A stretch of 64,000 bases of DNA from an uncultured Chitinophagaceae bacterium (lineage in GTDB: Bacteria > Bacteroidota > Bacteroidia > Chitinophagales > Chitinophagaceae). Of the stretch, positions 1 through 64,000 are shown piece by piece. The notes below the pieces were generated by a model. It saw only the letters and a list, made by a program, of their open reading frames with translations. It was not told the DNA's origin and did no database searches. The DNA is taken from assembly GCA_903884185.1 (NCBI GenBank), contig CAISDV010000090.1, forward strand, positions 1-64,000, given 5' to 3'. Each line of letters starts with the position of its first letter. Positions within the stretch are counted from its first letter, which is position 1. The translations under genes and the position numbers were made by a program.

Positions 1-1061
1 TAGATATTATTGGAATGAAGAAGTTGTTAATCGCTGCCTTTGTGTTTCACCTGGCGGGAATATTGCTGACCATTTTTGCCGGCGGTTATTGGAGTCTATT
101 CATCTCTACTTTATGTGTGGGTATCGCCAACGGTACAGTAGAAGCGGCCTGTAATCCTTTGGTAGCAACCATTTACCCGGATAACAAGACAACTAAACTC
201 AATCATTTTCATTTATGGTTCCCAGGCGGTATTGTGATAGGAACATTAATTGTTTACCTGTTTGATAAGATGGGTTTAGGCTGGCAGGTACAGGTAGGCA
301 TGATGCTTATTCCAACAGTTCTCTATGGTTTCCTTTTCAGTAAACTAAGTTTCCCAGTCACAGAACGGGTGGCAAGTGGTGTATCTACTTCAGAAATGTA
401 TAAATCACTCGCACAACCTTTATTTATACTGATGATCATTCTCATGTTTGGTACGGCCATCACCGAATTATTTACCGGGCAATGGATAGATGTGCTTCTG
501 AGAAATGTTTCTGATAATGCGATACTCATTCTTACTATTGAAACCGGTGTAATGGTGATAGGGCGTGGTTTTGCAAAGCCCGTGGTGAAAAGTTTCTCAC
601 CGCAGGGGGTATTATTATTATCTGCCATCCTTGCCGCTGCAGGTTTATATATATTAGGCCATACATCGGGCAATATGCTTTTTGCAGGAGCCGTGATATT
701 TGGTATGGGTGTATGTTATTTCTGGCCTACCATGCTGGGCTTTGTGGCGGAGAATTTACCAAAGACTGGCGCTGTGGGATTAAACTTCATGGGTGGTGCA
801 GGCATGTTTGCCGTATCACTTTATATGATATTTATGGGCGGGCATTACGATAAATTACTGGCTGAGAAACTTCCTTCAGGTGCCGATATGAAACAATATA
901 TGGATGCCCCTGCAGGAAGCATCATGGCCAATACATTGAATGAAGCAAAAAAAGCGGCCGGCCCTGAGATCATTAACACTACATTGATCATTCCCATCAT
1001 ATTAACTGTTGCATTTGCGGGATTATTCTTTTATATGCGGTCAAGAAAGAAAGCCGCATAG
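1..1061 (+). CDS. Sugar MFS transporter (5' end outside window)
   Basis: Inner-membrane permease of the major facilitator superfamily, probably importing a sugar or glycoside product. The visible 352 or so residues are a run of hydrophobic helices. The first methionine in frame is at 15, but the frame is open to the window edge and reads DIIGMKK, which fits the cytoplasmic loop between helices 2 and 3. The true start therefore lies upstream and roughly the first two helices are missing. It ends in a basic tail (RSRKKAA). It is followed 40 bases later by a Tat-signal TIM-barrel gene and the two GMC dehydrogenase pairs, which suggests a substrate linked to their chemistry. The FucP-like subfamily is inferred from overall pattern and the substrate is unknown. 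Confidence 0.85.
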   Translation, partial: DIIGMKKLLIAAFVFHLAGILLTIFAGGYWSLFISTLCVGIANGTVEAACNPLVATIYPDNKTTKLNHFHLWFPGGIVIGTLIVYLFDKMGLGWQVQVGMMLIPTVLYGFLFSKLSFPVTERVASGVSTSEMYKSLAQPLFILMIILMFGTAITELFTGQWIDVLLRNVSDNAILILTIETGVMVIGRGFAKPVVKSFSPQGVLLLSAILAAAGLYILGHTSGNMLFAGAVIFGMGVCYFWPTMLGFVAENLPKTGAVGLNFMGGAGMFAVSLYMIFMGGHYDKLLAEKLPSGADMKQYMDAPAGSIMANTLNEAKKAAGPEIINTTLIIPIILTVAFAGLFFYMRSRKKAA

Positions 1062-1101
1062 AACAAGACAGTTAGTAAGAATCATTTTTATACATTAGCT
1101 T

Positions 1102-1971
1102 ATGCCATCTAACAGAAGAACGCTCATTAAGAATTTACTTGCAGGCTCTGTTGCAGCGGCTGCATCCCCATTACTTTATTCCTTCACCAAAGAAAAAAAA
1201 GCATTGAAAGGAAATATCCATCATGCCGTATGTCCATGGCCCTACCGCCCGCTGACATTAGAGGACATGTGTGTTGCGGTAAAAGAGATAGGCTTCAACG
1301 CAATTGATTTATTGGGGCCGAAGGAATGGCCTACTGTTCAGAAGCATGGCGTGTTTAGCTCTATGTGCAATGGCGCCGAGATCAGTCTCACCGAAGGATG
1401 GAACCACAAAGAATACCACGATACGCTCATTAAAAATTATTCCGATATGATCCCGCTCGTGTCAAAAGCGGGTTATACCAATCTCATTCTCTTCAGTGGC
1501 AGCCGCAAAGGAATGGATGATGAAACAGGAATGAAAAATTGTGAAGAAGGGTTGAAAAAAATAGTTGCTTTGGCTGAAAAGAACAAAGTGATCCTTCACA
1601 TGGAATTGCTTAACAGCAAGGTTGACCATAAAGATTATATGTGCGATAAAAGCGCCTGGGGAGTGGAACTTTGCAAACGCATGGGCTCAGAAAATTTTAA
1701 ATTATTGTACGACATCTATCACATGCAGATAGATGAAGGCGATGTGATAAGAACTATTCGTAACAATCATGTTTATTTTGGCCACTACCATACAGGTGGT
1801 GTTCCGGGCAGGCATGAAATAGATGAGACCCAGGAGCTCTATTATCCCGCAGTGATGAGAGCCATAGTAGAAACAGGTTTCAAGGGATATGTATCGCAGG
1901 AGTTTATTCCTTCGACGGGAGTTGATAAAATCGCAGCGTTAAAAAAAGCAATTAGTATATGCGATGTATGA
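1102..1971 (+). CDS. Tat-exported TIM-barrel sugar isomerase/epimerase-like protein (hydroxypyruvate isomerase-like)
   Basis: 289 residues of the AP_endonuc_2 TIM-barrel superfamily. The N-terminus carries a twin-arginine signal (NRRTLIK at 4-10, then an Ala-rich hydrophobic stretch to about 27), so the enzyme should be periplasmic. Metal-ligand positions typical of the fold are visible: E168, D204, H230 (in GHYHTGG) and E267. Hydroxypyruvate isomerase (Hyi) is the closest named relative, but exported members of this superfamily also include 3-keto-glycoside beta-eliminases, and the neighbouring dehydrogenases make that more likely. It lies between the MFS permease and the first GMC gene on the same strand. 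The family call is firm and the reaction is inferred. Confidence 0.85.
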   Translation: MPSNRRTLIKNLLAGSVAAAASPLLYSFTKEKKALKGNIHHAVCPWPYRPLTLEDMCVAVKEIGFNAIDLLGPKEWPTVQKHGVFSSMCNGAEISLTEGWNHKEYHDTLIKNYSDMIPLVSKAGYTNLILFSGSRKGMDDETGMKNCEEGLKKIVALAEKNKVILHMELLNSKVDHKDYMCDKSAWGVELCKRMGSENFKLLYDIYHMQIDEGDVIRTIRNNHVYFGHYHTGGVPGRHEIDETQELYYPAVMRAIVETGFKGYVSQEFIPSTGVDKIAALKKAISICDV

Positions 1972-2022
1972 TTCGGGATGCGATAGTTTTGGATATGCAA
2001 TTTACTTATTTAAATAAAAGTC

Positions 2023-3702
2023 GTGGCTGCACAAACTTATGATGCAATCGTAGTTGGTTCAGGTATCAGCGGCGGATGGGCTGCCAAAGAACTTACAGAA
2101 AAAGGGCTGAAAGTATTATTGCTTGAACGCGGTAAAGATGTAGAACACATCAAAGACTATAAGAACGCTACAAAAGATCCATGGGAATTGCCTTATCATG
2201 GAAGAAACACCCAGGAAATGATTATGGAACATCCCATTTTTAAAAAAGATGCTTTATTTAAGACAGCCAATGTTGACTGGTGGGCACCCGATAAAGATTG
2301 CCCTTATATAGAAAAGAAGCCGTTTGACTGGTTTCGTGGATACCAGGTTGGTGGCCGGTCACTTTTATGGGGAAGGCATAGCTATCGTTGGAGTGATATT
2401 GATTTTGAAGCCAATGCAAAAGAAGGAATTGCTGTTGACTGGCCGATTCGTTATAAAGACATTGCACCCTGGTATGATTATACTGAAAAATTTGCAGGTA
2501 TCAGTGGTTCGCTGGAAGGCTTGCCACAACTGCCTGACGGGCAATTCCTTCCGGCGATGGAATTGAACTGTGTTGAAAAAGATGTGGCTGCCAGGATCAA
2601 AAAAAAGTATAATGATGAAAGAAGGCTGATTATAGGGCGTGTTGCCAATCTTACCGCTCCGTTGAATGGAAGGAGTAGTTGCCAGTACAGAAATAAATGT
2701 GAATTAGGATGTCCTTATGGAGCTTACTTTAGTTCTCAATCAAGCACATTGCCCTATGCGTTTAAAACCGGGAATTTAACGCTCAGGCCTTTCTCGATCG
2801 TAAGAAGAATATTGTATGATAAAGACAAGAAAAAAGCTGCCGGCGTAGAGATCATTGATGCCGAAACAAACAAAACGTACGAATATAAAGCAAAGATCAT
2901 TTTTATCAACGCTTCGGCCTTTAATTCTGCATGGATATTAATGAACTCTGCTACTGATCTTTGGCCTGGTGGATTGGGAAGTGCTTGCGGCGAACTGGGG
3001 CATAATGTAATGGACCATCATATTAATGCCGGTGCGTCAGGCAATGTGGAAGGATATGAAGACAAATATTACTATGGCCGGCGCCCAACAGGTTTTTATA
3101 TTCCACGCTTCAGGAATATATTTAATGATAAAAGAGAATACCATCGGGGATTTGGTTACCAGGGAAGTGCAAGCCGGACAGGGTGGAGCCGGGACGTTGC
3201 TGAATTAGGCATTGGCAATGAACTCAAAAATGCATTAACAGAACCAGGCAACTGGACGATCGGAATGTCGGGTTTTGGCGAAACATTGCCTTATCATGAG
3301 AATAGTATTTATCTTGACAAAGAGAAAAAAGATAAATGGGGGTTGCCGGTTTTGGTAATGGACTGCAAGATCAATAACAACGAAAAAATGATGCGGTTAG
3401 ATATGGTTAACGATGCAGTAGAAATGCTTGAAAGTTCTGGTGTAAAAAACGTGGTCCCATATAACAGGGTATATATTTATGGGCGTAGTGTTCATGAAAT
3501 GGGAACAGCAAGGATGGGCAATGATCCTAAAACATCTGTGTTAAATAAAAATAACCAGGTTTGGGATGCACAAAATGTTTTTATAACAGATGGAGCCTGT
3601 ATGGCTTCCTCGGCTTGTGTAAACCCATCATTGACATATATGGCATTAACGGCTAGGGCTTGCGATTTTGCGGCTAATGAACTAAAGAAAGGCAACTTAT
3701 AA
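2023..3702 (+). CDS. GMC-family FAD-dependent sugar dehydrogenase large subunit, copy 1
   Basis: 559-residue GMC oxidoreductase. The FAD-binding GSGISG loop is at 12-17 with E35 as the ribose-binding acid. The C-terminal active site has H491 (HEMGT) and N534 (CVNPS). Cysteines 220, 226 and 230 form CX5CX3C, matching the spacing of the 3Fe-4S site of FAD-dependent glucose dehydrogenase, so electrons likely pass to an external acceptor and not to oxygen. It has no signal peptide of its own; export would depend on the Tat-signal partner encoded at 3726. The start is GTG, chosen because the paralogue at 4315 aligns from an ATG at the same position. Predicted role: oxidation of a sugar or glycoside, possibly at C3. 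The exact substrate is unknown. Confidence 0.9.
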   Translation: MAAQTYDAIVVGSGISGGWAAKELTEKGLKVLLLERGKDVEHIKDYKNATKDPWELPYHGRNTQEMIMEHPIFKKDALFKTANVDWWAPDKDCPYIEKKPFDWFRGYQVGGRSLLWGRHSYRWSDIDFEANAKEGIAVDWPIRYKDIAPWYDYTEKFAGISGSLEGLPQLPDGQFLPAMELNCVEKDVAARIKKKYNDERRLIIGRVANLTAPLNGRSSCQYRNKCELGCPYGAYFSSQSSTLPYAFKTGNLTLRPFSIVRRILYDKDKKKAAGVEIIDAETNKTYEYKAKIIFINASAFNSAWILMNSATDLWPGGLGSACGELGHNVMDHHINAGASGNVEGYEDKYYYGRRPTGFYIPRFRNIFNDKREYHRGFGYQGSASRTGWSRDVAELGIGNELKNALTEPGNWTIGMSGFGETLPYHENSIYLDKEKKDKWGLPVLVMDCKINNNEKMMRLDMVNDAVEMLESSGVKNVVPYNRVYIYGRSVHEMGTARMGNDPKTSVLNKNNQVWDAQNVFITDGACMASSACVNPSLTYMALTARACDFAANELKKGNL

Positions 3703-3725
3703 ATTTCATCGCTATCTAATAAGAC

Positions 3726-4274
3726 ATGAACAGAAGAGAAGCGTTATCCTCGGTTGCACTGCTAATGGGTGGGACTTTAATAGGCATGGATGCCTTGTTA
3801 CAAGGGTGTACTAGCTCACCGATGAAACAGGTAATATTTAGTGCCGACGATATTGGATTTTTGGATGAGATCGGTGATACAATTATCCCTGCTACTGATA
3901 CACCGGGGGCAAAGGCAGTTAAGATCGGGGAATTCATTGCATCAATGGTGAAAGATTGTTACGACGATAAACAACAGGAAATTTTTATGGATGGGATGGA
4001 GACATTTAAAAAGCTATGCAAAGAAAGAACAGGCAAACCTTTTATAGAAAACACACAGGCACAAAGATTTGAATTCCTAAAGACCCTGGATGCAGAGCAG
4101 AAGGCACGGTCAAAAAATAGCCCGCATTATTTCAGGATGATGAAAGAACTGACTTTATTTGGTTATTTTACTTCGGAAATTGGCGCTACACAGGCATTAC
4201 GATATATAGAAACGCCTGGTCATTATGACGGATGCCTTCCATATAAAAAAGGCGATAAAGCATGGGCTACATAA
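3726..4274 (+). CDS. Gluconate 2-dehydrogenase subunit 3 family protein, copy 1
   Basis: 182 residues of the Gluconate_2-dh3 family, the small subunit of membrane-associated GMC dehydrogenases. The N-terminus (MNRREALSS, hydrophobic stretch, then LLQGC with the cysteine near 28) combines a twin-arginine pair with a lipobox, so it is probably a Tat-exported lipoprotein. In characterised FAD-glucose dehydrogenases this subunit acts as a chaperone and carries the catalytic subunit through the Tat system. It starts 23 bases after the GMC gene and forms a unit with it. Conserved family segments include DEIGDTIIP and HYFRMMKELTL. The same two-gene unit is repeated immediately downstream. Confidence 0.88.
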   Translation: MNRREALSSVALLMGGTLIGMDALLQGCTSSPMKQVIFSADDIGFLDEIGDTIIPATDTPGAKAVKIGEFIASMVKDCYDDKQQEIFMDGMETFKKLCKERTGKPFIENTQAQRFEFLKTLDAEQKARSKNSPHYFRMMKELTLFGYFTSEIGATQALRYIETPGHYDGCLPYKKGDKAWAT

Positions 4275-4314
4275 TTAATAATAAAAAACAGGTAATAATA
4301 TAAATTTATAAATC

Positions 4315-5994
4315 ATGGCCGAACAAATGTATGATGCAATAGTAGTTGGTTCAGGTATCAGCGGCGGATGGGCTGCCAAAGAACTTACTGAAAAAGGACT
4401 GAAAGTATTATTGCTTGAACGCGGTAAAGATGTAAAGCATGGTATTGATTACAAGACTGCTACAAAAAATCCATGGGAATTCCCCCATCGTGGAAAGCGC
4501 ACACAGCAATTGATTAAAGACCATCCTGTTTTAAAAAGGGATTATGTGCTGAATGAAGCCAACCTTGATTGGTGGGCACACGAAGATGATTGTCCGTATA
4601 AAGAGGAGAAGCCATTCGACTGGTTTCGTGGATACCAGGTAGGTGGCCGTTCACTTTTATGGGGGAGGCAAAGCTATCGCTGGAGTGATTTTGATTTTGA
4701 AGCAAATGCAAAAGAAGGTGTTGGAATTGATTGGCCCATACGCTATAAAGACATCGCACCCTGGTATGATTATGCTGAAACATTTGCCGGCATCAGCGGA
4801 TCAAAAGAAGGATTGGCACAACTTCCGGACGGACAGTTTCTTCCACCGATGGAATTGAATTGTGTAGAGAAAGATGTGGCAGCGAGGATCAGGACGCATT
4901 ATAAAGATGCGCGAAGAATGATCATTGGCCGTACAGCTAATATCACCGTTCCGCATAATGGCCGTACCAATTGTCAGTACAGAAATAAATGCGCATTGGG
5001 TTGTCCGTTTGGCGGATACTTCAGTACACAAGCGGCTACACTGCCTTATGCATTGAAGACAGGGAATCTTACACTCAGGCCTTTTTCTATTGTAAGAAGA
5101 TTATTGTACGATAAGGATCAGAAAAAAGCGACCGGTGTAGAAGTACTGGATGCAGAGACCAATAAAACCTACGAATACAAAGCGAAGATCATTTTTGTAA
5201 ATGCTTCTTCTTTTAACTCAACATGGATATTGATGAATTCTGCTACGGATATCTGGCCCGATGGATTAGGAAGTACCAGTGGTGAGCTTGGGCATAATGC
5301 AATGGATCATCATTTCAGGGCGGGCGCATCAGGAACAGTGGAAGGATATGACGACAAATATTATTATGGTCGACGCGCAAATGGTTTTTATGTGGTACGA
5401 TTCAGGAATTTATTTGGCGATAAAAGAGAGTACAAACGCGGCTTTGGTTACCAGGGAAGCGCCAGCAGGAGCGGATGGGGGCGCGAGATAGCAGAACTGG
5501 GTGTAGGCGCCGATCTGAAAAATGCCTTGGCAGAACCCGGTGGCTGGAGTATTGGTATGACAGGCTTTGGTGAAACATTGCCTTATCATGAAAACAGGAT
5601 CTATTTAAATAAGGAGCAAAAAGATAAATGGGGATTGCCAACACTGGTGATGGATTGCGAGATCAAAGACAATGAAAAAAAGATGCGCGTGGATATGGCA
5701 AATGATGCAGCTGAAATGCTGGAAGCTTCAGGAGTTAAAAATGTACAGGCATCGGATGATGGTTACACATTCGGGCAGGGCATTCATGAAATGGGAACGG
5801 CAAGAATGGGTAATGATCCTAAAACATCTGTGCTAAATAAAAACAACCAGTTATGGGATGCAAAGAATGTATTTATAACTGACGGATCCTGCATGGCCTC
5901 TGCATCCTGTGTGAATCCATCATTAACATATATGGCATTAACGGCAAGAGCATGTGATTTTGCTGTGAGTGAATTAAAGAAAGGTAACTTATAA
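4315..5994 (+). CDS. GMC-family FAD-dependent sugar dehydrogenase large subunit, copy 2
   Basis: 559-residue paralogue of the protein at 2023, equal in length and alignable throughout without obvious gaps. It keeps the FAD loop GSGISG (12-17), the CX5CX3C cysteine triplet at about 220-230 (CQYRNKCALGC) and the catalytic H491 and N534. It starts with ATG. Most substitutions lie between about 40 and 90 and around the substrate domain, so the two copies may differ in substrate preference. Like copy 1 it lacks a signal peptide and is followed at once by its own small-subunit gene. A tandem duplication of the two-gene unit followed by divergence explains the layout. Confidence 0.9.
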   Translation: MAEQMYDAIVVGSGISGGWAAKELTEKGLKVLLLERGKDVKHGIDYKTATKNPWEFPHRGKRTQQLIKDHPVLKRDYVLNEANLDWWAHEDDCPYKEEKPFDWFRGYQVGGRSLLWGRQSYRWSDFDFEANAKEGVGIDWPIRYKDIAPWYDYAETFAGISGSKEGLAQLPDGQFLPPMELNCVEKDVAARIRTHYKDARRMIIGRTANITVPHNGRTNCQYRNKCALGCPFGGYFSTQAATLPYALKTGNLTLRPFSIVRRLLYDKDQKKATGVEVLDAETNKTYEYKAKIIFVNASSFNSTWILMNSATDIWPDGLGSTSGELGHNAMDHHFRAGASGTVEGYDDKYYYGRRANGFYVVRFRNLFGDKREYKRGFGYQGSASRSGWGREIAELGVGADLKNALAEPGGWSIGMTGFGETLPYHENRIYLNKEQKDKWGLPTLVMDCEIKDNEKKMRVDMANDAAEMLEASGVKNVQASDDGYTFGQGIHEMGTARMGNDPKTSVLNKNNQLWDAKNVFITDGSCMASASCVNPSLTYMALTARACDFAVSELKKGNL

Positions 5995-6022
5995 AATTTA
6001 TCAATCATTAATAACAAATGAT

Positions 6023-6583
6023 ATGAACAGAAGAGAAGCGATTTCCTCGGTTGCATTGCTGATGGGCGGAGCACTTATTGGAATGGATGCTTTGCTGGCA
6101 GGATGTGCCAATTCCAAAGAAGCAGGGCAACTGCTCAGTAATTCAGATATTTCTTTATTGGATGAGATTGGCGACACCATCATCCCAACCACTAGCACGC
6201 CCGGCGCAAAAGCAGTCAAGATAGGCCAGTTTATGGCATTGATGGTGAAAGATTGTTATGATGAAAAGCACCAGAAAATATTTACCGATGGATTGGAGAC
6301 ATTCAAAAAAACAGTAAAGGAAAAAACGGGAAAATCGTTCTTAGACAATGATGCCGCTCAGCGACTTGCATTTTTAAATGCATTGGATGCAGAGCAGAAA
6401 GCCTGGTCGAAAGTTCCGGCTAATTACGACAACCCACATTATTTCAGGATGATGAAGGAGCTGACATTACTTGGTTATTTTACTTCCGAGATCGGCGCTA
6501 CACAAACATTGCGTTATGTTGAGACCCCGGGACGTTTTGATGGCTGTGTTCCTTATAAAAAAGGTGATAAGCTCTGGGCATAG
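6023..6583 (+). CDS. Gluconate 2-dehydrogenase subunit 3 family protein, copy 2
   Basis: 186-residue paralogue of the protein at 3726. The N-terminus MNRREAISS followed by a hydrophobic stretch and LLAGC (cysteine near 28) again combines Tat and lipobox features. It contains the same DEIGDTIIP and HYFRMMKELTL segments, with a short insertion near 134 relative to copy 1. It should export and anchor the GMC subunit encoded 28 bases upstream. It is the last dehydrogenase gene before the second TIM-barrel gene. No cytochrome c subunit, the usual third partner, is encoded next to either pair. Confidence 0.88.
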   Translation: MNRREAISSVALLMGGALIGMDALLAGCANSKEAGQLLSNSDISLLDEIGDTIIPTTSTPGAKAVKIGQFMALMVKDCYDEKHQKIFTDGLETFKKTVKEKTGKSFLDNDAAQRLAFLNALDAEQKAWSKVPANYDNPHYFRMMKELTLLGYFTSEIGATQTLRYVETPGRFDGCVPYKKGDKLWA

Positions 6584-6610
6584 TATTTTAATCAGTATTA
6601 AATAATTATC

Positions 6611-7492
6611 ATGGTAAAGAACAGAAGGGATTTTATTAAACTGGGCGGGCTCTCAGCACTTGCGTTGACCATGCCAGTTAAAAAATTATCATCATTGATG
6701 GATGATGGAATGTTTTCAGCCGGGAAAAAAATCCCTGAATTCGGCCTCCAACTCTACGCCGTAAAAGAAGACATCGCCAAAGACCCCAAAGGCACATTAA
6801 AACAACTCGCATCATTCGGATATAACTATGTAGAAAGTTTTGAAGGAGATAATGGTATGTTCTGGGGACTAGGCGACAAAGAGTTTAAAAAACATCTCGA
6901 TGGGTTGGGGATCAAAATATTATCCAGTCACTGCGATTACCAGAAAGACTTTGAAAAGAAAGCCGCCGAAGCTGGGGAAATAGGAATGAAATATTTGATA
7001 TGCCCTTCCATTGGCCCTCAAAAATCTATTGACGAGTTCAAACGTATAGCCGGCGAATTTAATAAGGCAGGCGAGATCTGTAAAAAGAATGGAATGCGCT
7101 TTGCCTATCACAACCATGATTATCCTTTTAGACCTGTTGATGGACAGGTGCCCATTGATGTTTTGCTAAACAATACAGATAAAAATTTAGTTGATTTCCA
7201 GATGGATATTTATTGGATTGTAGTTGCCGGCGCCAATCCCGAAGCCTATCTTAAAAAATACAAGAACCGTTTCAGGCTATGCCATATCAAGGATGGAAAG
7301 AAAGATGCAAAAGGAGCCAATATCACCTGCGACCTTGGTAATGGCATTGTTGATTTTCCGAAGGTATTAAGGACCGCTTCCGATAATGGGATGCAATATT
7401 ATATAGTAGAGCAGGAGCATTTTGTTGGTAGCACGCCTTTAAAAAGTGCAGCGGCCGATGCAGGGTATATGAAGAAGTTTGAGATGAAGTGA
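6611..7492 (+). CDS. Tat-exported TIM-barrel sugar isomerase/epimerase-like protein
   Basis: 293 residues of the AP_endonuc_2 TIM-barrel superfamily with a canonical twin-arginine signal (NRRDFIK at 4-10). Likely metal ligands and active-site residues are H167/H169 (YHNHD), D199 (QMDIYW), H225 (CHIKD) and E267 or E269 (VEQEH). It is only distantly similar to the TIM-barrel protein at 1102, so the two probably do different steps. Relatives next to sugar 3-dehydrogenases cleave 3-keto-glycosides or rearrange keto-sugars; that function is inferred from context here. It is the last plus-strand gene of the cluster and ends just before a palindromic repeat. Confidence 0.87.
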   Translation: MVKNRRDFIKLGGLSALALTMPVKKLSSLMDDGMFSAGKKIPEFGLQLYAVKEDIAKDPKGTLKQLASFGYNYVESFEGDNGMFWGLGDKEFKKHLDGLGIKILSSHCDYQKDFEKKAAEAGEIGMKYLICPSIGPQKSIDEFKRIAGEFNKAGEICKKNGMRFAYHNHDYPFRPVDGQVPIDVLLNNTDKNLVDFQMDIYWIVVAGANPEAYLKKYKNRFRLCHIKDGKKDAKGANITCDLGNGIVDFPKVLRTASDNGMQYYIVEQEHFVGSTPLKSAAADAGYMKKFEMK

Positions 7493-7494
7493 AG

Positions 7495-7575
7495 TTTCAC
7501 GCAAAGACGCCAAGTTTTTTAAGTCGCAAAGAGTTTTTTCTTCGCGACTTTGCTTCCTTTGCTCCTTTGTGTGAA
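7495..7575. repeat. Dispersed inverted repeat, CGCAAAGRCGC family (copy 1)
   Basis: An interrupted palindrome whose outer ends are TTTCACGCAAAGACGCC and, in reverse, CTTTGCTCCTTTGTGTGAA. An inner arm pair of AAGTCGCAAAG / CTTCGCGACTT lies between them. It sits between two convergent stop codons. Related sequences occur at 40817-40876 and 56455-56542, with a fragment near 57204. Confidence 0.75.
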
Positions 7576-7605
7576 AAAATAAACTGTATTTATAACTCAA
7601 CACTA

Positions 7606-9063
7606 CTACACTCCCAAACTCCACCCTTCCCGATACGTCCGTTTTACAAACTGGTTGGCCTCATCAAAATTGGTGATCCTCATATTTGGCCCATCCCATA
7701 AAAGTTTGATATAACGCCCCGGGTATTCCCAGTTTTTATTCGCGGCATCACGTTTCCTGTAATCAAAACTGCGTATCGCCAGGTTGCCCATCAAAACGAT
7801 CTCGGTCAATGGCCCTGCAAGGTCAAAAGTGGAGCTGAGATCTTTTGCCCTATCACTTCCATATCCTGCAATGCAAGCTTCCACCCATTCTGTGTAATGC
7901 CCTTTCTCACCGCCCGGAACCCTTGCCAGGGTTTGTTTTACATGCACATCATTATTGCGTGATAATGGTACTAATTTTGGATTGGCGCCGTATGTCTCAC
8001 ACATCATCTTTCCTTTGGTACCTATAAATAAAACGCCATTGCCACCATCGCCCATGGTTTCGGTAGGGCCTAATTCAGGCATGCGCTCGGGTTGTATACC
8101 GCCATCCATCCAGTGCATTTTTATTTCTTTCTGTTTTCCTTTACCCGGGAATGTCAGTATCACATGCGATGAGGGCGGTCCGCTTTCGGGAAAATAGCCA
8201 CGCCTGAATTCGCCCACGTACACCGAACCCACGCTGCACTCTGCTTCTGTAGGATAGCCGAGGCCCAATACACGGAAAGCGGGTTCAATTAAATGACAAC
8301 CCATATCGCCCAGTGCGCCGGTGCCATAATCCCACCAGCCGCGCCAGTTAAATGGAACTAAATTTTCTATATAATTTTTTGTTGGTGCTGTGCCTAACCA
8401 AAGATCCCAGTTCAACTCTTTTGGAACGGCCACAGGTTGTGTAGGCCATGGAATGCCCTGTGGCCATACAGGCCTGTCGGTATACACATATACTGTATGC
8501 ACTTCACCAATGATGCCCGCATTATACCATTCACGAAGCTGGCGTACGCCATCACCCGAAGCGCCCTGGTTACCCATTTGCGTTACTACCTTATGCTGGC
8601 GCGCAGCTTCTGTCAGCTTGCGTGCTTCATAAATATCATGTGCCATGGGTTTTTGCACATATACATGCTTGCCCAATTGCATCGCAGCCATAGCGGCCAC
8701 TGCATGGGTATGATCGGGAGTAGAAACAGAAACAGCGTCGAAACTTTTGTGTTCTTTATCCAGCATCTCGCGCCAATCCGTATAAAATTTTGCATTAGGA
8801 AATTTCTTGCGGCTGTTTACTGCACGACGTTCATCCACATCACACAGAAAACCGATATCGGCTTTGCCGCCGCCAAAAAAATTCGCCAGGTCGCCCTCGC
8901 CTTTACCACCCGCGCCAATACCGGCAATGGTCAGCTTGTCGCTCGGTGCGAGAAAACCTTTCCCGCCCAATACATGCCGGGGTACAATGTAGAAGCCTGC
9001 CATTGCGAGTGCGCTGTTGCGGATAAAGTTGCGGCGGGAATTTTGCTGAAGTTTCTTTTTCAT
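7606..9063 (-). CDS. Tat-exported Gfo/Idh/MocA family oxidoreductase
   Basis: 485-residue NAD(P)-binding oxidoreductase. The twin-arginine signal SRRNFIRNS is near 9-17, followed by a hydrophobic stretch, so it should be periplasmic. The Rossmann motif GIGAGGKG is at about 48-55. The usual EKP active-site motif is replaced by QKP (K138), as in a common exported subgroup. Exported members of this family use tightly bound nucleotide and act on sugars, including keto-sugar interconversion and glycoside cleavage. It converges on the dehydrogenase cluster and probably belongs to the same pathway. The start is the ATG at 9063; the TTG six bases upstream is less likely. Confidence 0.9.
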   Translation of the reverse strand: MKKKLQQNSRRNFIRNSALAMAGFYIVPRHVLGGKGFLAPSDKLTIAGIGAGGKGEGDLANFFGGGKADIGFLCDVDERRAVNSRKKFPNAKFYTDWREMLDKEHKSFDAVSVSTPDHTHAVAAMAAMQLGKHVYVQKPMAHDIYEARKLTEAARQHKVVTQMGNQGASGDGVRQLREWYNAGIIGEVHTVYVYTDRPVWPQGIPWPTQPVAVPKELNWDLWLGTAPTKNYIENLVPFNWRGWWDYGTGALGDMGCHLIEPAFRVLGLGYPTEAECSVGSVYVGEFRRGYFPESGPPSSHVILTFPGKGKQKEIKMHWMDGGIQPERMPELGPTETMGDGGNGVLFIGTKGKMMCETYGANPKLVPLSRNNDVHVKQTLARVPGGEKGHYTEWVEACIAGYGSDRAKDLSSTFDLAGPLTEIVLMGNLAIRSFDYRKRDAANKNWEYPGRYIKLLWDGPNMRITNFDEANQFVKRTYREGWSLGV

Positions 9064-9160
9064 GTGCAAATCATTAGTTAGGATTCAAAATGGTAAGATG
9101 AATGTAAAGATTTTTGGAAGAAAAACGCAAACGGATCGTTTAAAATGAAAAGAAACCGGC

Positions 9161-9177
9161 TTGGCATGGTTTTTACA
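9161..9177 (+). promoter_or_regulatory. Sigma-54-like promoter element upstream of small lipoprotein gene
   Basis: The sequence TTGGCATGGTTTTTACA resembles the -24/-12 sigma-54 consensus (TTGGCACG-N4-TTGCA). It has the -24 GG, and ten bases later AC in place of the usual GC. It lies 27 bases before the ATG at 9205. It differs from the TAnnTTTG type promoters seen elsewhere in the window. Confidence 0.35.
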
Positions 9178-9204
9178 TAGGTAGCTGGTACCAATACATC
9201 AATT

Positions 9205-9375
9205 ATGAAAAACAAATTATCTAAACTGGCGGTTGCTGCGGCTTTGTTTGTGGCCTTTTCTCTCTCAAGTTGCGTTGTACGAACTGAGTATGAGCACAGG
9301 CCGGGTTATTATCGCCGTCACCACATAGAGCAACCGCCTGTGAGGGCAGAATTAAGGGTGCATGTGAATACGTAG
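9205..9375 (+). CDS. Small lipoprotein, 56 residues
   Basis: ATG to TAG gives a 56-residue protein beginning MKNKLSKLAV, with a hydrophobic core and a lipobox LSSC (C23). The mature part is about 33 residues, rich in Arg, His and Tyr (HRPGYYRRHH). It is followed after 26 bases by a good terminator hairpin and preceded by a sigma-54-like element, so it looks like a stand-alone transcription unit. Function is unknown. It would sit on the outer face of a membrane and is too short for an enzyme. The lipobox, terminator and promoter together make a real gene likely. Confidence 0.7.
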   Translation: MKNKLSKLAVAAALFVAFSLSSCVVRTEYEHRPGYYRRHHIEQPPVRAELRVHVNT

Positions 9376-9401
9376 CAAATACTCCAACTCTAATATAAAA
9401 C

Positions 9402-9441
9402 AAGCGGCATCCCTATTAGGCGGAATGCCGCTTTATTTTTT
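9402..9441 (+). terminator. Rho-independent terminator
   Basis: A perfect 9-bp stem, AAGCGGCAT (9402-9410) with ATGCCGCTT (9425-9433), a 14-base loop and then a T-rich tract. It ends the small lipoprotein transcript. Confidence 0.8.
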
Positions 9442-9528
9442 GAATGAGGTTAAAAAACTTGAGGTTACAAATTGTGACCGCAAGATGAAAAATGGGAATA
9501 AAACAAGAGTACTTGCAGCTAAATAAAG

Positions 9529-9846
9529 TCAATAATATCGTACTTGTACTTCACCTTTAGTTGCCCGATACCGTTTAAAACATAGTTGAATCTTGGGATT
9601 GTAACTCACATTTATTTGTGTAATAACACCTTTAAATCCGGGATAAATTTTTATTGACTGAATGGTTGCGGTATCATCAAGCGTGTTAGAAATAATCTCC
9701 ACATTAATGATATCTGTTGATTTATATTGTTTTTCATTAGAAGTAAGAATTGTTATGCACCTGTCTTCCCTCCCTAAGAAAGAAATAGTAGAAGTTGGCT
9801 GGCATGACGTTAATAATAATAAGCTAATCGAAAATACTTTTTTCAT
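9529..9846 (-). CDS. Small lipoprotein, 105 residues
   Basis: 105 residues starting MKKVFSISLLLLTSC, a typical short signal peptide with lipobox LTSC (C15). The mature part is about 90 residues, probably beta-rich, with no motif that I recognise. It starts 6 bases after the stop of the DUF6973-like lipoprotein gene upstream, so the two are probably co-transcribed. Composition is more AT-rich than the flanking metabolic genes. Function is unknown. Confidence 0.7.
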   Translation of the reverse strand: MKKVFSISLLLLTSCQPTSTISFLGREDRCITILTSNEKQYKSTDIINVEIISNTLDDTATIQSIKIYPGFKGVITQINVSYNPKIQLCFKRYRATKGEVQVRYY

Positions 9847-9852
9847 TTTCAG

Positions 9853-11244
9853 TTATTGATTAGTTGGAATTAGATGAGTTAAACCAGGAACAAAACCATT
9901 TCTGCAATTCTGGCAGTTAGGATTATACGCTGGTGATTGTATGTAATCTAAAGGGTTTAAATATTCCATTTTGCCATCAAGTATCATTTGAAATATAATA
10001 TTTGCTATTGTTGATAAATTCCTATTTGTTGCAGCAGCAGCGATACCAATGTTATTATTAAATATATCCATATCTTTTTCTTGGTACAGAAGCACTGGAT
10101 CTTCAGACTCGTGGGCCTCCCCATATTGTTTTGCAAGATCGGCATTTTGCGAAATTGTATTTAATGCACACCATAATGAATGACGAAAAGCATCGGCTTT
10201 TGTATTAAGATATGGATTTGGATTTTGTATTGTGGGATTATTAGGGAAACGATTATTGGTCTCCGAAATTGCAGTAGCGGCATTACTTTTAAATGAAAGG
10301 GCTGCAAAAGGATGATTTCTTACAAATCGTCTTTCAGCTACAGTTAAATTCTTCATCCCATAACCATCAATATCGAATGTGAAATTCTGTGCTACCCAAA
10401 TATCATCCTCCCACCATCTCCAAGGATATCCAATCTCTATGCCTGGATAAGAAAGATCAGAATACCAAGTATCTTCTAAAGAAACAGGATCTTGGTTTCC
10501 TGTCCCGCTTCCACCCGGATCAAAAGACCAGGATGGATTATTTGGATCCAGACCCATATCAGGCGGTACCAACCCAGTCAATAATGCCGCGCCAGTATCG
10601 CCAAATCCGTCGTCATTGGCTTGTTGAATTTCAGCCTCCTGGCCACTGCCTCCCAAAACCGTGCACATAGACCAGCCACCGTCATCGCCTCTGGCTGGTA
10701 CGGAGAATAAATAATGAGAAAGACAATAAAAAAATTGTGACAACCAACCTGTGCCCATTGATACACTTCCTGTATTACTACCATCAGTCCTTTTTGGCAT
10801 ACTTCGGGAGACTTTAATTTGCTTGCCATTTACAAAAGATATTCTATCATACCTGAAATTGTCAAGATCGATAGATTCATAACTGCCTGTGAATGGATAG
10901 GATATAATTCCGTTAGCGGCCACCTGCCTTAAAAACACTGCATGAAATGCCGAATCTTTATGGAAATAGATCATCCCTTCGCTTCCTGCCAAAGGAACAC
11001 GGATATAGAACTTGTTTTTGAAAAATGCTTTTTGTGCTTTTGCAAATAATAACTCAGGTGCACCAGTCAAGGTAGAATGATACCACTTCCCCCAGTCCTG
11101 CACTTCATTCATCGTAATATTTTCCTGAAGCGGTTCATCTGAAGGTTTTCCGGTTTTTTTGCAACCGGCCAGGTAAACAAATAAGCCACATAAGATCAGT
11201 AAAGCAAGAGAAATAACTTTCGTTGGAAAGAATCTTTTTTTCAT
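9853..11244 (-). CDS. Lipoprotein with a C-terminal DUF6973-like domain
   Basis: 463 residues starting at the ATG at 11244; an upstream in-frame GTG at 11265 is less likely because the signal peptide MKKRFFP followed by VYLAGC begins here. The lipobox cysteine is near 29. The middle is Gly/Asp/Pro-rich and looks like a linker. The C-terminal third has DAFRHSLWCAL, then EAHE, then DMDIFNNNIG, a His/Asn pattern like that of DUF6973 proteins. The precise biochemical role of that domain is not known to me. Its downstream partner is the 105-residue lipoprotein. Surface location is inferred from the lipobox. Confidence 0.75.
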   Translation of the reverse strand: MKKRFFPTKVISLALLILCGLFVYLAGCKKTGKPSDEPLQENITMNEVQDWGKWYHSTLTGAPELLFAKAQKAFFKNKFYIRVPLAGSEGMIYFHKDSAFHAVFLRQVAANGIISYPFTGSYESIDLDNFRYDRISFVNGKQIKVSRSMPKRTDGSNTGSVSMGTGWLSQFFYCLSHYLFSVPARGDDGGWSMCTVLGGSGQEAEIQQANDDGFGDTGAALLTGLVPPDMGLDPNNPSWSFDPGGSGTGNQDPVSLEDTWYSDLSYPGIEIGYPWRWWEDDIWVAQNFTFDIDGYGMKNLTVAERRFVRNHPFAALSFKSNAATAISETNNRFPNNPTIQNPNPYLNTKADAFRHSLWCALNTISQNADLAKQYGEAHESEDPVLLYQEKDMDIFNNNIGIAAAATNRNLSTIANIIFQMILDGKMEYLNPLDYIQSPAYNPNCQNCRNGFVPGLTHLIPTNQ

Positions 11245-11375
11245 AAGGTCTGCGTTTGAGTTCACGCGAACCTGCCGTCTATTTCTTTCATAAAAAAATA
11301 TATCCCGCCAAAGGGGAATTTTCGATAATGAAGGGGAATTTTGAATAATGAATGAAAATGCAAGAGAGTAAAAAC

Positions 11376-11756
11376 CTACTTTTTCTTGCCGGTAGCTTTT
11401 GCCTTTATGCTGTTTACCTCTTTGCGGAGGTTCTTTAATTCTTTTACGATAAAAGAGAGATCGCCTGCAGGTTCTTGTGAAATATTCGTGATGTTATAAT
11501 GTTGTATCAATTTTTTAGGGATGCCTTTTTTGATATCTTCTTTTTCTTTTGTTTCCAAATCTGATAACATTAACTCATCCAACGTAATTCCAAAAAAATT
11601 GGAAATTTCTATCAGCCCGGCAATGGATGGCTCGGAGAGATTGTTCTCATAATTGGACCAGGTGGTACGGGCAATACCCGTGTAATCGCCCATCTGCTCC
11701 TGTCTCAGGCCACCTTTCTTTCTCAGGAACCGTATGTTTTTGCTGAAATAATTCAC
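11376..11756 (-). CDS. XRE-family helix-turn-helix transcriptional regulator
   Basis: About 126 residues from a GTG start at 11756 (VNYFSKNIRFLR); an in-frame ATG at 11789 would add 11 residues that do not fit the family. Residues about 5-60 form a Cro/CI-type HTH domain (LRQEQMGDYTGIARTTWSNYE). The C-terminal half is Lys-rich with a likely coiled coil (IVKELKNLRKEVNSIK) that could mediate dimerisation. It is divergent from the small gene at 11886. A 5-bp-arm inverted repeat, TCCAT-N5-ATGGA, in the shared intergenic region is a candidate operator. Confidence 0.85.
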   Translation of the reverse strand: MNYFSKNIRFLRKKGGLRQEQMGDYTGIARTTWSNYENNLSEPSIAGLIEISNFFGITLDELMLSDLETKEKEDIKKGIPKKLIQHYNITNISQEPAGDLSFIVKELKNLRKEVNSIKAKATGKKK

Positions 11757-11791
11757 GGTACAAAAATATTTTAAATTAGTTATCCACAAAA

Positions 11792-11824
11792 TTTGGATTA
11801 TCCATGTTTTATGGAATACATTTG
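11792..11824 (+). promoter_or_regulatory. Bacteroidota-type promoter with embedded inverted repeat
   Basis: TTTG (11792-11795), 21 bases, then TACATTTG (11817-11824) fit the -33/-7 promoter pattern of Bacteroidota. The inverted repeat TCCAT (11801-11805) / ATGGA (11811-11815) lies between the two boxes, where a bound regulator would block polymerase. It would drive the gene at 11886. Confidence 0.55.
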
Positions 11825-11885
11825 TATCTCCTCAATGGCAATATACCCCTTTCAATGATTATCTGAAACAAAGAAAATTATTGCC

Positions 11886-12224
11886 ATGCAACTCTATAGC
11901 CAACACAGTGAATTCTTCGATCAGCCGATCCGTTTAACCGAAGAAGAGAAAAAAGATCCGCTGCAAGTCATTAATTTTTTCTTTGGCGCACACCATCTTC
12001 ACGAAATAAGACAGATACTCTGGAATCTTTTTGAAACAAGCATCACCACAGATAATCACATGTATGATGAATCGCGCGAGCGCGATAAACTACTTTGCTT
12101 TTACCAGCAATTGGAAACCATGCTGGAAGCCGCGTATGTTGTTGATCAAATGACAAAGCCAAAAGAGAACATAAAAAGGAAAAAGAAGAAAAAAAACAAG
12201 ATGCCCCGGGCGGAGTTGCAGTAA
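11886..12224 (+). CDS. Conserved hypothetical protein, 112 residues
   Basis: 112 residues, soluble, with an acidic and aromatic N-terminal part (HSEFFDQPIRLTEEEK) and a strongly basic C-terminal tail (KRKKKKKNK) that may bind nucleic acid. It is divergently paired with the XRE regulator and preceded by a promoter with an operator-like repeat, so it may be the regulator's target. No domain is recognised. It resembles short conserved proteins seen in Chitinophagaceae, but I cannot assign a function. Confidence 0.7.
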   Translation: MQLYSQHSEFFDQPIRLTEEEKKDPLQVINFFFGAHHLHEIRQILWNLFETSITTDNHMYDESRERDKLLCFYQQLETMLEAAYVVDQMTKPKENIKRKKKKKNKMPRAELQ

Positions 12225-12273
12225 TAGAAAACTATATGTTATCTTGAGTGCTAACGATCGTGATATAAAACTC

Positions 12274-13653
12274 ATGGGCACTCCTGATCTACAGCACCTG
12301 GCCAATATGCGCATCCATTTTGAAAGTGGTATCACCCGACCGTATGCTTTTCGCAAGCAACAATTGCTTTCTTTAAAAAAAACCATACTTCAGCACGAGA
12401 AAGGTATTTATGATGCCCTGTACTCGGACCTTAAAAAAAATCCCGAAGAATCGTATGCAACAGAAATAGGGATGGTTCTGGGCGAATTAAATGCTGCATT
12501 AAAAAACTTGCGCGATTGGATGCAGCCACAAAGAGTGGGTACCGATCTTGTCAACTTTCCATCTTCCAGCACCATTTACAGAGATCCATTGGGCGTAGTG
12601 CTGATCATCAGTCCATGGAATTACCCGCTTCAATTATTACTCAATCCATTGGTGAGCGCTATTGCAGGGGGGAACTGTGCTATCGTCAAACCAAGCGAAT
12701 TTGCTCCAGCCACAGCAGCGATCATTGAAAGAATTTGTAATGAGATTTTCCCGCGCGAATATGTGTATGTGGTACAGGGCGATGGCGCTGAAATAGTACC
12801 TGCTATCATGAAGTCATTCCGGGTGGATCATTTATTTTATACAGGCAGTATTCCTGTTGGCAAAGCGATCTACCAAATGGCTGCCGAAAATTTAATACCT
12901 GTAACACTGGAACTGGGTGGCAAAAGTCCATGTATTGTTGAACCGGATGCAGATCTTGGTGTAGCTGCACGAAGAATTGTATTGGGAAAATTTGTGAATG
13001 CCGGGCAAACATGCATTGCTCCCGATTACTTACTCGTTCACCAATCAGTAAAAGATGCATTGGTTGAAAAAATGAAAGAATCGATCGAAAAATTTTATTC
13101 TGCCGATGCTTCAAATAGTTATGAATATGGAAAGATCATCAATGAAAAAAGATTCGATAAATTATTGAGTTACCTGGGCGAGGGAAATATTGTAGAAGGC
13201 GGCCAGCACGATCGCACAAAACTATTCATCGCACCCACCATCGTTGAGAATGTTTCAATTGATAGTTCACTGATGAAAGAAGAAATATTCGGACCCATAT
13301 TTCCTGTCATTACTTATCAAACTACAGAAGAAGCGATGCAGGTGGTGAAGCAAAACCCCAACCCGCTTGCCTTTTATCTGTTCACAAAAAATAAAAAGAC
13401 ACAAAAGCAATGGCTGGATTCAGTTGCATTTGGCGGCGGCTGTATCAACAACACCGACTGGCATTTCAGCAACCCGCAACTCCCATTTGGGGGAGTGGGA
13501 AGCAGCGGCATGGGCGCTTATCATGGCAAAGCAGGCTTTGATACTTTCACCCGGCCAAAATCGGTTTTAAAAACTCCGAACTGGTTTGATCTTTATATCA
13601 AATACCCGCCGTTCAAAGGCCGACTGAAATTATTCAAATGGCTGATAAGATAA
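12274..13653 (+). CDS. Aldehyde dehydrogenase family protein (ALDH3-like)
   Basis: About 459 residues from the ATG at 12274; a TTG at 12244 would add ten residues. It oxidises aldehydes to acids with NAD(P)+. N116 (SPWNYP), E214 (ELGGKSP) and nucleophile C247 (NAGQTCIAPD) form the catalytic set. The C-terminal motif PFGGVGSSGMGAYHGKAGF is typical of the class 3 / fatty aldehyde branch. No membrane anchor is present, so it should be cytoplasmic. The next gene starts 49 bases downstream on the same strand. Substrate is unknown, with lipid-derived aldehydes being plausible. Confidence 0.9.
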   Translation: MGTPDLQHLANMRIHFESGITRPYAFRKQQLLSLKKTILQHEKGIYDALYSDLKKNPEESYATEIGMVLGELNAALKNLRDWMQPQRVGTDLVNFPSSSTIYRDPLGVVLIISPWNYPLQLLLNPLVSAIAGGNCAIVKPSEFAPATAAIIERICNEIFPREYVYVVQGDGAEIVPAIMKSFRVDHLFYTGSIPVGKAIYQMAAENLIPVTLELGGKSPCIVEPDADLGVAARRIVLGKFVNAGQTCIAPDYLLVHQSVKDALVEKMKESIEKFYSADASNSYEYGKIINEKRFDKLLSYLGEGNIVEGGQHDRTKLFIAPTIVENVSIDSSLMKEEIFGPIFPVITYQTTEEAMQVVKQNPNPLAFYLFTKNKKTQKQWLDSVAFGGGCINNTDWHFSNPQLPFGGVGSSGMGAYHGKAGFDTFTRPKSVLKTPNWFDLYIKYPPFKGRLKLFKWLIR

Positions 13654-13702
13654 AAAGCGTATCTAAAGTGGGTAAAATATTGGTGAAGGAAATTATTATA
13701 AC

Positions 13703-14386
13703 ATGACGAGGAACCGCATCATAAAAAGAACAGGGATCATCCTGATTGTTTGTTTACTTGCGGTATTATTGATCAAAAGAAAGGACATGACATTCAGGCA
13801 ATCATTTATGAAAGTGTTGTACCCACTCATTATGCTGAAAGGAAAAATATTTCCTTCAGGCAATCTCAGCCTGCACAATCAAAATAAAAAACAAGCGCCT
13901 GTTTCTTTTTATTCGTTGAAGGCAACTACCAATACCGGAACAGAGATCAGCTTTGATCAATTCAAAGGGAAAAAAATACTGATCGCCAATACGGCAAGTG
14001 ATTGCGGTTATGCCGGACAGTTTGGTGAGCTGGAAGAACTCTCAAAGAAATATGCCAACAGCCTGGTGGTGATCGGCTTTCCTGCAAATGATTTTAAAGA
14101 GCAGGAAAAAAAGAATGACGAAGAGATCGCACAATTTTGCAAACTGAATTATGGTGTTACTTTTTTGATGATAAAGAAGGGACATGTGATAAAGAACCAG
14201 GAACAAAACGAAGTCTTTCAATGGCTGAGCAACAGTAATAAAAATGGCTGGTGCAACCAGCAACCTGTCTGGAATTTCAGCAAGTATATTATTGATGAAC
14301 ATGGTACCCTAATGGATTTTTTTTCAAATACCATTTCACCGTTGAATAAAAATGTGATCGCTTCCATAGAAACTCCGAATCCATGA
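13703..14386 (+). CDS. Membrane-anchored glutathione peroxidase-like protein
   Basis: 227 residues with an N-terminal hydrophobic anchor (about 10-25) followed by a thioredoxin-fold peroxidase domain. C101 in NTASDCGYAGQF is the expected peroxidatic cysteine and W190/N191 (WNFSKYIID) matches the family. The segment usually reading FPCNQF is FPANDF here, so the common second cysteine and the catalytic glutamine are replaced, which casts doubt on normal glutathione or thioredoxin peroxidase chemistry. The stop overlaps the next start by four bases (ATGA), so translation is coupled to the methyltransferase-like gene. Confidence 0.82.
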   Translation: MTRNRIIKRTGIILIVCLLAVLLIKRKDMTFRQSFMKVLYPLIMLKGKIFPSGNLSLHNQNKKQAPVSFYSLKATTNTGTEISFDQFKGKKILIANTASDCGYAGQFGELEELSKKYANSLVVIGFPANDFKEQEKKNDEEIAQFCKLNYGVTFLMIKKGHVIKNQEQNEVFQWLSNSNKNGWCNQQPVWNFSKYIIDEHGTLMDFFSNTISPLNKNVIASIETPNP

Positions 14387-15072
14387 GCAGGTATAAACGG
14401 TTTTGTATAGTTATTTGCCTCTTCATGCTGCTGAATTCAGGATGGTCACAAAAGCTTGTCAATTTTAAAGGCCATTGCGGATATTACTATCAATCAATGG
14501 AACATTTGCAATCGAAGATCGGTTCCCAGCTTGCTTTATATGATTTTCATCCCGGCCAAACCGTTGGAAGTATTGGCGCACAATGCGCCTACTGGGAAGC
14601 CGCATTTGCCGCTAGTACAGATAATGTGACCTTTTATTTAGAGGATATTGATACTTCCGGGCTTAACCAAAAGCAGGTAGATTTTGCATGGGATTATTAT
14701 TCGAAGTTGCGCGGCAAGCCACTGAGCTGCGATTATAAGATCGTGATAGGAGATGAAACAAGTACACATTTACCCGAATTGCTTTTCGACAAGATGATCA
14801 TCATCAACAGCTTTCATGAATTTACAGAACAGGCACAAATGCTGGATGACCTGCATCATAAGATAAAAGCAGGTGGTATCTTATATATTGTGGAACAACT
14901 GGCGCAGAAATCCGGAGAGATACATGCTGTGTGTAAGAAAAGAATTTATACAGATGATGAAATGATCTCGGTTGTAGAAAAGAACGGTTACAAATACGCA
15001 GATGGATTGGTCACTGAAATTTATAAAGGGAAACCGAAGGTTAAAATATTTGCTTTCAAAAAAACAGGTTGA
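14383..15072 (+). CDS. Secreted class I methyltransferase-like protein
   Basis: 229 residues with a clear N-terminal signal peptide (FCIVICLFMLLNSGWSQ). The rest resembles a Rossmann-type methyltransferase: a degenerate glycine loop (VGSIGAQCAYWEAAFA), an acidic strand end (YLEDID), and a later FDKMIIINSFHEF strand and helix. A methyltransferase fold outside the cytoplasm is unusual because SAM is cytoplasmic. It overlaps the peroxidase-like gene by four bases. It may act on another ligand or be catalytically inactive. Fold assignment is moderate and function is unknown. Confidence 0.65.
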   Translation: MSRYKRFCIVICLFMLLNSGWSQKLVNFKGHCGYYYQSMEHLQSKIGSQLALYDFHPGQTVGSIGAQCAYWEAAFAASTDNVTFYLEDIDTSGLNQKQVDFAWDYYSKLRGKPLSCDYKIVIGDETSTHLPELLFDKMIIINSFHEFTEQAQMLDDLHHKIKAGGILYIVEQLAQKSGEIHAVCKKRIYTDDEMISVVEKNGYKYADGLVTEIYKGKPKVKIFAFKKTG

Positions 15073-16110
15073 TCATACTGGGCATTTCTCGTGATAGTTG
15101 ATCAATTCAATCGGTGTGCGTTCTATTTCTACGCCTTCGTAATGTTGCTGCAGTTCATCTAAAATAGATTCCACTTCTTCCATTTCTTTTACCGTCACCA
15201 AACGATTCCTGTATTCTTTTATGCCAGGCAATCCTTTCAGGTAATTGGCATAATGCCTGCGCATTTCATTGATGCCAACGATTGGGCCCTTCCAGTCGAT
15301 AGATTTTCTTAAATGTTTTTTGCAGACAAGCACCCTTTCTTCCAATGTAGGCGGTGCAAGCATTTCACCGGTATTGATATAATGCCTGATCTCGTTAAAT
15401 ATCCACGGATAACCGATCGCAGCACGGCCTATCATGATGCCATCCACTCCATACCTGTTTTTATATTCCAGCGCTTTTTGTGGTGAATCAATATCACCAT
15501 TACCAAAAATGGGAATATAAATGCGGGGGTTATTTTTTATTTTTCCAATCAGGGTCCAATCTGCTTCGCCCTTATACATCTGGCTTCTTGTTCGCCCGTG
15601 AATAGCGAGCGCTTTAATCCCTACATCCTGCAAACGCTCTGCCACTTCTTCAATATTTTTTGTAGCATCATCCCAACCTAATCTTGTTTTAACGGTAACA
15701 GGAAGTGAAGTAGATTTTACAACGGCATCTGTAAGCCGTACCATCAAATCAATATCTTTTAATACACCTGCACCTGCTCCGCGACACGCTACTTTTTTTA
15801 CGGGGCAACCAAAATTAATATCAAGCAGATCGGGGTTCGTGGCGTCAACGATCTTTGCAGCCATGGAAAGGCTGTCCTCATCACCCCCAAATATTTGAAT
15901 ACCTACAGGCTTTTCATAATCAAAAATATCCAGCTTGCGGCGGCTTTTGATGGCATCACGGATCAAGCCCTCGCTCGAAATAAATTCGGTGTACATAAGG
16001 TCGGCCCCATTGTCCTTGCACACCGCACGAAAAGGCGGATCGCTCACGTCCTCCATAGGTGCCAGGAGCAGCGGAAAATCAGGAAGTTGTATGTTGCCTA
16101 TTTTTACCAT
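15073..16110 (-). CDS. dusB: tRNA-dihydrouridine synthase DusB
   Basis: 345 residues, an FMN-dependent enzyme that reduces uridines in the D-loop of tRNA. Motifs are LLAPMEDVSDPPFR at 14-28, INFGCPVKKVACRGAGAG at about 98-115 with the catalytic C109, VTVKTRLGWD, and a C-terminal helical tRNA-binding domain (EMRRHYANYLKGL). Length is normal for the family. It is convergent with the methyltransferase-like gene, their stop codons being directly adjacent, and is divergent from the CPBP protease gene. Confidence 0.93.
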   Translation of the reverse strand: MVKIGNIQLPDFPLLLAPMEDVSDPPFRAVCKDNGADLMYTEFISSEGLIRDAIKSRRKLDIFDYEKPVGIQIFGGDEDSLSMAAKIVDATNPDLLDINFGCPVKKVACRGAGAGVLKDIDLMVRLTDAVVKSTSLPVTVKTRLGWDDATKNIEEVAERLQDVGIKALAIHGRTRSQMYKGEADWTLIGKIKNNPRIYIPIFGNGDIDSPQKALEYKNRYGVDGIMIGRAAIGYPWIFNEIRHYINTGEMLAPPTLEERVLVCKKHLRKSIDWKGPIVGINEMRRHYANYLKGLPGIKEYRNRLVTVKEMEEVESILDELQQHYEGVEIERTPIELINYHEKCPV

Positions 16111-16182
16111 TTATCAAAACAATTGCCTTTCTTTATTGGAAAGAGTTGCAAATTTACAACCTTTATCGTCAACAGGTAATTT

Positions 16183-17157
16183 ATGCAGGAAGAACAACCT
16201 ACTCAAGGAGATTTTGAATACACGTTTTCTAACAGGCCAAAAGAGAGGCCGAAGATCAATTCATTAGGACAGTTTGGTATTTTAATTGGATTTACAGGTG
16301 TTGGAATACTGATAGGAAGCCTGGCAGGTATTGTTGTCTGGAAACTCATGACGGGAGCAAGCCTTCTTAATATCGAGAAAGAATTACTTAATCCCGCATA
16401 TGCAAATGCAGCAAAAATGATGCAGCTGGTGATCACTTTTTTCTGTTTCTTTTTGCCCGCCTATTTTTTTACATTGATCATTAACCGTAAGCCATTACAT
16501 TACCTGGGGTTCCGGATGCAGATGAGCAGCAGGCAATTTTTTTATTTGATACTGATCGCGTTTTTCGGGTTGGCAGTGAGTGATGCATTAGCTGAGCTAA
16601 ATCAACTAATACCTGTTACAAAAGCCATGGCAGTAAAATTCAAAGCCATGGAAGATGATTATAACAAAGAGATCATGGCCATGGCTTCTATGAAAAGCTG
16701 GGGCGATTATATATTTTCATTGATAGTGATCGCACTGGCACCGGCCATTTTCGAGGAAACTTTATTCCGTGGTGCATTGCAGCAATTGTTTATCAAATGG
16801 TTCCGCAATCCATGGGTAGGGATCATTGTTACCAGTATTTTATTTAGCGCAGTACATTGGAGCTATTATGGTTTTCTGCCAAGAGCTGTATTAGGATTGG
16901 TATTGGGGTTGATATTTTATTATGGTAAAAATATATGGCTGAATATTTTTGTTCATTTTCTGAATAATGCCATTGCGGTAAGCGCATTATTTTTTGTAAG
17001 CAAGAATGGCAATATTCCTAAAGAAGCAATTGATGGGCCGGCATTCCCTTTCTGGATGGGCATTATAGCAGCAGTGTTATTGATAGGGGTGCTCGTTGGA
17101 TTTAAAAGAGAATGCGACAGGATGAATTTTGCAGTAATTGATCATCCGCGCGAATAA
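16183..17157 (+). CDS. CPBP-family intramembrane glutamic protease
   Basis: 324 residues with about eight hydrophobic segments. It has the CPBP (Abi) motifs EETLFRGALQQ in the central region and the later H-bearing helices SAVHWSYYGF and NIFVHFLNNA, which hold the catalytic residues of the Rce1-like fold. It should cleave or bind membrane proteins in the inner membrane. It is the first gene of a tight plus-strand run (CPBP, DUF2007, CdsA, Psd) and is probably co-transcribed with phospholipid synthesis genes. The natural substrate is unknown. Confidence 0.88.
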   Translation: MQEEQPTQGDFEYTFSNRPKERPKINSLGQFGILIGFTGVGILIGSLAGIVVWKLMTGASLLNIEKELLNPAYANAAKMMQLVITFFCFFLPAYFFTLIINRKPLHYLGFRMQMSSRQFFYLILIAFFGLAVSDALAELNQLIPVTKAMAVKFKAMEDDYNKEIMAMASMKSWGDYIFSLIVIALAPAIFEETLFRGALQQLFIKWFRNPWVGIIVTSILFSAVHWSYYGFLPRAVLGLVLGLIFYYGKNIWLNIFVHFLNNAIAVSALFFVSKNGNIPKEAIDGPAFPFWMGIIAAVLLIGVLVGFKRECDRMNFAVIDHPRE

Positions 17158-17166
17158 CTTTGCTTC

Positions 17167-17373
17167 ATGGAAAACTGGAATTTATTATTTGCCACAACCA
17201 ATCGTACAGAAGCAAGTATTGTGCAGGGCATGTTAGAGGAAAACCAGGTTCCTGTGCAGGTATTAAATAAAACAAGCAGCAGCTACCTGAATTTTGGTGA
17301 AATAGAAATATATGTGCCGGCGCATTTTAAAGAAATTGCCAGGGATCTTATAAATAAATCATTGCTGAATTAG
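17167..17373 (+). CDS. DUF2007-family small protein
   Basis: 68 residues starting MENWNLLFATTNRTEASIVQ. It matches DUF2007, a small fold related to PII-type proteins and often called a putative signal-transducing protein. The key pattern is the N-terminal strand, the helix EASIVQGMLEENQV, and the end strand IEIYVPAHFKEIA. It starts 9 bases after the CPBP gene and ends 8 bases before cdsA, so it is translated in the same operon. It has no cysteines or membrane segment. The role is unknown, though the position suggests a link to the membrane enzymes either side. Confidence 0.85.
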   Translation: MENWNLLFATTNRTEASIVQGMLEENQVPVQVLNKTSSSYLNFGEIEIYVPAHFKEIARDLINKSLLN

Positions 17374-17381
17374 TTTGCAAT

Positions 17382-18233
17382 ATGGCTTTTCAAATTCAAA
17401 CTTTTAAAACCCGTTCACTTACAGCAGTTGTGTTTGTTGTAGTGATGCTTGCGGGATTATTGTTTAATAAATGGGCTTTTTTTGTCCTTTTTTCTATTAT
17501 TAATTTCGGGTGTTGGGCAGAGTATTTAAAACTGGTTGGCTTGATTGATAAGAATTATCAACAAATCACATTTCTTCACAAAGATCTTGTTTTATTGCTT
17601 GGATGGAGTTTTATGTGTTGGATGACAGAAGAGCGGGAACTTTATTCTTTAGGCATGGCAACGGTTATCAATCCCGTGTTTTTATTAGTTCTTTTCGGCG
17701 AGGTCTTTTTTGGGAAGAAAAAAAATACCAAACCAGTCGCCCATTCCTTATTTGGGTTGATATACATATCGCTTAGTTGGGGGCTGATGATCAGTCTGCG
17801 ATTCATGCATATTTCCTTGCCAGGCAGAGAATATGTTGCCTGGGCACTTCCAGTAATTTTGATCGCATCTATCTGGATCAATGATACCATGGCATATATT
17901 GTTGGCTCCTTGATCGGTAAAACACCTTTCTCCAAAATATCCCCTAAAAAAACCTGGGAAGGTGTTCTGGGTGGCGCTGTCCTGGCAGTGGTTGTTGTTA
18001 CATTAGTTTGTAAATATGGTTTTGGGTATGAAGCCATTCCTATAATAATCATCTCTTCTATCGCTGCAATTGCAGGTACCGCAGGAGATCTTTTTGAAAG
18101 TAAACTCAAACGCCTTGCTGGCATAAAAGACAGTGGCAACATCATGCCAGGGCACGGCGGATTTTTAGACAGGTTCGATTCACTACTGGTAGCCACACCT
18201 TTTGTATGGCTGTACGTAAAAATGATTTTGTAG
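17382..18233 (+). CDS. cdsA: Phosphatidate cytidylyltransferase
   Basis: 283 residues with multiple membrane helices. It makes CDP-diacylglycerol from phosphatidic acid and CTP, the branch point of phospholipid synthesis. The family signature is visible near the C-terminus: SKLKRLAGIKDSGNIMPGHG followed by GFLDRFDSL, with the Asp pair that binds metal. Length is typical. It lies next to psd in one operon and so supplies the precursor for phosphatidylserine, which the next enzyme decarboxylates. Confidence 0.93.
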   Translation: MAFQIQTFKTRSLTAVVFVVVMLAGLLFNKWAFFVLFSIINFGCWAEYLKLVGLIDKNYQQITFLHKDLVLLLGWSFMCWMTEERELYSLGMATVINPVFLLVLFGEVFFGKKKNTKPVAHSLFGLIYISLSWGLMISLRFMHISLPGREYVAWALPVILIASIWINDTMAYIVGSLIGKTPFSKISPKKTWEGVLGGAVLAVVVVTLVCKYGFGYEAIPIIIISSIAAIAGTAGDLFESKLKRLAGIKDSGNIMPGHGGFLDRFDSLLVATPFVWLYVKMIL

Positions 18234-18271
18234 AATAGTTCTGGTTTATCTTTGCCGCTCAATTACTCCTA

Positions 18272-18931
18272 ATGACAATTCACAGAGAAGGATATAAGAC
18301 CATTGGTATTGCAGCACTAATTTTTGGCGTGGTAAACCTTATTTCATTTTATTTTTTAAGCGGGCCTTTGCCATGGGTAGCTACGATCATTTTTATACTC
18401 ACATTATTTGTATGGCTGTTCCTGGTGTCTTTTTTTAGAATACCCGGTAGGCCGCTATTGATCAATGATAATTTAATTGTTTGCCCGGCAGATGGTAAAG
18501 TGGTAGTGATCGAGGAAACAACTGAAGTAGAATACTTTAAAGACAAACGCATACAGGTAAGTATTTTTATGAGCCCGGCCAATGTGCATGTGAACCGTAA
18601 TCCTGTCAGCGGCGAAGTGATCTACAACCAATACCACAAAGGAAAATACCTGGTAGCATGGAACCCTAAAAGTTCCACTGAAAATGAAAGATGGAGTGTG
18701 GTAGTAAAAAATAATCACGGAGAAATTTTATACAAACAGATCGCGGGTGCATTGGCAAAACGTATCTGTAATTATACTGCTGTTGGCAAATCCGTGAAAC
18801 AGGGGGATGAATATGGTTTCATCAAATTTGGCAGCAGGGTAGATGTATTATTGCCCGTTGGCGCCAAGCTGCTTGTAGAACTCAATCAGGTGGTGAAAGG
18901 CGGGGTAACGCCATTGGCAAGCTGGGCATGA
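18272..18931 (+). CDS. psd: Phosphatidylserine decarboxylase, short (archaeal-type) form
   Basis: 219 residues with two N-terminal membrane helices (about 10-50). It converts phosphatidylserine to phosphatidylethanolamine. The GS dipeptide in IKFGSRVDVLLP, about 30 residues from the end, is the self-cleavage site that makes the pyruvoyl cofactor. A histidine-bearing segment (NVHVNRNPVSGEV) is also conserved. The length matches the shorter, archaeal-like family common in Bacteroidota and not the longer E. coli form. It starts 38 bases after cdsA. Confidence 0.92.
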   Translation: MTIHREGYKTIGIAALIFGVVNLISFYFLSGPLPWVATIIFILTLFVWLFLVSFFRIPGRPLLINDNLIVCPADGKVVVIEETTEVEYFKDKRIQVSIFMSPANVHVNRNPVSGEVIYNQYHKGKYLVAWNPKSSTENERWSVVVKNNHGEILYKQIAGALAKRICNYTAVGKSVKQGDEYGFIKFGSRVDVLLPVGAKLLVELNQVVKGGVTPLASWA

Positions 18932-19031
18932 CCGCTCATCCAAAAAACACGCTTTAACACACGGAGGCCGTAAAATCAGCCCATAATCACTTAATTTTAT
19001 CTTCTATTCATAAACAATAAACCCGGATAAC

Positions 19032-19250
19032 ATGAAAAAAGTATTAATGCTGGCTACGGCCGCTTTATTGATCACAGGTAGCTCATTTGCCCAGGATAAG
19101 AAACAGGAAAAGGCAACTGCCAAGAAAGAATGTAGCAAAGACTGCAAGGATAAAGATTGCTGCAAGAAAGATACTAAGTCAACTAAAACAGCTACTTCAA
19201 CCAAGACTTCCACTACTACCAAGACAAGCGCTACCGTTAAGAAGGCATAA
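19032..19250 (+). CDS. Small secreted Lys/Thr/Cys-rich protein
   Basis: 72 residues with a signal peptide (MKKVLMLATAALLITGSSFAQ). The mature peptide has a cysteine cluster, CSKDCKDKDCCKK, then a low-complexity tail of repeated K/S/T (TKTATSTKTSTTTKTS). Four cysteines spaced with acidic and lysine residues could bind a metal, or form disulphides in the periplasm. It is followed by a strong terminator. It looks like a stand-alone secreted gene. I cannot assign a function. Confidence 0.65.
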   Translation: MKKVLMLATAALLITGSSFAQDKKQEKATAKKECSKDCKDKDCCKKDTKSTKTATSTKTSTTTKTSATVKKA

Positions 19251-19257
19251 CGGAGTT

Positions 19258-19308
19258 CAGGTAAATGTATCATCCTCTTCCGGTTTACCTGGGAGAGGAT
19301 TTTTTTTA
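19258..19308 (+). terminator. Terminator with two overlapping alternative stems
   Basis: Stem 1: CAGGTAAA (19258-19265) with TTTACCTG (19284-19291). Stem 2: ATCCTCT (19272-19278) with AGAGGAT (19294-19300), directly followed by eight or so Ts. The stems interleave, so they cannot both form. Stem 2 is the terminator. It also lies at the 3' end of the convergent HAD gene. Confidence 0.7.
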
Positions 19309-20001
19309 AAAGATACTCTCCAGTTCTTTTAGATGATTGATCACATAAGTAGCGTGGATATGTGGTTTGATATTGAGATGATTCACAAAAATAGTGTCCA
19401 TCCCCGCATTAATTCCGCCCTGTATATCGGCATCCAAATTATCGCCGATCATAATACTTTCATTTATCAACGCTCCTGATTTTGTAATGGCGTAGTCAAA
19501 AATTTCTTTATTGGGTTTGAGGCTATTGCTCGCTTCTGATGTAATGACCTCAATAAAAAAATCTTTCAGGTTGCTATGGCGTAGTTTATTATGCTGCACA
19601 CTTTCAAAACCATTGGTGACAAGATGCAAGGAGTAGCCCTTACCTTTCAAATAAGTAAGTATCTCAATGGTATAGGGGAACAAGTTTTTTTTGGAGGGAA
19701 GTAACTCTAAAAATTCCACTGCCAGCTTTTTTGATAAAGTTTCATCTGCCAGTTTAAATTCAAGGAGGGCGAGCCACATTCTTTTCCACCGCAACTCCTC
19801 TTGTTTGATGAAACCCTTTGTGTACCTGTCCCACAGGCGTTCATTATGATAACTGTATTTCTCAAAGAAGACTTCAAAATCGGGTATGCCCTTTTCGTGC
19901 AGGGCATTTGATAGGTAGAGATCGTGTAAGGTTTCCTTTGCATTGGACTCAAAATCCCAGATGGTATGGTCAAGGTCAAAAAATAAATGGCGGTATTTCA
20001 T
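19306..20001 (-). CDS. HAD-family hydrolase, YjjG-like
   Basis: 231 residues from the ATG at 20001. A longer frame reaches 20076, but the extra residues come from a repeat and precede the natural MKYRHLFFDLDHT start. The HAD motifs are FDLDHT (nucleophile and acid Asp), LVTNG (motif II Thr/Asn region), K in SLKPNKEIF, and MIGDNLDADIQG (metal-binding Asp). YjjG-like members dephosphorylate pyrimidine nucleotides, including noncanonical ones, in the cytoplasm. The gene is convergent with the secreted Cys-rich protein gene and shares its terminator region. Confidence 0.88.
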   Translation of the reverse strand: MKYRHLFFDLDHTIWDFESNAKETLHDLYLSNALHEKGIPDFEVFFEKYSYHNERLWDRYTKGFIKQEELRWKRMWLALLEFKLADETLSKKLAVEFLELLPSKKNLFPYTIEILTYLKGKGYSLHLVTNGFESVQHNKLRHSNLKDFFIEVITSEASNSLKPNKEIFDYAITKSGALINESIMIGDNLDADIQGGINAGMDTIFVNHLNIKPHIHATYVINHLKELESIF

Positions 20002-20028
20002 GGGTGCAAAGTAATGATTTATAATTTT

Positions 20029-20121
20029 CACCGCAGAGACAGAGAGACGGGGAGGGTCGCAGAGGTAAGAAGCCATTCCCAGACTTTCTCTCCGTTCCTC
20101 TCCGTCTCTGCGCCTCCCCGG
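20029..20121. repeat. Dispersed repeat, ACCGCAGAGACG family, inverted pair
   Basis: CACCGCAGAGACAGAGAG begins at 20029, and a reversed relative (CTCTCCGTCTCTGCG) ends near 20112, with GAGG-rich sequence between. It fills the gap between the HAD and SDR genes. Related copies lie at 22552-22584, 23036-23074 and 28519-28556. Confidence 0.75.
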
Positions 20122-20164
20122 TAAATTTTAATGCGGTATTATAGAAATCTGCTTACTTCGTGTT

Positions 20165-20863
20165 ATGAATATCATAATTACTGGCGCTTCAAGAGGAATA
20201 GGCAAAGCAATTGCAGAAAAATTTGCTTCTGAAGGAAATACTTTACTCCTCTGTGCAAGAAATGAAAAGCAATTGCAGGAAACGGCGACTGCCATCAAAT
20301 CTTCCTTCCCAAAGACTACGATTCATACAAAAGCTGTGGATATGCGAGTAAAAGATCAGGTATTGGAATTTGGTAAATGGTGTGCTGGATTTGGAGTGAC
20401 GGATATATTGGTGAATAACGCCGGCCAATTCGTGCCAGGCTCTGTTTATAATGAAGAAGATGGAATACTTGAACAAATGATCGAAACAAATTTATATAGC
20501 GCATATCATTTGTCTAGGGCTGTATTGCCAGGAATGATAAAAAAGAAAAGCGGCCATATTTTTAATATCTGCTCTATTGCCTCCTTGCATGCTTATGAAA
20601 ACGGGGGCAGTTACAGTATCAGCAAATTTGCCATGCTGGGATTCAGTAAAAATCTTCGCGAAGAATTAAAGCCTCATGGTGTAAAAGTCACCGCTGTATT
20701 GCCCGGCGCGGTTTATACAGATGCATGGAGTAGTAGTGGAGTAAAGGCTGCGCGGATCATGGAATCGGCAGATGTTGCGGCTATGGTATATGCGGCTTCG
20801 CAATTATCGGCACAAGCTTGTGTAGAAGAGATTGTGATGCGCCCACAGTTAGGCGATCTTTAA
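20165..20863 (+). CDS. Short-chain dehydrogenase/reductase
   Basis: 232 residues, an NAD(P)-dependent oxidoreductase with the classical SDR layout. The cofactor loop is GASRGIGKA at 7-15, the NNAG motif is near 85, the catalytic Ser is in ICSIAS, and YSISK holds the Tyr/Lys pair. Length is normal. The substrate cannot be read from sequence. The 3' end overlaps the convergent fatty acid hydroxylase-like gene by four bases. Confidence 0.9.
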   Translation: MNIIITGASRGIGKAIAEKFASEGNTLLLCARNEKQLQETATAIKSSFPKTTIHTKAVDMRVKDQVLEFGKWCAGFGVTDILVNNAGQFVPGSVYNEEDGILEQMIETNLYSAYHLSRAVLPGMIKKKSGHIFNICSIASLHAYENGGSYSISKFAMLGFSKNLREELKPHGVKVTAVLPGAVYTDAWSSSGVKAARIMESADVAAMVYAASQLSAQACVEEIVMRPQLGDL

Positions 20864-21627
20864 GCAACTTTTGAAACCCTGCTTTTTACTTCGTCAAATT
20901 TTTCATCGTAATCCTCGCGAATGGTTTTCATCCAGCGGTCCCACCAAAGAAAGTACAAACCATAATTCCCTTTAAAATGCTGGTGATGCTGGTTGTGGTT
21001 GATGGAAGTATTGACCCATTTGCCCAGCCAATGACGGTTAAAATTTTTCGGGTATAATTCCCATCCCAAATGCCCATACACATTATAGAGGATCATAAAC
21101 AGGAAAAAGAAAAATAGATGCAGTTTATAAATGGGCATGATCATCAACAGTACTAAAAAAATACCCGATTCAATTACAGCTTCGAGTGGATGGAAAGAAT
21201 AAGCTGCCCAGGGAGAAGGGTTAATTGATTTATGATGTACCAGGTGGAATGCCTTAAAAATTGTTGGGTGATGCATCATGCGATGCGTCCAATAAAAATA
21301 AGTATCGTGCACAAGCATCATAAGAGGGAATGCCAGCCAGAAATAAAGTATGCTGTGCTGGTGAATATCGGTGTAAAACTGCGTGTACTGTTTGAATGGA
21401 GTAAATAATATGAGCGCAGACACCAGTGCAAAGATCAGCATGGTAATAATCGAATAGGAGATCTCGCGTCGATAATCTTTCGATACCGGAAAACGGGGTT
21501 GGATCTTTTTATAAGATATTTTTTTTCGAAATAACTGGTACCAGATCAGCCATACAAGGCCTGCGGCAACAAAGTACCTCGTAGCAATGATAAAAAAAAC
21601 ATTTCCGTAATTAGTGACGTGTGGCAT
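20860..21627 (-). CDS. Sterol desaturase / fatty acid hydroxylase family protein
   Basis: 255 residues from the ATG at 21627; a TTG at 21636 is less likely. A di-iron membrane enzyme with several helices and the three histidine boxes of the family: HDTYFYWTHRMMHH, HLVHHKS with the following FHPLE, and NHNQHHQHF. Bacterial members hydroxylate fatty acids, sphingolipids or carotenoids; in Bacteroidota, lipid A or aminolipid acyl hydroxylation is possible. The product is not determined by sequence alone. It is convergent with the SDR gene. Confidence 0.88.
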   Translation of the reverse strand: MPHVTNYGNVFFIIATRYFVAAGLVWLIWYQLFRKKISYKKIQPRFPVSKDYRREISYSIITMLIFALVSALILFTPFKQYTQFYTDIHQHSILYFWLAFPLMMLVHDTYFYWTHRMMHHPTIFKAFHLVHHKSINPSPWAAYSFHPLEAVIESGIFLVLLMIMPIYKLHLFFFFLFMILYNVYGHLGWELYPKNFNRHWLGKWVNTSINHNQHHQHFKGNYGLYFLWWDRWMKTIREDYDEKFDEVKSRVSKVA

Positions 21628-21657
21628 CGCCCGCAAAGATAATTCAATTGCCTGGGC

Positions 21658-22545
21658 TTACAAATTTTCACCTGTCAGTAATACTTGCCAGGCCTCGTAT
21701 ATTTTGCCGGCGTTTAATAATTCCTTTGCATAAACATGGAGTTCATTTTCCATTTCAGCAGGACTGACAGAATAATATTGGATGATGTTTTTCAACCGTT
21801 CGTCGTCGTATGCAGGGTCTATCACCGGAAATTCATGCACATTGCTTAACTGGCCCAGGTTATTACCGGTGAGTATTTTACTATCGCGTACACCCTTTGG
21901 CAACACATCTACGCCAATGCCTAATTGGGTATTAGGCTTATCCACTTCAAATAAATTATTCTCATTCACAACGCAGTACCAGTTGCCGCCCATCCTTGCT
22001 ACATGGTGCAATTTGCGTTGATCGATCTTGCCATCCGCTCCGAGAATACTTTCATCAACATGCATCAATAACACTTCGGCAATCACTAATTGGCCGGCAC
22101 CACCATTCTCGCCCAGGCTTTTTACTTCCAGCACCTTGCACTCCATTTTTACTTTGGCTTCTTTTACAAGCGGCGGTTTGATAAGCGTAGATGCTTCTTT
22201 GGTAAATCCCGCTTTAATAAATTCATCTGTATCTTTTGAAAATTCGCAACTGCTGAGGCTAACCTGTTGCACCATATCATAATCACAGATATTGATCACT
22301 ACTTCCGGAACTTCTAAAATATTCTGAAGTGTATGTTTGGTACTATTGTCCCTGGCCCTGCGTGCCGGAGAAAAAATAACAACAGGTGGATTGGAAGAAA
22401 ATAAATTAAAGAAACTGAATGGGCTCAGGTTCACATTGCCTGCTTTATCAATGGTGGATGCAAATGCAATAGGCCGGGGTGCAATTGCATGCTGGAGCCA
22501 GTTTTGCTTTTCTGCGGGAGAGATATTTTGGATGTCTATCGTCAT
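21658..22545 (-). CDS. Flavin reductase family protein (FMN-binding split barrel)
   Basis: 295 residues. The N-terminal 200 residues match the flavin reductase-like split barrel: RPIAFASTIDKAGNVNLSPF, then SFFNLFSSNPP, and the H-bearing KLHHVARMGGNWY segment. Members bind FMN and reduce flavin with NAD(P)H or act as oxidoreductases. The C-terminal 90 residues form an additional helical part typical of the longer Bacteroidota proteins. Its exact electron acceptor is unknown. It starts just inside the region before a palindromic repeat. Confidence 0.85.
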   Translation of the reverse strand: MTIDIQNISPAEKQNWLQHAIAPRPIAFASTIDKAGNVNLSPFSFFNLFSSNPPVVIFSPARRARDNSTKHTLQNILEVPEVVINICDYDMVQQVSLSSCEFSKDTDEFIKAGFTKEASTLIKPPLVKEAKVKMECKVLEVKSLGENGGAGQLVIAEVLLMHVDESILGADGKIDQRKLHHVARMGGNWYCVVNENNLFEVDKPNTQLGIGVDVLPKGVRDSKILTGNNLGQLSNVHEFPVIDPAYDDERLKNIIQYYSVSPAEMENELHVYAKELLNAGKIYEAWQVLLTGENL

Positions 22546-22551
22546 TGTTTT

Positions 22552-22584
22552 TTCACCGCAGAGACGAGGAGACGGAGAGGAGCG
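22552..22584. repeat. Dispersed repeat, ACCGCAGAGACG family, left flank of GxxExxY gene
   Basis: TTCACCGCAGAGACGAGG continuing into GACGGAGAGG. It is inverted relative to the copy at 23036-23074, and the two bracket the GxxExxY gene at 22590-22976. Confidence 0.75.
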
Positions 22585-22589
22585 CTGAG

Positions 22590-22976
22590 TTAGTAATTCA
22601 GTACTCTTCTGCGAAACCCATCTTTTAGTAGCGGAACATTAAAGTTAATAATATAGCCAAGTTTCTTATTTGCTAATTTTAAATAGGTCAATAACTGAGC
22701 CTCATGTACAGGAAGAACTATTTCAATTGCTTTTAGTTCTAAAATAATTTCTCCCTCAACCAATATATCTATTTCAAAATATTTAGCAGTGTCAAATCCC
22801 TTATAAAAAAGAGGCACTGCAGCTTTTTGGACATATCGAATACCTCTTATGTCGAATTCCTTTAGCAGTGCAAACTGGTAAACAGATTCAAGCAAGCCTG
22901 GCCCCAATTCTCTGTGAACAGTAATTGCGCTATCTAATATTACCTTTCCTAATTCGCTATACCTTTCTCTTGTCAT
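22590..22976 (-). CDS. GxxExxY family protein (PDDEXK_3)
   Basis: 128 residues. The motif GPGLLESVYQ gives the family name (G, E, Y positions), and later residues include EIDILVEGEIILELKAIE, with the E/K pattern of PD-(D/E)XK nucleases. The family is presumed to be a nuclease of unknown role. The gene lies within the inverted repeat pair at 22552 and 23036, suggesting that this roughly 520-bp unit was inserted as a block. Neighbours on both sides are ordinary metabolic genes. Confidence 0.88.
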   Translation of the reverse strand: MTRERYSELGKVILDSAITVHRELGPGLLESVYQFALLKEFDIRGIRYVQKAAVPLFYKGFDTAKYFEIDILVEGEIILELKAIEIVLPVHEAQLLTYLKLANKKLGYIINFNVPLLKDGFRRRVLNY

Positions 22977-23035
22977 AACTCCCTCCTATTTCTCTTCCCT
23001 CCGGTGCTAAAATTTCTTCCTATCTAATTATCTTG

Positions 23036-23074
23036 TTCCCTCCCCGTTTCCCCCTGCCTCCCCGTCTCTGCGGT
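23036..23074. repeat. Dispersed repeat, ACCGCAGAGACG family, right flank of GxxExxY gene
   Basis: CCTCCCCGTCTCTGCGGT near 23057-23074, preceded by CCCCGTTTCCCC. It is the reverse complement of the copy at 22552-22584. Confidence 0.75.
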
Positions 23075-23080
23075 AATTCT

Positions 23081-24085
23081 TTATTTCTTCCTTGCTAAAA
23101 TCGAAAAATTACTTTCATCTTTTACAATATGATTACTCAATATTCCAAGTCCCTCAATTTCCAATTCAATATTATCGCCATCCTGCAACCATTGTTCAGT
23201 ATAAGCAGAATCATTGAGTTTGCCGGTTCCATTTAATTCCAAAAAGCACCCTGTGCCCACTGTGCCGCTTCCGATTACATCACCTGGAAAAAGATTTACT
23301 CCATAAGCACAACGTTCAATGATCTCAGCAAAAGTCCAGTCCATATCTCCCAAATTCCCTTCACTCACCTGCACTCCGTTCACACGGCACTTCATTCTCA
23401 GGTTCCAACTTTTACCAGTGTGCCCTTCTTTACAGGGTATTTCAAAAGCTTCCAATTCATCTAATGTAACAAGGCATGGACCGATCACAGTTGAAAGGTC
23501 TTTTCCTTTTGCCGGGCCGAGATTGAGTAGCATCTCTTCCATTTGTAAACGCCTGGCGCTGATATCGTTCATGATCATTAAACCCCCAATATAATCATCC
23601 GCTTCTTCGGCTTTGATATTTCTTCCATTTTTGCAGATCACGATCGCGGCTTCGAGCTCAAAATCCAGTTTTTCAAAATGATCGGGCATGCAGGTTACTT
23701 TTCCCGGGCCTTGAACGCTATGGTGATTGGTAAAATAAAAAATCGGGTATTGGTCAAACTCAGGGATCATGGGCACACCGCGGTTCCTTCTTGCTGCGGC
23801 TACATGCTGGCGAAAAGCATAGCCATCGCGGCAGGAGGCAGGGAAAGGCACCGGGGCAAGTAAGTCAAGATCTGCAACAGGCACGCCATTACTTTTTTGC
23901 AACCTTCCATCTTTAATAGCTGCATCAACTTTTTGAGCAATCGGGTACATATCATCCCAATAGGTCAGGAATACATTCATGCTATTGGGCAGCTCAGGAT
24001 TTACCAGGTCGCAATCGTACAACATCCCGTCAACCAAAAAAGCCAACTGGTCATGGCCATCAATCAAATAAGAAGCAAGTTTCAT
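23081..24085 (-). CDS. Fumarylacetoacetate hydrolase family protein
   Basis: 334 residues. FAH-family enzymes hydrolyse or decarboxylate beta-diketo or acylpyruvate compounds using a bound divalent metal. Metal-ligand segments are FELEAAIVI and NDISARR, with GSGTVGTG and PFPASCRDGYAFRQHV also conserved. Length is closer to true fumarylacetoacetase (tyrosine catabolism) than to short acylpyruvases. No other tyrosine-degradation gene lies next to it. It should be cytoplasmic and is transcribed alone on the minus strand between a repeat and the 110-residue hypothetical. Confidence 0.88.
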   Translation of the reverse strand: MKLASYLIDGHDQLAFLVDGMLYDCDLVNPELPNSMNVFLTYWDDMYPIAQKVDAAIKDGRLQKSNGVPVADLDLLAPVPFPASCRDGYAFRQHVAAARRNRGVPMIPEFDQYPIFYFTNHHSVQGPGKVTCMPDHFEKLDFELEAAIVICKNGRNIKAEEADDYIGGLMIMNDISARRLQMEEMLLNLGPAKGKDLSTVIGPCLVTLDELEAFEIPCKEGHTGKSWNLRMKCRVNGVQVSEGNLGDMDWTFAEIIERCAYGVNLFPGDVIGSGTVGTGCFLELNGTGKLNDSAYTEQWLQDGDNIELEIEGLGILSNHIVKDESNFSILARKK

Positions 24086-24146
24086 CAGGTATTTTTTTCA
24101 ATGATAATCTAAACTGATTTCCGTGCCGAAATTATAAGTAAAATGC

Positions 24147-24479
24147 TTACCATTTTTCATTTTCGGGAATATCATCCTGTTGTTTGAATTGTTTTTTTAA
24201 TTCCGCTTTTTGTAGCTGGCGCTGGATGATCATTTCTGCGATCAGGCTACCCGCATCTGTATCTGCCTGCTCATTCAGCACCTGCTTTAGTTTGCTTTCA
24301 TTAATATCGATACGGTAAAGTAATTGTACCAGGGAATGAAAATCCTGTTCAATCAGGTAATTTATTTTTGCAGCCAGTTGATTCCGCAATTCCGCAGCGG
24401 CGGAATCAATTGATCCCCGGGCTGTTAAATCAGACGGTAAGCTTTTAATGATTGACAATATTTCATCTTCACTTTGCAT
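24147..24479 (-). CDS. Conserved hypothetical protein, 110 residues
   Basis: 110 residues, soluble and mostly helical by composition (Leu, Gln, Glu, Lys rich). It has a long helix-forming middle (LRNQLAAKINYLIEQDFHSL) and a basic C-terminal segment (RQLQKAELKKQFKQ). The start overlaps the stop of the TIGR02757 gene by one base (TGATG), so its translation is coupled to that gene. No domain is recognised. Probably a Bacteroidota-specific protein co-functioning with the TIGR02757 family. Confidence 0.72.
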   Translation of the reverse strand: MQSEDEILSIIKSLPSDLTARGSIDSAAAELRNQLAAKINYLIEQDFHSLVQLLYRIDINESKLKQVLNEQADTDAGSLIAEMIIQRQLQKAELKKQFKQQDDIPENEKW

Positions 24480-25252
24480 CAGGTATATTTTTCCATCACA
24501 CCCAGTCCAAATAAGGCAAAATCATATTTCACGGGGTCTGTGGCATCTAAAGTTCGTAAGTATTCTGTCAATTCCAATGCTGCGGCCCAATCCATCTGTT
24601 TTCTTTCCAGTAAATGAAACCGTTTGGCAACGCGGGCAACATGCAGGTCAATAGGGCAGATGAGTTGTGAGGGTTTAATATCCTTCCATATCCCAAAATC
24701 AACCCCATTCTTATCCTTTCTCACCATCCATCGTAAAAACATATTTAAACGTTTACAAGTGGATCCTTTATAGGGTGTGGCGATGTGTTTTTTTGTTCTT
24801 GGCAGGTGTTCGAGAGAAAAGAAGTAATGATGAAAGCCCATAAGCGCTTTTTCAATATCCTTGTCACTTTTCTCCATCCATTTTGAAAATGCTGTCTCAA
24901 GACTGGAATAAGTTGTGTAATGCTGATGGAGAAACTCAATAAAATAAAAAAGGTCTGTTGTATTGAATGTACGATGTTTAAAGGAAGTCATTTTTTTCAG
25001 GCTCGTCGCATCATGGTGCAGGATAAACTCATGCGGTGAGCCATCCATCAAGCCCATCAACTCCTTTGATTTATTAATGATGGTAGCGCGGTTGCCCCAT
25101 GCAAAAATTGAACTGAAAAAACCTGCGATCTCTATATCCTGTTTTTTAGTGAACAGATGCGGTATGCAGACAGGGTCATCTTTGATAAAAGAAGGCCGGT
25201 TGTATTCAGCCACTTTTTTATCAAGGAATTCTTTCAGGCTTTCTTTTTTCAT
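24479..25252 (-). CDS. TIGR02757 (DUF2400) family protein
   Basis: 257 residues from the ATG at 25252; the frame continues 9 bases upstream only to a TTG. The family signature includes YNRPSFIKDDPVCIPHLFTK and IEIAGFFSSIFAWGNRATII near the N-terminus. The family is uncharacterised but helix-rich. The start lies one base after the stop of the cystathionine gamma-synthase gene, and it is translationally coupled to the 110-residue gene downstream, so the three form one operon. I do not assign a function. Confidence 0.86.
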   Translation of the reverse strand: MKKESLKEFLDKKVAEYNRPSFIKDDPVCIPHLFTKKQDIEIAGFFSSIFAWGNRATIINKSKELMGLMDGSPHEFILHHDATSLKKMTSFKHRTFNTTDLFYFIEFLHQHYTTYSSLETAFSKWMEKSDKDIEKALMGFHHYFFSLEHLPRTKKHIATPYKGSTCKRLNMFLRWMVRKDKNGVDFGIWKDIKPSQLICPIDLHVARVAKRFHLLERKQMDWAAALELTEYLRTLDATDPVKYDFALFGLGVMEKYT

Positions 25253-25253
25253 G

Positions 25254-26426
25254 TTACCCAATTGCCTTGCTAAGGTCTGCTATGAGATCATCTGCATCTT
25301 CGATACCAACACTCAAACGGATCAAAGAATCAGTGAGACCGATTTTTAATCTCTCTTCACGCGGAATAGAAGCATGTGTCATGGAAGCGGGATGGTTGAT
25401 CAAAGATTCAACGCCACCAAGGCTTTCAGCCAAAGCAAATAAATGTGTTGAAGAGAGAACACGCCTGGCGTTCTCCGGACTATCATCTTTCAAAGTGAAA
25501 CTCATCATACCGCCAAAATCACGCATTTGTTTTTTAGCAACGGCATATCCCGGATGGTCTTCAAAACCACACCAATAAACCTTTTCAACCTTTGGATGAT
25601 TGCGCAAAAAATGAGCGATCTTTTTTCCATTCTCACAATGCCTTTGCATCCGTACATGCAGTGTCTTAATACCGCGCAATACAAGAAAACAATCCATTGG
25701 GCCAGGAACGGCGCCGCAGGATTTTTGAATGAAATATAATTGATCTCTCAGCGCCTGGTCGTTCATCATCAAGCAACCTTGTATCACATCACTATGCCCG
25801 CCGAGGTATTTGGTGGCGGAATGCATAACGATATCTGCACCAAGGTCCAACGGGTTTTGCAAATAAGGCGAAGCAAAAGTATTATCCACACAAACCAATA
25901 TGTTGTTGGCTTTAGCAATGGCTGAAACAGCAGCAATATCAACAATGTTCATCAATGGGTTGGTAGGCGTTTCTGCCCAGATCAATTTTGTATTTGCATT
26001 CACCAACGGCTTAATATTATTTACGTCCTGCATGCTCACATAATGAAACTTTATGCCATACTTCTCAAATATTTTTGTGAAGAGGCGGTAAGTGCCTCCA
26101 TACATATCATCGGCTGCTATCACTTCATCGCCGGGTGATAATAATTTTATCACTGCATCGGTTGCGGCAACACCACTGCTGAATGCCAGCCCGAATTTTG
26201 CATTCTCGATCACGGCATAAGCCTCTTCCAATGCCTTGCGGGTAGGGTTCTGGCTACGTGCATATTCAAATCCCTTGTTTTTACCGGGTGCTTCCTGCAC
26301 ATAGGTGGAAGTTTGATAGATCGGAACCATGATCGCACCGGTAGATGGATCGGGTTCTGTGCCCGCATGAATATATTTGGTGCCCATTTTCATGTTGCCT
26401 GTTGAAGCATTCTTGTTATCGCTCAT
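25254..26426 (-). CDS. Cystathionine gamma-synthase / PLP-dependent Cys/Met metabolism enzyme
   Basis: 390 residues of the Cys/Met metabolism PLP enzyme family. The cofactor lysine is in HSATKYLGGHSDV. Substrate and phosphate residues are in the YARSQNPTRKALE segment, and YGGTYRLF is near the active site. It makes or breaks cystathionine, or acts as an O-acylhomoserine sulfhydrylase; the subfunction cannot be settled by eye, with cystathionine gamma-synthase most likely. It should be cytoplasmic and heads the minus-strand operon with TIGR02757. It relates to the methionine synthase genes at 51161-54931. Confidence 0.88.
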   Translation of the reverse strand: MSDNKNASTGNMKMGTKYIHAGTEPDPSTGAIMVPIYQTSTYVQEAPGKNKGFEYARSQNPTRKALEEAYAVIENAKFGLAFSSGVAATDAVIKLLSPGDEVIAADDMYGGTYRLFTKIFEKYGIKFHYVSMQDVNNIKPLVNANTKLIWAETPTNPLMNIVDIAAVSAIAKANNILVCVDNTFASPYLQNPLDLGADIVMHSATKYLGGHSDVIQGCLMMNDQALRDQLYFIQKSCGAVPGPMDCFLVLRGIKTLHVRMQRHCENGKKIAHFLRNHPKVEKVYWCGFEDHPGYAVAKKQMRDFGGMMSFTLKDDSPENARRVLSSTHLFALAESLGGVESLINHPASMTHASIPREERLKIGLTDSLIRLSVGIEDADDLIADLSKAIG

Positions 26427-26466
26427 ATGGAAAGATTGAATTGTTTTGGAACTGCGAAATTAGCCT

Positions 26467-26548
26467 TAAACCCCGAGGATTTACCAAACCCCGGGGATTT
26501 GTAAATCCCAAACCCCGAGGGTTTAAAAACCAAACCCTCGGGGTTTGA
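26467..26548. repeat. Dispersed repeat array, AAACCCCGAGGGTTT family
   Basis: At least four copies of AAACCCCGAGG or its complement in a short space, including AAACCCCGAGGGTTTAAA and, inverted, AAACCCTCGGGGTTT. They can form hairpins. They sit between the asnB stop and the cystathionine gamma-synthase start, and a related perfect palindrome lies at 61944-61976. Confidence 0.75.
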
Positions 26549-26551
26549 AGT

Positions 26552-28411
26552 TTAAAACAGTTCAGCAGCACATAAATAACGCCAGTCTGAATTTTCAGCC
26601 GAATGGGCAGGTTGCGGAATAACAGGACTGTTGATTGCTATTGGGTTAAGGATACCCTGGGTAACCAGTTTCTTTTTTCCTTCCATGATCATTTCCTGTA
26701 TCCTCTTGTTTTGCATCCATTGTTCTTGCGGAGGCTCATAGCCAATTTTATTTTTTCTCCAGACAATCGAACCAGGCAAATCGCTTTGCATTGACTTTCG
26801 TAATATCCATTTGGTAAAACCCTCTTTTATTTTAAAAGATGATGGAAGAGAAAAAATAAATTCAACCAGTTCATGTTGTAAAAAAGGCAGCCGCACCTCT
26901 CTTGAATGTGCCATAGAATTCCGGTCGGCATACCGCAGTAATTCTTCCAGTCCTAGATCAACCGTGTTATAGTATAAGATGTCTTCCAATTGTTGAATGA
27001 CGGGTTTTTGGAGTATATCTGTATTTTGAAAATTGTGTAAGAATTCTTTATTGATATCGGGTGATTTGTTTTGCTGGTTGATGGCCCGCATTTGTAATTG
27101 CTTTGCTGCCCAGGCAGGGAAAAATGCCGCTGCATAATTTCTCAAACCCCAACGATCCAAAAAATCATTTTGCTGCAACAGCTTTTTTTCTTTTTGGAAG
27201 GAAGAAAAATGAGTTCTCAACAAGCTTTGCAAATACCAATGTGTATATTTTTTATAGCCTCCTAATATCTCGTCTGCCCCTTGTCCGTCTAATAATACTG
27301 TCACACCTTTTTCTTTTGCCAGCTTGTACACCATAAACTGTGTAAGCACACTACTGCTTTGCAAAGGCTCTTCCTGGTGATGCATGAGTTGTTTCCAGTT
27401 ATTGATCCAGTCATCAGCAGTTGGCGTAACAGTATATTGCTGAATATGCAGATGATCCGCCACTTCTTTACTAAAAGAGGCTTCATCATTTTTATATCCC
27501 GGAAAGATGGCGGTAAAACAATTGAGAGGTGAATGATCAGTTAATTTTTGAATGACTGCTGCAATGGAAGAGCTATCTAACCCGCCACTAAGGCTTGCTC
27601 CCAGCGGCACATCACTTCTCAATCGTCTTTTTACAGATTCAAATAATAATTCTCTGAACTTCTCAATGGCGCTGGATTCAGTCAATTTATCACTACCTGC
27701 ATGCCGATTCATTGTGTACCATCTTTCTTTTTTTATTTTTCCCTGTGATGGTTGTATGAGTAAGCGATATCCCGGTGGCAGGGATAAAATATTACTGTAA
27801 AATGTTTCAGCTTTATTGATTGGATTTTGGAGGTAACCCGGACTAAGATAATTCAGCAGCATGCTACCATTCATTTGCTTCTCCAAGCTCGCTGCCCAAA
27901 GCGCTTTCATCTCGCTGGCAAAGATCAGTTGAGAAAAATTTCCAATTACTTTTTTGCCTGTATGATAATAGAGTGGCTTCTCGCCAAACCGATCCCTTGC
28001 TATTAAAAGCTCTTTTTCTTTCGCATTATACAAAGCAAAAGCGAACATGCCGTCAAAATGATGCAGGCAATCTTTTCCCCAGCAATCATACGCTGCGGGA
28101 ATTATTTCAATATCGGATGAAGTGGTAAAAGAGTACCCTTTCTTTCGGAGTAGTTCTTTGAGTTCAATATAATTATAGATCTCGCCGTTAAAAATGAGCG
28201 TATAATCTAAATAGTGAAAGGGCTGGGAAGCGGCTTCGCTGGTATCAATGATAGCTAAACGGCGATGTCCAAATAGAAGCGTGCCTTCTTCATTTTTCCA
28301 GTATCCTTCACCATCGGGGCCACGGTGCTGCAGTGAATCTGTCATCCGCTGTAACTTTTCCTGCGTTACCAGAGATGGATCGGGAGATAAGATGCCTGCA
28401 ATTCCACACAT
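26552..28411 (-). CDS. asnB: Asparagine synthase (glutamine-hydrolysing)
   Basis: 619 residues from the ATG at 28411, which places the N-terminal nucleophile Cys right after Met (MCGIAGIL). A longer frame reaches 28483 but would bury this essential cysteine. The glutaminase domain includes RGPDGEGYW and FNGEIYNY. The synthetase domain has the PP-loop SLSGGLDSSSIA and DGQGADEILGGY. It makes asparagine from aspartate, ATP and glutamine in the cytoplasm. Family members are sometimes used in surface polysaccharide amidation, but no cell-envelope genes lie next to it. Confidence 0.93.
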   Translation of the reverse strand: MCGIAGILSPDPSLVTQEKLQRMTDSLQHRGPDGEGYWKNEEGTLLFGHRRLAIIDTSEAASQPFHYLDYTLIFNGEIYNYIELKELLRKKGYSFTTSSDIEIIPAAYDCWGKDCLHHFDGMFAFALYNAKEKELLIARDRFGEKPLYYHTGKKVIGNFSQLIFASEMKALWAASLEKQMNGSMLLNYLSPGYLQNPINKAETFYSNILSLPPGYRLLIQPSQGKIKKERWYTMNRHAGSDKLTESSAIEKFRELLFESVKRRLRSDVPLGASLSGGLDSSSIAAVIQKLTDHSPLNCFTAIFPGYKNDEASFSKEVADHLHIQQYTVTPTADDWINNWKQLMHHQEEPLQSSSVLTQFMVYKLAKEKGVTVLLDGQGADEILGGYKKYTHWYLQSLLRTHFSSFQKEKKLLQQNDFLDRWGLRNYAAAFFPAWAAKQLQMRAINQQNKSPDINKEFLHNFQNTDILQKPVIQQLEDILYYNTVDLGLEELLRYADRNSMAHSREVRLPFLQHELVEFIFSLPSSFKIKEGFTKWILRKSMQSDLPGSIVWRKNKIGYEPPQEQWMQNKRIQEMIMEGKKKLVTQGILNPIAINSPVIPQPAHSAENSDWRYLCAAELF

Positions 28412-28518
28412 ATATAAATGTAGAGAAAAATGAATTAAATGCTGGTTTAACCACAATGGCCACAAAGAAGGCACCAGGCACACAAAGAATTTCTTGTAAT
28501 AAAAAAAATATTACTCAG

Positions 28519-28556
28519 CGAACCTCTCCGTCTCCCCGTCTCTGCGGTGAAAAAGG
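28519..28556. repeat. Dispersed repeat, ACCGCAGAGACG family (single copy)
   Basis: ACCTCTCCGTCTCCCCGT followed by CTCTGCGGTGAAAAAGG. It is preceded by a CACAAAGAAGGCACC stretch near 28460 that resembles the CGCAAAG-type repeats. Between the acpH-like and asnB genes. Confidence 0.7.
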
Positions 28557-28598
28557 CCTATAATTTAAAGGCTAATGCTACAAAGCAAAGCGAAGGCC

Positions 28599-29195
28599 CT
28601 ACGTATTACGAAGTTGTGGTAGCTTGCTGATAGCAAAAGCTTTCAACTCAGGAAAAAAGGCTGAGTAATACTTTTTTAACTCTGTGTAGTTTTTTTCAAA
28701 AAGTAAAAAGACTGGTCTGGGGTCAGAAATGTAAACCGCTCTGCGGGTAAGCCCTCCAAAACTTTTTTCTATTCCTTTAGTGAATTGATAATTGTACAGC
28801 CAATTTTGCGAACGCATGTATGGGAACATTTGCCCGAAACGTTCGGGGAACACATTTGCGTGCCTCCCTAATTGATCATAAGTATTTTGAGTAAATAAAA
28901 GCAATGCCTCATCATTGGCAAATTCATTAGTATCAGTCGCCAGGAAATGGTCATAAACAACATCCATGAACGCCCCAGCATATTTATCTGCGGCAGGCCT
29001 TAATAATTGCTTTGCGGTTTTTGTAACTGCATGATCATCCGTAAACTCATCAATGGCCCGGTGCAGCGCTATTCCTTTTTGTATGCCTTCCGGATAATCA
29101 AACTTCTTCTTCCCTTTTACAAAATCACTGATCATATTGCCCACCAGTATTTCTTCATCGCCAAAAGAAAGATATGCGTGGGCCAGGTAATTCAT
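28599..29195 (-). CDS. Acyl carrier protein phosphodiesterase (AcpH-like, DUF479)
   Basis: 198 residues matching the ACP phosphodiesterase family. Residues resembling the metal-dependent HD-type site are MNYLAHAYLSFG, VGNMISDFVKGK, HRAIDEFTDDHA and VYDHFLA. The enzyme would release 4'-phosphopantetheine from ACP in the cytoplasm. It lies 5 bases after the alpha/beta hydrolase gene in what looks like an operon with sdpR and sdpI. The in vivo role of this family outside E. coli is uncertain. Confidence 0.85.
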   Translation of the reverse strand: MNYLAHAYLSFGDEEILVGNMISDFVKGKKKFDYPEGIQKGIALHRAIDEFTDDHAVTKTAKQLLRPAADKYAGAFMDVVYDHFLATDTNEFANDEALLLFTQNTYDQLGRHANVFPERFGQMFPYMRSQNWLYNYQFTKGIEKSFGGLTRRAVYISDPRPVFLLFEKNYTELKKYYSAFFPELKAFAISKLPQLRNT

Positions 29196-29200
29196 CCGGT

Positions 29201-30151
29201 TTAATTATTTATAAAAGATACAATGTCTTTTACAAATTGCGTATTCAGGGGCAACGTGGCATCATGATATGTTTTCTGATCTTTGTCAAAGCAACCTGAT
29301 TCTGCATTTTTGAGCGTATGTGTCATCGATGGAATAGTATCCAGCTTGCTTTTAGGATTGGCAGCGTATAAATTTTTTGCATCCCTGACCAACACCTGTA
29401 TATCACAGGTTCCTTGTAAGATCAGGATCGGGCAGTTTACTTTTTTGATCTCTTCTGTTGGATCATGTTTCAGCCAGGAGATCATATAAGGCTGAACGCT
29501 TGGGCGAAAAAGAGCATACATATATTGAGGGACAGAATCTATCAGCTTACCTTTTTTCAAACTGCTCAAATCAGCAGTTACTTCATTAATGATAGCAGCA
29601 GGCTGGTGCTGGTTGGTCAATTGTTCTGTGATGACCACATCAATATTTCTTCCTGCACCACTTACAGAAACGTATCCTTTTACCGGTCTTTTTTGTGAAG
29701 CGATCATTCCTATCAATGATCCTTCGCTGTGGCCAATAAAATAAATATTCTTATAACCCAGGCTGTCTCTCATGTGATCATATACTTTAAGTGCATCATT
29801 CACATAATCATCGAAGGATAAGTTGGCTTCACTAAAACCTTTTACTGCACTTTTGGCGATGCCTCTTTTATCATAGCGAAATGTGGCAATATTTTCTGAA
29901 GCCAGGCTTTCAGCAAGCATCTTATACGAGCCTGCAGAAACACCCAAAGGATTATTCCCATTTCTGTCTGTTGGCCCTGAGCCGGCAATGATGATGGCCA
30001 GTTTTTTTTCTTTGGGATTAGAAGAGGGCGACAAAAGTGTTCCTTCAACAGTTCCACCCGGGATACTGATAGTAATAACCTTTTCAGACGGTTGTGCTTC
30101 AGCTTTAATAAAAACGAAAGCAAGCAGCGCGAGAGTAATATATTTTTTCAT
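29201..30151 (-). CDS. Secreted alpha/beta hydrolase
   Basis: 316 residues from the ATG at 30151, where a signal peptide starts (MKKYITLALLAFVFIKAEAQ). A longer frame to 30235 is not likely. The catalytic Ser is in GHSEGSLIG; the Asp is likely in the region ILQGTCDIQV and the His in SMTHTL near the C-terminus. It should be a periplasmic esterase or similar hydrolase. It starts one base after the stop of the SdpI-like gene, so it belongs to the sdpR-sdpI operon. The substrate is unknown. Confidence 0.85.
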   Translation of the reverse strand: MKKYITLALLAFVFIKAEAQPSEKVITISIPGGTVEGTLLSPSSNPKEKKLAIIIAGSGPTDRNGNNPLGVSAGSYKMLAESLASENIATFRYDKRGIAKSAVKGFSEANLSFDDYVNDALKVYDHMRDSLGYKNIYFIGHSEGSLIGMIASQKRPVKGYVSVSGAGRNIDVVITEQLTNQHQPAAIINEVTADLSSLKKGKLIDSVPQYMYALFRPSVQPYMISWLKHDPTEEIKKVNCPILILQGTCDIQVLVRDAKNLYAANPKSKLDTIPSMTHTLKNAESGCFDKDQKTYHDATLPLNTQFVKDIVSFINN

Positions 30152-30152
30152 T

Positions 30153-30809
30153 TTATTGTTTGTGTTTTTTATAATAGGTATAAGAATAGATACAAGGCAC
30201 CAAGGCGCTGATGATTGTGAGTGATATGAAAACAATAAACCCTGCTTTGTCGGGCAAAAGCAATGTAGCGATGATAATTAGAATACCAGCAGTGAAAAAC
30301 ATTTTACCACCGAGCCTGTGTGTTTCCCTCCAGGTATCCTCATCTTCCAATGTCCAGGGTGTACGGATGCCTACAAAATAATTGGGTTTAATGCTGTGCA
30401 TCATATTACCCAGGTAAACAAACATTAAACCTATCATCGGGAACATGAACTTTGCTATATCAAAACCATTATGAGCCGTAGTATAAATAATGGCGGTATT
30501 TATGGCCCCGAGAAAAATCATTAAGACCATGGCCATTTTGCTAAAAGTATCCTGTGAATATTTGGCTTTTTTCTTGGGATCGAAATTGGGGACATATTTC
30601 AATAACACATATAGCAATAATGATACGCCTGAGAGAAGGAATGCTATAAATAAGAATTCGCTCTTGTCGCCATACCTGTCTGGTTGCCCGTGTAAATTAA
30701 AATGCAGGGCTACGGTGTTGGGTAGTGACGGGTATACCCATGCCAGGTAAAAAAGTGGGATGAACCAGATAACGGCTGCTACGAGGTCTTTTCCTGTAAA
30801 TTTTTTCAT
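30153..30809 (-). CDS. SdpI/DUF1648-family membrane protein
   Basis: 218 residues from the ATG at 30809, which overlaps the upstream regulator's stop by four bases (ATGA). The N-terminus has the DUF1648 pattern (YPSLPNTVALHFNLHGQPDRYGDKS), followed by about six membrane helices and the SdpI motif (GIRTPWTLEDEDTWRETHRL). In Bacillus, SdpI is the immunity protein and signal receptor paired with SdpR. The same pair is present here, but no SdpC-like toxin is nearby, so the role may be general envelope stress. Confidence 0.88.
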   Translation of the reverse strand: MKKFTGKDLVAAVIWFIPLFYLAWVYPSLPNTVALHFNLHGQPDRYGDKSEFLFIAFLLSGVSLLLYVLLKYVPNFDPKKKAKYSQDTFSKMAMVLMIFLGAINTAIIYTTAHNGFDIAKFMFPMIGLMFVYLGNMMHSIKPNYFVGIRTPWTLEDEDTWRETHRLGGKMFFTAGILIIIATLLLPDKAGFIVFISLTIISALVPCIYSYTYYKKHKQ

Positions 30810-31075
30810 TTCGTTTTCTTTTTGGGTGAGAATTGAAGTATCCATTTGAACATTTCGTCCATGACAGTAGTGTTGATGGAGTAATATATGAACTGCCCTT
30901 CTTTAACTGCTACCACCAGTCCGGCCTGCTTCAAAAGGTCGAGGTGATGAGAGATACTGGGCTTCGACATATCAAACTGGTCGGCAATATCACCCGCGGT
31001 CATATCTTTTTCTTTCAGCATTTCCAGTATGGATCGCCGCGTTGGGTCGTTCAGGGCTTTAAAAAGGATGTTCAC
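30806..31075 (-). CDS. ArsR-family winged-helix regulator (SdpR-like)
   Basis: 89 residues from a GTG start. It is an ArsR-type DNA-binding protein with helices ALNDPTRRSILEMLKEKDMT, then ADQFDMSKPSISHHLDLLKQ and the wing VKEGQFIYYSIN. No metal-binding cysteines are present, as in SdpR-type autorepressors. A perfect palindrome at 31094-31115 lies 18 bases upstream of the start and is the likely operator, fitting autorepression of the operon. It is translationally coupled to the SdpI-like gene. Confidence 0.9.
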   Translation of the reverse strand: MNILFKALNDPTRRSILEMLKEKDMTAGDIADQFDMSKPSISHHLDLLKQAGLVVAVKEGQFIYYSINTTVMDEMFKWILQFSPKKKTK

Positions 31076-31093
31076 CGATTATGAGTATTTATA

Positions 31094-31115
31094 TATTTAG
31101 ACAAATGTCTAAATA
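31094..31115 (-). promoter_or_regulatory. Palindromic operator upstream of sdpR-sdpI-like operon
   Basis: A perfect 10-bp-arm palindrome, TATTTAGACA-AA-TGTCTAAATA on the plus strand. It lies immediately upstream of the ArsR-type regulator start at 31075, where promoter and operator would overlap. Probable binding site for the regulator itself. Confidence 0.65.
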
Positions 31116-31188
31116 CTTGATGATATTTCCAAATATTTCTTTGAAAATGATGCCATTCATCCCTGCAAAGGGAACCATTAATCATCCT
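31116..31188. other. Intergenic stretch, nothing identified
   Basis: Part of the 366-base space between the divergent sdpR-like and PepSY-like genes. AT-rich, with no frame of note. The rest of the space holds the operator, a hairpin with T tract, and a promoter-like site. Confidence 0.4.
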
Positions 31189-31222
31189 AATCACAGTTTT
31201 GGGGGCATTGTGATTTTTTTAA
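31189..31222 (+). terminator. Terminator-like hairpin without an upstream gene
   Basis: AATCACA (31189-31195) pairs with TGTGATT (31209-31215), followed by a run of Ts. No plus-strand gene lies upstream, since the nearest gene is divergent. It could end a short unannotated transcript or be chance. Confidence 0.4.
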
Positions 31223-31365
31223 GAAATTCTCTCTAATGCTTTACTGTAAAGGGTTTGAGGCTGATATTAACCTGCATTAACATTGGCATTAACTCCGTTC
31301 ATCACATCGCTGCTATTTCCCTTTTAACTTATCACACTGTGCCCGGTCTTTATATGCGTTGATTC

Positions 31366-31373
31366 TATTTTTG
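31366..31373 (+). promoter_or_regulatory. Candidate -7 promoter box of the PepSY-like gene
   Basis: TATTTTTG matches the TAnnTTTG -7 element and lies 69 bases before the ATG at 31442. The -33 region (TTTA near 31348) is weak. Confidence 0.35.
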
Positions 31374-31441
31374 ACATGCAATCACGAAAAAGACGGATCA
31401 CAAAAATTAATAAAATTAAAAAACCTTAAAATTTAAAAAAC

Positions 31442-31876
31442 ATGAAAAAATTAATTCTTACGGCTTTAGTAGCCATCGCAATCGGAGCCAGCAGTTTTGC
31501 CGCTTCAACAGTTAATGAAAAAGCAACCAGCCATTTTGCAAAAACATTTGCGGCTGCGAAAAATGTAGCCTGGAAATCAGACCTTAACTATTCAAAAGTG
31601 GCTTTTGTAGAGAATGGCGAACAAATGGAAGCATTCTATAGCGCAGATGGAAGCCTGATCGCTACCAGCAAATCTTATGCTTTTGACAAACTTCCGGCAA
31701 CTGCTTTAAAAATTATTACAAAAGAGTACCAGTATCCTTCTTATTCATTAAAGGATTGTATTGAAGTAACAAATGAGTATGGCGAAAAGAGCTATTATGT
31801 TTCTATGAAAAATAAAAGCGGCGACCTGGTATTGCAGGTATCCTTGTCAGGCGACATAGATGAGTTTTTGGGATAA
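31442..31876 (+). CDS. Secreted PepSY-like (DUF2874) protein
   Basis: 144 residues with a signal peptide (MKKLILTALVAIAIGASSFA). The mature part resembles the PepSY-like domain of secreted Bacteroidota proteins: a helix KATSHFAKTFAAAKNVAWK, a strand FVENGEQMEAFYSADG, and a repeat-like C-terminal half ending in DEFLG. It should be periplasmic or outer-membrane associated. The role is unknown; such proteins may inhibit proteases or bind ligands. A terminator follows. It is transcribed alone. Confidence 0.8.
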   Translation: MKKLILTALVAIAIGASSFAASTVNEKATSHFAKTFAAAKNVAWKSDLNYSKVAFVENGEQMEAFYSADGSLIATSKSYAFDKLPATALKIITKEYQYPSYSLKDCIEVTNEYGEKSYYVSMKNKSGDLVLQVSLSGDIDEFLG

Positions 31877-31898
31877 GGGAATTTGGTTATTACAGTCA

Positions 31899-31935
31899 AA
31901 AAGGCCTTCCGTTATACAGCGGGGGCTTTTTTATT
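31899..31935 (+). terminator. Rho-independent terminator
   Basis: AAAAAGGCCTTCCG and GCGGGGGCTTTTTT can pair, using some G-T pairs, around an ATACA-type loop, and end in a T run. It follows the PepSY-like gene by about 20 bases. Confidence 0.6.
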
Positions 31936-32010
31936 TGGCTGAAGGTGTATAAACCTATCCCACAAAAGACCTTTAAAAAAACTATTTTTGCCGCTAACAA
32001 AACTATCATC

Positions 32011-32985
32011 ATGAAGAGAGGCCCCATTTCAGAATTTATAGAACATCATTACCGCCATTTTAATTCGGCTGCATTGGTAGATGCTGCAAAAGGTTACGAA
32101 ACCCATCTGACCGAAGGGGGAAAAATGATGGTCACGCTTGCCGGCGCCATGAGTACGGCAGAACTGGGTATCTCATTTGCTGAAATGATCCGCCAGGGGA
32201 AAGTAGATATTATCAGTTGCACCGGCGCCAACCTGGAAGAAGATATCATGAACCTGGTGGCGCATAGCCATTATAAAAGAATTCCCAATTACCGCGAACT
32301 TAGTCCTAAGGAAGAATGGGACCTTCTCGAAAATCATTACAACCGTGTTACCGATACTTGCATTCCCGAAGAAGAAGCTTTTAGGAGATTGCAACAGCAT
32401 ATTCATAAAATATGGAAAGGTGCAGAAGCTGCGGGTGAAAGGTATTTTCCGCATGAGTATATGTACAAGATGTTATTGAGCGGTGTATTGGAACAGTATT
32501 ATGAAATAGATCCAAAGAACAGTTGGATGCTTGCTGCGGCTCAAAAAAATATTCCGATCGTAGTGCCGGGTTGGGAAGACAGTACCATGGGTAACATCTT
32601 CGCCAGTTATTGCATCAAGGGTGAGTTGAAAGCTTCTACCATGAAAAGTGGTATTGAATATATGGTGGAGTTGAGCGATTGGTATAGAAAAAACAGTTCG
32701 GGAAAAGGCGTTGGATTTTTTCAGATAGGTGGTGGTATTGCCGGTGATTTCCCGATCTGTGTGGTGCCAATGATGTACCAGGACCTGGAATGGCATGATG
32801 TTCCGTTCTGGAGTTATTTCTGCCAGATCAGCGACAGCACTACCTCTTATGGGTCGTACAGCGGGGCGGTACCGAATGAAAAGATCACCTGGGGTAAGCT
32901 TGACATACACACGCCAAAGTTTATTGTAGAGAGCGATGCTACGATTGTGGCGCCATTGATATTTGCATGGGTGTTGGGTTGGTAA
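32011..32985 (+). CDS. Deoxyhypusine synthase family protein
   Basis: 324 residues from the ATG at 32011; a longer frame from 31945 lacks sense. The fold binds NAD and uses an active-site lysine. K296 in TWGKLD aligns with the catalytic lysine motif (SWGK) of eukaryotic deoxyhypusine synthase. TGANLEED, GGGIAGDFP and SDSTTSYGSYSGA match NAD-binding regions. In eukaryotes the enzyme modifies eIF5A, which bacteria lack. Bacterial homologues have been linked to polyamine synthesis, for example homospermidine-type products. The reaction here is unproven. A strong bidirectional terminator follows. Confidence 0.9.
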   Translation: MKRGPISEFIEHHYRHFNSAALVDAAKGYETHLTEGGKMMVTLAGAMSTAELGISFAEMIRQGKVDIISCTGANLEEDIMNLVAHSHYKRIPNYRELSPKEEWDLLENHYNRVTDTCIPEEEAFRRLQQHIHKIWKGAEAAGERYFPHEYMYKMLLSGVLEQYYEIDPKNSWMLAAAQKNIPIVVPGWEDSTMGNIFASYCIKGELKASTMKSGIEYMVELSDWYRKNSSGKGVGFFQIGGGIAGDFPICVVPMMYQDLEWHDVPFWSYFCQISDSTTSYGSYSGAVPNEKITWGKLDIHTPKFIVESDATIVAPLIFAWVLGW

Positions 32986-33024
32986 ACCCCCTCCTAAATC
33001 CTCCCTGCAACGGAGGACTTAATA
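32984..33024. repeat. Dispersed repeat fragment, AACCCCCTCCTAAATCCTCC family
   Basis: AAACCCCCTCCTAAATCC followed by a small hairpin, CCTCC-N7-GGAGG, and ACTTAATAAG. This resembles the CCCTCC/GGAGG-type elements near Bacteroidota genes. It overlaps the stop codon of the deoxyhypusine synthase-like gene. Confidence 0.55.
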
Positions 33025-33030
33025 AGTAAT

Positions 33031-33068
33031 AAAAAAGCTTCGATCATTATCTGACCGAAGCTTTTTTA
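33031..33068. terminator. Bidirectional terminator
   Basis: A 12-bp perfect stem, AAAAAAGCTTCG (33031-33042) with CGAAGCTTTTTT (33056-33067), with A and T runs on either side. It serves the deoxyhypusine synthase-like gene and the convergent M28 peptidase gene. Confidence 0.85.
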
Positions 33069-33087
33069 TTTTATAACGAGTTGTTTA

Positions 33088-34641
33088 TTACCTCGAAGGC
33101 ATATTCAATGGAGTATCTCTTTTCAGCATTTTATCCCTGTTGGCCATATCCCATCCTGTTAAGAAAATAAGCTGAACCCTTTTCTGGTACAAAGGCCAGG
33201 TTATTTTTTCAATAGTATCTGTTGGTTTATGATAATCTGCCTGCAACATTCCATCATAGAAAAAGAGAATTGGAATACCCATGCGTGCAAAATTATAATG
33301 GTCGCTGCGGAAATAAATACGGTTCTGGTCATTTGGATCGTCATATTTATAATCCAATACCAGCTTGGTATTTTTATTATTAACGCCTTCATTGATGATC
33401 GGAAGTTCACTGCTCAGTTTATCATGCCCAATCACATATACATAATTCATCGTATCGCCTGTCTTGCGCTCTGTATCTATTCTTCCCACCATATCCGTAT
33501 TCAGGTCAACTGAAGTTTTATCTAAAGGAAATATTGGATGCTCAGAATAATACTGTGAACCCCAAAGGCCTTTTTCTTCACCACTCACTGTCATGAATAC
33601 GATCGTGCGGCGGGGGTGAATTCCTTTCTTTGCAGCTGCAGAAAATGCTTCTGCCATTTGTAAAACGCTTACAGTTCCAGAGCCATCATCATCAGCCCCA
33701 TAATAAATAACATCGCCTCTTTTTCCTAAATGGTCATAGTGGCCGGTAAGAAAAACATATTCATCTTTTTTATCAGTACCAGGTAAAATACCTACCACAT
33801 CACTGCTTTCCAGATTCACTACACTTTTTTCAACATTCAGTTTTAATTCTGCAGAATAACTGCCTTTGTTCACTTCCTTTAATTGAGCGGTAGTAAGCGT
33901 AGCTGGGCGACCTAATAATGCAGAACCCACTTCATTAGAAACGGTTACTGTCATGAAAGGAGCATTCGGACGGGGAAGGTACATGTTGCCTTTTACAGGT
34001 GTTGCAGTTGTGCGTGGAAAATTAGAAGCAATGATAATAATACCAGCTGCGCCCGCTTTCTGTGCAGCAGCAGCTTTTCCGGCGGCAGAAGTTGGGCCTC
34101 CAAATCCACCACGACCGCGCTGTGGTGTAGCAGGAGCGGCAGGAGCAGGGGCTCCACTTCCATCCATTACCAATACTATCTTGCCACTTACGTTAAGCCC
34201 TGTATAGTCATTGATCTTATTAGCTGAATCAACAATACCATAACCCGCAAATACCAGGTTATTGAATGTCCAGTCGCCATTATTAATGCCTGTAAGTCCG
34301 AAAGAATAATCTTTATCCCATTCAAACGTTTTTCCGTTTACCTGTAATTTTTTACTGATCAGTTCATCCTGGAAAACGGGATATTTTAATTGATAGCTAT
34401 CACCATTTCCGGGAAGTAAACCAAATTTTTTGAACTCGTCTTCGATATACGCTGCAGCCCTTTTCTGGCCGGGAGTAGCTGTTTCACGCCCTTCCATTTC
34501 TGCACTGGCAATAATGGTTAATTTTTCTTTGAGGCCTTTTTGTGTGATGAGTTCGGCATACTTTGCCGCCACTTCATTGCTTTCCTGCGCCCATGCAAAC
34601 GTTGTTGCAAATAGCAGGCATACTGAGAGGATCTTTTTCAT
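33088..34641 (-). CDS. M28-family metallopeptidase with PA domain
   Basis: 517 residues from the ATG at 34641; a signal peptide begins there (MKKILSVCLLFATTFAWAQ). A zinc aminopeptidase acting outside the cytoplasm. Metal and catalytic residues appear in GHYDHLG, GADDDGSGTVSVL, VSGEEKGLWG, NTDMVGR and RSDHYNFARMGIP. A protease-associated (PA) domain lies between about 100 and 240, with a Gly/Pro/Arg-rich insert (PATPQRGRGGFGG) unusual in the family. It should trim peptides or dipeptides in the periplasm. Confidence 0.9.
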   Translation of the reverse strand: MKKILSVCLLFATTFAWAQESNEVAAKYAELITQKGLKEKLTIIASAEMEGRETATPGQKRAAAYIEDEFKKFGLLPGNGDSYQLKYPVFQDELISKKLQVNGKTFEWDKDYSFGLTGINNGDWTFNNLVFAGYGIVDSANKINDYTGLNVSGKIVLVMDGSGAPAPAAPATPQRGRGGFGGPTSAAGKAAAAQKAGAAGIIIIASNFPRTTATPVKGNMYLPRPNAPFMTVTVSNEVGSALLGRPATLTTAQLKEVNKGSYSAELKLNVEKSVVNLESSDVVGILPGTDKKDEYVFLTGHYDHLGKRGDVIYYGADDDGSGTVSVLQMAEAFSAAAKKGIHPRRTIVFMTVSGEEKGLWGSQYYSEHPIFPLDKTSVDLNTDMVGRIDTERKTGDTMNYVYVIGHDKLSSELPIINEGVNNKNTKLVLDYKYDDPNDQNRIYFRSDHYNFARMGIPILFFYDGMLQADYHKPTDTIEKITWPLYQKRVQLIFLTGWDMANRDKMLKRDTPLNMPSR

Positions 34642-34649
34642 TGTATTGT

Positions 34650-35117
34650 TTATTGGTTGGATGATGAACAAGCGATTTTGTTGACACGATCGGCGTGACG
34701 GCCACCTTCAAAAGGCGTTGCCATAAACTGCCCGATCATTTCGAGCGCTAAAGATAAGGCTACAAACCTTGCGGGAACACAGATTATGTTGGCATTATTA
34801 TGCTTGCGCACAAGCACCGCCACATCATTTTCCCAGCAAAGCGCGGCACGAACACCGGCATGCTTATTAGCTGTAATAGCTACACCATTGGCGCTGCCAC
34901 AGAATAATATGCCAAAAGAAGTTTCATTGTTTTCTACGCTAGAAGCCACCGGGTGGGCGAAATCGGGATAGTCTACGGATTGTGCTGAGTGTGTGCCAAA
35001 ATCCTTTACCTGGAACCCCTGATCTGCCAGCCATTTTTTTACTGCTTCTTTGTATTCAAATCCCGCATGGTCACTTCCAATGGCAATGGGTAATGATGAA
35101 TTGAATACATTATTCAT
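34650..35117 (-). CDS. rpiB: Ribose-5-phosphate isomerase B
   Basis: 155 residues from the ATG at 35117; nine extra codons are possible from 35144. It interconverts ribose-5-phosphate and ribulose-5-phosphate in the pentose phosphate pathway. GSDHAGFEYK near the N-terminus, DYPDFAHPVA, and CGSANGVAITANKHAGVRA with the catalytic Cys match the RpiB/LacAB family. The stop is 8 bases before the M28 start on the same strand, so the two may be co-transcribed. Confidence 0.92.
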   Translation of the reverse strand: MNNVFNSSLPIAIGSDHAGFEYKEAVKKWLADQGFQVKDFGTHSAQSVDYPDFAHPVASSVENNETSFGILFCGSANGVAITANKHAGVRAALCWENDVAVLVRKHNNANIICVPARFVALSLALEMIGQFMATPFEGGRHADRVNKIACSSSNQ

Positions 35118-35223
35118 AGTATGGGGCGGCCGGCTTTCGATCAACCGGGCTAAAATTGTGAGGCGTAAAGTTAAAGGATGAAGTGAAAAAACAATAAAAA
35201 CTTGACCTGCGGTTAATAAACAT

Positions 35224-36483
35224 TTAGCGCAGGATCTTCATTTTCACCATTTCTATGCGCGTGTCACTCACATTCAGTATATCGAATTGATAATGGCCCA
35301 GGATGATCTTTTCTTTGGGCTTGGGAATTGTTTCGTGACGATTAATGATATAACCGCTTAATGTTTCCGATTCACTTTCAGGGAAATCAAGATCATATTT
35401 TTCATTAAGGTAATCCAGCTCCAGCCGCCCGCTGAAAATGAATTCACCTTCGGCCAGTAATTTTTCTTCAAACTCTTCCACATCATATTCGTCCCTGATA
35501 TCGCCAAAGATCTCTTCCAGCACATCTTCCATGGTAACGATACCGGCGGTGCCGCCAAATTCATCCACCACCCAGGCAATGCTTTTTCTTTCTTTTGTGA
35601 AACGGCTGATCAGGTCTGTGGCGCTCATGCTTTCAGGTACTGCAGGAATGGGCAATAGAATTTCTTTAATAGCAGCAGGCCTTTTAAAAAGGTCCAATTG
35701 ATGGATGTAGCCAAGGATATCATCTATGTTTTCATTATACACTACCAGCTTGCTTAGTTTGGTATGGATAAAATGCTGTTTCACTTCTGCAATAGTTGCG
35801 CTTATTTCTACGGCTTCGATCTCTGTACGTGGTACCAGGCATTGGCGGATCTTTACCATGGGAAGGCTCAATGCATTCTCGAATAATTCTGTATTCAGTT
35901 CAGGGTTGTCCTCATCCTGTTCTTTTGTTTGCTGGAAAAAATGCTCAAGGTCAACTTTTGTAAAAGCTTCATTACGGTCTTTGAGATGAACATTAAAAAG
36001 ATACTTCAATATCCATTGTGCAATATCAACAAAGAAAGAGGCGAGAGGCTGAAAGAAACCATGAAAGAAATTTGCAACAGGTGCAAATGCAGCCAGTAGT
36101 GTATCGTTCTTAGCCCTGAAGATTGCTTTAGGAATGAACTCGCCGAATATGACAACCACCAAAGTGGAAACAAGCGTATCCACGATCAGTTTCAGGTATT
36201 CATTGCTGATGTTGAGCGGGTTCCAGGCAATACTTTTTAGCAACTCATCAAACAACAAACCATACACCACCAAAAAAATATTCAATCCAACCAAGCAGGT
36301 GCCGATAAATTTTGCGGGTTCATCCATAAAACGGCTAAGGATAATACCACTGGTTTTGCCCTGTTTCTTTTTCAGTTCAATACCCAGCCGGTTGGCGCTG
36401 ATGAACGCGATCTCGTAACCGGCAAAGAAGCCGATAAAGACCAGGCTAAGGCCTATCCAGATAATATTATACAATTCAGGCAC
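35224..36483 (-). CDS. CNNM-type transmembrane protein with CBS pair and CorC/HlyC domain
   Basis: About 419 residues from a GTG at 36483; the frame runs on to 36588 but the leading part is not typical. Four or so helices of the CNNM (DUF21) domain occupy the first 150 residues. Two CBS domains follow (around PRTEIEAVEI to VDEFGGTAGIVTMEDVLEEIFG), then the CorC/HlyC ligand domain (GRLELDYLNEKYDLDFPES). Such proteins export Mg2+ or bind nucleotides at the inner membrane. It is older-named hemolysin-like, but haemolysis is not expected. Confidence 0.87.
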   Translation of the reverse strand: MPELYNIIWIGLSLVFIGFFAGYEIAFISANRLGIELKKKQGKTSGIILSRFMDEPAKFIGTCLVGLNIFLVVYGLLFDELLKSIAWNPLNISNEYLKLIVDTLVSTLVVVIFGEFIPKAIFRAKNDTLLAAFAPVANFFHGFFQPLASFFVDIAQWILKYLFNVHLKDRNEAFTKVDLEHFFQQTKEQDEDNPELNTELFENALSLPMVKIRQCLVPRTEIEAVEISATIAEVKQHFIHTKLSKLVVYNENIDDILGYIHQLDLFKRPAAIKEILLPIPAVPESMSATDLISRFTKERKSIAWVVDEFGGTAGIVTMEDVLEEIFGDIRDEYDVEEFEEKLLAEGEFIFSGRLELDYLNEKYDLDFPESESETLSGYIINRHETIPKPKEKIILGHYQFDILNVSDTRIEMVKMKILR

Positions 36484-36587
36484 GATACGAATGTACCAAA
36501 AAAGGATTAGGATTTTTTGGATTTCAGGATTGGCAGGATTTAAATGCATAAAAAAATTCTGGCAATCTTTACCTCGTCCCAGTGGCA

Positions 36588-36616
36588 TAAAAAAATGCCC
36601 CGTAAAAACGGGGCAC
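36588..36616 (-). terminator. Rho-independent terminator, minus strand
   Basis: TGCCCCGT (36596-36603) pairs with ACGGGGCA (36608-36615), and the minus strand continues into seven Ts (36589-36595). It probably ends the DUF4097-like transcript that comes from upstream on the minus strand. Confidence 0.75.
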
Positions 36617-36796
36617 GCTAGCCGATATGCACATGAGAAAAACTAAAACCTGACCGGCTGTTGTGAAATTATAATGTAGTTGTCTGCAGTTGATACGTAG
36701 TAACGCTTATAAGGTTACAGTTAAGGTGATCATTCTTTTGTCATATTCTAAAAGACACAAGTATCGACAACATGTTGCATTGATCAAGTATTGGGA

Positions 36797-38284
36797 TCAT
36801 TTAAAATCCACCGTACAATTTTGGCATTTGATAACAATCTTCGTTGCCTTGCCGTCACCCACAGCAGCAGTGAACTTGGCAGGGTTGCTTGAATCATTAT
36901 TCCAGTTGCCGCTACTTGGAGGAAAGTAAACTCCGAACCCCATTTTCATTGGCGGCGCATTGTTTCCAGATGATATTGTACCATAGACCATTTTTGCTGT
37001 ATCTGTGTACTTTACCGGGTAGCCAGATACCTGGTATCCTGTTACGGTCCGTGCTGATAAGGTTGATTTTGTAGTATCTTTTACAGCATCTGCTTTTGTT
37101 TGATAACCTGTCACTGTGCGTGCGGTCATGCTTGCTGTATCTGCTTTTCTAACTAATCCGGCCGGGGGCTGGGTAGATGTTTTTGGGCCAGCTCCGTAAC
37201 CAATTACTGTTCGCTCTCCATTTCGCCCTGCAATTTTTTCAGATTCTATTTCCACAATTTTCTTTTCAAACCCTGCATATACTTTGCTGTAAGGGCCGGT
37301 GAAATCAACAGAATAATTTTTAATATTGGTCATGGGTAGGATCAGGTTGGCAGAATTGTCATCAATTTTAATAAGTGTAACTGTTGCATCTATATTCCTG
37401 ATCTTGATATCAGCGGCACGACAATCTACGTCAATAGAACCCGTTAGCCGATTGATGCGAAAATGACCAAACTCTTTTCTGCCGGTGATGGACCCTGCCT
37501 CATCAAATTCATAATCATCATTGTTTGAACTTCTGATATTACTTTTTTTAACGTTTGCAGCATCAATAGTAGAGTAGTCGCTTTCCATATCAAGGTCATC
37601 TATATTCTTTGCACTGAAACGTCCATTGTTAAATTCTATTTCCGCCGTCTTTATATTTTCACCAATAAATGTTGAATATTTGGAACGCAGCCTTAGCTTT
37701 TCTGCATTTTGCATTTCAAGGTGGCCGTTTGTAATATCAATACGTGCGTCTGTTATATCAGATGATATTTGCACATCTGAATATTTATTATCTATATCCA
37801 GTTTTGATGATTGCGGCACATAGATCACAAGCATTTTTTTTGCCGATTTGTTTTCAATATTCTGGCCACTTACATAGACAGATGATCCATTTCCCGAAGC
37901 TGTTGAAACCCCGTTGCTCACACCTGAGCCGGTCACTGTTACTCCGTTATAACTATAAGTTGCATTCCCGGCATAACCTGAACGAATCCTGATAGAATTC
38001 CCAATAATTTTTATGGAAATATTGAGGTGCTCAAGCCACTCTTCATCGGTGAGTTTCTCTTCACCATCATAATATGCTGTAGTAGTAACCTTAACCTTTG
38101 ACTGATCCCAGGTCTTTATTTGAATGGGGCGTGAAGAGTTCTCGATATTGATATCGGCCCCTTTGCTTACGGTTACTTCCTGGCTTACTTCTTTTGAAGA
38201 AGTTTTCTGTGCATTTGTATGAATAGTAAACAGCACTATCAATACAAACCCGCTCATTATTTTTTTCAGAATACTCGTTTTCAT
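36797..38284 (-). CDS. Secreted DUF4097-like beta-solenoid protein
   Basis: 495 residues with a signal peptide (MKTSILKKIMSGFVLIVLFTIHTNAQ). The central region has parallel beta-solenoid repeats of the DUF4097/DUF2807 type, for example IDNKYSDVQISSD, IDITNGHLEMQN and INRLTGSIDVDCRA. The C-terminal quarter carries three related units (RTVIGYG, ARTVTGYQ, ARTVTGYQ), which are unlike the rest. It is the third gene of an operon with an ECF sigma factor and a membrane anti-sigma-like protein, so it may be a sensed or regulated surface protein. Role unknown. Confidence 0.78.
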   Translation of the reverse strand: MKTSILKKIMSGFVLIVLFTIHTNAQKTSSKEVSQEVTVSKGADINIENSSRPIQIKTWDQSKVKVTTTAYYDGEEKLTDEEWLEHLNISIKIIGNSIRIRSGYAGNATYSYNGVTVTGSGVSNGVSTASGNGSSVYVSGQNIENKSAKKMLVIYVPQSSKLDIDNKYSDVQISSDITDARIDITNGHLEMQNAEKLRLRSKYSTFIGENIKTAEIEFNNGRFSAKNIDDLDMESDYSTIDAANVKKSNIRSSNNDDYEFDEAGSITGRKEFGHFRINRLTGSIDVDCRAADIKIRNIDATVTLIKIDDNSANLILPMTNIKNYSVDFTGPYSKVYAGFEKKIVEIESEKIAGRNGERTVIGYGAGPKTSTQPPAGLVRKADTASMTARTVTGYQTKADAVKDTTKSTLSARTVTGYQVSGYPVKYTDTAKMVYGTISSGNNAPPMKMGFGVYFPPSSGNWNNDSSNPAKFTAAVGDGKATKIVIKCQNCTVDFK

Positions 38285-38294
38285 TTTTTTTAAA

Positions 38295-38984
38295 TTAAAT
38301 AGTAAGAAAATAGGGTTTATTAGAATTTTCAGGAGTGTGATTTTGTTTGAAACGATTATTGGACTTATTCATTTCGGTCTGCAACTGTTTTAGCACATTC
38401 AGTTTTTGCTGGTTGATATTGATCAGTTGCCCAAGCAGTTGATCATCCAGGCCATGTTTGGCAATTTCTTTTTTGAGGTCGAGTTCATCTTTGTCAATTT
38501 TTTTCAATTGTGCTTTGCAATCAGCAAAACAAGATGCAACATCTCCATACAAAGGGGTGGAACTGATACGTGAGCGTTGCAGGTTGATGACCTGTGTAAA
38601 ACTGCTTTCCAACTCATTGACTATGCGAATAGGATCATTTGCAGCAGGATGCTTTGCAATGGAATGGTGCGGCCGCGTAATTTCTTTTTTTTGTATGCTG
38701 GCTATGGGAGCATTGTCTTTCTTGCCGTTTGTAAGCGGTTGCACTTTTGGTAAAGGATGGGAAACAACAATTGGGGTATTGTTTATTTTTTTAGTTGATA
38801 AGGTGTACCAGGCTGCCCAGCCACATAACAGTATCACACAGGCTGCGGCAATACGGATGAATAATGGGATAGTCTTGTTCTTTGATGGCAACTGGTTTTG
38901 TATGTTCTGCCATACTTTATCACCCGGCTCATCATTGCCAAGATCATCCCTGTGTTCCTGTAAATATTGTTTAAACTTGTCCAT
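38295..38984 (-). CDS. Membrane protein, probable anti-sigma factor
   Basis: 229 residues. The cytoplasmic N-terminus (about 1-40) is followed by one membrane helix (IPLFIRIAAACVILLCGWAAW) and a periplasmic Lys/His/Asn-rich part. This is the layout of bacterial anti-sigma factors. The start overlaps the sigma factor stop by 14 bases, so the two are translated together. No zinc-binding motif is seen at the N-terminus. The sigma-inhibitor role is inferred from position and topology. Confidence 0.72.
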   Translation of the reverse strand: MDKFKQYLQEHRDDLGNDEPGDKVWQNIQNQLPSKNKTIPLFIRIAAACVILLCGWAAWYTLSTKKINNTPIVVSHPLPKVQPLTNGKKDNAPIASIQKKEITRPHHSIAKHPAANDPIRIVNELESSFTQVINLQRSRISSTPLYGDVASCFADCKAQLKKIDKDELDLKKEIAKHGLDDQLLGQLININQQKLNVLKQLQTEMNKSNNRFKQNHTPENSNKPYFLTI

Positions 38985-39528
38985 CTGTTTGTAATTGTTT
39001 TACGATCTTTTCTTTTAGTAATTGCCTTGCGCGGTGGTATTGGCTTTTGCTGGTTCCTTCGGTGATACCCAGGTTCTCAGCAATTTGTTTGTGGCTGTAA
39101 TCTTCCAGCACAAATAAATTGAATACCTGCCTGCAACCTTCCGGAAGATTTTTTACCTGGCGGTGAATATGTTCCAGTTTTACATGTTGCCACCATTCAG
39201 TTTCTTCATCTTGCGGCGAATCATGCTTATCAGCTTCCCATTCATCCCAGTAAAAGACCTTTTTGCTGTAACGGATGCATTCATTAATAACGATCTTTCT
39301 CAGCCAACCTCCAAAATGCTGTTCTACTTTTAACTGGTGAAGGCTTTTAAAAGCGATCAGGAACGATTCCTGCAACACATCTTCCGCATCGGCCCTGTTA
39401 CCTGTCATCCTGATGCAAATGTTAAACATGGCCTTGCTGTACTGTCCATACAACCAACCCTGCGCATTTCCATCATTCTGGCGCGCCTTTTTCACAACAG
39501 CAGTAAGTATGTTTATTTCCTGTGCCAA
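38971..39528 (-). CDS. RNA polymerase ECF-type sigma factor
   Basis: About 185 residues from a TTG at 39528 (start uncertain). The frame reaches 39630, but the first 34 codons there are a translation of the neighbouring CTTGGAGGG repeat and are not real. Region 2 includes FNICIRMTGNRADAEDVLQES and FKSLHQLKVEQHFGGWLRKI. Region 4 has PEGCRQVFNLFVLEDYSHKQ and AENLGITEGTSKSQYHRAR. It directs polymerase to a specific regulon under control of the membrane partner encoded next. The DUF4097-like gene is the third member of the operon. Confidence 0.88.
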   Translation of the reverse strand: MAQEINILTAVVKKARQNDGNAQGWLYGQYSKAMFNICIRMTGNRADAEDVLQESFLIAFKSLHQLKVEQHFGGWLRKIVINECIRYSKKVFYWDEWEADKHDSPQDEETEWWQHVKLEHIHRQVKNLPEGCRQVFNLFVLEDYSHKQIAENLGITEGTSKSQYHRARQLLKEKIVKQLQTDGQV

Positions 39529-39602
39529 TGAATGTTTCCGCTTATAAGAGTAAAGGTTTGCGAAAAGGTTGGAAGGAAGGGGAGATATTTTAAAATAAAA
39601 AA

Positions 39603-39698
39603 ACTTAACTCTTGGAGGGACTAAAACCAAGCCCCTGACTCTTGGAGGGTTTTAAACCAAACCCTAACTCTTGGAGGGTTTCAAACCCTCCAAGAGTT
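39603..39698. repeat. Dispersed repeat array, AACTCTTGGAGGGTTT family (copy 1)
   Basis: Three units of AACTCTTGGAGGG or a variant, ending in a perfect palindrome of two 16-bp arms (39666-39681 and 39683-39698) with a 1-base centre. It starts 1 base after the aldo/keto reductase stop on the minus strand. The same family occurs at 47461-47602. Confidence 0.8.
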
Positions 39699-39699
39699 A

Positions 39700-40689
39700 T
39701 TACGCCAAATCCATAAAGGGCTTATTTTTTAAGATATTTTCTATTTTTTCGATCACATCCGATGTCAATAGCTTCACTACATTCAACGCTTCCAGGTTTT
39801 CGAACAGTTGCTCTTTTCTGGTAGCGCCTAAAATAGCAGTGGTAACATTCGGGTTATGGATACACCAGGCAATGCTTAAAGATGCAAGTGAAACACCCAG
39901 TTCTTTTGCAAGCGCGGCCAGTTTTTTTACTTTCTCCATTTTATCGTCTTGCATCCACCTGTCTTTCAGCCAGTCAAACCCTTTTATTCCCAACCTTGAT
40001 CCTTCGGGTATGCCGCTAATATATTTTCCCGTCAGGAAGCCCGCTGCCAAAGGGCTCCAGATGGTGGTACCCAATCCAGCATTCTGATAAACCGGCAAAT
40101 AATCCTGCTCTACTTTAAAACGTTCGAACATATTGTATTGTGGCTGCTCCATCGATGGGCCGATCAAATTATTTTGCCTTGCTACTTTATGCGCTTCCAT
40201 GATCTCGGCGCCGCTCCATTGACTAGTGCCCCAGTACAAAACTTTTCCCTGCTGAATCAAATGGTGCATGGCCCATACCACTTCTTCAATTGGCACATTT
40301 GTATCCGGGCGATGGCAGAAATAGAGATCAAGATAATCTACCTGTAAACGTTCCATCGCTTCATGACAGGCTTCCATTAAATGTTTACGGCTTAGACCTG
40401 TTTGATTGGGCTTTGCATCTTTTCCCTTCCATCCAAAATATGCTTTTGATGAAACTATATACGATGTCCTTTCCCAGTTCTTCTTTTTTAATACACGGCC
40501 CATCATGCTTTCACTCTGGCCGTTTGCATAGGTTTCGGCATTATCAAAAAAATTAATGCCTTTATCATAAGCAATGCCCATCAGTTCATCGGCAATGCTG
40601 TCATCTATTTGTTTGTGAAAAGTTACCCAACTGCCAAAACTCAGCGTACTTAACTGCAAGCCGCTACGCCCCATTCTCCTGTATTCCAT
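39700..40689 (-). CDS. Aldo/keto reductase (YghZ/Kv-beta-like)
   Basis: 329 residues, an NADPH-dependent aldo/keto reductase TIM barrel. Visible motifs are GINFFDNAETYANGQSE with the catalytic Asp and Tyr, YIVSSKAYFG with the catalytic Lys, and LYFCHRPD with the His. The C-terminal sequence ILGATRKEQLFENLEAL fits the Kv-beta/YghZ group. It reduces aldehydes, possibly methylglyoxal or sugar aldehydes. It stands alone on the minus strand with repeats on its 3' side. The stop codon is one base from the palindromic repeat. Confidence 0.9.
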   Translation of the reverse strand: MEYRRMGRSGLQLSTLSFGSWVTFHKQIDDSIADELMGIAYDKGINFFDNAETYANGQSESMMGRVLKKKNWERTSYIVSSKAYFGWKGKDAKPNQTGLSRKHLMEACHEAMERLQVDYLDLYFCHRPDTNVPIEEVVWAMHHLIQQGKVLYWGTSQWSGAEIMEAHKVARQNNLIGPSMEQPQYNMFERFKVEQDYLPVYQNAGLGTTIWSPLAAGFLTGKYISGIPEGSRLGIKGFDWLKDRWMQDDKMEKVKKLAALAKELGVSLASLSIAWCIHNPNVTTAILGATRKEQLFENLEALNVVKLLTSDVIEKIENILKNKPFMDLA

Positions 40690-40816
40690 TGTAGTGATTT
40701 TTAAGTTTGAAAAAGTATCAGCCTATCAAAAATATAGAACTTTTCAATGCAGGGATTTATAATAATAACAAGTGGATCCTTATTTATTTTTTTGTGAAAT
40801 ATTAAAAAACTTTTTT

Positions 40817-40876
40817 ATGCCAAGAAATTCCTGCAAAAAACTTGGCGCCTTATTTTTCTTTGCGCCTTTGCGTGAA
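40817..40876. repeat. Dispersed inverted repeat, CGCAAAGRCGC family (copy 2)
   Basis: ATGCCAAGAAATTCCTG, then AAACTTGGCGCC and CTTTGCGCCTTTGCGTGAA. The right end is the reverse complement of the left end of the repeat at 7495. Between the aldo/keto reductase and LptC genes. Confidence 0.65.
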
Positions 40877-40883
40877 AAAATTA

Positions 40884-41447
40884 TCAATAAGTGCTGTCGG
40901 GGATATTCATGCGACTATCATTCACATCAAATAAGGTGAACTCTTTGAAATCCTGCCGCGATCTCATCCCCGTGCGGCTTCTGAGTATTTGTTTGGGTTG
41001 ATGGATGGTAACAGGTTTATCGGTATAAAAAATTTCCTTGTCCTGGTCCCAGTACAATTCAGTGGTATGAAGCGTATCGCCTTTGGTATTGAAGACAACC
41101 ACACTATCCCTCAAAAAAACCTTATGATCATTCTCCAGGTAACGGCCAAATTGTGCGCTGAGCTGGCTTTCTACCTGCAGGGAGCTATCATAAAAATCAA
41201 CATGCAAGCCTTTGGGAAATTCCACTCTCACGGTATCAAACTGGTAACGGAGCATAAAAGGAGCAAGCAACTTTGCCTTCGTCACCCCGCCGTGACTGAA
41301 ATAACTTTCAATGCCTTTTCCTTCATCAACTCCCAAACCTTTTTTCCCAAGCGCCTGAACTTTTTTAATATCATTCTCGCAGTCAATAGCCGATAGGCAA
41401 ATCAGCAGAACAACAATTTTTTTTATATGACTATTAAAATGGAGCAT
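40884..41447 (-). CDS. lptC: LPS export lipoprotein LptC
   Basis: 187 residues with a short signal sequence and lipobox (LSAIDC, C near 23). LptC links LptBFG in the inner membrane to the periplasmic bridge that carries LPS. The LptC fold (beta-jellyroll) is indicated by VEFPKGLHVDFYDSSLQVES and FYTDKPVTIHQPKQILR. It is the downstream gene after coaX with a 39-base gap, and the LON-domain gene lies upstream, so this may be one operon. An envelope role is consistent with the glycosyltransferase and ligase genes nearby. Confidence 0.87.
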   Translation of the reverse strand: MLHFNSHIKKIVVLLICLSAIDCENDIKKVQALGKKGLGVDEGKGIESYFSHGGVTKAKLLAPFMLRYQFDTVRVEFPKGLHVDFYDSSLQVESQLSAQFGRYLENDHKVFLRDSVVVFNTKGDTLHTTELYWDQDKEIFYTDKPVTIHQPKQILRSRTGMRSRQDFKEFTLFDVNDSRMNIPDSTY

Positions 41448-41486
41448 ACTCTAAGTAGGCAAACTTAATCCATCCGGGGAATTCAA

Positions 41487-42212
41487 TTAATTATTTAACT
41501 CGCTGATTGCATATAGGCCCCTGTAAAGCAGGTCGGGATCGCCAACCACGTTGTTCTTCAGGTGAGGAAGAAAAAAAGGTAGGTCACCACCGGTAATCAA
41601 GACTGAAAGATGTTCATATTTCTCCTTGTATGCATCAATGATCCCGTCAATTTCTTTAGCCATTCCCAATATTACACCGCTCAATAAATTTGTGCGCGTA
41701 TCATAACCCACCAGCGAAAAGTTGCTATCAGCCTCGATCATAGGAAGTAGTGCAGTCTGCTCATGCATGGCACGAAAGCGCATCTTCATTCCGGGCGAAA
41801 TACTTCCTCCAAGAAACTGGTGGAATTTATTGGTGAAATTATAAGTGATGCATGTCCCTAAACCAATGGCAAGGCTATGTTGCTTTGGGAAAAGGTCCAC
41901 CGCTGCGGCACATATGGCCAGCCTGTCGGCACCAATTGTTCCCGGCTTTCCTACCGGAGTGGTGATAGGAAGTTTGCTGGTATGATCTAATTTATGAAAG
42001 CGTGTATTCTGCTGCAATAAATTTTCTATTTCAGGATCATGGCTGATAACAGAAGACAGTATGCTTTTATCAGGATGAAATTGTTCCAGCAATGCTTTGA
42101 CAGTTGCAGGGGTATCCTCTTCCATCACGATCATCGTTTTCAAATCGCGGCCGGAGAAGACCGCGCACTTTAATCGTGTATTGCCAAAATCAAAACAGAG
42201 AGTCGTTTGCAT
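41487..42212 (-). CDS. coaX: Type III pantothenate kinase
   Basis: 241 residues. It phosphorylates pantothenate in the first step of coenzyme A synthesis. The ASKHA-fold motifs are DFGNTRLKCAVF near the N-terminus, GADRLAICAAAVDLFP in the middle (the GADR motif is diagnostic), and ITGGDLPFFLPHL near the C-terminus. It is usually resistant to CoA feedback. It lies between the LON-domain and LptC genes on the minus strand, 8 bases after the former. Confidence 0.93.
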   Translation of the reverse strand: MQTTLCFDFGNTRLKCAVFSGRDLKTMIVMEEDTPATVKALLEQFHPDKSILSSVISHDPEIENLLQQNTRFHKLDHTSKLPITTPVGKPGTIGADRLAICAAAVDLFPKQHSLAIGLGTCITYNFTNKFHQFLGGSISPGMKMRFRAMHEQTALLPMIEADSNFSLVGYDTRTNLLSGVILGMAKEIDGIIDAYKEKYEHLSVLITGGDLPFFLPHLKNNVVGDPDLLYRGLYAISELNN

Positions 42213-42220
42213 AATATGAT

Positions 42221-42862
42221 TTACATGTCAAAATTAAAGCCCTTCAATTCATTAAAATGGCCATTCAGCTTAATTTTCTCTTTTAAATTTTCTATTCCGC
42301 CCACCATGGGCAATACTTTGTTCAGGTGGCGCCTTATATATTCCAGGCGTTGTGTCTCAAATAATAAGCCAAGTAATTCATATTCTTCTTCCAGTGATAA
42401 TCCTGCATGGTGTGCTATATCGTAACTGGATAGTTCTTCATCGGGTTTAATAAAATCCTTGGTCACATTCAAGAGGCGATGCAGCTCTCGGATCTTTGCC
42501 ACAACTTTTCGCATCATTAATATATTCCTTATTTCATTATTCTCAGGATAATATACAATAGCGCCGCTGAATAATTTGTCGGGGATAGATTTGATGATTT
42601 CAAGCACCGTGAAAACCTTGATGCCTTCGGTGCGGATATCCATTTTGCCATCTTCATGCACTTTTACGATCTCTGTTATTTTTACTAGCGTGCCGGATTC
42701 ACTCACTCCATTATTCAATACAGATGGTATACCAAATGGTTTGCCCTCCTTGTGGCAATCCTCCACCAATTGCCTGTAACGGGGCTCAAATATGTGCAGG
42801 TTCAGCTTTTCACCGGGATAAACAACGATGCTGAGGGGAAATATGGGGATGAAGTTTGTCAT
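42221..42862 (-). CDS. LON peptidase substrate-binding domain protein
   Basis: 213 residues with only the N-terminal LON substrate-binding domain (FPLSIVVYPGEKLNLHIFEPRY and the later VRTEGIKVFTV segment). No AAA or protease domain is present. The C-terminal half is helical (VVAKIRELHRLLNVTKDF). Such stand-alone proteins may recruit substrates or act in protein quality control. It is divergent from the glycosyltransferase at 42924 with about 60 bases between, and precedes coaX. Confidence 0.88.
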   Translation of the reverse strand: MTNFIPIFPLSIVVYPGEKLNLHIFEPRYRQLVEDCHKEGKPFGIPSVLNNGVSESGTLVKITEIVKVHEDGKMDIRTEGIKVFTVLEIIKSIPDKLFSGAIVYYPENNEIRNILMMRKVVAKIRELHRLLNVTKDFIKPDEELSSYDIAHHAGLSLEEEYELLGLLFETQRLEYIRRHLNKVLPMVGGIENLKEKIKLNGHFNELKGFNFDM

Positions 42863-42923
42863 GCGGGTACAAATCTACTATCAAGACAGGACTTTATTAT
42901 CTTCGGCATGTATTCAGTCTTTT

Positions 42924-43688
42924 ATGAGTTCAATATCGGTTGTCATCATTACTTACAATGAAGAAAAAAACATCGACAGGTGCCTGCAGAGCTTGAAGGG
43001 TATTGCCGATGAGATCGTGGTAGTTGATTCTTTGTCAACAGATAACACGGAAAGCATTTGTATGCAATATGGTGTACGGTTTATTTCCCAGGCTTTTCTC
43101 GGGTATATTGAACAAAAGAATTTTGCGCTTGACCAGGCTTCGCATGATCATGTATTGAGTTTGGATGCTGATGAATCTCTAAGTGAATTATTGCTGGAAA
43201 GTATAGCCGATGAAAAGCAAAAGGGTTTTCCTGTAGATGGCTATACGATGAACCGGTGCAGTAGTTTTTGCGGAAAATGGATCAGGCATGGGGCATGGTA
43301 CCCAGACAGGAAACTGAGGCTGGTTAATAAGAAGAAAGGACGTTGGGGTGGTATCAATCCACATGATAAACTGGAATTAAAGGAAGGTAGTAGCATACAA
43401 CAATTAAAAGGCGAGATATTTCATTACAGTTATTATTCATTGGAAGAAGTGGTAACGCAGAACAATAAATTTACCAGCATACAAGCCAAAGCCATGTTTG
43501 CGCAGGGAAGGCGTGCCAATGTTCTTAATCTCATATTCAATCCATTACTCGCATTTATCAATGGCTTTATTTTAAAAGCAGGTTTTTTAGATGGTGCCGA
43601 TGGGTTTTTTATCGCTTCGTCTGTTGCTTACCAGACCATGGTAAAATATGCGAAACTCCTGCACTTGCAGAGAGAACAAGGGTCATGA
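42924..43688 (+). CDS. Family 2 glycosyltransferase, LPS core type (WaaE-like)
   Basis: 254 residues from the ATG at 42924, because the GT-A fold starts with SSISVVIITYNEEKNIDRCL. An upstream extension to 42828 overlaps the divergent gene and is unlikely. The DxD-like motif is in LSLDADESLS. WaaE-type signals include NRCSSFCGKWIRHGAWYPDRKLRL and GGINPHDKLEL. It should add a hexose to the lipopolysaccharide core at the inner membrane. It overlaps the convergent O-antigen ligase gene by six bases. Confidence 0.88.
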   Translation: MSSISVVIITYNEEKNIDRCLQSLKGIADEIVVVDSLSTDNTESICMQYGVRFISQAFLGYIEQKNFALDQASHDHVLSLDADESLSELLLESIADEKQKGFPVDGYTMNRCSSFCGKWIRHGAWYPDRKLRLVNKKKGRWGGINPHDKLELKEGSSIQQLKGEIFHYSYYSLEEVVTQNNKFTSIQAKAMFAQGRRANVLNLIFNPLLAFINGFILKAGFLDGADGFFIASSVAYQTMVKYAKLLHLQREQGS

Positions 43689-44888
43689 ATCATTTGAATG
43701 CCTATTCAGGTCATATCCCAAACACAAAAAAATGGAGAAAATGGCAACGCCATATTGCCCTTCCAAAGAATCATCAGTAATCAATGGTATCAGCAAAATT
43801 GTACAGAGCGAAACGGAGAATATATTTTTTAGGCTGAAGAAACTCAGAAGTATTATTAGTCCAATTGAAAACAGGATCGCTCCAAACCATCCGCTACCTG
43901 CGCTAAACACGAGCCATTCATTGGTTGGTGAGAATCGTTCATAATCTTTGGATAGGGGATGAAATTGTTGGTGCCATTGAGTGATTGATGATTTGATATC
44001 GCCAAAACCAACTCCTGCCACCGGATGTTTCTGTGTAATATCCCATCCCGCGCGCATAGAAAGTATCCTGTCGCCATCAGCAGATCCTTCTTCAAATTTT
44101 CCATTTGAATATTGATGAAAATTCCATACCGCATATTGTACACGATTGTGCAATGTTGGGATGGACTGGTAGGCGATAAAAATAGCTGCTGCTATTATAA
44201 TGAATGTAAGTAGCCCGGTCTTCCATTGTTTTTTTTGAAAGAGCAAAGAAAATAATTCGATCAATAATGCAACATATAAACAAAGCAATCCTGTCTTTGC
44301 TGCCAGCAAGTGCAGGTATGCGCCCAGCAGTAAAAGAATAATGCCACCGGTAATTTTTTCTTTTTGAGTTGATTGAAATTTTAATTGATAATACAGTACG
44401 ATCATTGTTAATACAACCAGCCAACTAAAACGGATATGGTCGTTATCCAATGCAACGGGAATTATTCTTGCAACGAGGTACGATTTGATGATAGCGTCCT
44501 TGTCGATCACATATTGCCAGTTACTCCATAAACAACATAGCAATACAGCTATGCTCAATAGCCAAATACCTGTTTTCCATTGTTTTTTTGAAAGCTGCAT
44601 GGATATAACCCCCAGGCAAATAGTAAGCAGCGGAAGTTTTGTAATAGCGCTTTGCCACCATAGCTCCTTATCAAGGCTCCATAGCCCTGAAACCCATACC
44701 GGTAAAAGGATACAGAGCACGCCAACTATAATATATTTCAGTGAAGATTTGTTTTGGGCTGAGGTAAAAGCAAAAAAAATCATAATCGCTGAAACAATTG
44801 ATAGTGCCGCACGCCCAGCAAACAAGCTCATGATGAGCAGCAGGAACGAAATAAAAGCCAGTCGGTTATTTTTCAACAGAGTTTGCAT
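43683..44888 (-). CDS. O-antigen ligase family protein
   Basis: 401 residues with about ten hydrophobic segments and a large periplasmic loop (about 260-340) with the conserved GVGFGDIKSSI and the R/H pattern of WaaL-type ligases. It would join lipid-linked polysaccharide to lipid A-core at the periplasmic face. It neighbours the LPS glycosyltransferase (convergent, overlapping by 6 bases). Some family members attach glycans to other acceptors, such as proteins. Assignment by topology and motif is moderate to good. Confidence 0.83.
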   Translation of the reverse strand: MQTLLKNNRLAFISFLLLIMSLFAGRAALSIVSAIMIFFAFTSAQNKSSLKYIIVGVLCILLPVWVSGLWSLDKELWWQSAITKLPLLTICLGVISMQLSKKQWKTGIWLLSIAVLLCCLWSNWQYVIDKDAIIKSYLVARIIPVALDNDHIRFSWLVVLTMIVLYYQLKFQSTQKEKITGGIILLLLGAYLHLLAAKTGLLCLYVALLIELFSLLFQKKQWKTGLLTFIIIAAAIFIAYQSIPTLHNRVQYAVWNFHQYSNGKFEEGSADGDRILSMRAGWDITQKHPVAGVGFGDIKSSITQWHQQFHPLSKDYERFSPTNEWLVFSAGSGWFGAILFSIGLIILLSFFSLKNIFSVSLCTILLIPLITDDSLEGQYGVAIFSIFLCLGYDLNRHSNDS

Positions 44889-44929
44889 CAGGGGGCTAAA
44901 TTCGTGTATCTGGTTTACTTTAGCAATTC

Positions 44930-45826
44930 ATGTGGCAGCAAATCATTAAACAAATCAAAGACGGGGATATAAAAGCCCTGGCAAGAGCCATTTCCCTTGT
45001 GGAGAATGAGCATGATAATTATTTTGAAATATTGCAGCAGTTGCCTCCTTCAGCAACAAAGATAATTGGCATAACAGGGGCACCGGGCGCGGGTAAAAGC
45101 ACATTGGTTGATGCATTGATCGGGGAGATCGTTTCACAGAATAAAAAGGTAGGCGTGCTTTGTGTTGATCCGTCATCACCCTTTCATTTGGGAGCGTTAT
45201 TGGGCGACAGGATAAGGATGAGTGAATGGTATGATCATCCCAATGTATTTATTCGCTCACTTGCAACACGAGGTAGCCTGGGTGGACTGCATCCAAAGAT
45301 CATGGAGATAGTAGACCTGATGAAAGCTGCGCCTTTTGATCATATCATTATTGAAACAGTGGGTGTTGGGCAAAGTGAAATTGAGATAGCCGGATTGGCA
45401 GATACCACTGTGGTAGTAGTGGTTCCAGAAGGTGGTGATGAAGTGCAGACAATGAAAGCTGGCTTAATGGAGATTGCTGATGTGTTTGTGGTGAACAAAG
45501 CCGACAGGCCCGGCGCTGATATGTTTGTAAAAAATCTGCGGTTAATGCTGGCGCCAGCATTTCATACCAAACAACATGAGATTGCCATTGTAAAAACAGT
45601 TGCCACACAAAAAGAAGGTACAGCAGAGTTATTGGAAAAAATCATGCAGCACCAACAACTGGTAGAGCATTCAGATAAAAAATATTGGCTGTTGGCAGAG
45701 AAAGCTTATCACCTCATTCAGCAAAAAAGAATGAAGGATATCAATAAGCAGTCTTTGTTTGAGCAATTAAAAAATGGTGAGGTAACGAATATCTATGCCT
45801 TTACAGATTCAGGCAAGATGAAATAA
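44930..45826 (+). CDS. meaB: Methylmalonyl-CoA mutase-associated GTPase MeaB
   Basis: 298 residues. A G3E-type GTPase that loads or protects adenosylcobalamin-dependent methylmalonyl-CoA mutase. P-loop GAPGAGKST at about 49-57, LCVDPSSPF, the ETVGVGQSE switch and VVNKAD guanine motif are all present. It is divergent from the ligase gene with about 40 bases between. The mutase itself is not within the window. Older literature calls the family ArgK. Confidence 0.93.
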   Translation: MWQQIIKQIKDGDIKALARAISLVENEHDNYFEILQQLPPSATKIIGITGAPGAGKSTLVDALIGEIVSQNKKVGVLCVDPSSPFHLGALLGDRIRMSEWYDHPNVFIRSLATRGSLGGLHPKIMEIVDLMKAAPFDHIIIETVGVGQSEIEIAGLADTTVVVVVPEGGDEVQTMKAGLMEIADVFVVNKADRPGADMFVKNLRLMLAPAFHTKQHEIAIVKTVATQKEGTAELLEKIMQHQQLVEHSDKKYWLLAEKAYHLIQQKRMKDINKQSLFEQLKNGEVTNIYAFTDSGKMK

Positions 45827-45830
45827 AAGA

Positions 45831-46070
45831 TCAATCACGATTTTCAAACGCGGTCACTTCTTTCTCCTTTTTCCACCAGCGATAACCAATATAGCCCACC
45901 ACTACAAACGGTGTGGCCATCAGGTAAAGTATGCCGCTGTTGAGCCCTTCGGCAGGGCCTTCACCCAACTGTTGCGCCGTTTTGGTGCAGATAGAACATT
46001 GGGCGCCAGCCGTTACGGCATAACATGAAGAAAGGAACAAAAAGAATAATATCAGTCTCCACTGTTTCAT
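45831..46070 (-). CDS. Small membrane protein with a CxxC motif
   Basis: 79 residues with a signal peptide (MKQWRLILFFLFLSSCYAVTAGA), then CSICTKTAQQLGEGP, one membrane helix (GILYLMATPFVVVGYIGYRWW) and an acidic end. The CxxC pair is near 25-28 and probably faces the periplasm, where it could bind metal or form a disulphide. It is convergent with meaB by 4 bases. A similar small protein often accompanies respiratory or copper genes in this phylum, but none is seen here. Confidence 0.72.
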   Translation of the reverse strand: MKQWRLILFFLFLSSCYAVTAGAQCSICTKTAQQLGEGPAEGLNSGILYLMATPFVVVGYIGYRWWKKEKEVTAFENRD

Positions 46071-46147
46071 ACAAAAGATTTCTTTGGCAAAGATACGGCC
46101 GGAGAAACAGCTAAAAAATTACTAACTTCCTCGTTCAATATTTTAAC

Positions 46148-47452
46148 ATGCCACAACATCGCAGAAAATTCATACAACAGTTGGGAGTACTTGCCGGGGC
46201 AGTTTCAGCTGGTACATTGTTCAACCCACTCCGTGCAGCCGAGATAGAATCTGCCAACAGAAAGGTTCAGCACCTTTCGCCCTGGGACACTGCCACAGAT
46301 GAAGATTATTGGAGTGTGATACAACAATCGTTTACGGTTAACCCCAATTTGATCGACCTTAATAATGGCGGGGTAAGCCCATCACCAAGGATCGTACAGG
46401 AAGCGGTGGAGAGGTATAATAAACTGTCGAACGAAGGCCCATCTTATTATATGTGGAGGATATTAGACCAGGGCAGGGAGCCACTTCGCCAGAAGCTTGC
46501 CGACCTGGCGGGATGCAGCCCTGAAGAAATTGCCATCAATAGGAATGCAACAGAAGCTTTGAATACCGTCATCTTCGGAATGAACCTGAAAGCAGGTGAT
46601 GAAGTGATCGGAACAAAACAGGATTACCCGAATATGATCAATGCATGGAAACAACGTGCCTCCCGCGAAGGAATACTGTATACTCAGATCAGTTTTAATT
46701 TTCCGATAGAGAACGACGAAGAGATTGTTAGCGCTTATGAAAAAGCCATCACACCCAAAACAAAAGTATTGCATGTAACACATATCATTAACTGGGTAGG
46801 GCAAATCATGCCAGTAAAAAAGATTTGCCGCATGGCGCACAAAAAAGGATTGGAAGTAATTGTTGATGGAGCGCATTCATTTGGGCTGCTTGATTTTAAA
46901 ATACCTGACCTGGAATGCGACTATTTTGGAACAAGCCTCCATAAATTTTTAAGCGCGCCCATTGGCAGTGGAATGATGTGGGTAAAAAAAGAAAATATTG
47001 AAAAGATATGGCCATTGGTATGCAACGATAAACCTCAAAGCCCCGATATCCGAAAGTTTGAAACCCTTGGTACACGAAGCTTTCCGATTGAACAGGGTAT
47101 CAGCGAAGCGGTAGATTTTCAGCAGGCCATTGGTAGCAAAAGAAAAGAAGAACGCATCCGCTACCTGAAAAACTATTGGGCTAACAAAGTGAAAGACATT
47201 CCCAAAGTAAAAATTAATACTTCCTTAAAATCTGAATATTCCTGCGCCATTTGTGGCGTGAGCGTAGATGGAATGACGCCTGGCGAATTAGACGGCGCGC
47301 TGTTTAATTCTTATAAGATACACACAGTAGGTATTGTTTGGGAAAATATCAGTTGTGTTCGTATAACGCCACATGTTTATACGCGGTTACAGGACCTGGA
47401 TAAATTAGCGAGAGGGATCGAAGAGATCGCGGGGAGGAAGCCTTCTAAGTAA
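46148..47452 (+). CDS. Tat-exported class V aminotransferase-fold PLP enzyme
   Basis: 434 residues, PLP-dependent, related to isopenicillin N epimerase and selenocysteine lyase-like enzymes. The N-terminus HRRKFIQQLG is a twin-arginine signal, so the enzyme should be folded with its cofactor before export. The cofactor lysine is in FGTSLHKFLSAP, preceded by VDGAHSFGLLD (the Asp that binds the pyridine N). The C-terminal end is complete. It has no operon partners. A periplasmic amino-acid epimerase or lyase is possible; the substrate is unknown. Confidence 0.87.
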   Translation: MPQHRRKFIQQLGVLAGAVSAGTLFNPLRAAEIESANRKVQHLSPWDTATDEDYWSVIQQSFTVNPNLIDLNNGGVSPSPRIVQEAVERYNKLSNEGPSYYMWRILDQGREPLRQKLADLAGCSPEEIAINRNATEALNTVIFGMNLKAGDEVIGTKQDYPNMINAWKQRASREGILYTQISFNFPIENDEEIVSAYEKAITPKTKVLHVTHIINWVGQIMPVKKICRMAHKKGLEVIVDGAHSFGLLDFKIPDLECDYFGTSLHKFLSAPIGSGMMWVKKENIEKIWPLVCNDKPQSPDIRKFETLGTRSFPIEQGISEAVDFQQAIGSKRKEERIRYLKNYWANKVKDIPKVKINTSLKSEYSCAICGVSVDGMTPGELDGALFNSYKIHTVGIVWENISCVRITPHVYTRLQDLDKLARGIEEIAGRKPSK

Positions 47453-47460
47453 GTATTAAA

Positions 47461-47602
47461 GAACCCTCCAAGGGTTAAAATTTTAAAGCCCTCTAAAAAT
47501 TAAGGTTTAAACCCTTGGAGGGTTTAAAAAATAAAACCAAAACCCTTGGAGGGTTTTTAAATTAAAACAAACTCTTGGAGGGTTCTAAACCCTCCAAGAG
47601 TT
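47461..47602. repeat. Dispersed repeat array, AACTCTTGGAGGGTTT family (copy 2)
   Basis: Five or so units of AACCCTTGGAGGGTTT type, direct and inverted, ending in a near-perfect palindrome (47569-47602). It lies between the aminotransferase stop and THX. Same family as 39603-39698. Confidence 0.8.
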
Positions 47603-47613
47603 ATAAATAAAAA

Positions 47614-47730
47614 TTACGCTTTTTTCTCAGCAGGTTTTTTCGTAGCAGTCTTTACTTTGTGCGGCCTGCTATTACCAAAGGAACCTTTGGCCCTTTTTCC
47701 TTTTGCTGTTTTTTTGTCGCCTCTACCCAT
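47614..47730 (-). CDS. 30S ribosomal protein THX
   Basis: 38 residues from ATG (47728-47730) to TAA (47614-47616), reading MGRGDKKTAKGKRAKGSFGN and onward to a Lys-rich end. It matches the THX family, a small protein that fits a cavity at the top of the 30S head and is present in many Bacteroidota. It is below the usual length cut-off for automated gene calling. It is followed in the minus direction by the repeat array and is downstream of the HU gene, with the HU terminator between. Confidence 0.85.
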   Translation of the reverse strand: MGRGDKKTAKGKRAKGSFGNSRPHKVKTATKKPAEKKA

Positions 47731-47767
47731 GATATTGGTTTTTATTATTTTTCGTGAACGGTAAAAA

Positions 47768-47793
47768 TAAAAAAATCCCGCCGAATGGCGGGA
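47768..47793 (-). terminator. Rho-independent terminator of the HU gene
   Basis: TCCCGCC (47776-47782) pairs with GGCGGGA (47787-47793), with a 4-base loop, and the minus strand then runs into Ts (47764-47775). Confidence 0.85.
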
Positions 47794-47815
47794 CTTTAAT
47801 TCGCTTTAGCAGAAA

Positions 47816-48085
47816 TTATAATTTTCCGCTTAATTCCTTGCCTGCTTTAAAGCGGGCAACTTTCTTTGCTTTGATTTTGATAGTAGCACCAGTCTGGGGG
47901 TTGCGGCCTGTACGGGCAGCACGTTTAGACACTGAGAAAGTGCCAAAACCAACCAGGGTAACTTTACCACCACCTTTTAAAGTTTTAGTTACTGCTTCAA
48001 TAAAAGAATCCAAAGTGGCGTTGGCTTGTGTTTTGGTAACACCTGCATCGTCAGCAAGCTTTGCGATCAATTCAGCTTTGTTCAT
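47816..48085 (-). CDS. HU family DNA-binding protein
   Basis: 89 residues from the ATG at 48085; a longer frame from 48139 includes an unlikely lead. MNKAELIAKLADDAGVTKTQ at the start is the HU dimerisation helix region, KVTLVGFGTFSVSKRAARTG leads to the beta arms, and RNPQTGATIKIKAKKVARFK is the DNA-binding arm signature. It packages DNA as a homodimer. A matching Bacteroidota promoter lies at 48118-48147 and a terminator follows. Confidence 0.95.
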   Translation of the reverse strand: MNKAELIAKLADDAGVTKTQANATLDSFIEAVTKTLKGGGKVTLVGFGTFSVSKRAARTGRNPQTGATIKIKAKKVARFKAGKELSGKL

Positions 48086-48117
48086 AAATGTGATTTTAAT
48101 GAGTGATTTAACAAGAG

Positions 48118-48147
48118 CAAAATTATCTGCTTTTGTCAAGTAACAAA
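48118..48147 (-). promoter_or_regulatory. Bacteroidota-type promoter of the HU gene
   Basis: On the minus strand, TTTG (48144-48147), then 18 bases, then TAATTTTG (48118-48125) match the -33/-7 pattern TTTG-N18-21-TAnnTTTG. It lies 33 bases before the HU start. Confidence 0.65.
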
Positions 48148-48253
48148 ATATTTTTTTGTTTTTAGGAAATTTTAGAACCTGCCAAAAGCCTTGTAAATAA
48201 AGGGTTTTAACGGGTTTGCGTATTTTGGAGAAAAGTATTGTAAAACAATATGT

Positions 48254-48286
48254 CCGTGAAACGCTTGCTGGATAAAGGTTTCACGG
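48254..48286. other. Hairpin in the 293-base space between DUF4286 and HU genes
   Basis: A perfect 9-bp stem, CCGTGAAAC (48254-48262) with GTTTCACGG (48278-48286), and a 15-base loop. No T run follows on either strand, so it is not a terminator. Could be an operator or a transcript structure. Confidence 0.4.
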
Positions 48287-48377
48287 GTTGTCGCATGAAA
48301 TCCGCTTCCTGTAAGGGTTTGAGGGAATATAGTGAAGATTTGTGATTGACAAAATTAAGTTGTAAAACTATCCACAC

Positions 48378-48683
48378 TCAATTCACAACCTGTAATAATG
48401 AGCGGAAACCAATAAAATGATCGCCCCAGGTATTAGTGGCATCCTGTCTTAATGCAGGTGCATATATTTCAATATAACGATTATAATCTGCTTTGCTCTC
48501 GGCATGATATTGTGCAGAGTAGGTGAATCCCTCGCTTTCATCTATCTCCAGTAGCCTCAAAAAACGATACTCTGAAAAGCACCCTGATTGCATTACTTCA
48601 GGAATATGTTTGTTCTTCATCCATTCTACCCATTGTTCATGTATGCTATGATCTACCTGGATGGTCACATTATATATAAACAT
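48378..48683 (-). CDS. DUF4286 family protein
   Basis: 101 residues. The DUF4286 pattern (IYNVTIQVDHSIHEQWVEWM near the start, PEVMQSGCFSEYRFLRL, and YSAQYHAESKADYNRYIE) matches a small alpha/beta fold like dimeric ferredoxin-like barrels. It is common in Bacteroidota and of unknown role. It is encoded 4 bases after the exonuclease III gene on the same strand and may be co-transcribed with it. Confidence 0.85.
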   Translation of the reverse strand: MFIYNVTIQVDHSIHEQWVEWMKNKHIPEVMQSGCFSEYRFLRLLEIDESEGFTYSAQYHAESKADYNRYIEIYAPALRQDATNTWGDHFIGFRSLLQVVN

Positions 48684-48687
48684 CGGT

Positions 48688-49458
48688 TTATACAGTTAAT
48701 TCAGCATAGATCGGGCAGTGATCACTATGCTTGATATGAGGGAATATTTTTGCATCTGCCAGCTGCCCTTTCAGGTTCTCAGTGATAGTGATATAGTCAA
48801 TCCTCCAACCCTTGTTTTGTAACCGAACAGTTGGGAAACGTTGACTCCACCAGCTGTAAGAGTCTTTTGCATCCGGATTTACCTCGCGGAAAGTGTCTAT
48901 AAATCCATTAGCAAGAAATTTATCCATCCATGCTCTTTCTTCGGGAAGAAAACCCGATGATTTTTTATTTCCTTTTGGATCGTGGATATCCACTTCCTTG
49001 TGAGCAATATTATAGTCGCCCGTAATAACAAGCCGTGGCCTGGTTTTCCTGAGTTTATTCAAATGGTCATAGAATTCATCCAGCCATTGGTATTTATATG
49101 TTTGCCTTTCATCGCCGCTGGTGCCGGATGGAAAATAAGCATTGATCAAAGTGATATTTCCAAAATCGAGGCGTATCACCCTTCCTTCAAAATCGCTCTG
49201 CTCGATCTTTGTTCCGTATTCAACTTTATCGGGTTTTATTTTGGTGAATACGGCAACACCACTGTATCCTTTTTTCTGTGCAGAATACCAGTAAGTATCA
49301 AACCCCAGTTCTTCTAATTTTTTATAATCCACGTTGTCTTTCTCAGCCTTGATCTCTTGTATACAGATGATATCGGCCGGATCGGTCTTCAGCCATTCAA
49401 TAAAACCTTTATTGATCGCTGACCGGATCCCATTGGTGTTGTAGGAGATGATACGCAT
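48688..49458 (-). CDS. xth: Exodeoxyribonuclease III
   Basis: 256 residues of the AP endonuclease/exonuclease family that repairs abasic sites. Motifs are SYNTNGIRSAINKGF near the start, IICIQEIKAE with the metal-binding Glu, TGDYNIAHKEVD with Asp/Asn, and KHSDHCPIYAEL with the catalytic His near the C-terminus. Length is normal and the enzyme is cytoplasmic. It is linked to the outer membrane-type gene at 49460 by a 1-base gap and to the DUF4286 gene by 4 bases. Confidence 0.93.
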   Translation of the reverse strand: MRIISYNTNGIRSAINKGFIEWLKTDPADIICIQEIKAEKDNVDYKKLEELGFDTYWYSAQKKGYSGVAVFTKIKPDKVEYGTKIEQSDFEGRVIRLDFGNITLINAYFPSGTSGDERQTYKYQWLDEFYDHLNKLRKTRPRLVITGDYNIAHKEVDIHDPKGNKKSSGFLPEERAWMDKFLANGFIDTFREVNPDAKDSYSWWSQRFPTVRLQNKGWRIDYITITENLKGQLADAKIFPHIKHSDHCPIYAELTV

Positions 49459-49459
49459 A

Positions 49460-50281
49460 TTATTGTATATGTTTCCCCATGGGGAAGGTGATGCCTAAAC
49501 TTAAAATTAATTCATAAGTGCCAAATGAATGGCTTGCCGTTCCCTGGTAAATGCCCAACCCTGAATAACTGGCATAATCCAGCTTATTGGAAAACTCCAG
49601 GTAAACAGTATTCGAAAAGGTTGCGCGCAAAGCCCCTTCTGCACCTATGTTCCAGCCACCTAACTGAAAATGAGGATCATTTGCCTTGCCAAAAAAAGAA
49701 TTGTCTACATGTGGTATCACCGGGCCGATACCTGCTTTTCCCAAACCATCCAGGCGGAATTTTTCATTTTGAGAATGCGTAATATGCCAACGCTTCACAA
49801 TATTGAACAATAAAAAATTGGCGCCGTTGTTCAAGTAATAATAAAAACCATTGGCTGCATTAAAAGCAAGGGTGGTATCAACCGGTTTATTATTGATCGT
49901 TCCATTGATGTGTGCATTCTGATCGGCAAAGATGAATTTGGTATGATCAAAATTGATCTCAAATCCGAGGTTCTTTTTTTTATTGAAGAAATACCCAATG
50001 CGGTAATTGTATTGAGGTATGGAGATAGGCACATTGAATATGCCCTGGTCCCACCCAGGATGATCATGCCCTGAAATACTGGTAAAGCGGTAATCATTGC
50101 CGAGAGAAGGCTGCATTACGTGGACCGTACTGTTTGTGTACCATTCTTTGTTATAGCCCCAGGAAAAATAAAATTCTCCTTTCCGGGCTTTTTTCTTCTG
50201 ACGGGTCTGCGCATTTGTATCTGAGTTGAGCAGGATAAGACTTGCAAAAAATATGGTGAAAAGAGTAAGGAAACGCATCAT
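49460..50281 (-). CDS. Predicted secreted or outer membrane beta-barrel protein
   Basis: 273 residues with a signal peptide (MMRFLTLFTIFFASLILLNS). The rest is rich in aromatic residues with alternating patterns (FYFSWGYNKEWYTNS, YRIGYFFNKKKNLGFEINFD) and ends in ELILSLGITFPMGKHIQ, like an outer-membrane barrel. No known domain is recognised. It is followed by xth with almost no gap, which may reflect one operon or just compaction. A role in the outer membrane is inferred from composition alone. Confidence 0.72.
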   Translation of the reverse strand: MMRFLTLFTIFFASLILLNSDTNAQTRQKKKARKGEFYFSWGYNKEWYTNSTVHVMQPSLGNDYRFTSISGHDHPGWDQGIFNVPISIPQYNYRIGYFFNKKKNLGFEINFDHTKFIFADQNAHINGTINNKPVDTTLAFNAANGFYYYLNNGANFLLFNIVKRWHITHSQNEKFRLDGLGKAGIGPVIPHVDNSFFGKANDPHFQLGGWNIGAEGALRATFSNTVYLEFSNKLDYASYSGLGIYQGTASHSFGTYELILSLGITFPMGKHIQ

Positions 50282-50398
50282 TGAGTTTGGCCGTATAAGT
50301 ATAGGTGCAAAAATAAGCAGACCGTATCACTGAACATATTTTTTATTAGAAAGGGTAATGCTATTAAAGGTAATTTTGATAGAAAGAAACAAGATCGC

Positions 50399-51157
50399 AT
50401 GCCACCCGAAGAAAGCAAACCAGTAACACCATTACCCGAAAGGATCATTCCCGCCAAAGAACAGGTGTATTTAGATGGGCCCAAACCAAGGATGTACGAA
50501 TTGGGTTTTGCATGGAAAGTATTCAGACAATTTATTCATGGGTTCCGGGTATTGCATTTTGTAGGGCCTTGTGTTACTGTATTTGGGAGCGCAAGGTTTA
50601 AAGAAGGGCATCCTTATTATGAAGCCGCAAGAGAAATAGGCAAGCAGATAGCCGAAGCAGGATTCACCACTATGACGGGTGGAGGACCGGGGATCATGGA
50701 AGCAGCCAACAGGGGCGCATTCGAAAATGGCGGACAATCAGTGGGATGTAATATCAAATTGCCATTTGAGCAGAAACCCAATCCTTATGTAAATACCAGT
50801 GTTACTTTCGATCATTTTTTTGTGAGGAAGACGATGCTGCTAAAATATTCATATGCATTTATCATCATGCCCGGAGGATTTGGAACGATGGATGAATTCT
50901 TTGAAACACTCACTTTGATACAAACAAAGACGATGACCGGTTTCCCGATGGTAATATTTGGAAAAGAAATTCATCAACCTTTAATGGATATGATCAGGCG
51001 TATGGTAAAAGAAGAAACGATCTCCGAAGAAGATCTGAAACTGGTTTTGGTGACAGATGATCCTGCAGAAGCAATGGAGCATATCCGCACTTATGTAAGA
51101 AAGAATTTTACAGTAAAGCCAAGAAGAAGGATCTGGTGGTTGTTTGAAAAAAGGTAG
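50399..51157 (+). CDS. TIGR00730 (LOG) family protein
   Basis: 252 residues of the LOG (lysine decarboxylase-like) family. The active-site motif GGGPGIMEAANRGAF is near 100-114 and PGGFGTMDEFFETL is near 160-173. Most bacterial members are cytokinin riboside 5'-monophosphate phosphoribohydrolases or related nucleotide-cleaving enzymes in the cytoplasm. Its N-terminal extension (about 60 residues) is longer than usual and may be linker-like. It is convergent with the methionine synthase gene, 3 bases apart. Confidence 0.9.
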   Translation: MPPEESKPVTPLPERIIPAKEQVYLDGPKPRMYELGFAWKVFRQFIHGFRVLHFVGPCVTVFGSARFKEGHPYYEAAREIGKQIAEAGFTTMTGGGPGIMEAANRGAFENGGQSVGCNIKLPFEQKPNPYVNTSVTFDHFFVRKTMLLKYSYAFIIMPGGFGTMDEFFETLTLIQTKTMTGFPMVIFGKEIHQPLMDMIRRMVKEETISEEDLKLVLVTDDPAEAMEHIRTYVRKNFTVKPRRRIWWLFEKR

Positions 51158-51160
51158 TAG

Positions 51161-53878
51161 TTACTCTAAATTCTGCCCCAGCCATCTTTCCAATTCTTCG
51201 ATAGGCATCTCTTTTCTTTTAGCGTAAACTTCTAACTGATCGCGTGTAATTTTTCCCACACCATAATACTGGCTTTGCGGATGAGAAAAATACCAACCAC
51301 ACACAGAAGACGCGGGATACATGGCCAATGATTCTGTCAATTGAATACCGATGGCTTTATTAGCATCCAGCAGATCAAACAATTTATATTTCTCCGTATG
51401 ATCAGGGCAAGCGGGATAACCCGGTGCCGGGCGAATGCCTGTATATTTTTCTTTGATCAGGTCGTCATTGCTTAATTGTTCTTCTTTATCATACCCCCAG
51501 AACTCCATCCTGGTGCGCTTGTGCAATACCTCTGCAAACGCTTCTGCCAATCGGTCTGCCAAAGCTTGCAACATGATCTTGTTATAATCGTCTAGTTGCG
51601 CTTCAAATGCTTTGATATGCTTTTCAATACCATGAATGGTTACAGCAAACGCCCCAATATGATCTTTGAGGTTTGCAGATTTGGGTGCGATAAAATCTGC
51701 GAGAGAAAGATTGGGCTGACCAGGAGCTTTTTTTATTTGCTGACGGAGGGAAGAAAGTTTAATGGGCGAAGATGGTGTAGTAACATAGATATCATCACCA
51801 TCACTTGCCGCTTCCCAGAAACCGATGGTTCCCTTCGCCACCAGCCATTTTTCGGATATGATCTTATCTAATAATTTATTGGCGTCGTTAAATAGTTTTG
51901 TTGCTTCTGCACCAACTTTCACATCTTGAAGAATGTCCGGAAAATTGCCATGCATTTCCCATGCAATAAAGAATGGTTTCCAGTCGATGTATTCCCTGAT
52001 CTCCGCCAGGCTATAATCTTCAAATACTTTTGTGCCGGTGAAAACAGGCGTAACGGGTTTATAATTTGCCCAGTCGATCTTTGTTTTGTTTTGCAATGCC
52101 TCTGCGTACGACAAATAAACTTTACTGCTTTTCTTATTATCGAAATTTGTTTTCAGGGTATCATATTCTGTTTTCACTGTATCCAAAAACCCAGTCTTCT
52201 GTTCTTTGCTTAATAATGATCCGGCAACAGTTACACTGCGTGAGGCATCCAATACATGCACTACACCCATATCATATTGCGGGGCAATCTTTACTGCTGT
52301 ATGTATGCGGGAAGTGGTAGCGCCGCCAATCATCAAAGGCTGCAACATATTACGGCGCTTCATTTCTTTGGCAATATGCACCATCTCATCTAAGGAAGGA
52401 GTGATCAATCCACTCAATCCAATGATGTCTGCTTTTTCTTTGATGGCGCTGTCTAATATTTTATCGGTGGGAACCATCACGCCCAAATCAACTATATCAT
52501 ATCCATTACATCCCAATACTACACCCACTATGTTCTTACCAATATCATGTACATCGCCTTTTACCGTTGCCAGTAATATTTTTGCTGCACCTGCACCTTC
52601 TTCGTTTTTGGTACCTGCGGCTTCATGTGCCAGTCGGCGTTTTTCTTTTCCTGCTTCGATAAAAGGGGTGAGGACGGCCACACTCTTTTTCATTACCCTG
52701 GCGCTTTTCACCACCTGAGGTAAAAACATCTTGCCTGCGCCAAACAGGTCGCCCACCACATTCATTCCGTCCATCAAAGGGCCTTCAATCACATCTAATG
52801 GCTTTGGATATTTCAACCTTGCTTCTTCTGTATCTGCGTCAATATAATCCGTGATCCCATTTACGAGTGAATGTTTCAGCCGTTCTTCCACACTGGTATT
52901 GCGCCATGCTTCATCCCTTACTTCTACTTTGCCTTTTGCTTTTACGGTTTCAGCAAATACGATCAACTTTTCTGTGGCTTCATTGTTATCGTTATTCCTG
53001 TTCAGGATCACATCTTCGCAGAGTTGCTTTAGTGTTGGCTCTATCTCATCGTACACAACCAGCTGGCCTGCATTTACAATACCCATATCCATCCCGGCTT
53101 TGATGGCATAGTAAAGAAATACAGAGTGAATTGCTTCGCGGACGTGTTCATTGCCGCGAAAAGAAAAAGATACATTGGAAACCCCGCCACTCACTTTGGT
53201 TAATGGCATTAATTGTTTGATCTCTTTGGTAGCTTCAATAAAATCAACGGCATAATTATTATGTTCTTCGATGCCGGTGGCGATAGCAAAAATGTTTGGA
53301 TCGAAAATAATGTCCTGCGGATCAAATCCAACTTTCTCTGTTAATCTTTTATATGCCCTGTGGCAGATATCTACTTTTCTTTTTTTAGTATCCGCTTGCC
53401 CAACTTCGTCAAATGCCATCACGATCACCGCGGCGCCAAAGTCTTTGCAGATCAATGCCTGTGCAATAAATTTTTCTTCTCCTTCTTTCATGGAGATGGA
53501 GTTCACAATACATCTTCCCTGCACACATTTCAATCCCGCTTCAATGATCTCGAATTTAGAAGAGTCGATCATGACCGGGATCTTTGCAATGTCCGGTTCG
53601 CTTTGTAAAAGGTTGATGAAAGTGGTCATTGCCTGTACGCCTTCCAGCATGGCATCATCCATGTTCACGTCCAGTATCTGTGCACCGCTTTCTACCTGCT
53701 GCCTCGCAACGCTCAATGCTTCTTCGTATTGATTATCGCGGATGAGGCGTGCAAATTTTTTGGAACCTGTTACATTGGTTCGTTCGCCAACGTTCACGAA
53801 ATTCATTTCGGGGCGAATGATCAATGGCTCAAGTCCGGATAAGCGTAGAAAGGGTTGTATGGTCGTGTTGGAACTCAT
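51161..53878 (-). CDS. metH: Methionine synthase, pterin/cobalamin/activation part of split MetH
   Basis: 905 residues. It lacks the N-terminal homocysteine-binding domain, which is encoded separately at 53894-54931. Domains in order: pterin-binding ([18 protein letters not shown]), cobalamin-binding cap, B12-binding ([20 protein letters not shown], the His that binds cobalt), then the AdoMet-activation domain ([20 protein letters not shown]). It should methylate homocysteine with B12 bound here and the first domain on the partner. The C-terminal end is complete. The start is 15 bases after the partner's stop, so they are co-transcribed. Confidence 0.94.
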
Positions 53879-53893
53879 GTTTATTTTTTCGTT

Positions 53894-54931
53894 CTATGCC
53901 AGTTCAGTTTCTACAACAGGTAATTCCCTTGGCTGGAAATTTTTTACTGCGTCGGCAATATGTTTAATATGATCAGGCGTGGTGCCGCAGCAGCCACCTA
54001 CAATATTTACAAATCCCTGTCTTGCCCATTCTTCAATAAATCCCGCTGTCTGGTGCGGATGCTCATCATATTCCCCCATGGCATTTGGCAATCCTGCATT
54101 GGGATAGGCTGATGTGTAGCAGCCTGCAATGGTGCTCAGCTCTTCAATATGGCTACGCATTTCTGCTGCGCCCAAAGCACAGTTCAATCCAACGCTCAAA
54201 GGTTTTGCGTGCATGATGGAAGTATAAAATGCTTCCAGTGTTTGCCCACTTAAAGTACGGCCGCTTGCATCAGTGATAGTGCCACTGATCATCACAGGAA
54301 GCTCTTCGTGTTTTGTATCCCTGAAATATTTTTTAATAGCGAAGATGGCAGCTTTTGCATTGAGTGTATCAAAGATGGTCTCTACTAGCAAGATATCTAC
54401 TCCGCCATCTACCAATCCGCTTACCTGTTCATAATAAGCTGCTACCACTTCATCAAATGTAACGGCACGGTAGCCGGGATTGTTTACATCAGGTGAGAGG
54501 CTGAGTGTTTTGTTGAGTGGGCCGATGGCGCCGGCTACGAAACGTGGGCTTGCCCCTCTCCCCTGGAGAGGGGTTGGGGGTGAGGTCAAAAATTTATCTA
54601 TAGCATTTCGTGCACATTTTGCAGAAGCTACATTTAGTTCATAGGCTATCGACTGCAAACCATAATCAGCCTGTGCAATAACGGTACTGCTGAAAGTATT
54701 GGTTTCAATAATATCTGCGCCGGCTTCAAGGTATTCTTTGTGGATGCCTTCAATGATATGTGGCTGGGTAATGCTCAGCAGGTCATTATTTCCTTTCAGG
54801 TCTGATGGCCAGTCTTTGAATCTTTCACCACGATAATCTGCTTCGGTCAGTTTGTGACGCTGGATCATGGTACCCATAGCTCCATCTATAACCAGGATGC
54901 GTTCGCGTAAACAATCTTGTATCTTTTTCAT
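53894..54931 (-). CDS. Homocysteine S-methyltransferase part of split MetH, with an internal repeat
   Basis: 345 residues from the ATG at 54931; a GTG three bases upstream also fits. This is the Zn-dependent homocysteine-binding domain: [13 protein letters not shown] at the start, and zinc ligands C251 (GLNCALG), C314 and C315 ([10 protein letters not shown]). Between about 116 and 130 it carries an extra segment, [16 protein letters not shown], which is a translation of a GAGAGGGG palindromic repeat at 54552-54587. That segment is in frame and the domain core around it is intact. It is the first gene of the two-part metH operon. Confidence 0.93.
54552..54587. repeat. Dispersed palindromic repeat inside the coding region of metH part 1
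   Basis: CCCCTCTCCCCTGGAGAGGG, then GTTGGGGGTGAGG, forming a 9-bp stem (CCCCTCTCC with GGAGAGGGG). It is 36 bases, a multiple of three, and leaves the frame open. Such CCCCTCTCC...GGAGAGGGG elements are common in Bacteroidota intergenic regions. Confidence 0.7.
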
Positions 54932-55050
54932 CACTGAATTTTTATGTTGTCACCATTGACTGAAATGCTGAAAATTGTTTTGGCGCACAAGTGAGTGACA
55001 CAACGAAGATGCCATAAGCACTACGGCTGATCAAACAAATCAACTAAACT

Positions 55051-55123
55051 TAATAAACGTTGGGAGAGTAAAATAGATAAACCCGCTTAACGTTTATTAG
55101 TTCGAGTTTGAGACAGGCCGAAC
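55051..55123 (-). promoter_or_regulatory. Structured 5' leader of the metH operon (candidate riboswitch or operator)
   Basis: On the minus strand the leader has a small hairpin GTTCG-N14-CGAAC (55100-55123) then an 11-bp perfect inverted pair, TAATAAACGTT and AACGTTTATTA (55051-55061 and 55089-55099), with a 27-base loop. It does not contain the classic SAM-I core (GAGGGA...) or cobalamin-riboswitch sequences that I recognise. It could be an uncharacterised RNA or a DNA operator. Confidence 0.5.
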
Positions 55124-55151
55124 AATAAACAAATCTGCCTTGATGACGGTG

Positions 55152-55182
55152 TAAAGATAGTTGTCTGGTTGGTTATAGCAAA
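55152..55182 (-). promoter_or_regulatory. Candidate promoter of the metH operon
   Basis: Minus-strand TTTG (55179-55182), 19 bases, then TATCTTTA (55152-55159), one mismatch from TAnnTTTG. It would give a leader of about 215 bases containing the hairpins at 55051-55123. Confidence 0.4.
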
Positions 55183-55196
55183 ATAACTCCGTTGGG

Positions 55197-55258
55197 GTTA
55201 CTGGTTGCTAGTTTCTAGTTACAAGTTGTATAACCAGTAACCAGCAACTAGTAACTCA
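55197..55258. repeat. Imperfect inverted repeat, GTTACTGGTTGCTAGT family
   Basis: GTTACTGGTTGCTAGTTTCT on the left and AACCAGTAACCAGCAACTAG on the right can fold with a few mismatches. It lies between YceI and metH and could also act as a terminator-like stem. Confidence 0.5.
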
Positions 55259-55261
55259 ACT

Positions 55262-55795
55262 TTATTGGTAATGACAACTTACTGTGATCGTTACGCCTTT
55301 GGTAACAGGCCTTGACAATCCACCCATAATATTGAATTGCTCGAGTTTGATACCAAACTTGCCTTCGGCGATGGGTTTGCCGCCTTTGATGGTAATGGTT
55401 CCTTTAGAGGTGATGCTCTGCTTAACACCATGCATGGTAAGATCGCCTTTAACTGTTACAGGATAAATGCCGTCTTTTGCAAAATTGACCTCTTTGATAT
55501 TTTCGATAGTGCCCTTGAAATCTGAACGTGGGAATTTATTACTTTCTATATAGGAGTTATTGAAATGATCCTGCATCTCCTGGCTGCTAAATCGCAAGCC
55601 TTTAATAAGCAGGCTGAAGGTAATTTGACCGTTAGGCGCCAATTGGCTGGTAACCTCATTGTTTGTGGCGTTGATATCATCATCATCAATAGCCACCAGG
55701 CTTATCTTGGCATTACGGGTAACATAAGTTTTTTGGCCAATGGTAATACCAGAGAAAAAAAAGATGCCTGCAAGAAATAATATAAATGCTTTCAT
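55262..55795 (-). CDS. YceI family periplasmic protein
   Basis: 177 residues with a signal peptide (MKAFILFLAGIFFFSGITIG). The YceI fold is a lipocalin-like beta-barrel that binds isoprenoids or similar. Visible YceI motifs are FSLLIKGLRF, SDFKGTIENI, YPVTVKGDLTMHGVKQ and KFGIKLEQFNIMGGL. It should be soluble in the periplasm. It lies between metH and the PLD-N/OB protein on the minus strand. The ligand is unknown. Confidence 0.88.
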   Translation of the reverse strand: MKAFILFLAGIFFFSGITIGQKTYVTRNAKISLVAIDDDDINATNNEVTSQLAPNGQITFSLLIKGLRFSSQEMQDHFNNSYIESNKFPRSDFKGTIENIKEVNFAKDGIYPVTVKGDLTMHGVKQSITSKGTITIKGGKPIAEGKFGIKLEQFNIMGGLSRPVTKGVTITVSCHYQ

Positions 55796-55814
55796 TTTTA
55801 TGCTTCTTTAAAAA

Positions 55815-56414
55815 TTACTTTACCAAAACCCCTTCATTGATCACAACGTCATTGTCGGGAATATAACCCGTGCAAATTCCCTTGAATGTGATCTTGTCAC
55901 CGGCCTTTAATGTGCCCGGGTTTGTTTTAAAAGTGCAGTTGATCACAAAAATGGGATCACTGGTCTTAAAATTCACCACTACACTGCTGTCCTGGTTAAC
56001 AGACACGTCAGAGACCTCACCGTTTAATTGAACGGCTTTATTTAAGTATTTTTTATTCCCATCGGCTTCGTTGGCTTTGAAATCATCATATATTTTTTGC
56101 GCGGTGATAACAATTCCCTCCTCTTTGGTCACATCTCGGTGAGGTTTATTATACACGAGATAAGCATTTATTCCCAGTGCAACAATGGCAAGGATGCCAA
56201 CAAAGAAAAGTAGTTTCGATTTTTTAAAATTTACCAGGGCGTAAACCAATACTCCAATAAACGGGAAAAGGAATAACAATAGTGTCCATGTTACTTTTGT
56301 GCCACTCGAGATATCTGTTCTTCTGAAAAGGTGCACCAAAAAATAAATGAAAACAATACGCCAGATAGCCGCTGTCCATATAAATTCAGCAAATATGCTT
56401 GTTAATAATTCCAT
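55815..56414 (-). CDS. Membrane protein with PLDc_N helices and an OB-fold (tRNA_anti-like) domain
   Basis: 199 residues from the ATG at 56414; a longer frame to 56471 begins in a repeat and is unlikely. Two N-terminal membrane helices (WRIVFIYFLVHLF and VTWTLLLFLFPFIGVLVYAL) match the phospholipase D N-terminal type, followed by another helix (LFFVGILAIVALGINAYLVY). The C-terminal half has OB-fold-like strands (VQLNGEVSDVSVNQDSSVVV, ITFKGICTGY). It sits in the inner membrane with its OB-fold likely outside. Role unknown. Confidence 0.76.
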   Translation of the reverse strand: MELLTSIFAEFIWTAAIWRIVFIYFLVHLFRRTDISSGTKVTWTLLLFLFPFIGVLVYALVNFKKSKLLFFVGILAIVALGINAYLVYNKPHRDVTKEEGIVITAQKIYDDFKANEADGNKKYLNKAVQLNGEVSDVSVNQDSSVVVNFKTSDPIFVINCTFKTNPGTLKAGDKITFKGICTGYIPDNDVVINEGVLVK

Positions 56415-56454
56415 ATTGTATAGTTGAATTGAAGAGCAAATTACTGCTATTTTT

Positions 56455-56542
56455 TTCACGCAAAGAGGCAAAGTTTTATAAGGCGCAAAGAATTTCTAAG
56501 GGTTTGGTTTTCCCTCTGTGTTTCTGTGCCTCTGTGGCAAAG
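56455..56542. repeat. Dispersed inverted repeat, CGCAAAGRCGC family (copy 3)
   Basis: TTCACGCAAAGAGGC, then GGCGCAAAG, and at the right end CTGTGCCTCTGTGGCAAAG. It is between the PLD-N/OB and recR genes. A fragment of the same family occurs near 57204-57245. Confidence 0.7.
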
Positions 56543-56548
56543 ATGAAA

Positions 56549-57163
56549 TCATTTTACGTACTGTTGTACCGGAAGCCTGTTAGCGATGCTGCGGGCAAGC
56601 GTCATCTCGTCTGCATATTCCAGTTCACCACCAAAAGCGATACCTCTTGCAATGGTAGTAATGCGGCATGACAGGTGCGCTGTTTTCTTCTGGATATAAT
56701 AGATCGTAGTATCGCCCTGGATATTTGGACTGAGTGCAAAAAGTAATTCTTCCGTTTCTTCTTTTTCAATTCTCTGAACAAGTGAACCAATGGCCAATTG
56801 TTCCGGACCAACACCATCCAGCGGGGAAATGATCCCACCCAAAACATGATAAGTGCCGTTGTATTGTTGTGTGCTTTCTATCGCTATCACATCACGGATA
56901 TTTTCCACCACGCAGATCATTCGCTGGTTGCGCATGGAGTTGGCACAGGTACTGCAGATATCGCCATCACTGATATTGTGGCAACGCTGGCAGAATTTGA
57001 TATCTCTTCTAAGCTTGGCAATCGTCTCTCCAAAATGCTGTACATCACCCACATCCTGTTTCAGCAAATGCAACACCAGGCGCAATGCTGTCTTCTTCCC
57101 GATACCGGGCAGCCGGGTAAATTCGGCTACGGCATTTTCTAATAAGGAGGAGGGAAGTTGCAT
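56549..57163 (-). CDS. recR: Recombination mediator protein RecR
   Basis: 204 residues. RecR with RecO and RecF loads RecA on gapped DNA. The N-terminal helix-hairpin-helix (LARKTALRL near FTRLPGIGK) is followed by the zinc finger CQRCHNISDGDICSTC and the Toprim domain (CVVENIRDVIAIES to LGGIISPLDGVGP). The C-terminal part ends normally. The next gene downstream, across an intergenic CGCAAAG repeat, is the PLD-N/OB protein. Confidence 0.95.
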   Translation of the reverse strand: MQLPSSLLENAVAEFTRLPGIGKKTALRLVLHLLKQDVGDVQHFGETIAKLRRDIKFCQRCHNISDGDICSTCANSMRNQRMICVVENIRDVIAIESTQQYNGTYHVLGGIISPLDGVGPEQLAIGSLVQRIEKEETEELLFALSPNIQGDTTIYYIQKKTAHLSCRITTIARGIAFGGELEYADEMTLARSIANRLPVQQYVK

Positions 57164-57253
57164 GGGGTAAAGATAACAATATGCTTGAGAGAAATTGTAA
57201 GCAAATCATTCTTGCGCCTTTGCTCCTTAGTCCGCCGGTTGGCGGATGAAACC

Positions 57254-58678
57254 TTATAACACGATCTCCGTCTGTGTATCATCGTAATTCGCCTTTACAC
57301 TTAATTTCTTCGTTAATCGCAAAACGGTCTCGGGTTGTATTTTCTTCTTGAAATTTCCCGAATCCCAAATTCCATTTTTATTCTTATCGAATAATACCCT
57401 CATTTCATAATCACCAGGTGTATATAATCTCTTATTCACCATGGGCGTGGTAACAGGAATGGATTCAATGATAACATCATTCTGCACCAATTGCAAGACA
57501 GGGTTTTTTGAAAGATCGAGATTGGTAAAACGGATATGCACCGATCCATATTCCGATTCTCTTTTTGTTGAGAAGCGGATAGTATCTGCTTTTGTTAGCG
57601 TGGTGCCGGCGCTGTCGGCCACAGCATCTTTTCGCAGCAGCAAACGCAACTGCACATCTTCTTTCCAGTCGTATTGAACAAATATTTTTTTATTGCCGGT
57701 ATCCAGCGTCACTTTATAACCGGTAAGCGGCTGGTAATTGGTGTCGGTTAAAATGATCTTTGATGGATCAAATGATTTCAACTTGCGCGCAAACTCCAGC
57801 TGAAGAGTATGATTGAGCAGATCCTGCCGCCCATTCTCAAGGCTGGTAGCATACTTCAGGCGCTTATCATCCTTATTAGTAGTGGCTTTTGTTGGAGGAG
57901 GAGTTGGTGTACCAGCAGTGTTAGTGGCTGCTTTTCTCTTCGCTTCTTCATACGCATAAAATGTATCTACCGCTGCGCGCTTGCCTAAAACAACAAAATG
58001 ATCAAGGAATGCAAACATCAATGTGCTGTCGTCATATTTTTTTGCATAATTATTTTGCGGCAATACATACGCAGCAAACGTGCCTGCAGGCAGGTTCCGG
58101 AAAGTAAAGTTTCCCTTTCCGTCCAATGTAGTATAATAACGCGGGCGGCTTTTCATGATAGCAGTGTCGTCTGTATTTTTATGCAGCACTACTATCAATG
58201 TTGAATCTGCTTTACCGGTTTCGGCAAAAAACACTTTACCTGAATAAGTATTACTGTCAATGGTACTGCCTGTTGAAAACACATAATAAAAATTCTTCAC
58301 TGCATTTCCTTCATTCACATCTTTCAGGGAATTACCGAAATTTAGCGTGTAAGTAGTATTAGGTTCGAGAGAATCCCTCAGCCTGATATTAATGGTCTTT
58401 AATTTATACTCTATAATAGGCTGATTTTTTGGATAGGGCGATACAATCAGCGTCGTTTGCGCATCTTTAGCATCTATGTATTCATTAAAGGTCAGATTGA
58501 TTCGCGTGGTGTTCACGTTGTGCGCAGAATCTCTTGGCAGTGCCGAAAATAATCTTGGAGGAATAGAATCTCTTGGGCCACCACCAGGCGGAATAATATT
58601 GGCGCAGCCTGAACCGGATAGTTCGATGAACAAACAAATGATAGTGATATAACTGACCCAGCTAAAAAATCTTTTCAT
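57254..58678 (-). CDS. Lipoprotein with a bacterial Ig-like domain
   Basis: 474 residues with a signal sequence and lipobox near 27 (LSGSGC). The Big_5 / SbsA Ig-like domain is at about 35-130 (PPRLFSALPRDSAHNVNTTRINLTFNEYIDA). Later strands (DSNTYSGKVFFAETGKADST) resemble a carboxypeptidase regulatory-like domain, and the end has EMRVLFDKNKNGIWDSG. It should be on the cell surface or periplasmic face. A Thr/Pro/Ala-rich linker is at about 250-270. Function unknown. Confidence 0.78.
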   Translation of the reverse strand: MKRFFSWVSYITIICLFIELSGSGCANIIPPGGGPRDSIPPRLFSALPRDSAHNVNTTRINLTFNEYIDAKDAQTTLIVSPYPKNQPIIEYKLKTINIRLRDSLEPNTTYTLNFGNSLKDVNEGNAVKNFYYVFSTGSTIDSNTYSGKVFFAETGKADSTLIVVLHKNTDDTAIMKSRPRYYTTLDGKGNFTFRNLPAGTFAAYVLPQNNYAKKYDDSTLMFAFLDHFVVLGKRAAVDTFYAYEEAKRKAATNTAGTPTPPPTKATTNKDDKRLKYATSLENGRQDLLNHTLQLEFARKLKSFDPSKIILTDTNYQPLTGYKVTLDTGNKKIFVQYDWKEDVQLRLLLRKDAVADSAGTTLTKADTIRFSTKRESEYGSVHIRFTNLDLSKNPVLQLVQNDVIIESIPVTTPMVNKRLYTPGDYEMRVLFDKNKNGIWDSGNFKKKIQPETVLRLTKKLSVKANYDDTQTEIVL

Positions 58679-58749
58679 GCGCGGTTGAAAATATATGCAA
58701 ACATAACGGCTTCCTGTTTTGGAAGGTCAGGGCAAGTCATAAGAATCAC

Positions 58750-61700
58750 TTAAATCGGTTGGTCTTCATCCTCATCCGGCGCGTGCAATGCAACAGCCAA
58801 ATGGTTGGTTTTGGCAAAATTGCACCATTCGCAATCGGGTTTGCCGCACCCTGTATTGAAATCCTTGTTTTGAATATGCCCCCAGACCTGTTTGATCTGT
58901 TGGGTAACAGTGGTCACATCCTCCCGGTTAATAGATATTTTTTCTTTAAGGTATTCTTCACCCACGGGTTCCACAAAATCAAACTCGCTGCTCGCCACTT
59001 CCCAGTCGTTGCTGCGGTCATTATCAATTAAGATTTTATAGAACACCGCCTGCCGCCAGTAATTACCACCATCGGGTTTGTTGTCATTTGGTCCGGTCAT
59101 TTGTTTTTTTGCGTTCTCGTATTTTCCGGTTTTATAATCCACCACGTTCACGCTTTTTCCATTGAATTCCAGTTTATCCAATTTTCCATTGATGGGAATT
59201 CCCTGTACTTCTATGTTTCGCATGTTCTTTTCTACCACCACTACTTTGCTCCAGCCATTGATATGGAAATCATAGTATGCCGGCAGTATCTTTTCGCCAT
59301 ATTGCATTTTAAGAATAAACTCTTCTTTTGTAAATGCTTCGCGGTTGCGGTTCAGGTACCAGGTAAAATCATCCATCATTTCACCCTTGGAAGGAAAAAC
59401 ATCATTGTTTTTTTTCATCTTCTCGAATAAGCGCTGCAAAGCAAAATGGACCGTGCTTCCAAATACCATGCTCCCGCTTTTTGCTGAAGGAACCTTGATC
59501 AAATTCTGGTAATAAAATTTCAACGGGCATTCCAAATAATTATTCAGGTGTGTTACACTTAATGAATATCTCTTTAAAAGCTGCGTCAGGTAATTATCTT
59601 CCACCAATTCAATTTCAGGCCGTGCTGTTTGTATGAATTGAAGTGCGAGGTAACTGGTGAGTTGATCATCGTTTACTTTTTTCTGCTGCGGTTGCCAGTG
59701 CATGCCTTCGAGTATCTCGGTCACAAAGGTTGACCGCGTTTGTTCTTTATCTTTTTTGTCTTTGACAGGATAGGATATATGCAGGTGTGTTTTTGCCCTG
59801 GTGAGAGATACATAAAACAAGCGCCGACTTTCCTCCATGTCAGATGCAGTGTTAAGAGACGACTGCAGGTTGTCGGGATATTTGTATGTACGATTATTGC
59901 CTGAGTTGTCGTCCCAGATATTTTGTGTGCATCCGATCATAAAAACGTGAAGAAATTCAGAACCTTTGGAACTGTGTGCTGTAACTAAGTTGATGCCATT
60001 CTCATCTGCAGACGCTTTGTAGAGTGGGATCATAATTCGTCCCCTGCGCATGGTCTCAAGATCGTTCAGCAGGTTGTTTAAATTCATACCCGGGTTGCGT
60101 TTGCAGCCGTCTTTGATAAAATTGAAAAACGAATTCAGCACTTCCATCAACCAGGGTTTCTCCGGTGAACGCATCACATAGCCCAATACATTTGTTTTAT
60201 CCAATACCTGGGATATTAAATTTTGCAGCGTAACATTATTGGATTCTTTGATCAATCCTTCGAGAGTATCACTTACCTGTTTTAAAGAATTATCCGGCTG
60301 GTTGAACAGATCAGCTTTTGCATGAGGAGTTTGTTCGCTGATGGCGCGGCGCAAAGAATATTTTTCTTCTTTGTCAGAGAACCTTTTATCATTCACAGCC
60401 ACACTCATCTTCGCCGCCTGGATGGGTGGCACAGAGAAAAATTCAAAATGCAGGATGCGGAAAAGCAATTCATCCCCGCTATACGGCACTTCATTTTCCT
60501 TTGCTATCCAGGTCAGGAGTGAAATAATATTATTAATAAATGGCAATTGAAGAAGGTCGATCTTCCTGCGGATGTTTACCGATATCTTTTTTGCCTCTAA
60601 TAAAGTAATGATCTCTTCTACCTGTGCATGGTTGCGATAGATGATAGCGATCTCTTTTCCCGGAATGCCTTGCTGCAGTAGCTCTTCCACCTGCTGTACA
60701 ATGTCAATGGTCTCATGAGCAGTGTTCGGGTATTCAATGATCGCCGGATTGATGTTTTGCTGGCGTTCAGGATTGGAAGTAATTAGGGGCTGATCATTCT
60801 TTGTAATGCGTGCCGTATTATTGACAATGAGTTGATGTGCTGTATCTAAAATAATTTGTGTGGAGCGATAATTATTTACCAGATCAATTTCTTCTAGTAT
60901 GCCCGCATAGCGATTCTCGAATTTTACAATATTCTCTACGTTTGCATCCTGGAAAGAAAAAACACTTTGATCAGCATCGCCAACGGCAAATACGTTCGGA
61001 ACATCCCAATACTCAACCAAATATTGCAGCAGTTTATTTTGTGATCCGCTGGTATCCTGGAATTCATCCACCAAAAAATACAGGTAACGCTCCTGGTAAT
61101 CCAGCAACATATTTTTATTGTTCTCAAAAGCATCCAGTACCCAAAGGATCATGTCGTCAAAATTGTAACGACTGATATCGCGCATCATGCGGTTATAACG
61201 CGGGTAAAGGTTTACGGCTGCCCGTAACAGTTCCTGTTTCTCTGTTTCCGCAGCAATTTTTACAGGGTTGGGATCGCCCGCATTGAACTCCTTATATTTT
61301 CTTTTATAAAAAAACCCTTCTTTGGTGGGTAGTGTTTCCAGGTAAGCATCTATTCTTTCATTTAAATAATCAATATCCCAGGCTTCTTTTTTCATCAGGC
61401 CAAAAAGAGGTTTCAACCTGTCCTTCTCATAATACACATCTCCACGAAAACGTTTTAGCGGGCTATTTTTTTCGATTGAATCTATCAGGTCAATATACAA
61501 CTGTGTTTCTTCCAGGTCGCTGATAGGTTCTAAATTCAGTTTGCCAAAATAGCTCAGGTTATCGCGGATCACTTCATTACAGAAAGAATGAAAAGTGTGG
61601 ATGTTCACGCGGTAAGCAGGTGCGCCAATGAATTGCAGCAGGCGGTTGCGCATTTCCACAACGCCATTATCTGTAAAAGTGAGGCAAAGGATATTGCGCG

Positions 61701-61884
61701 GATCGGTATCGGTCTCCAGTAATATCTTTCCTATGCGTGTGGCGAGTATCTGCGTTTTGCCCGTGCCCGGGCCCGCATTCACCATCACCGGGCCTTCAAT
61801 GGTATCAACAGCTTTGCGCTGCTGCTCATTCAGCCGGGTGTAGATAGCCTCGAATTTTTCTGATTGTTGTTGCCGGTTCACCAT
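58750..61884 (-). CDS. UvrD/AddA-type helicase fused to an Fe-S PD-(D/E)XK nuclease
   Basis: 1044 residues. The N-terminal superfamily 1 helicase has the Walker A GPGTGKTQ at 38-45, motif II LVDEFQDTS, motif III VGDADQSVFSFQDAN, and motifs further on such as LVTAHSSKGSEF and YVSLTRAKTHLHI. The C-terminal nuclease has LNNYLECPLKFYY, GKLDKLEF with VVDYKTGKY, and a cysteine set CGKPDCEWC that together with the earlier Cys resembles the AddB [4Fe-4S] site. It should resect DNA ends in repair. No AddB-like partner is encoded next to it. Confidence 0.93.
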   Translation of the reverse strand: MVNRQQQSEKFEAIYTRLNEQQRKAVDTIEGPVMVNAGPGTGKTQILATRIGKILLETDTDPRNILCLTFTDNGVVEMRNRLLQFIGAPAYRVNIHTFHSFCNEVIRDNLSYFGKLNLEPISDLEETQLYIDLIDSIEKNSPLKRFRGDVYYEKDRLKPLFGLMKKEAWDIDYLNERIDAYLETLPTKEGFFYKRKYKEFNAGDPNPVKIAAETEKQELLRAAVNLYPRYNRMMRDISRYNFDDMILWVLDAFENNKNMLLDYQERYLYFLVDEFQDTSGSQNKLLQYLVEYWDVPNVFAVGDADQSVFSFQDANVENIVKFENRYAGILEEIDLVNNYRSTQIILDTAHQLIVNNTARITKNDQPLITSNPERQQNINPAIIEYPNTAHETIDIVQQVEELLQQGIPGKEIAIIYRNHAQVEEIITLLEAKKISVNIRRKIDLLQLPFINNIISLLTWIAKENEVPYSGDELLFRILHFEFFSVPPIQAAKMSVAVNDKRFSDKEEKYSLRRAISEQTPHAKADLFNQPDNSLKQVSDTLEGLIKESNNVTLQNLISQVLDKTNVLGYVMRSPEKPWLMEVLNSFFNFIKDGCKRNPGMNLNNLLNDLETMRRGRIMIPLYKASADENGINLVTAHSSKGSEFLHVFMIGCTQNIWDDNSGNNRTYKYPDNLQSSLNTASDMEESRRLFYVSLTRAKTHLHISYPVKDKKDKEQTRSTFVTEILEGMHWQPQQKKVNDDQLTSYLALQFIQTARPEIELVEDNYLTQLLKRYSLSVTHLNNYLECPLKFYYQNLIKVPSAKSGSMVFGSTVHFALQRLFEKMKKNNDVFPSKGEMMDDFTWYLNRNREAFTKEEFILKMQYGEKILPAYYDFHINGWSKVVVVEKNMRNIEVQGIPINGKLDKLEFNGKSVNVVDYKTGKYENAKKQMTGPNDNKPDGGNYWRQAVFYKILIDNDRSNDWEVASSEFDFVEPVGEEYLKEKISINREDVTTVTQQIKQVWGHIQNKDFNTGCGKPDCEWCNFAKTNHLAVALHAPDEDEDQPI

Positions 61885-61943
61885 TTAAAAATACCTCCCG
61901 ATGGGTTTGTTGATGAAGATACAATTTTAGGGGGAGAGGAGGC

Positions 61944-61976
61944 AAACCCCGAGGGATTTTAAATCCCTCGGGGTTT
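61944..61976. repeat. Dispersed palindromic repeat, AAACCCCGAGGG family
   Basis: A perfect palindrome of two 16-bp arms, AAACCCCGAGGGATTT (61944-61959) with AAATCCCTCGGGGTTT (61961-61976), 1-base centre. Same family as 26467-26548. Confidence 0.8.
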
Positions 61977-62075
61977 CGCGACCAGGTTGGTGTTTTGTAT
62001 ATTTATGAGCACAGGGGAAAATTTGTAGTCTTTTTAGAGAAACTAGCGCAAAAAAGTTAAAAACTGTTTTTATAT

Positions 62076-62518
62076 ATGGATGCTATAACTGCTAGATATA
62101 ATAGTTTGATTGAAGTATTAAATTCGAAGCAAAAAAAATACATACATTTTAAATCATTGGGAAATTTTATACAGCATCTCCCAGAAATAGAACCCGAAGA
62201 AGATAGGCGGAGTTGCGAAAAAAAAATTGTTGATTACTTACAAGTTGTCGAACAAAGCATCGATGAAGTTAATAGTAAATTCACAACAGAACTTTACATG
62301 AACTATATATATCCATTGGGAAATGCGTATAAAAGAATAGGATTTAAAAAAATTATACCTATTATATATTCATTGATTTTTGCATTGGGTTTTGATTTTT
62401 TTGTAGGAATGATTTTTTTGGGTTCCCATATCCTTTACTAACACTTCTTATATTAATATCTTTTTACTTGCGACCCAAATATTATAAATCTTCTCGGGTT
62501 TTTGGAATGCTATACTAA
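62076..62518 (+). pseudogene. Small membrane protein gene with apparent frameshift in a T7 run
   Basis: The intact frame gives 121 residues (62076-62441) ending soon after a hydrophobic stretch (IPIIYSLIFALGFDFFVG). One added base at the T7 run (62413-62419) would fuse this to a second hydrophobic segment ending RPKYYKSSRVFGMLY at 62518, making about 147 residues with two helices. The downstream segment has a natural helix and a basic end, which supports a real frameshift, a sequencing error, or slippage. N-terminal part is charged and cytoplasmic by prediction. Composition is AT-rich. Function unknown. Confidence 0.55.
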
Positions 62519-62569
62519 AGCAAGAAAATGAAAATGTGTATTTCGGCTTGTGCAACAAAATAATGCAAA

Positions 62570-62715
62570 GCCCCAGCGGGGCGTAATCATAATAGAAAAA
62601 ACAAGATAATTACGTTTTAAGCTCCGTAGGTGCGGCATAAATGCTACTTAATATGCCGCACCTACGGGGCTTAATATGCATTTAATAAACTTTGCTATTA
62701 CGATGCCGCTCCTCT
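62570..62715. repeat. Dispersed inverted repeat, GTAGGTGCGGCATA family
   Basis: A small hairpin GCCCC-AGC-GGGGC (62570-62582), then the arm GCTCCGTAGGTGCGGCATA (62621-62639) and its near-perfect reverse TATGCCGCACCTACGGGGC (62652-62670), then further GCATTTAATAAACTT-type sequence. Loop 12 bases. Confidence 0.75.
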
Positions 62716-62791
62716 GGAGTTAATCTAGCGACCTTCTTTTGCTCAGATCACCCTTTAAAATAAATACGACAAGGCAGGCTTTAAGCGCAAA

Positions 62792-63076
62792 CTATAAAAA
62801 GGCTGTAATTATTTGACAAGCAGTTAAAAGAAAAGCCACAATTACATTTATTGATAAAAATTTAGCAAAGGAAACCTGCTTTGTGAATAGCCATATAATT
62901 GCAATAATGAGAAGTGAAATTATTGAACACATTATCATCATTAAGATCGTGCCCAAAATTATTTCAACGGGCATTGAAAATGTGCGGTCTTTTAAAGAAG
63001 TAAAAACGGCGGCGACAATTGAAAGCGCTAAAAAAAGGCCCCAGTTTTTTTTATTTGATTTAAAAATATTCTCCAA
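62792..63076 (-). CDS. Small membrane protein, 94 residues
   Basis: 94 residues from a TTG start at 63076. It has three hydrophobic segments, about LFLALSIVAAVF, IILGTILMMIMCSIISLLIIAI and INVIVAFLLTACQIITAFL, with short charged loops. The start is uncertain because there is no ATG until residue 34. It is AT-rich compared with neighbours. No domain is recognised. It lies between the E-type repeat and the glycosidase gene. Confidence 0.5.
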   Translation of the reverse strand: MENIFKSNKKNWGLFLALSIVAAVFTSLKDRTFSMPVEIILGTILMMIMCSIISLLIIAIIWLFTKQVSFAKFLSINVIVAFLLTACQIITAFL

Positions 63077-63132
63077 AACAATTGTATTTAAGCTTAATTA
63101 CGTTATCTGCTTTATTTACTTTTCTACTTTCC

Positions 63133-64000
63133 TCACTTCATCTCCACCCATTCACTCACATTATTGTTCCTGTCAACCACGGCAATGAATAAACGGTCAT
63201 CGGCATTGGCAATACTTTTGCTTCGATCAAAATCAATGGTCTTATCAGCAACCACCAAGCTGATCAGTGTGGCATATTCCATTTTGGCATCTACTTTCTG
63301 TGGCAATGCATAAATAGCAAATTGCTTGATCTTTTCTTCGCCCTTATAAACTGCTGTAAAAACATTTTTCTTTTTTGTGACCAGAGGTTTTGGCGGCGGT
63401 ATGCTATCTATCCATTTCATTGGCGGAATGATCGCCGGCAATGCATAATAATTTGTCCGCAGGCTATCGCTCCATCCATTGGGATTGTTGTCGAAACTTT
63501 TGCTGCTGAAATAAACACTTCCCTGCGTGGTAGGATAATTGCGTAATCCCTTTATTTGATTGGGTAATTCATTTTTATTCTTCCATGCTTCGTTCCTTCC
63601 TGCACTGGACATGGCATGACCGATAAATAATTGCTTGCCGTATGTATATTGGTTCCACCATTTTAAAAGAGTATCATAATCACAAAGCTTGTGCCCTCGC
63701 TCCCAATACAGTTGCGGCACCACATAATCTATCCAGCCTTTCTGCAGCCACAATAAGATATTGGCATAGAGGTCATCATAATTTGTTTGGCCTGCTTTTG
63801 TATTGCTGCCCATCGGGTCTTTGTCCTTATTACGCCACACACCAAATGGACTGATGCCAAACTTCACTCTTGGATTAGCAGCACGCATGGTTTGATAAAT
63901 TAATTTAATGATACTGTCGCAGTTGCTTCTTCGCCAGTCTTCTTTGTTAAGTCCGCGGGCATTTTGACGGTAAGTGGATTCATCGGGAAATTCTTTTCCC
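63133..64000 (-). CDS. GHL10-family glycosidase (5' end outside window)
   Basis: About 289 residues visible; the frame continues past an internal Met at 63888 to the window edge (EFPDESTYRQNARGLNKEDW), so the start is outside. The family is glycosyl hydrolase-like 10 (DUF187), TIM-barrel. Motifs visible include VKFGISPFGVWRN, DYVVPQLYWERGH and the FIGHAMSSAG segment. The C-terminal part (about the last 90 residues) looks like an added beta-domain. It should be secreted, but the signal peptide is not visible. Substrate unknown. Confidence 0.85.
   Translation of the reverse strand, partial: GKEFPDESTYRQNARGLNKEDWRRSNCDSIIKLIYQTMRAANPRVKFGISPFGVWRNKDKDPMGSNTKAGQTNYDDLYANILLWLQKGWIDYVVPQLYWERGHKLCDYDTLLKWWNQYTYGKQLFIGHAMSSAGRNEAWKNKNELPNQIKGLRNYPTTQGSVYFSSKSFDNNPNGWSDSLRTNYYALPAIIPPMKWIDSIPPPKPLVTKKKNVFTAVYKGEEKIKQFAIYALPQKVDAKMEYATLISLVVADKTIDFDRSKSIANADDRLFIAVVDRNNNVSEWVEMK

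Follow-up and report, generated by a model that had tools for sequence, protein, structure and literature searches.

The window (the whole 64,000-nt stretch of DNA analysed here) carries metH split into 2 adjacent genes, spanning 51161-54931, the first of which contains, in frame in a surface loop, a short GC-rich palindromic element. The features of this locus are as follows:

53894-54931, minus strand: metH part 1, which houses the element; its product (P0001, 345 aa) is a homocysteine S-methyltransferase domain (ORF and translation)
51161-53878, minus strand: metH part 2, without the element (ORF)
54553-54585, minus strand: the 33-bp unit (the element), tag plus hairpin, in frame in metH part 1 (sequence)
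54576-54585, minus strand: tag CCTCACCCCC, preceding the hairpin when the metH strand is read 5' to 3' (sequence; variants occur in other copies of the family)
54553-54573, minus strand: hairpin CCCCTCTCC-AGG-GGAGAGGGG, with 9-bp arms and a 3-nt loop (sequence)
54548-54586, minus strand: codons of the 13 residues T116-S128 of P0001 (translation and predicted model)

The metH part 1 product matched PF02574 in Pfam with an E of 2.5e-101 and methionine synthases of the PDB with a best E of 3.4e-126, and it is the sole MetH1 match of the source genome of the window (G000). MetH1 frames of ~337-399 aa occur in the same family, and several other families of the order possess a single frame of >1200 aa. 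Read on the metH strand, from 54585 down to 54553, the unit is CCTCACCCCCAACCCCTCTCCAGGGGAGAGGGG, comprising the tag, 2 bases and the hairpin; in the metH frame it is translated as 11 residues that follow a leucine. An exact-arm hairpin pattern matched the window once and none of 100 shuffles, while a tag-plus-arm pattern likewise matched once, against a chance mean of 0.01. Since Rfam returned 0 matches at gathering score across 54300-54850, a reading of the unit as a structured RNA was rejected. An unrelated observation concerns an AT-rich repeat present as 2 inverted intergenic copies at 55200-55252 (ACTGGTTGCTAGTT / CAGTAACCAGCAACTAGT); sequence similar to it adjoins the unit at another locus (L005).

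An initial annotation had described a palindrome of 36 bases at 54552-54587, translated in frame as 13 residues. The in-frame palindromic element was borne out by sequence, ORF and translation, but compared to the 33-bp unit the span included one extra base on one side and 2 on the other; the peptide is indeed T116-S128, albeit 13 residues require 39 bases. In the predicted model of MetH part 1 (mean pLDDT 87.2 using a 44-sequence alignment; mean 66 for residues 121-130), a helix at 93-116 is followed by a short helix at 121-124 and a strand at 131-136. The peptide is thus predicted to lie within the connection between helix and strand, where the annotation had placed it. Residues C251, C314 and C315, which we take to be the zinc ligands, were invariant in the same alignment and the ORF is continuous, in agreement with its further statement that the zinc ligands and frame remain intact.

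We compared this loop across 110 MetH1 loci, 107 of which gave an anchor (106 besides the window); 2 rows (L083 and L102) were mis-anchored, 5 of the 107 gave no length, and the rows are not independent, as some species are present in both collections. None of the other 106 rows carried the 33-bp unit in the loop, consistent with the term 'inserted' used in the annotation. The loop itself, however, is present in orthologues: measured from the helix end to VAG it ranged from 11 to 23 residues, most commonly 16 or 17, and the window has 23, a net gain of about 6 residues over the commonest length. The best matching solved methionine synthase (4ccz, presumably the human enzyme) was 8 residues shorter over the aligned stretch. 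Given this natural variation in length and so small a net gain, we conclude that the unit replaced or displaced part of the loop, and a clean 36-bp insertion (12 residues) was rejected.

We measured how widely the palindrome is distributed. The source genome contained 5 matches to a 21-base pattern with ≤3 mismatches, compared to 0 for the reversed control; the annotation's plural 'these repeats' is therefore apt for the genome, but the window holds a single copy. A looser pattern gave 9 matches versus 5 in the reversed control, so that the weakest of these may be due to chance. Across 195 genomes of the family, the 33-bp pattern with ≤3 mismatches was found at 73 places in 37 genomes, with a maximum of 7 per genome, and the reversed control gave 0 in every genome row. 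That the source genome is in 188 contigs might suggest an assembly artefact. However, the unit lies on a 111-kb contig, and the same patterns recur in many genomes, some of which consist of one to 10 contigs (G163, G102 and G090). Together with the results for shuffles and reversed controls, these findings make chance or artefact most improbable as the source of the metH unit; chance was rejected on the shuffles, the chance mean and the reversed control.

Copies were found inside long ORFs (at least 200 aa, with 40 on each side of the unit) in 27 of the 73 cases, metH included, whereas 1787 of 2720 random 33-bp windows of the same loci were so located. The copies are thus under-represented in genes, as would follow if many insertions do harm, but they are not excluded from them. 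Thirteen of the 27 lie in DUF559-bearing ORFs and 14 are solo units, metH among the latter; 3 of the 14 share one site of one gene family (L131, L132 and L251). The in-ORF copies use 5 of the 6 frames, and none uses the antisense frame that holds a TGA. The palindrome is therefore open in several frames and sits in frame within genes whose products presumably work, as described for palindromes of the Rickettsia type. EPSP synthase carries solo units in the same loop but in opposite orientation in 2 genomes (L130 and L172). Other hosts of solo units are RecQ, 2 amidohydrolases, a FecR-type protein and a multicopper oxidase, and a Mur ligase (L144) carries a further copy outside the 73. In the LeuRS gene of the source genome (L014 / L160, G000:C158), a second, solo unit is situated shortly before KMSKS; it is interrupted by an extra CCGAATGGCTTGGCCGGG segment, similar to one in the C42 copy (L003).

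DUF559 was detected beside unit copies at 8 of 68 loci scanned (4 further unit loci were fetched for holding DUF559), and beside none of the copies in 25 loci from the viral collection. One contig of that collection (L377) holds 4 copies in one orientation, ~330-670 bp apart, with no DUF559 detected in the locus. Given that most copies are without an adjacent DUF559, and that some occur in arrays such as L377, solo units may spread by another route. These observations bear on an alternative view of the metH unit, as a REP-like palindrome that entered a tolerant loop alone, with no DUF559 ever there in this lineage; in the strong form of this view, the repeat is mobilised by something else, such as a RAYT. 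Support for this view comes from the absence of DUF559 beside most copies, from the opposite orientations in the EPSP synthase loop, from the known occurrence of REPs within ORFs (available text of PMC3733652) and from the 5 Y1_Tnp matches of the source genome. In contrast, neither the unit nor a matching palindrome was found at any of these 5 Y1_Tnp loci, where no match below 5 mismatches to the tag-plus-arm pattern was obtained; a RAYT as the cognate enzyme in the source genome was rejected on these grounds. Insertion of the unit alone overlaps with our best explanation, developed below, and we regard it as possible rather than probable. At one of these 5 loci (L159, G000:C80), the Y1_Tnp (RAYT-like) gene is flanked by a different palindrome, TCCCCGTCTCTGACGGGGA / TCCCCGATGGAATCGGGGA, of the form TCCCCG...CGGGGA.

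The sole DUF559 match of the source genome lies inside LeuRS, within one open frame, and the hairpin at this site differs from that of metH. At E≤1e-50, this genome has no LeuRS match outside of that DUF559-bearing frame. The same was true of 14 of 14 genomes with a DUF559-bearing LeuRS, which thus appears to be the only LeuRS of these genomes. On the solved LeuRS of Thermus (2v0c/1h3n), the point of insertion maps between residues 236 and 241. Pfam identified a host family together with DUF559 in one frame for all 17 DUF559-bearing ORFs scanned, representing 15 host protein families, and several host profiles were split into 2 stretches around DUF559. Hosts in relatives include LeuRS (2 loops), chorismate synthase (AroC), MetH part 1 (2 loops), MetH part 2, MetRS, a methylmalonyl-CoA mutase fusion, CinA, adenine deaminase, IspG/GcpE, HsdR and an M23 peptidase, while DUF559 was near-N-terminal in an amino acid kinase, a HisA-type protein, a GHMP kinase and a nucleotidyltransferase. 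One type I restriction HsdR (L161, G075:C9) contains both GIY-YIG and DUF559 domains in frame.

Among the matches listed, 70 of 93 analysed DUF559 domains were not classed as free-standing, in a sample that is biased by its composition towards long frames (31 loci from the search, 44 chosen for long frames and 16 for short frames). In the phylum, DUF559 was found in 170 of 296 genomes; many of the matches listed are in frames of >1000 aa, and restriction enzymes may account for some of these. The solved chain nearest to DUF559 is 3hrl, an 'Endonuclease-Like Protein'. The inserted domains retain D (70/70), E (69/70), D (69/70) and H (70/70), which we read as a putative active site and which are the conserved nuclease residues that a homing endonuclease would be predicted to possess. 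No Hint or intein family was detected at E≤0.001 in 30 proteins scanned with Pfam, 17 of them DUF559-bearing, and membership in the inteins was rejected as the latter 17 ORFs are without a Hint splicing domain.

We scored C-rich hairpins with a stem of ≥7 within 210 nt of DUF559, using 69 of the 70 inserted domains of the biased sample (among the matches listed). A hairpin was found upstream in 45 of 69, downstream in 41 and on both sides in 32, so that both are recognisable in fewer than half of the inserted domains; control windows had hairpins on both sides in only 8 of 386 cases. For free-standing DUF559 the corresponding values were 8 of 23 and, for control windows, 3 of 134. Loci from the phylum search exhibited hairpins on both sides in 13 of 20 cases, using a slightly looser criterion and without a control. 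At the chorismate synthase of G019 (L168), the 21-mer hairpin of the window recurs, identical in sequence, upstream of DUF559. We refer to the family as the DUF559-linked palindromic element, and paired C-rich hairpins characterise it as a family-level enrichment. The frequency of hairpins at both ends of DUF559, far above control, argues against a REP-like palindrome that moves without DUF559. Since C-rich hairpins are associated with in-frame DUF559 insertion, an association that the annotation did not include, the metH unit may have been left behind as a scar and need not be a repeat that moves freely.

The metH loop of relatives provides evidence on both sides of the question of whether a full DUF559 element formerly occupied this same loop, leaving the unit as its scar. 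A C-rich hairpin was found in the loop in 3 of the 107 rows, namely the window, L033 and L073. The hairpin of the latter 2 is of another type (TCTCCC..GGGGGAGATTTAGAGG; the peptide of L073 is SPTGGDLEG), and it resembles what is found at the right end of some DUF559 insertions (for example L228 and L229). In G066 (L190), DUF559 is in frame in the same metH part 1 loop, accompanied by a variant hairpin. These 3 cases, and the occurrence of full and solo states within a genus at AroC and LeuRS (see below), favour a scar. In contrast, the hairpins of L033, L073 and L190 are all variants of that in the window, no full element bearing the window's hairpin type was found in metH among the relatives' rows read, and no DUF559 linker residues were recognised between the metH hairpin and the host strand. 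A scar of this kind is a sub-case of our best explanation, and we advance it tentatively, as a reading that is plausible but falls short of likely. At metH of the source genome itself there was no DUF559, the profile matching only in LeuRS. In metH part 2 of 6 relatives, DUF559 is in frame before the GAFAV segment (L178 of the 6 was Pfam-checked). In G028, a copy of the unit (L030 / L126, G028:C2:389775-389807) lies ~17 bp beyond the end of the metH part 1 match, outside of the loop.

To what extent the elements are inherited in place or move was assessed using LeuRS site A, for which 19 of 20 rows were used, 2 of them from one genome (G012). Identities of host and DUF559 were uncorrelated (Spearman 0.004; 19 loci from 18 genomes, 171 non-independent pairs). 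In 2 congeneric pairs the hosts were 87% identical and the DUF559 inserts 51%, while in a third (G145/G028) the respective values were 84% and 76%. A DUF559 tree was built from 106 columns, and 27 of its 90 inner branches were open. One of its clades, comprising 11 rows (92/87, short of the level that the tool stars), united inserts from AroC, both LeuRS sites and one other ORF; the left ends of 8 of the 11 read LTPxPSPKERG or SPxTPLQ. Over the whole tree, rows clustered by host site (25 label changes versus 61.8 when shuffled), and the ArgB_N, MetRS and CinA labels each formed one clade. This clustering, together with the similarity in G145/G028, indicates that vertical inheritance also occurs. 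Taken together, clustering by site and the uncorrelated identities at LeuRS site A point to both inheritance in place and movement.

Clustering by site and the single clades for ArgB_N, MetRS and CinA, which fit vertical inheritance in place, are likewise what would be expected if DUF559 were a useful accessory domain that had spread through domain shuffling of the ordinary kind, with the hairpins serving as linker sequence. However, DUF559 is spread over 15 host families among the ORFs scanned, host and insert identities are mismatched at LeuRS site A, the hairpins are shared with copies outside of genes, and scars persist after loss. Despite the clustering, we therefore judge domain shuffling to be unlikely.

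Different states of the same site were found in congeneric genomes. At AroC, G163 has a full element and G080 a remnant consisting of the left end and a PGY linker; G151 has a full element and G061 a right-end remnant; and G122 has a left remnant where G195 is clean. At LeuRS, G090 has a full element and G170 a solo unit at the same place. Solo units at LeuRS and AroC thus occupy loops of full elements, and one retains linker residues, findings that run counter to insertion of REP-like units alone. No defensible target-site duplication was found in the LeuRS and AroC DNA of the congeneric pairs, nor was a very close empty/filled pair found, so the insertion event itself was not seen. The annotation had regarded the metH palindrome as direct evidence that such repeats can move into genes. 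As we found no close relative in which the site is clean and empty, this is too strong for the metH locus alone, but the family is in frame in many genes, and the evidence for movement comes from the family as a whole, by comparison. Viewed in this way, the family appears to be mobile and tied to DUF559, a conclusion that is well supported by the sequence comparisons.

The element resembles several known systems, albeit with distinct differences. Like Rickettsia palindromic elements (RPEs), it is a short palindrome in frame inside genes; judged by their description, it differs in its 33-bp unit, its occurrence in Bacteroidota and the similar hairpins that flank an in-frame endonuclease domain. 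The available text of PMC3733652 describes REPs and RPEs as in-frame palindromes of genes whose protein products are likely functional, and its single use of the word 'endonuclease' refers to insertion sequences as a whole. The element is like REP / RAYT systems and REPINs in that a conserved tag adjoins the hairpin, solo units are dispersed, and a nuclease gene is flanked by units. In the REPIN layout, palindromic units lie on both sides of the nuclease gene. In contrast to REP / RAYT, the tag here is CCTCACCCC, neither GTAG nor CGTC, and the enclosed nuclease is DUF559 rather than a Y1 HUH protein.

With Vsr-like EDxHD homing endonucleases (I-Bth0305I), and with inteins bearing nested endonucleases, the element has in common an in-frame nuclease in conserved proteins that is patchy among relatives; indeed, DUF559 insertions at the LeuRS and AroC loops were patchy among congeneric genomes. 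PMC9403480 assigns a DUF559 gene to the EDxHD family of homing endonucleases of Taylor et al. 2011. Unlike either system, the element is without a splicing domain, occupies many different hosts and sites, and has hairpin ends. The same domain family (DUF559) includes Caulobacter VsrA, which the available text of PMC12907096 describes as Vsr-like, as the product of its own gene and as held responsible for an SOS response in cells lacking a DNA methyltransferase. Here DUF559 is instead embedded in host enzymes, a situation that this text does not mention for VsrA. Searches of an open-licence library, judged by title and the start of the abstract, gave no account of DUF559 insertions that are in frame and end in hairpins.

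Based on these comparisons, we consider it probable that the metH unit is one end, present on its own, of a mobile palindromic family of Bacteroidota that is linked to an endonuclease and whose full form would carry an in-frame DUF559. Weighing against this view are the many copies without an adjacent DUF559, the different hairpins at the DUF559 of the source genome and in the metH loop of relatives, the frequent lack of a recognisable hairpin on one or both sides of DUF559, the scarcity of copies in genes relative to random placement, and the clustering of DUF559 by host site. At metH itself, our best reading is that the unit either is a scar or reached the loop on its own. In the mechanism we propose, the full form would consist of a DUF559 domain of ~110 codons, often with C-rich hairpins on both sides, situated in a host loop as one uninterrupted frame. 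The domain would be translated and retained in the mature host enzyme, the putative endonuclease would cut target DNA, and repair would copy the element in. Selection would then retain in-frame events, which would be easy because the unit is open in 5 of 6 frames. Later in-frame deletion of the endonuclease would leave one end behind as a peptide scar.

A broader proposal, which we hold tentatively and at close to even confidence, is that these are selfish elements inside proteins that do without splicing. Each would consist of a Vsr-like endonuclease bounded by hairpins of the REP-like kind and readable in most frames; it would invade loops of essential enzymes in frame, be expressed within the enzyme, spread between genera and genes, and decay to in-frame peptide scars such as that of metH. 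If this is true, an endonuclease element would have a means of persisting in an essential gene besides the intron or intein, namely by staying in a loop of the mature protein. Odd peptides of Bacteroidota proteins, such as SPPTPLQRRG, LTPNPSPKERG and PLSFGEGLGVR, would be explained as ends or scars of the element, and DUF559 would gain a testable role. Furthermore, since full, scar and empty states occur at the same codons in congeneric genomes, the entry of mobile palindromes into reading frames would be directly testable in this family.
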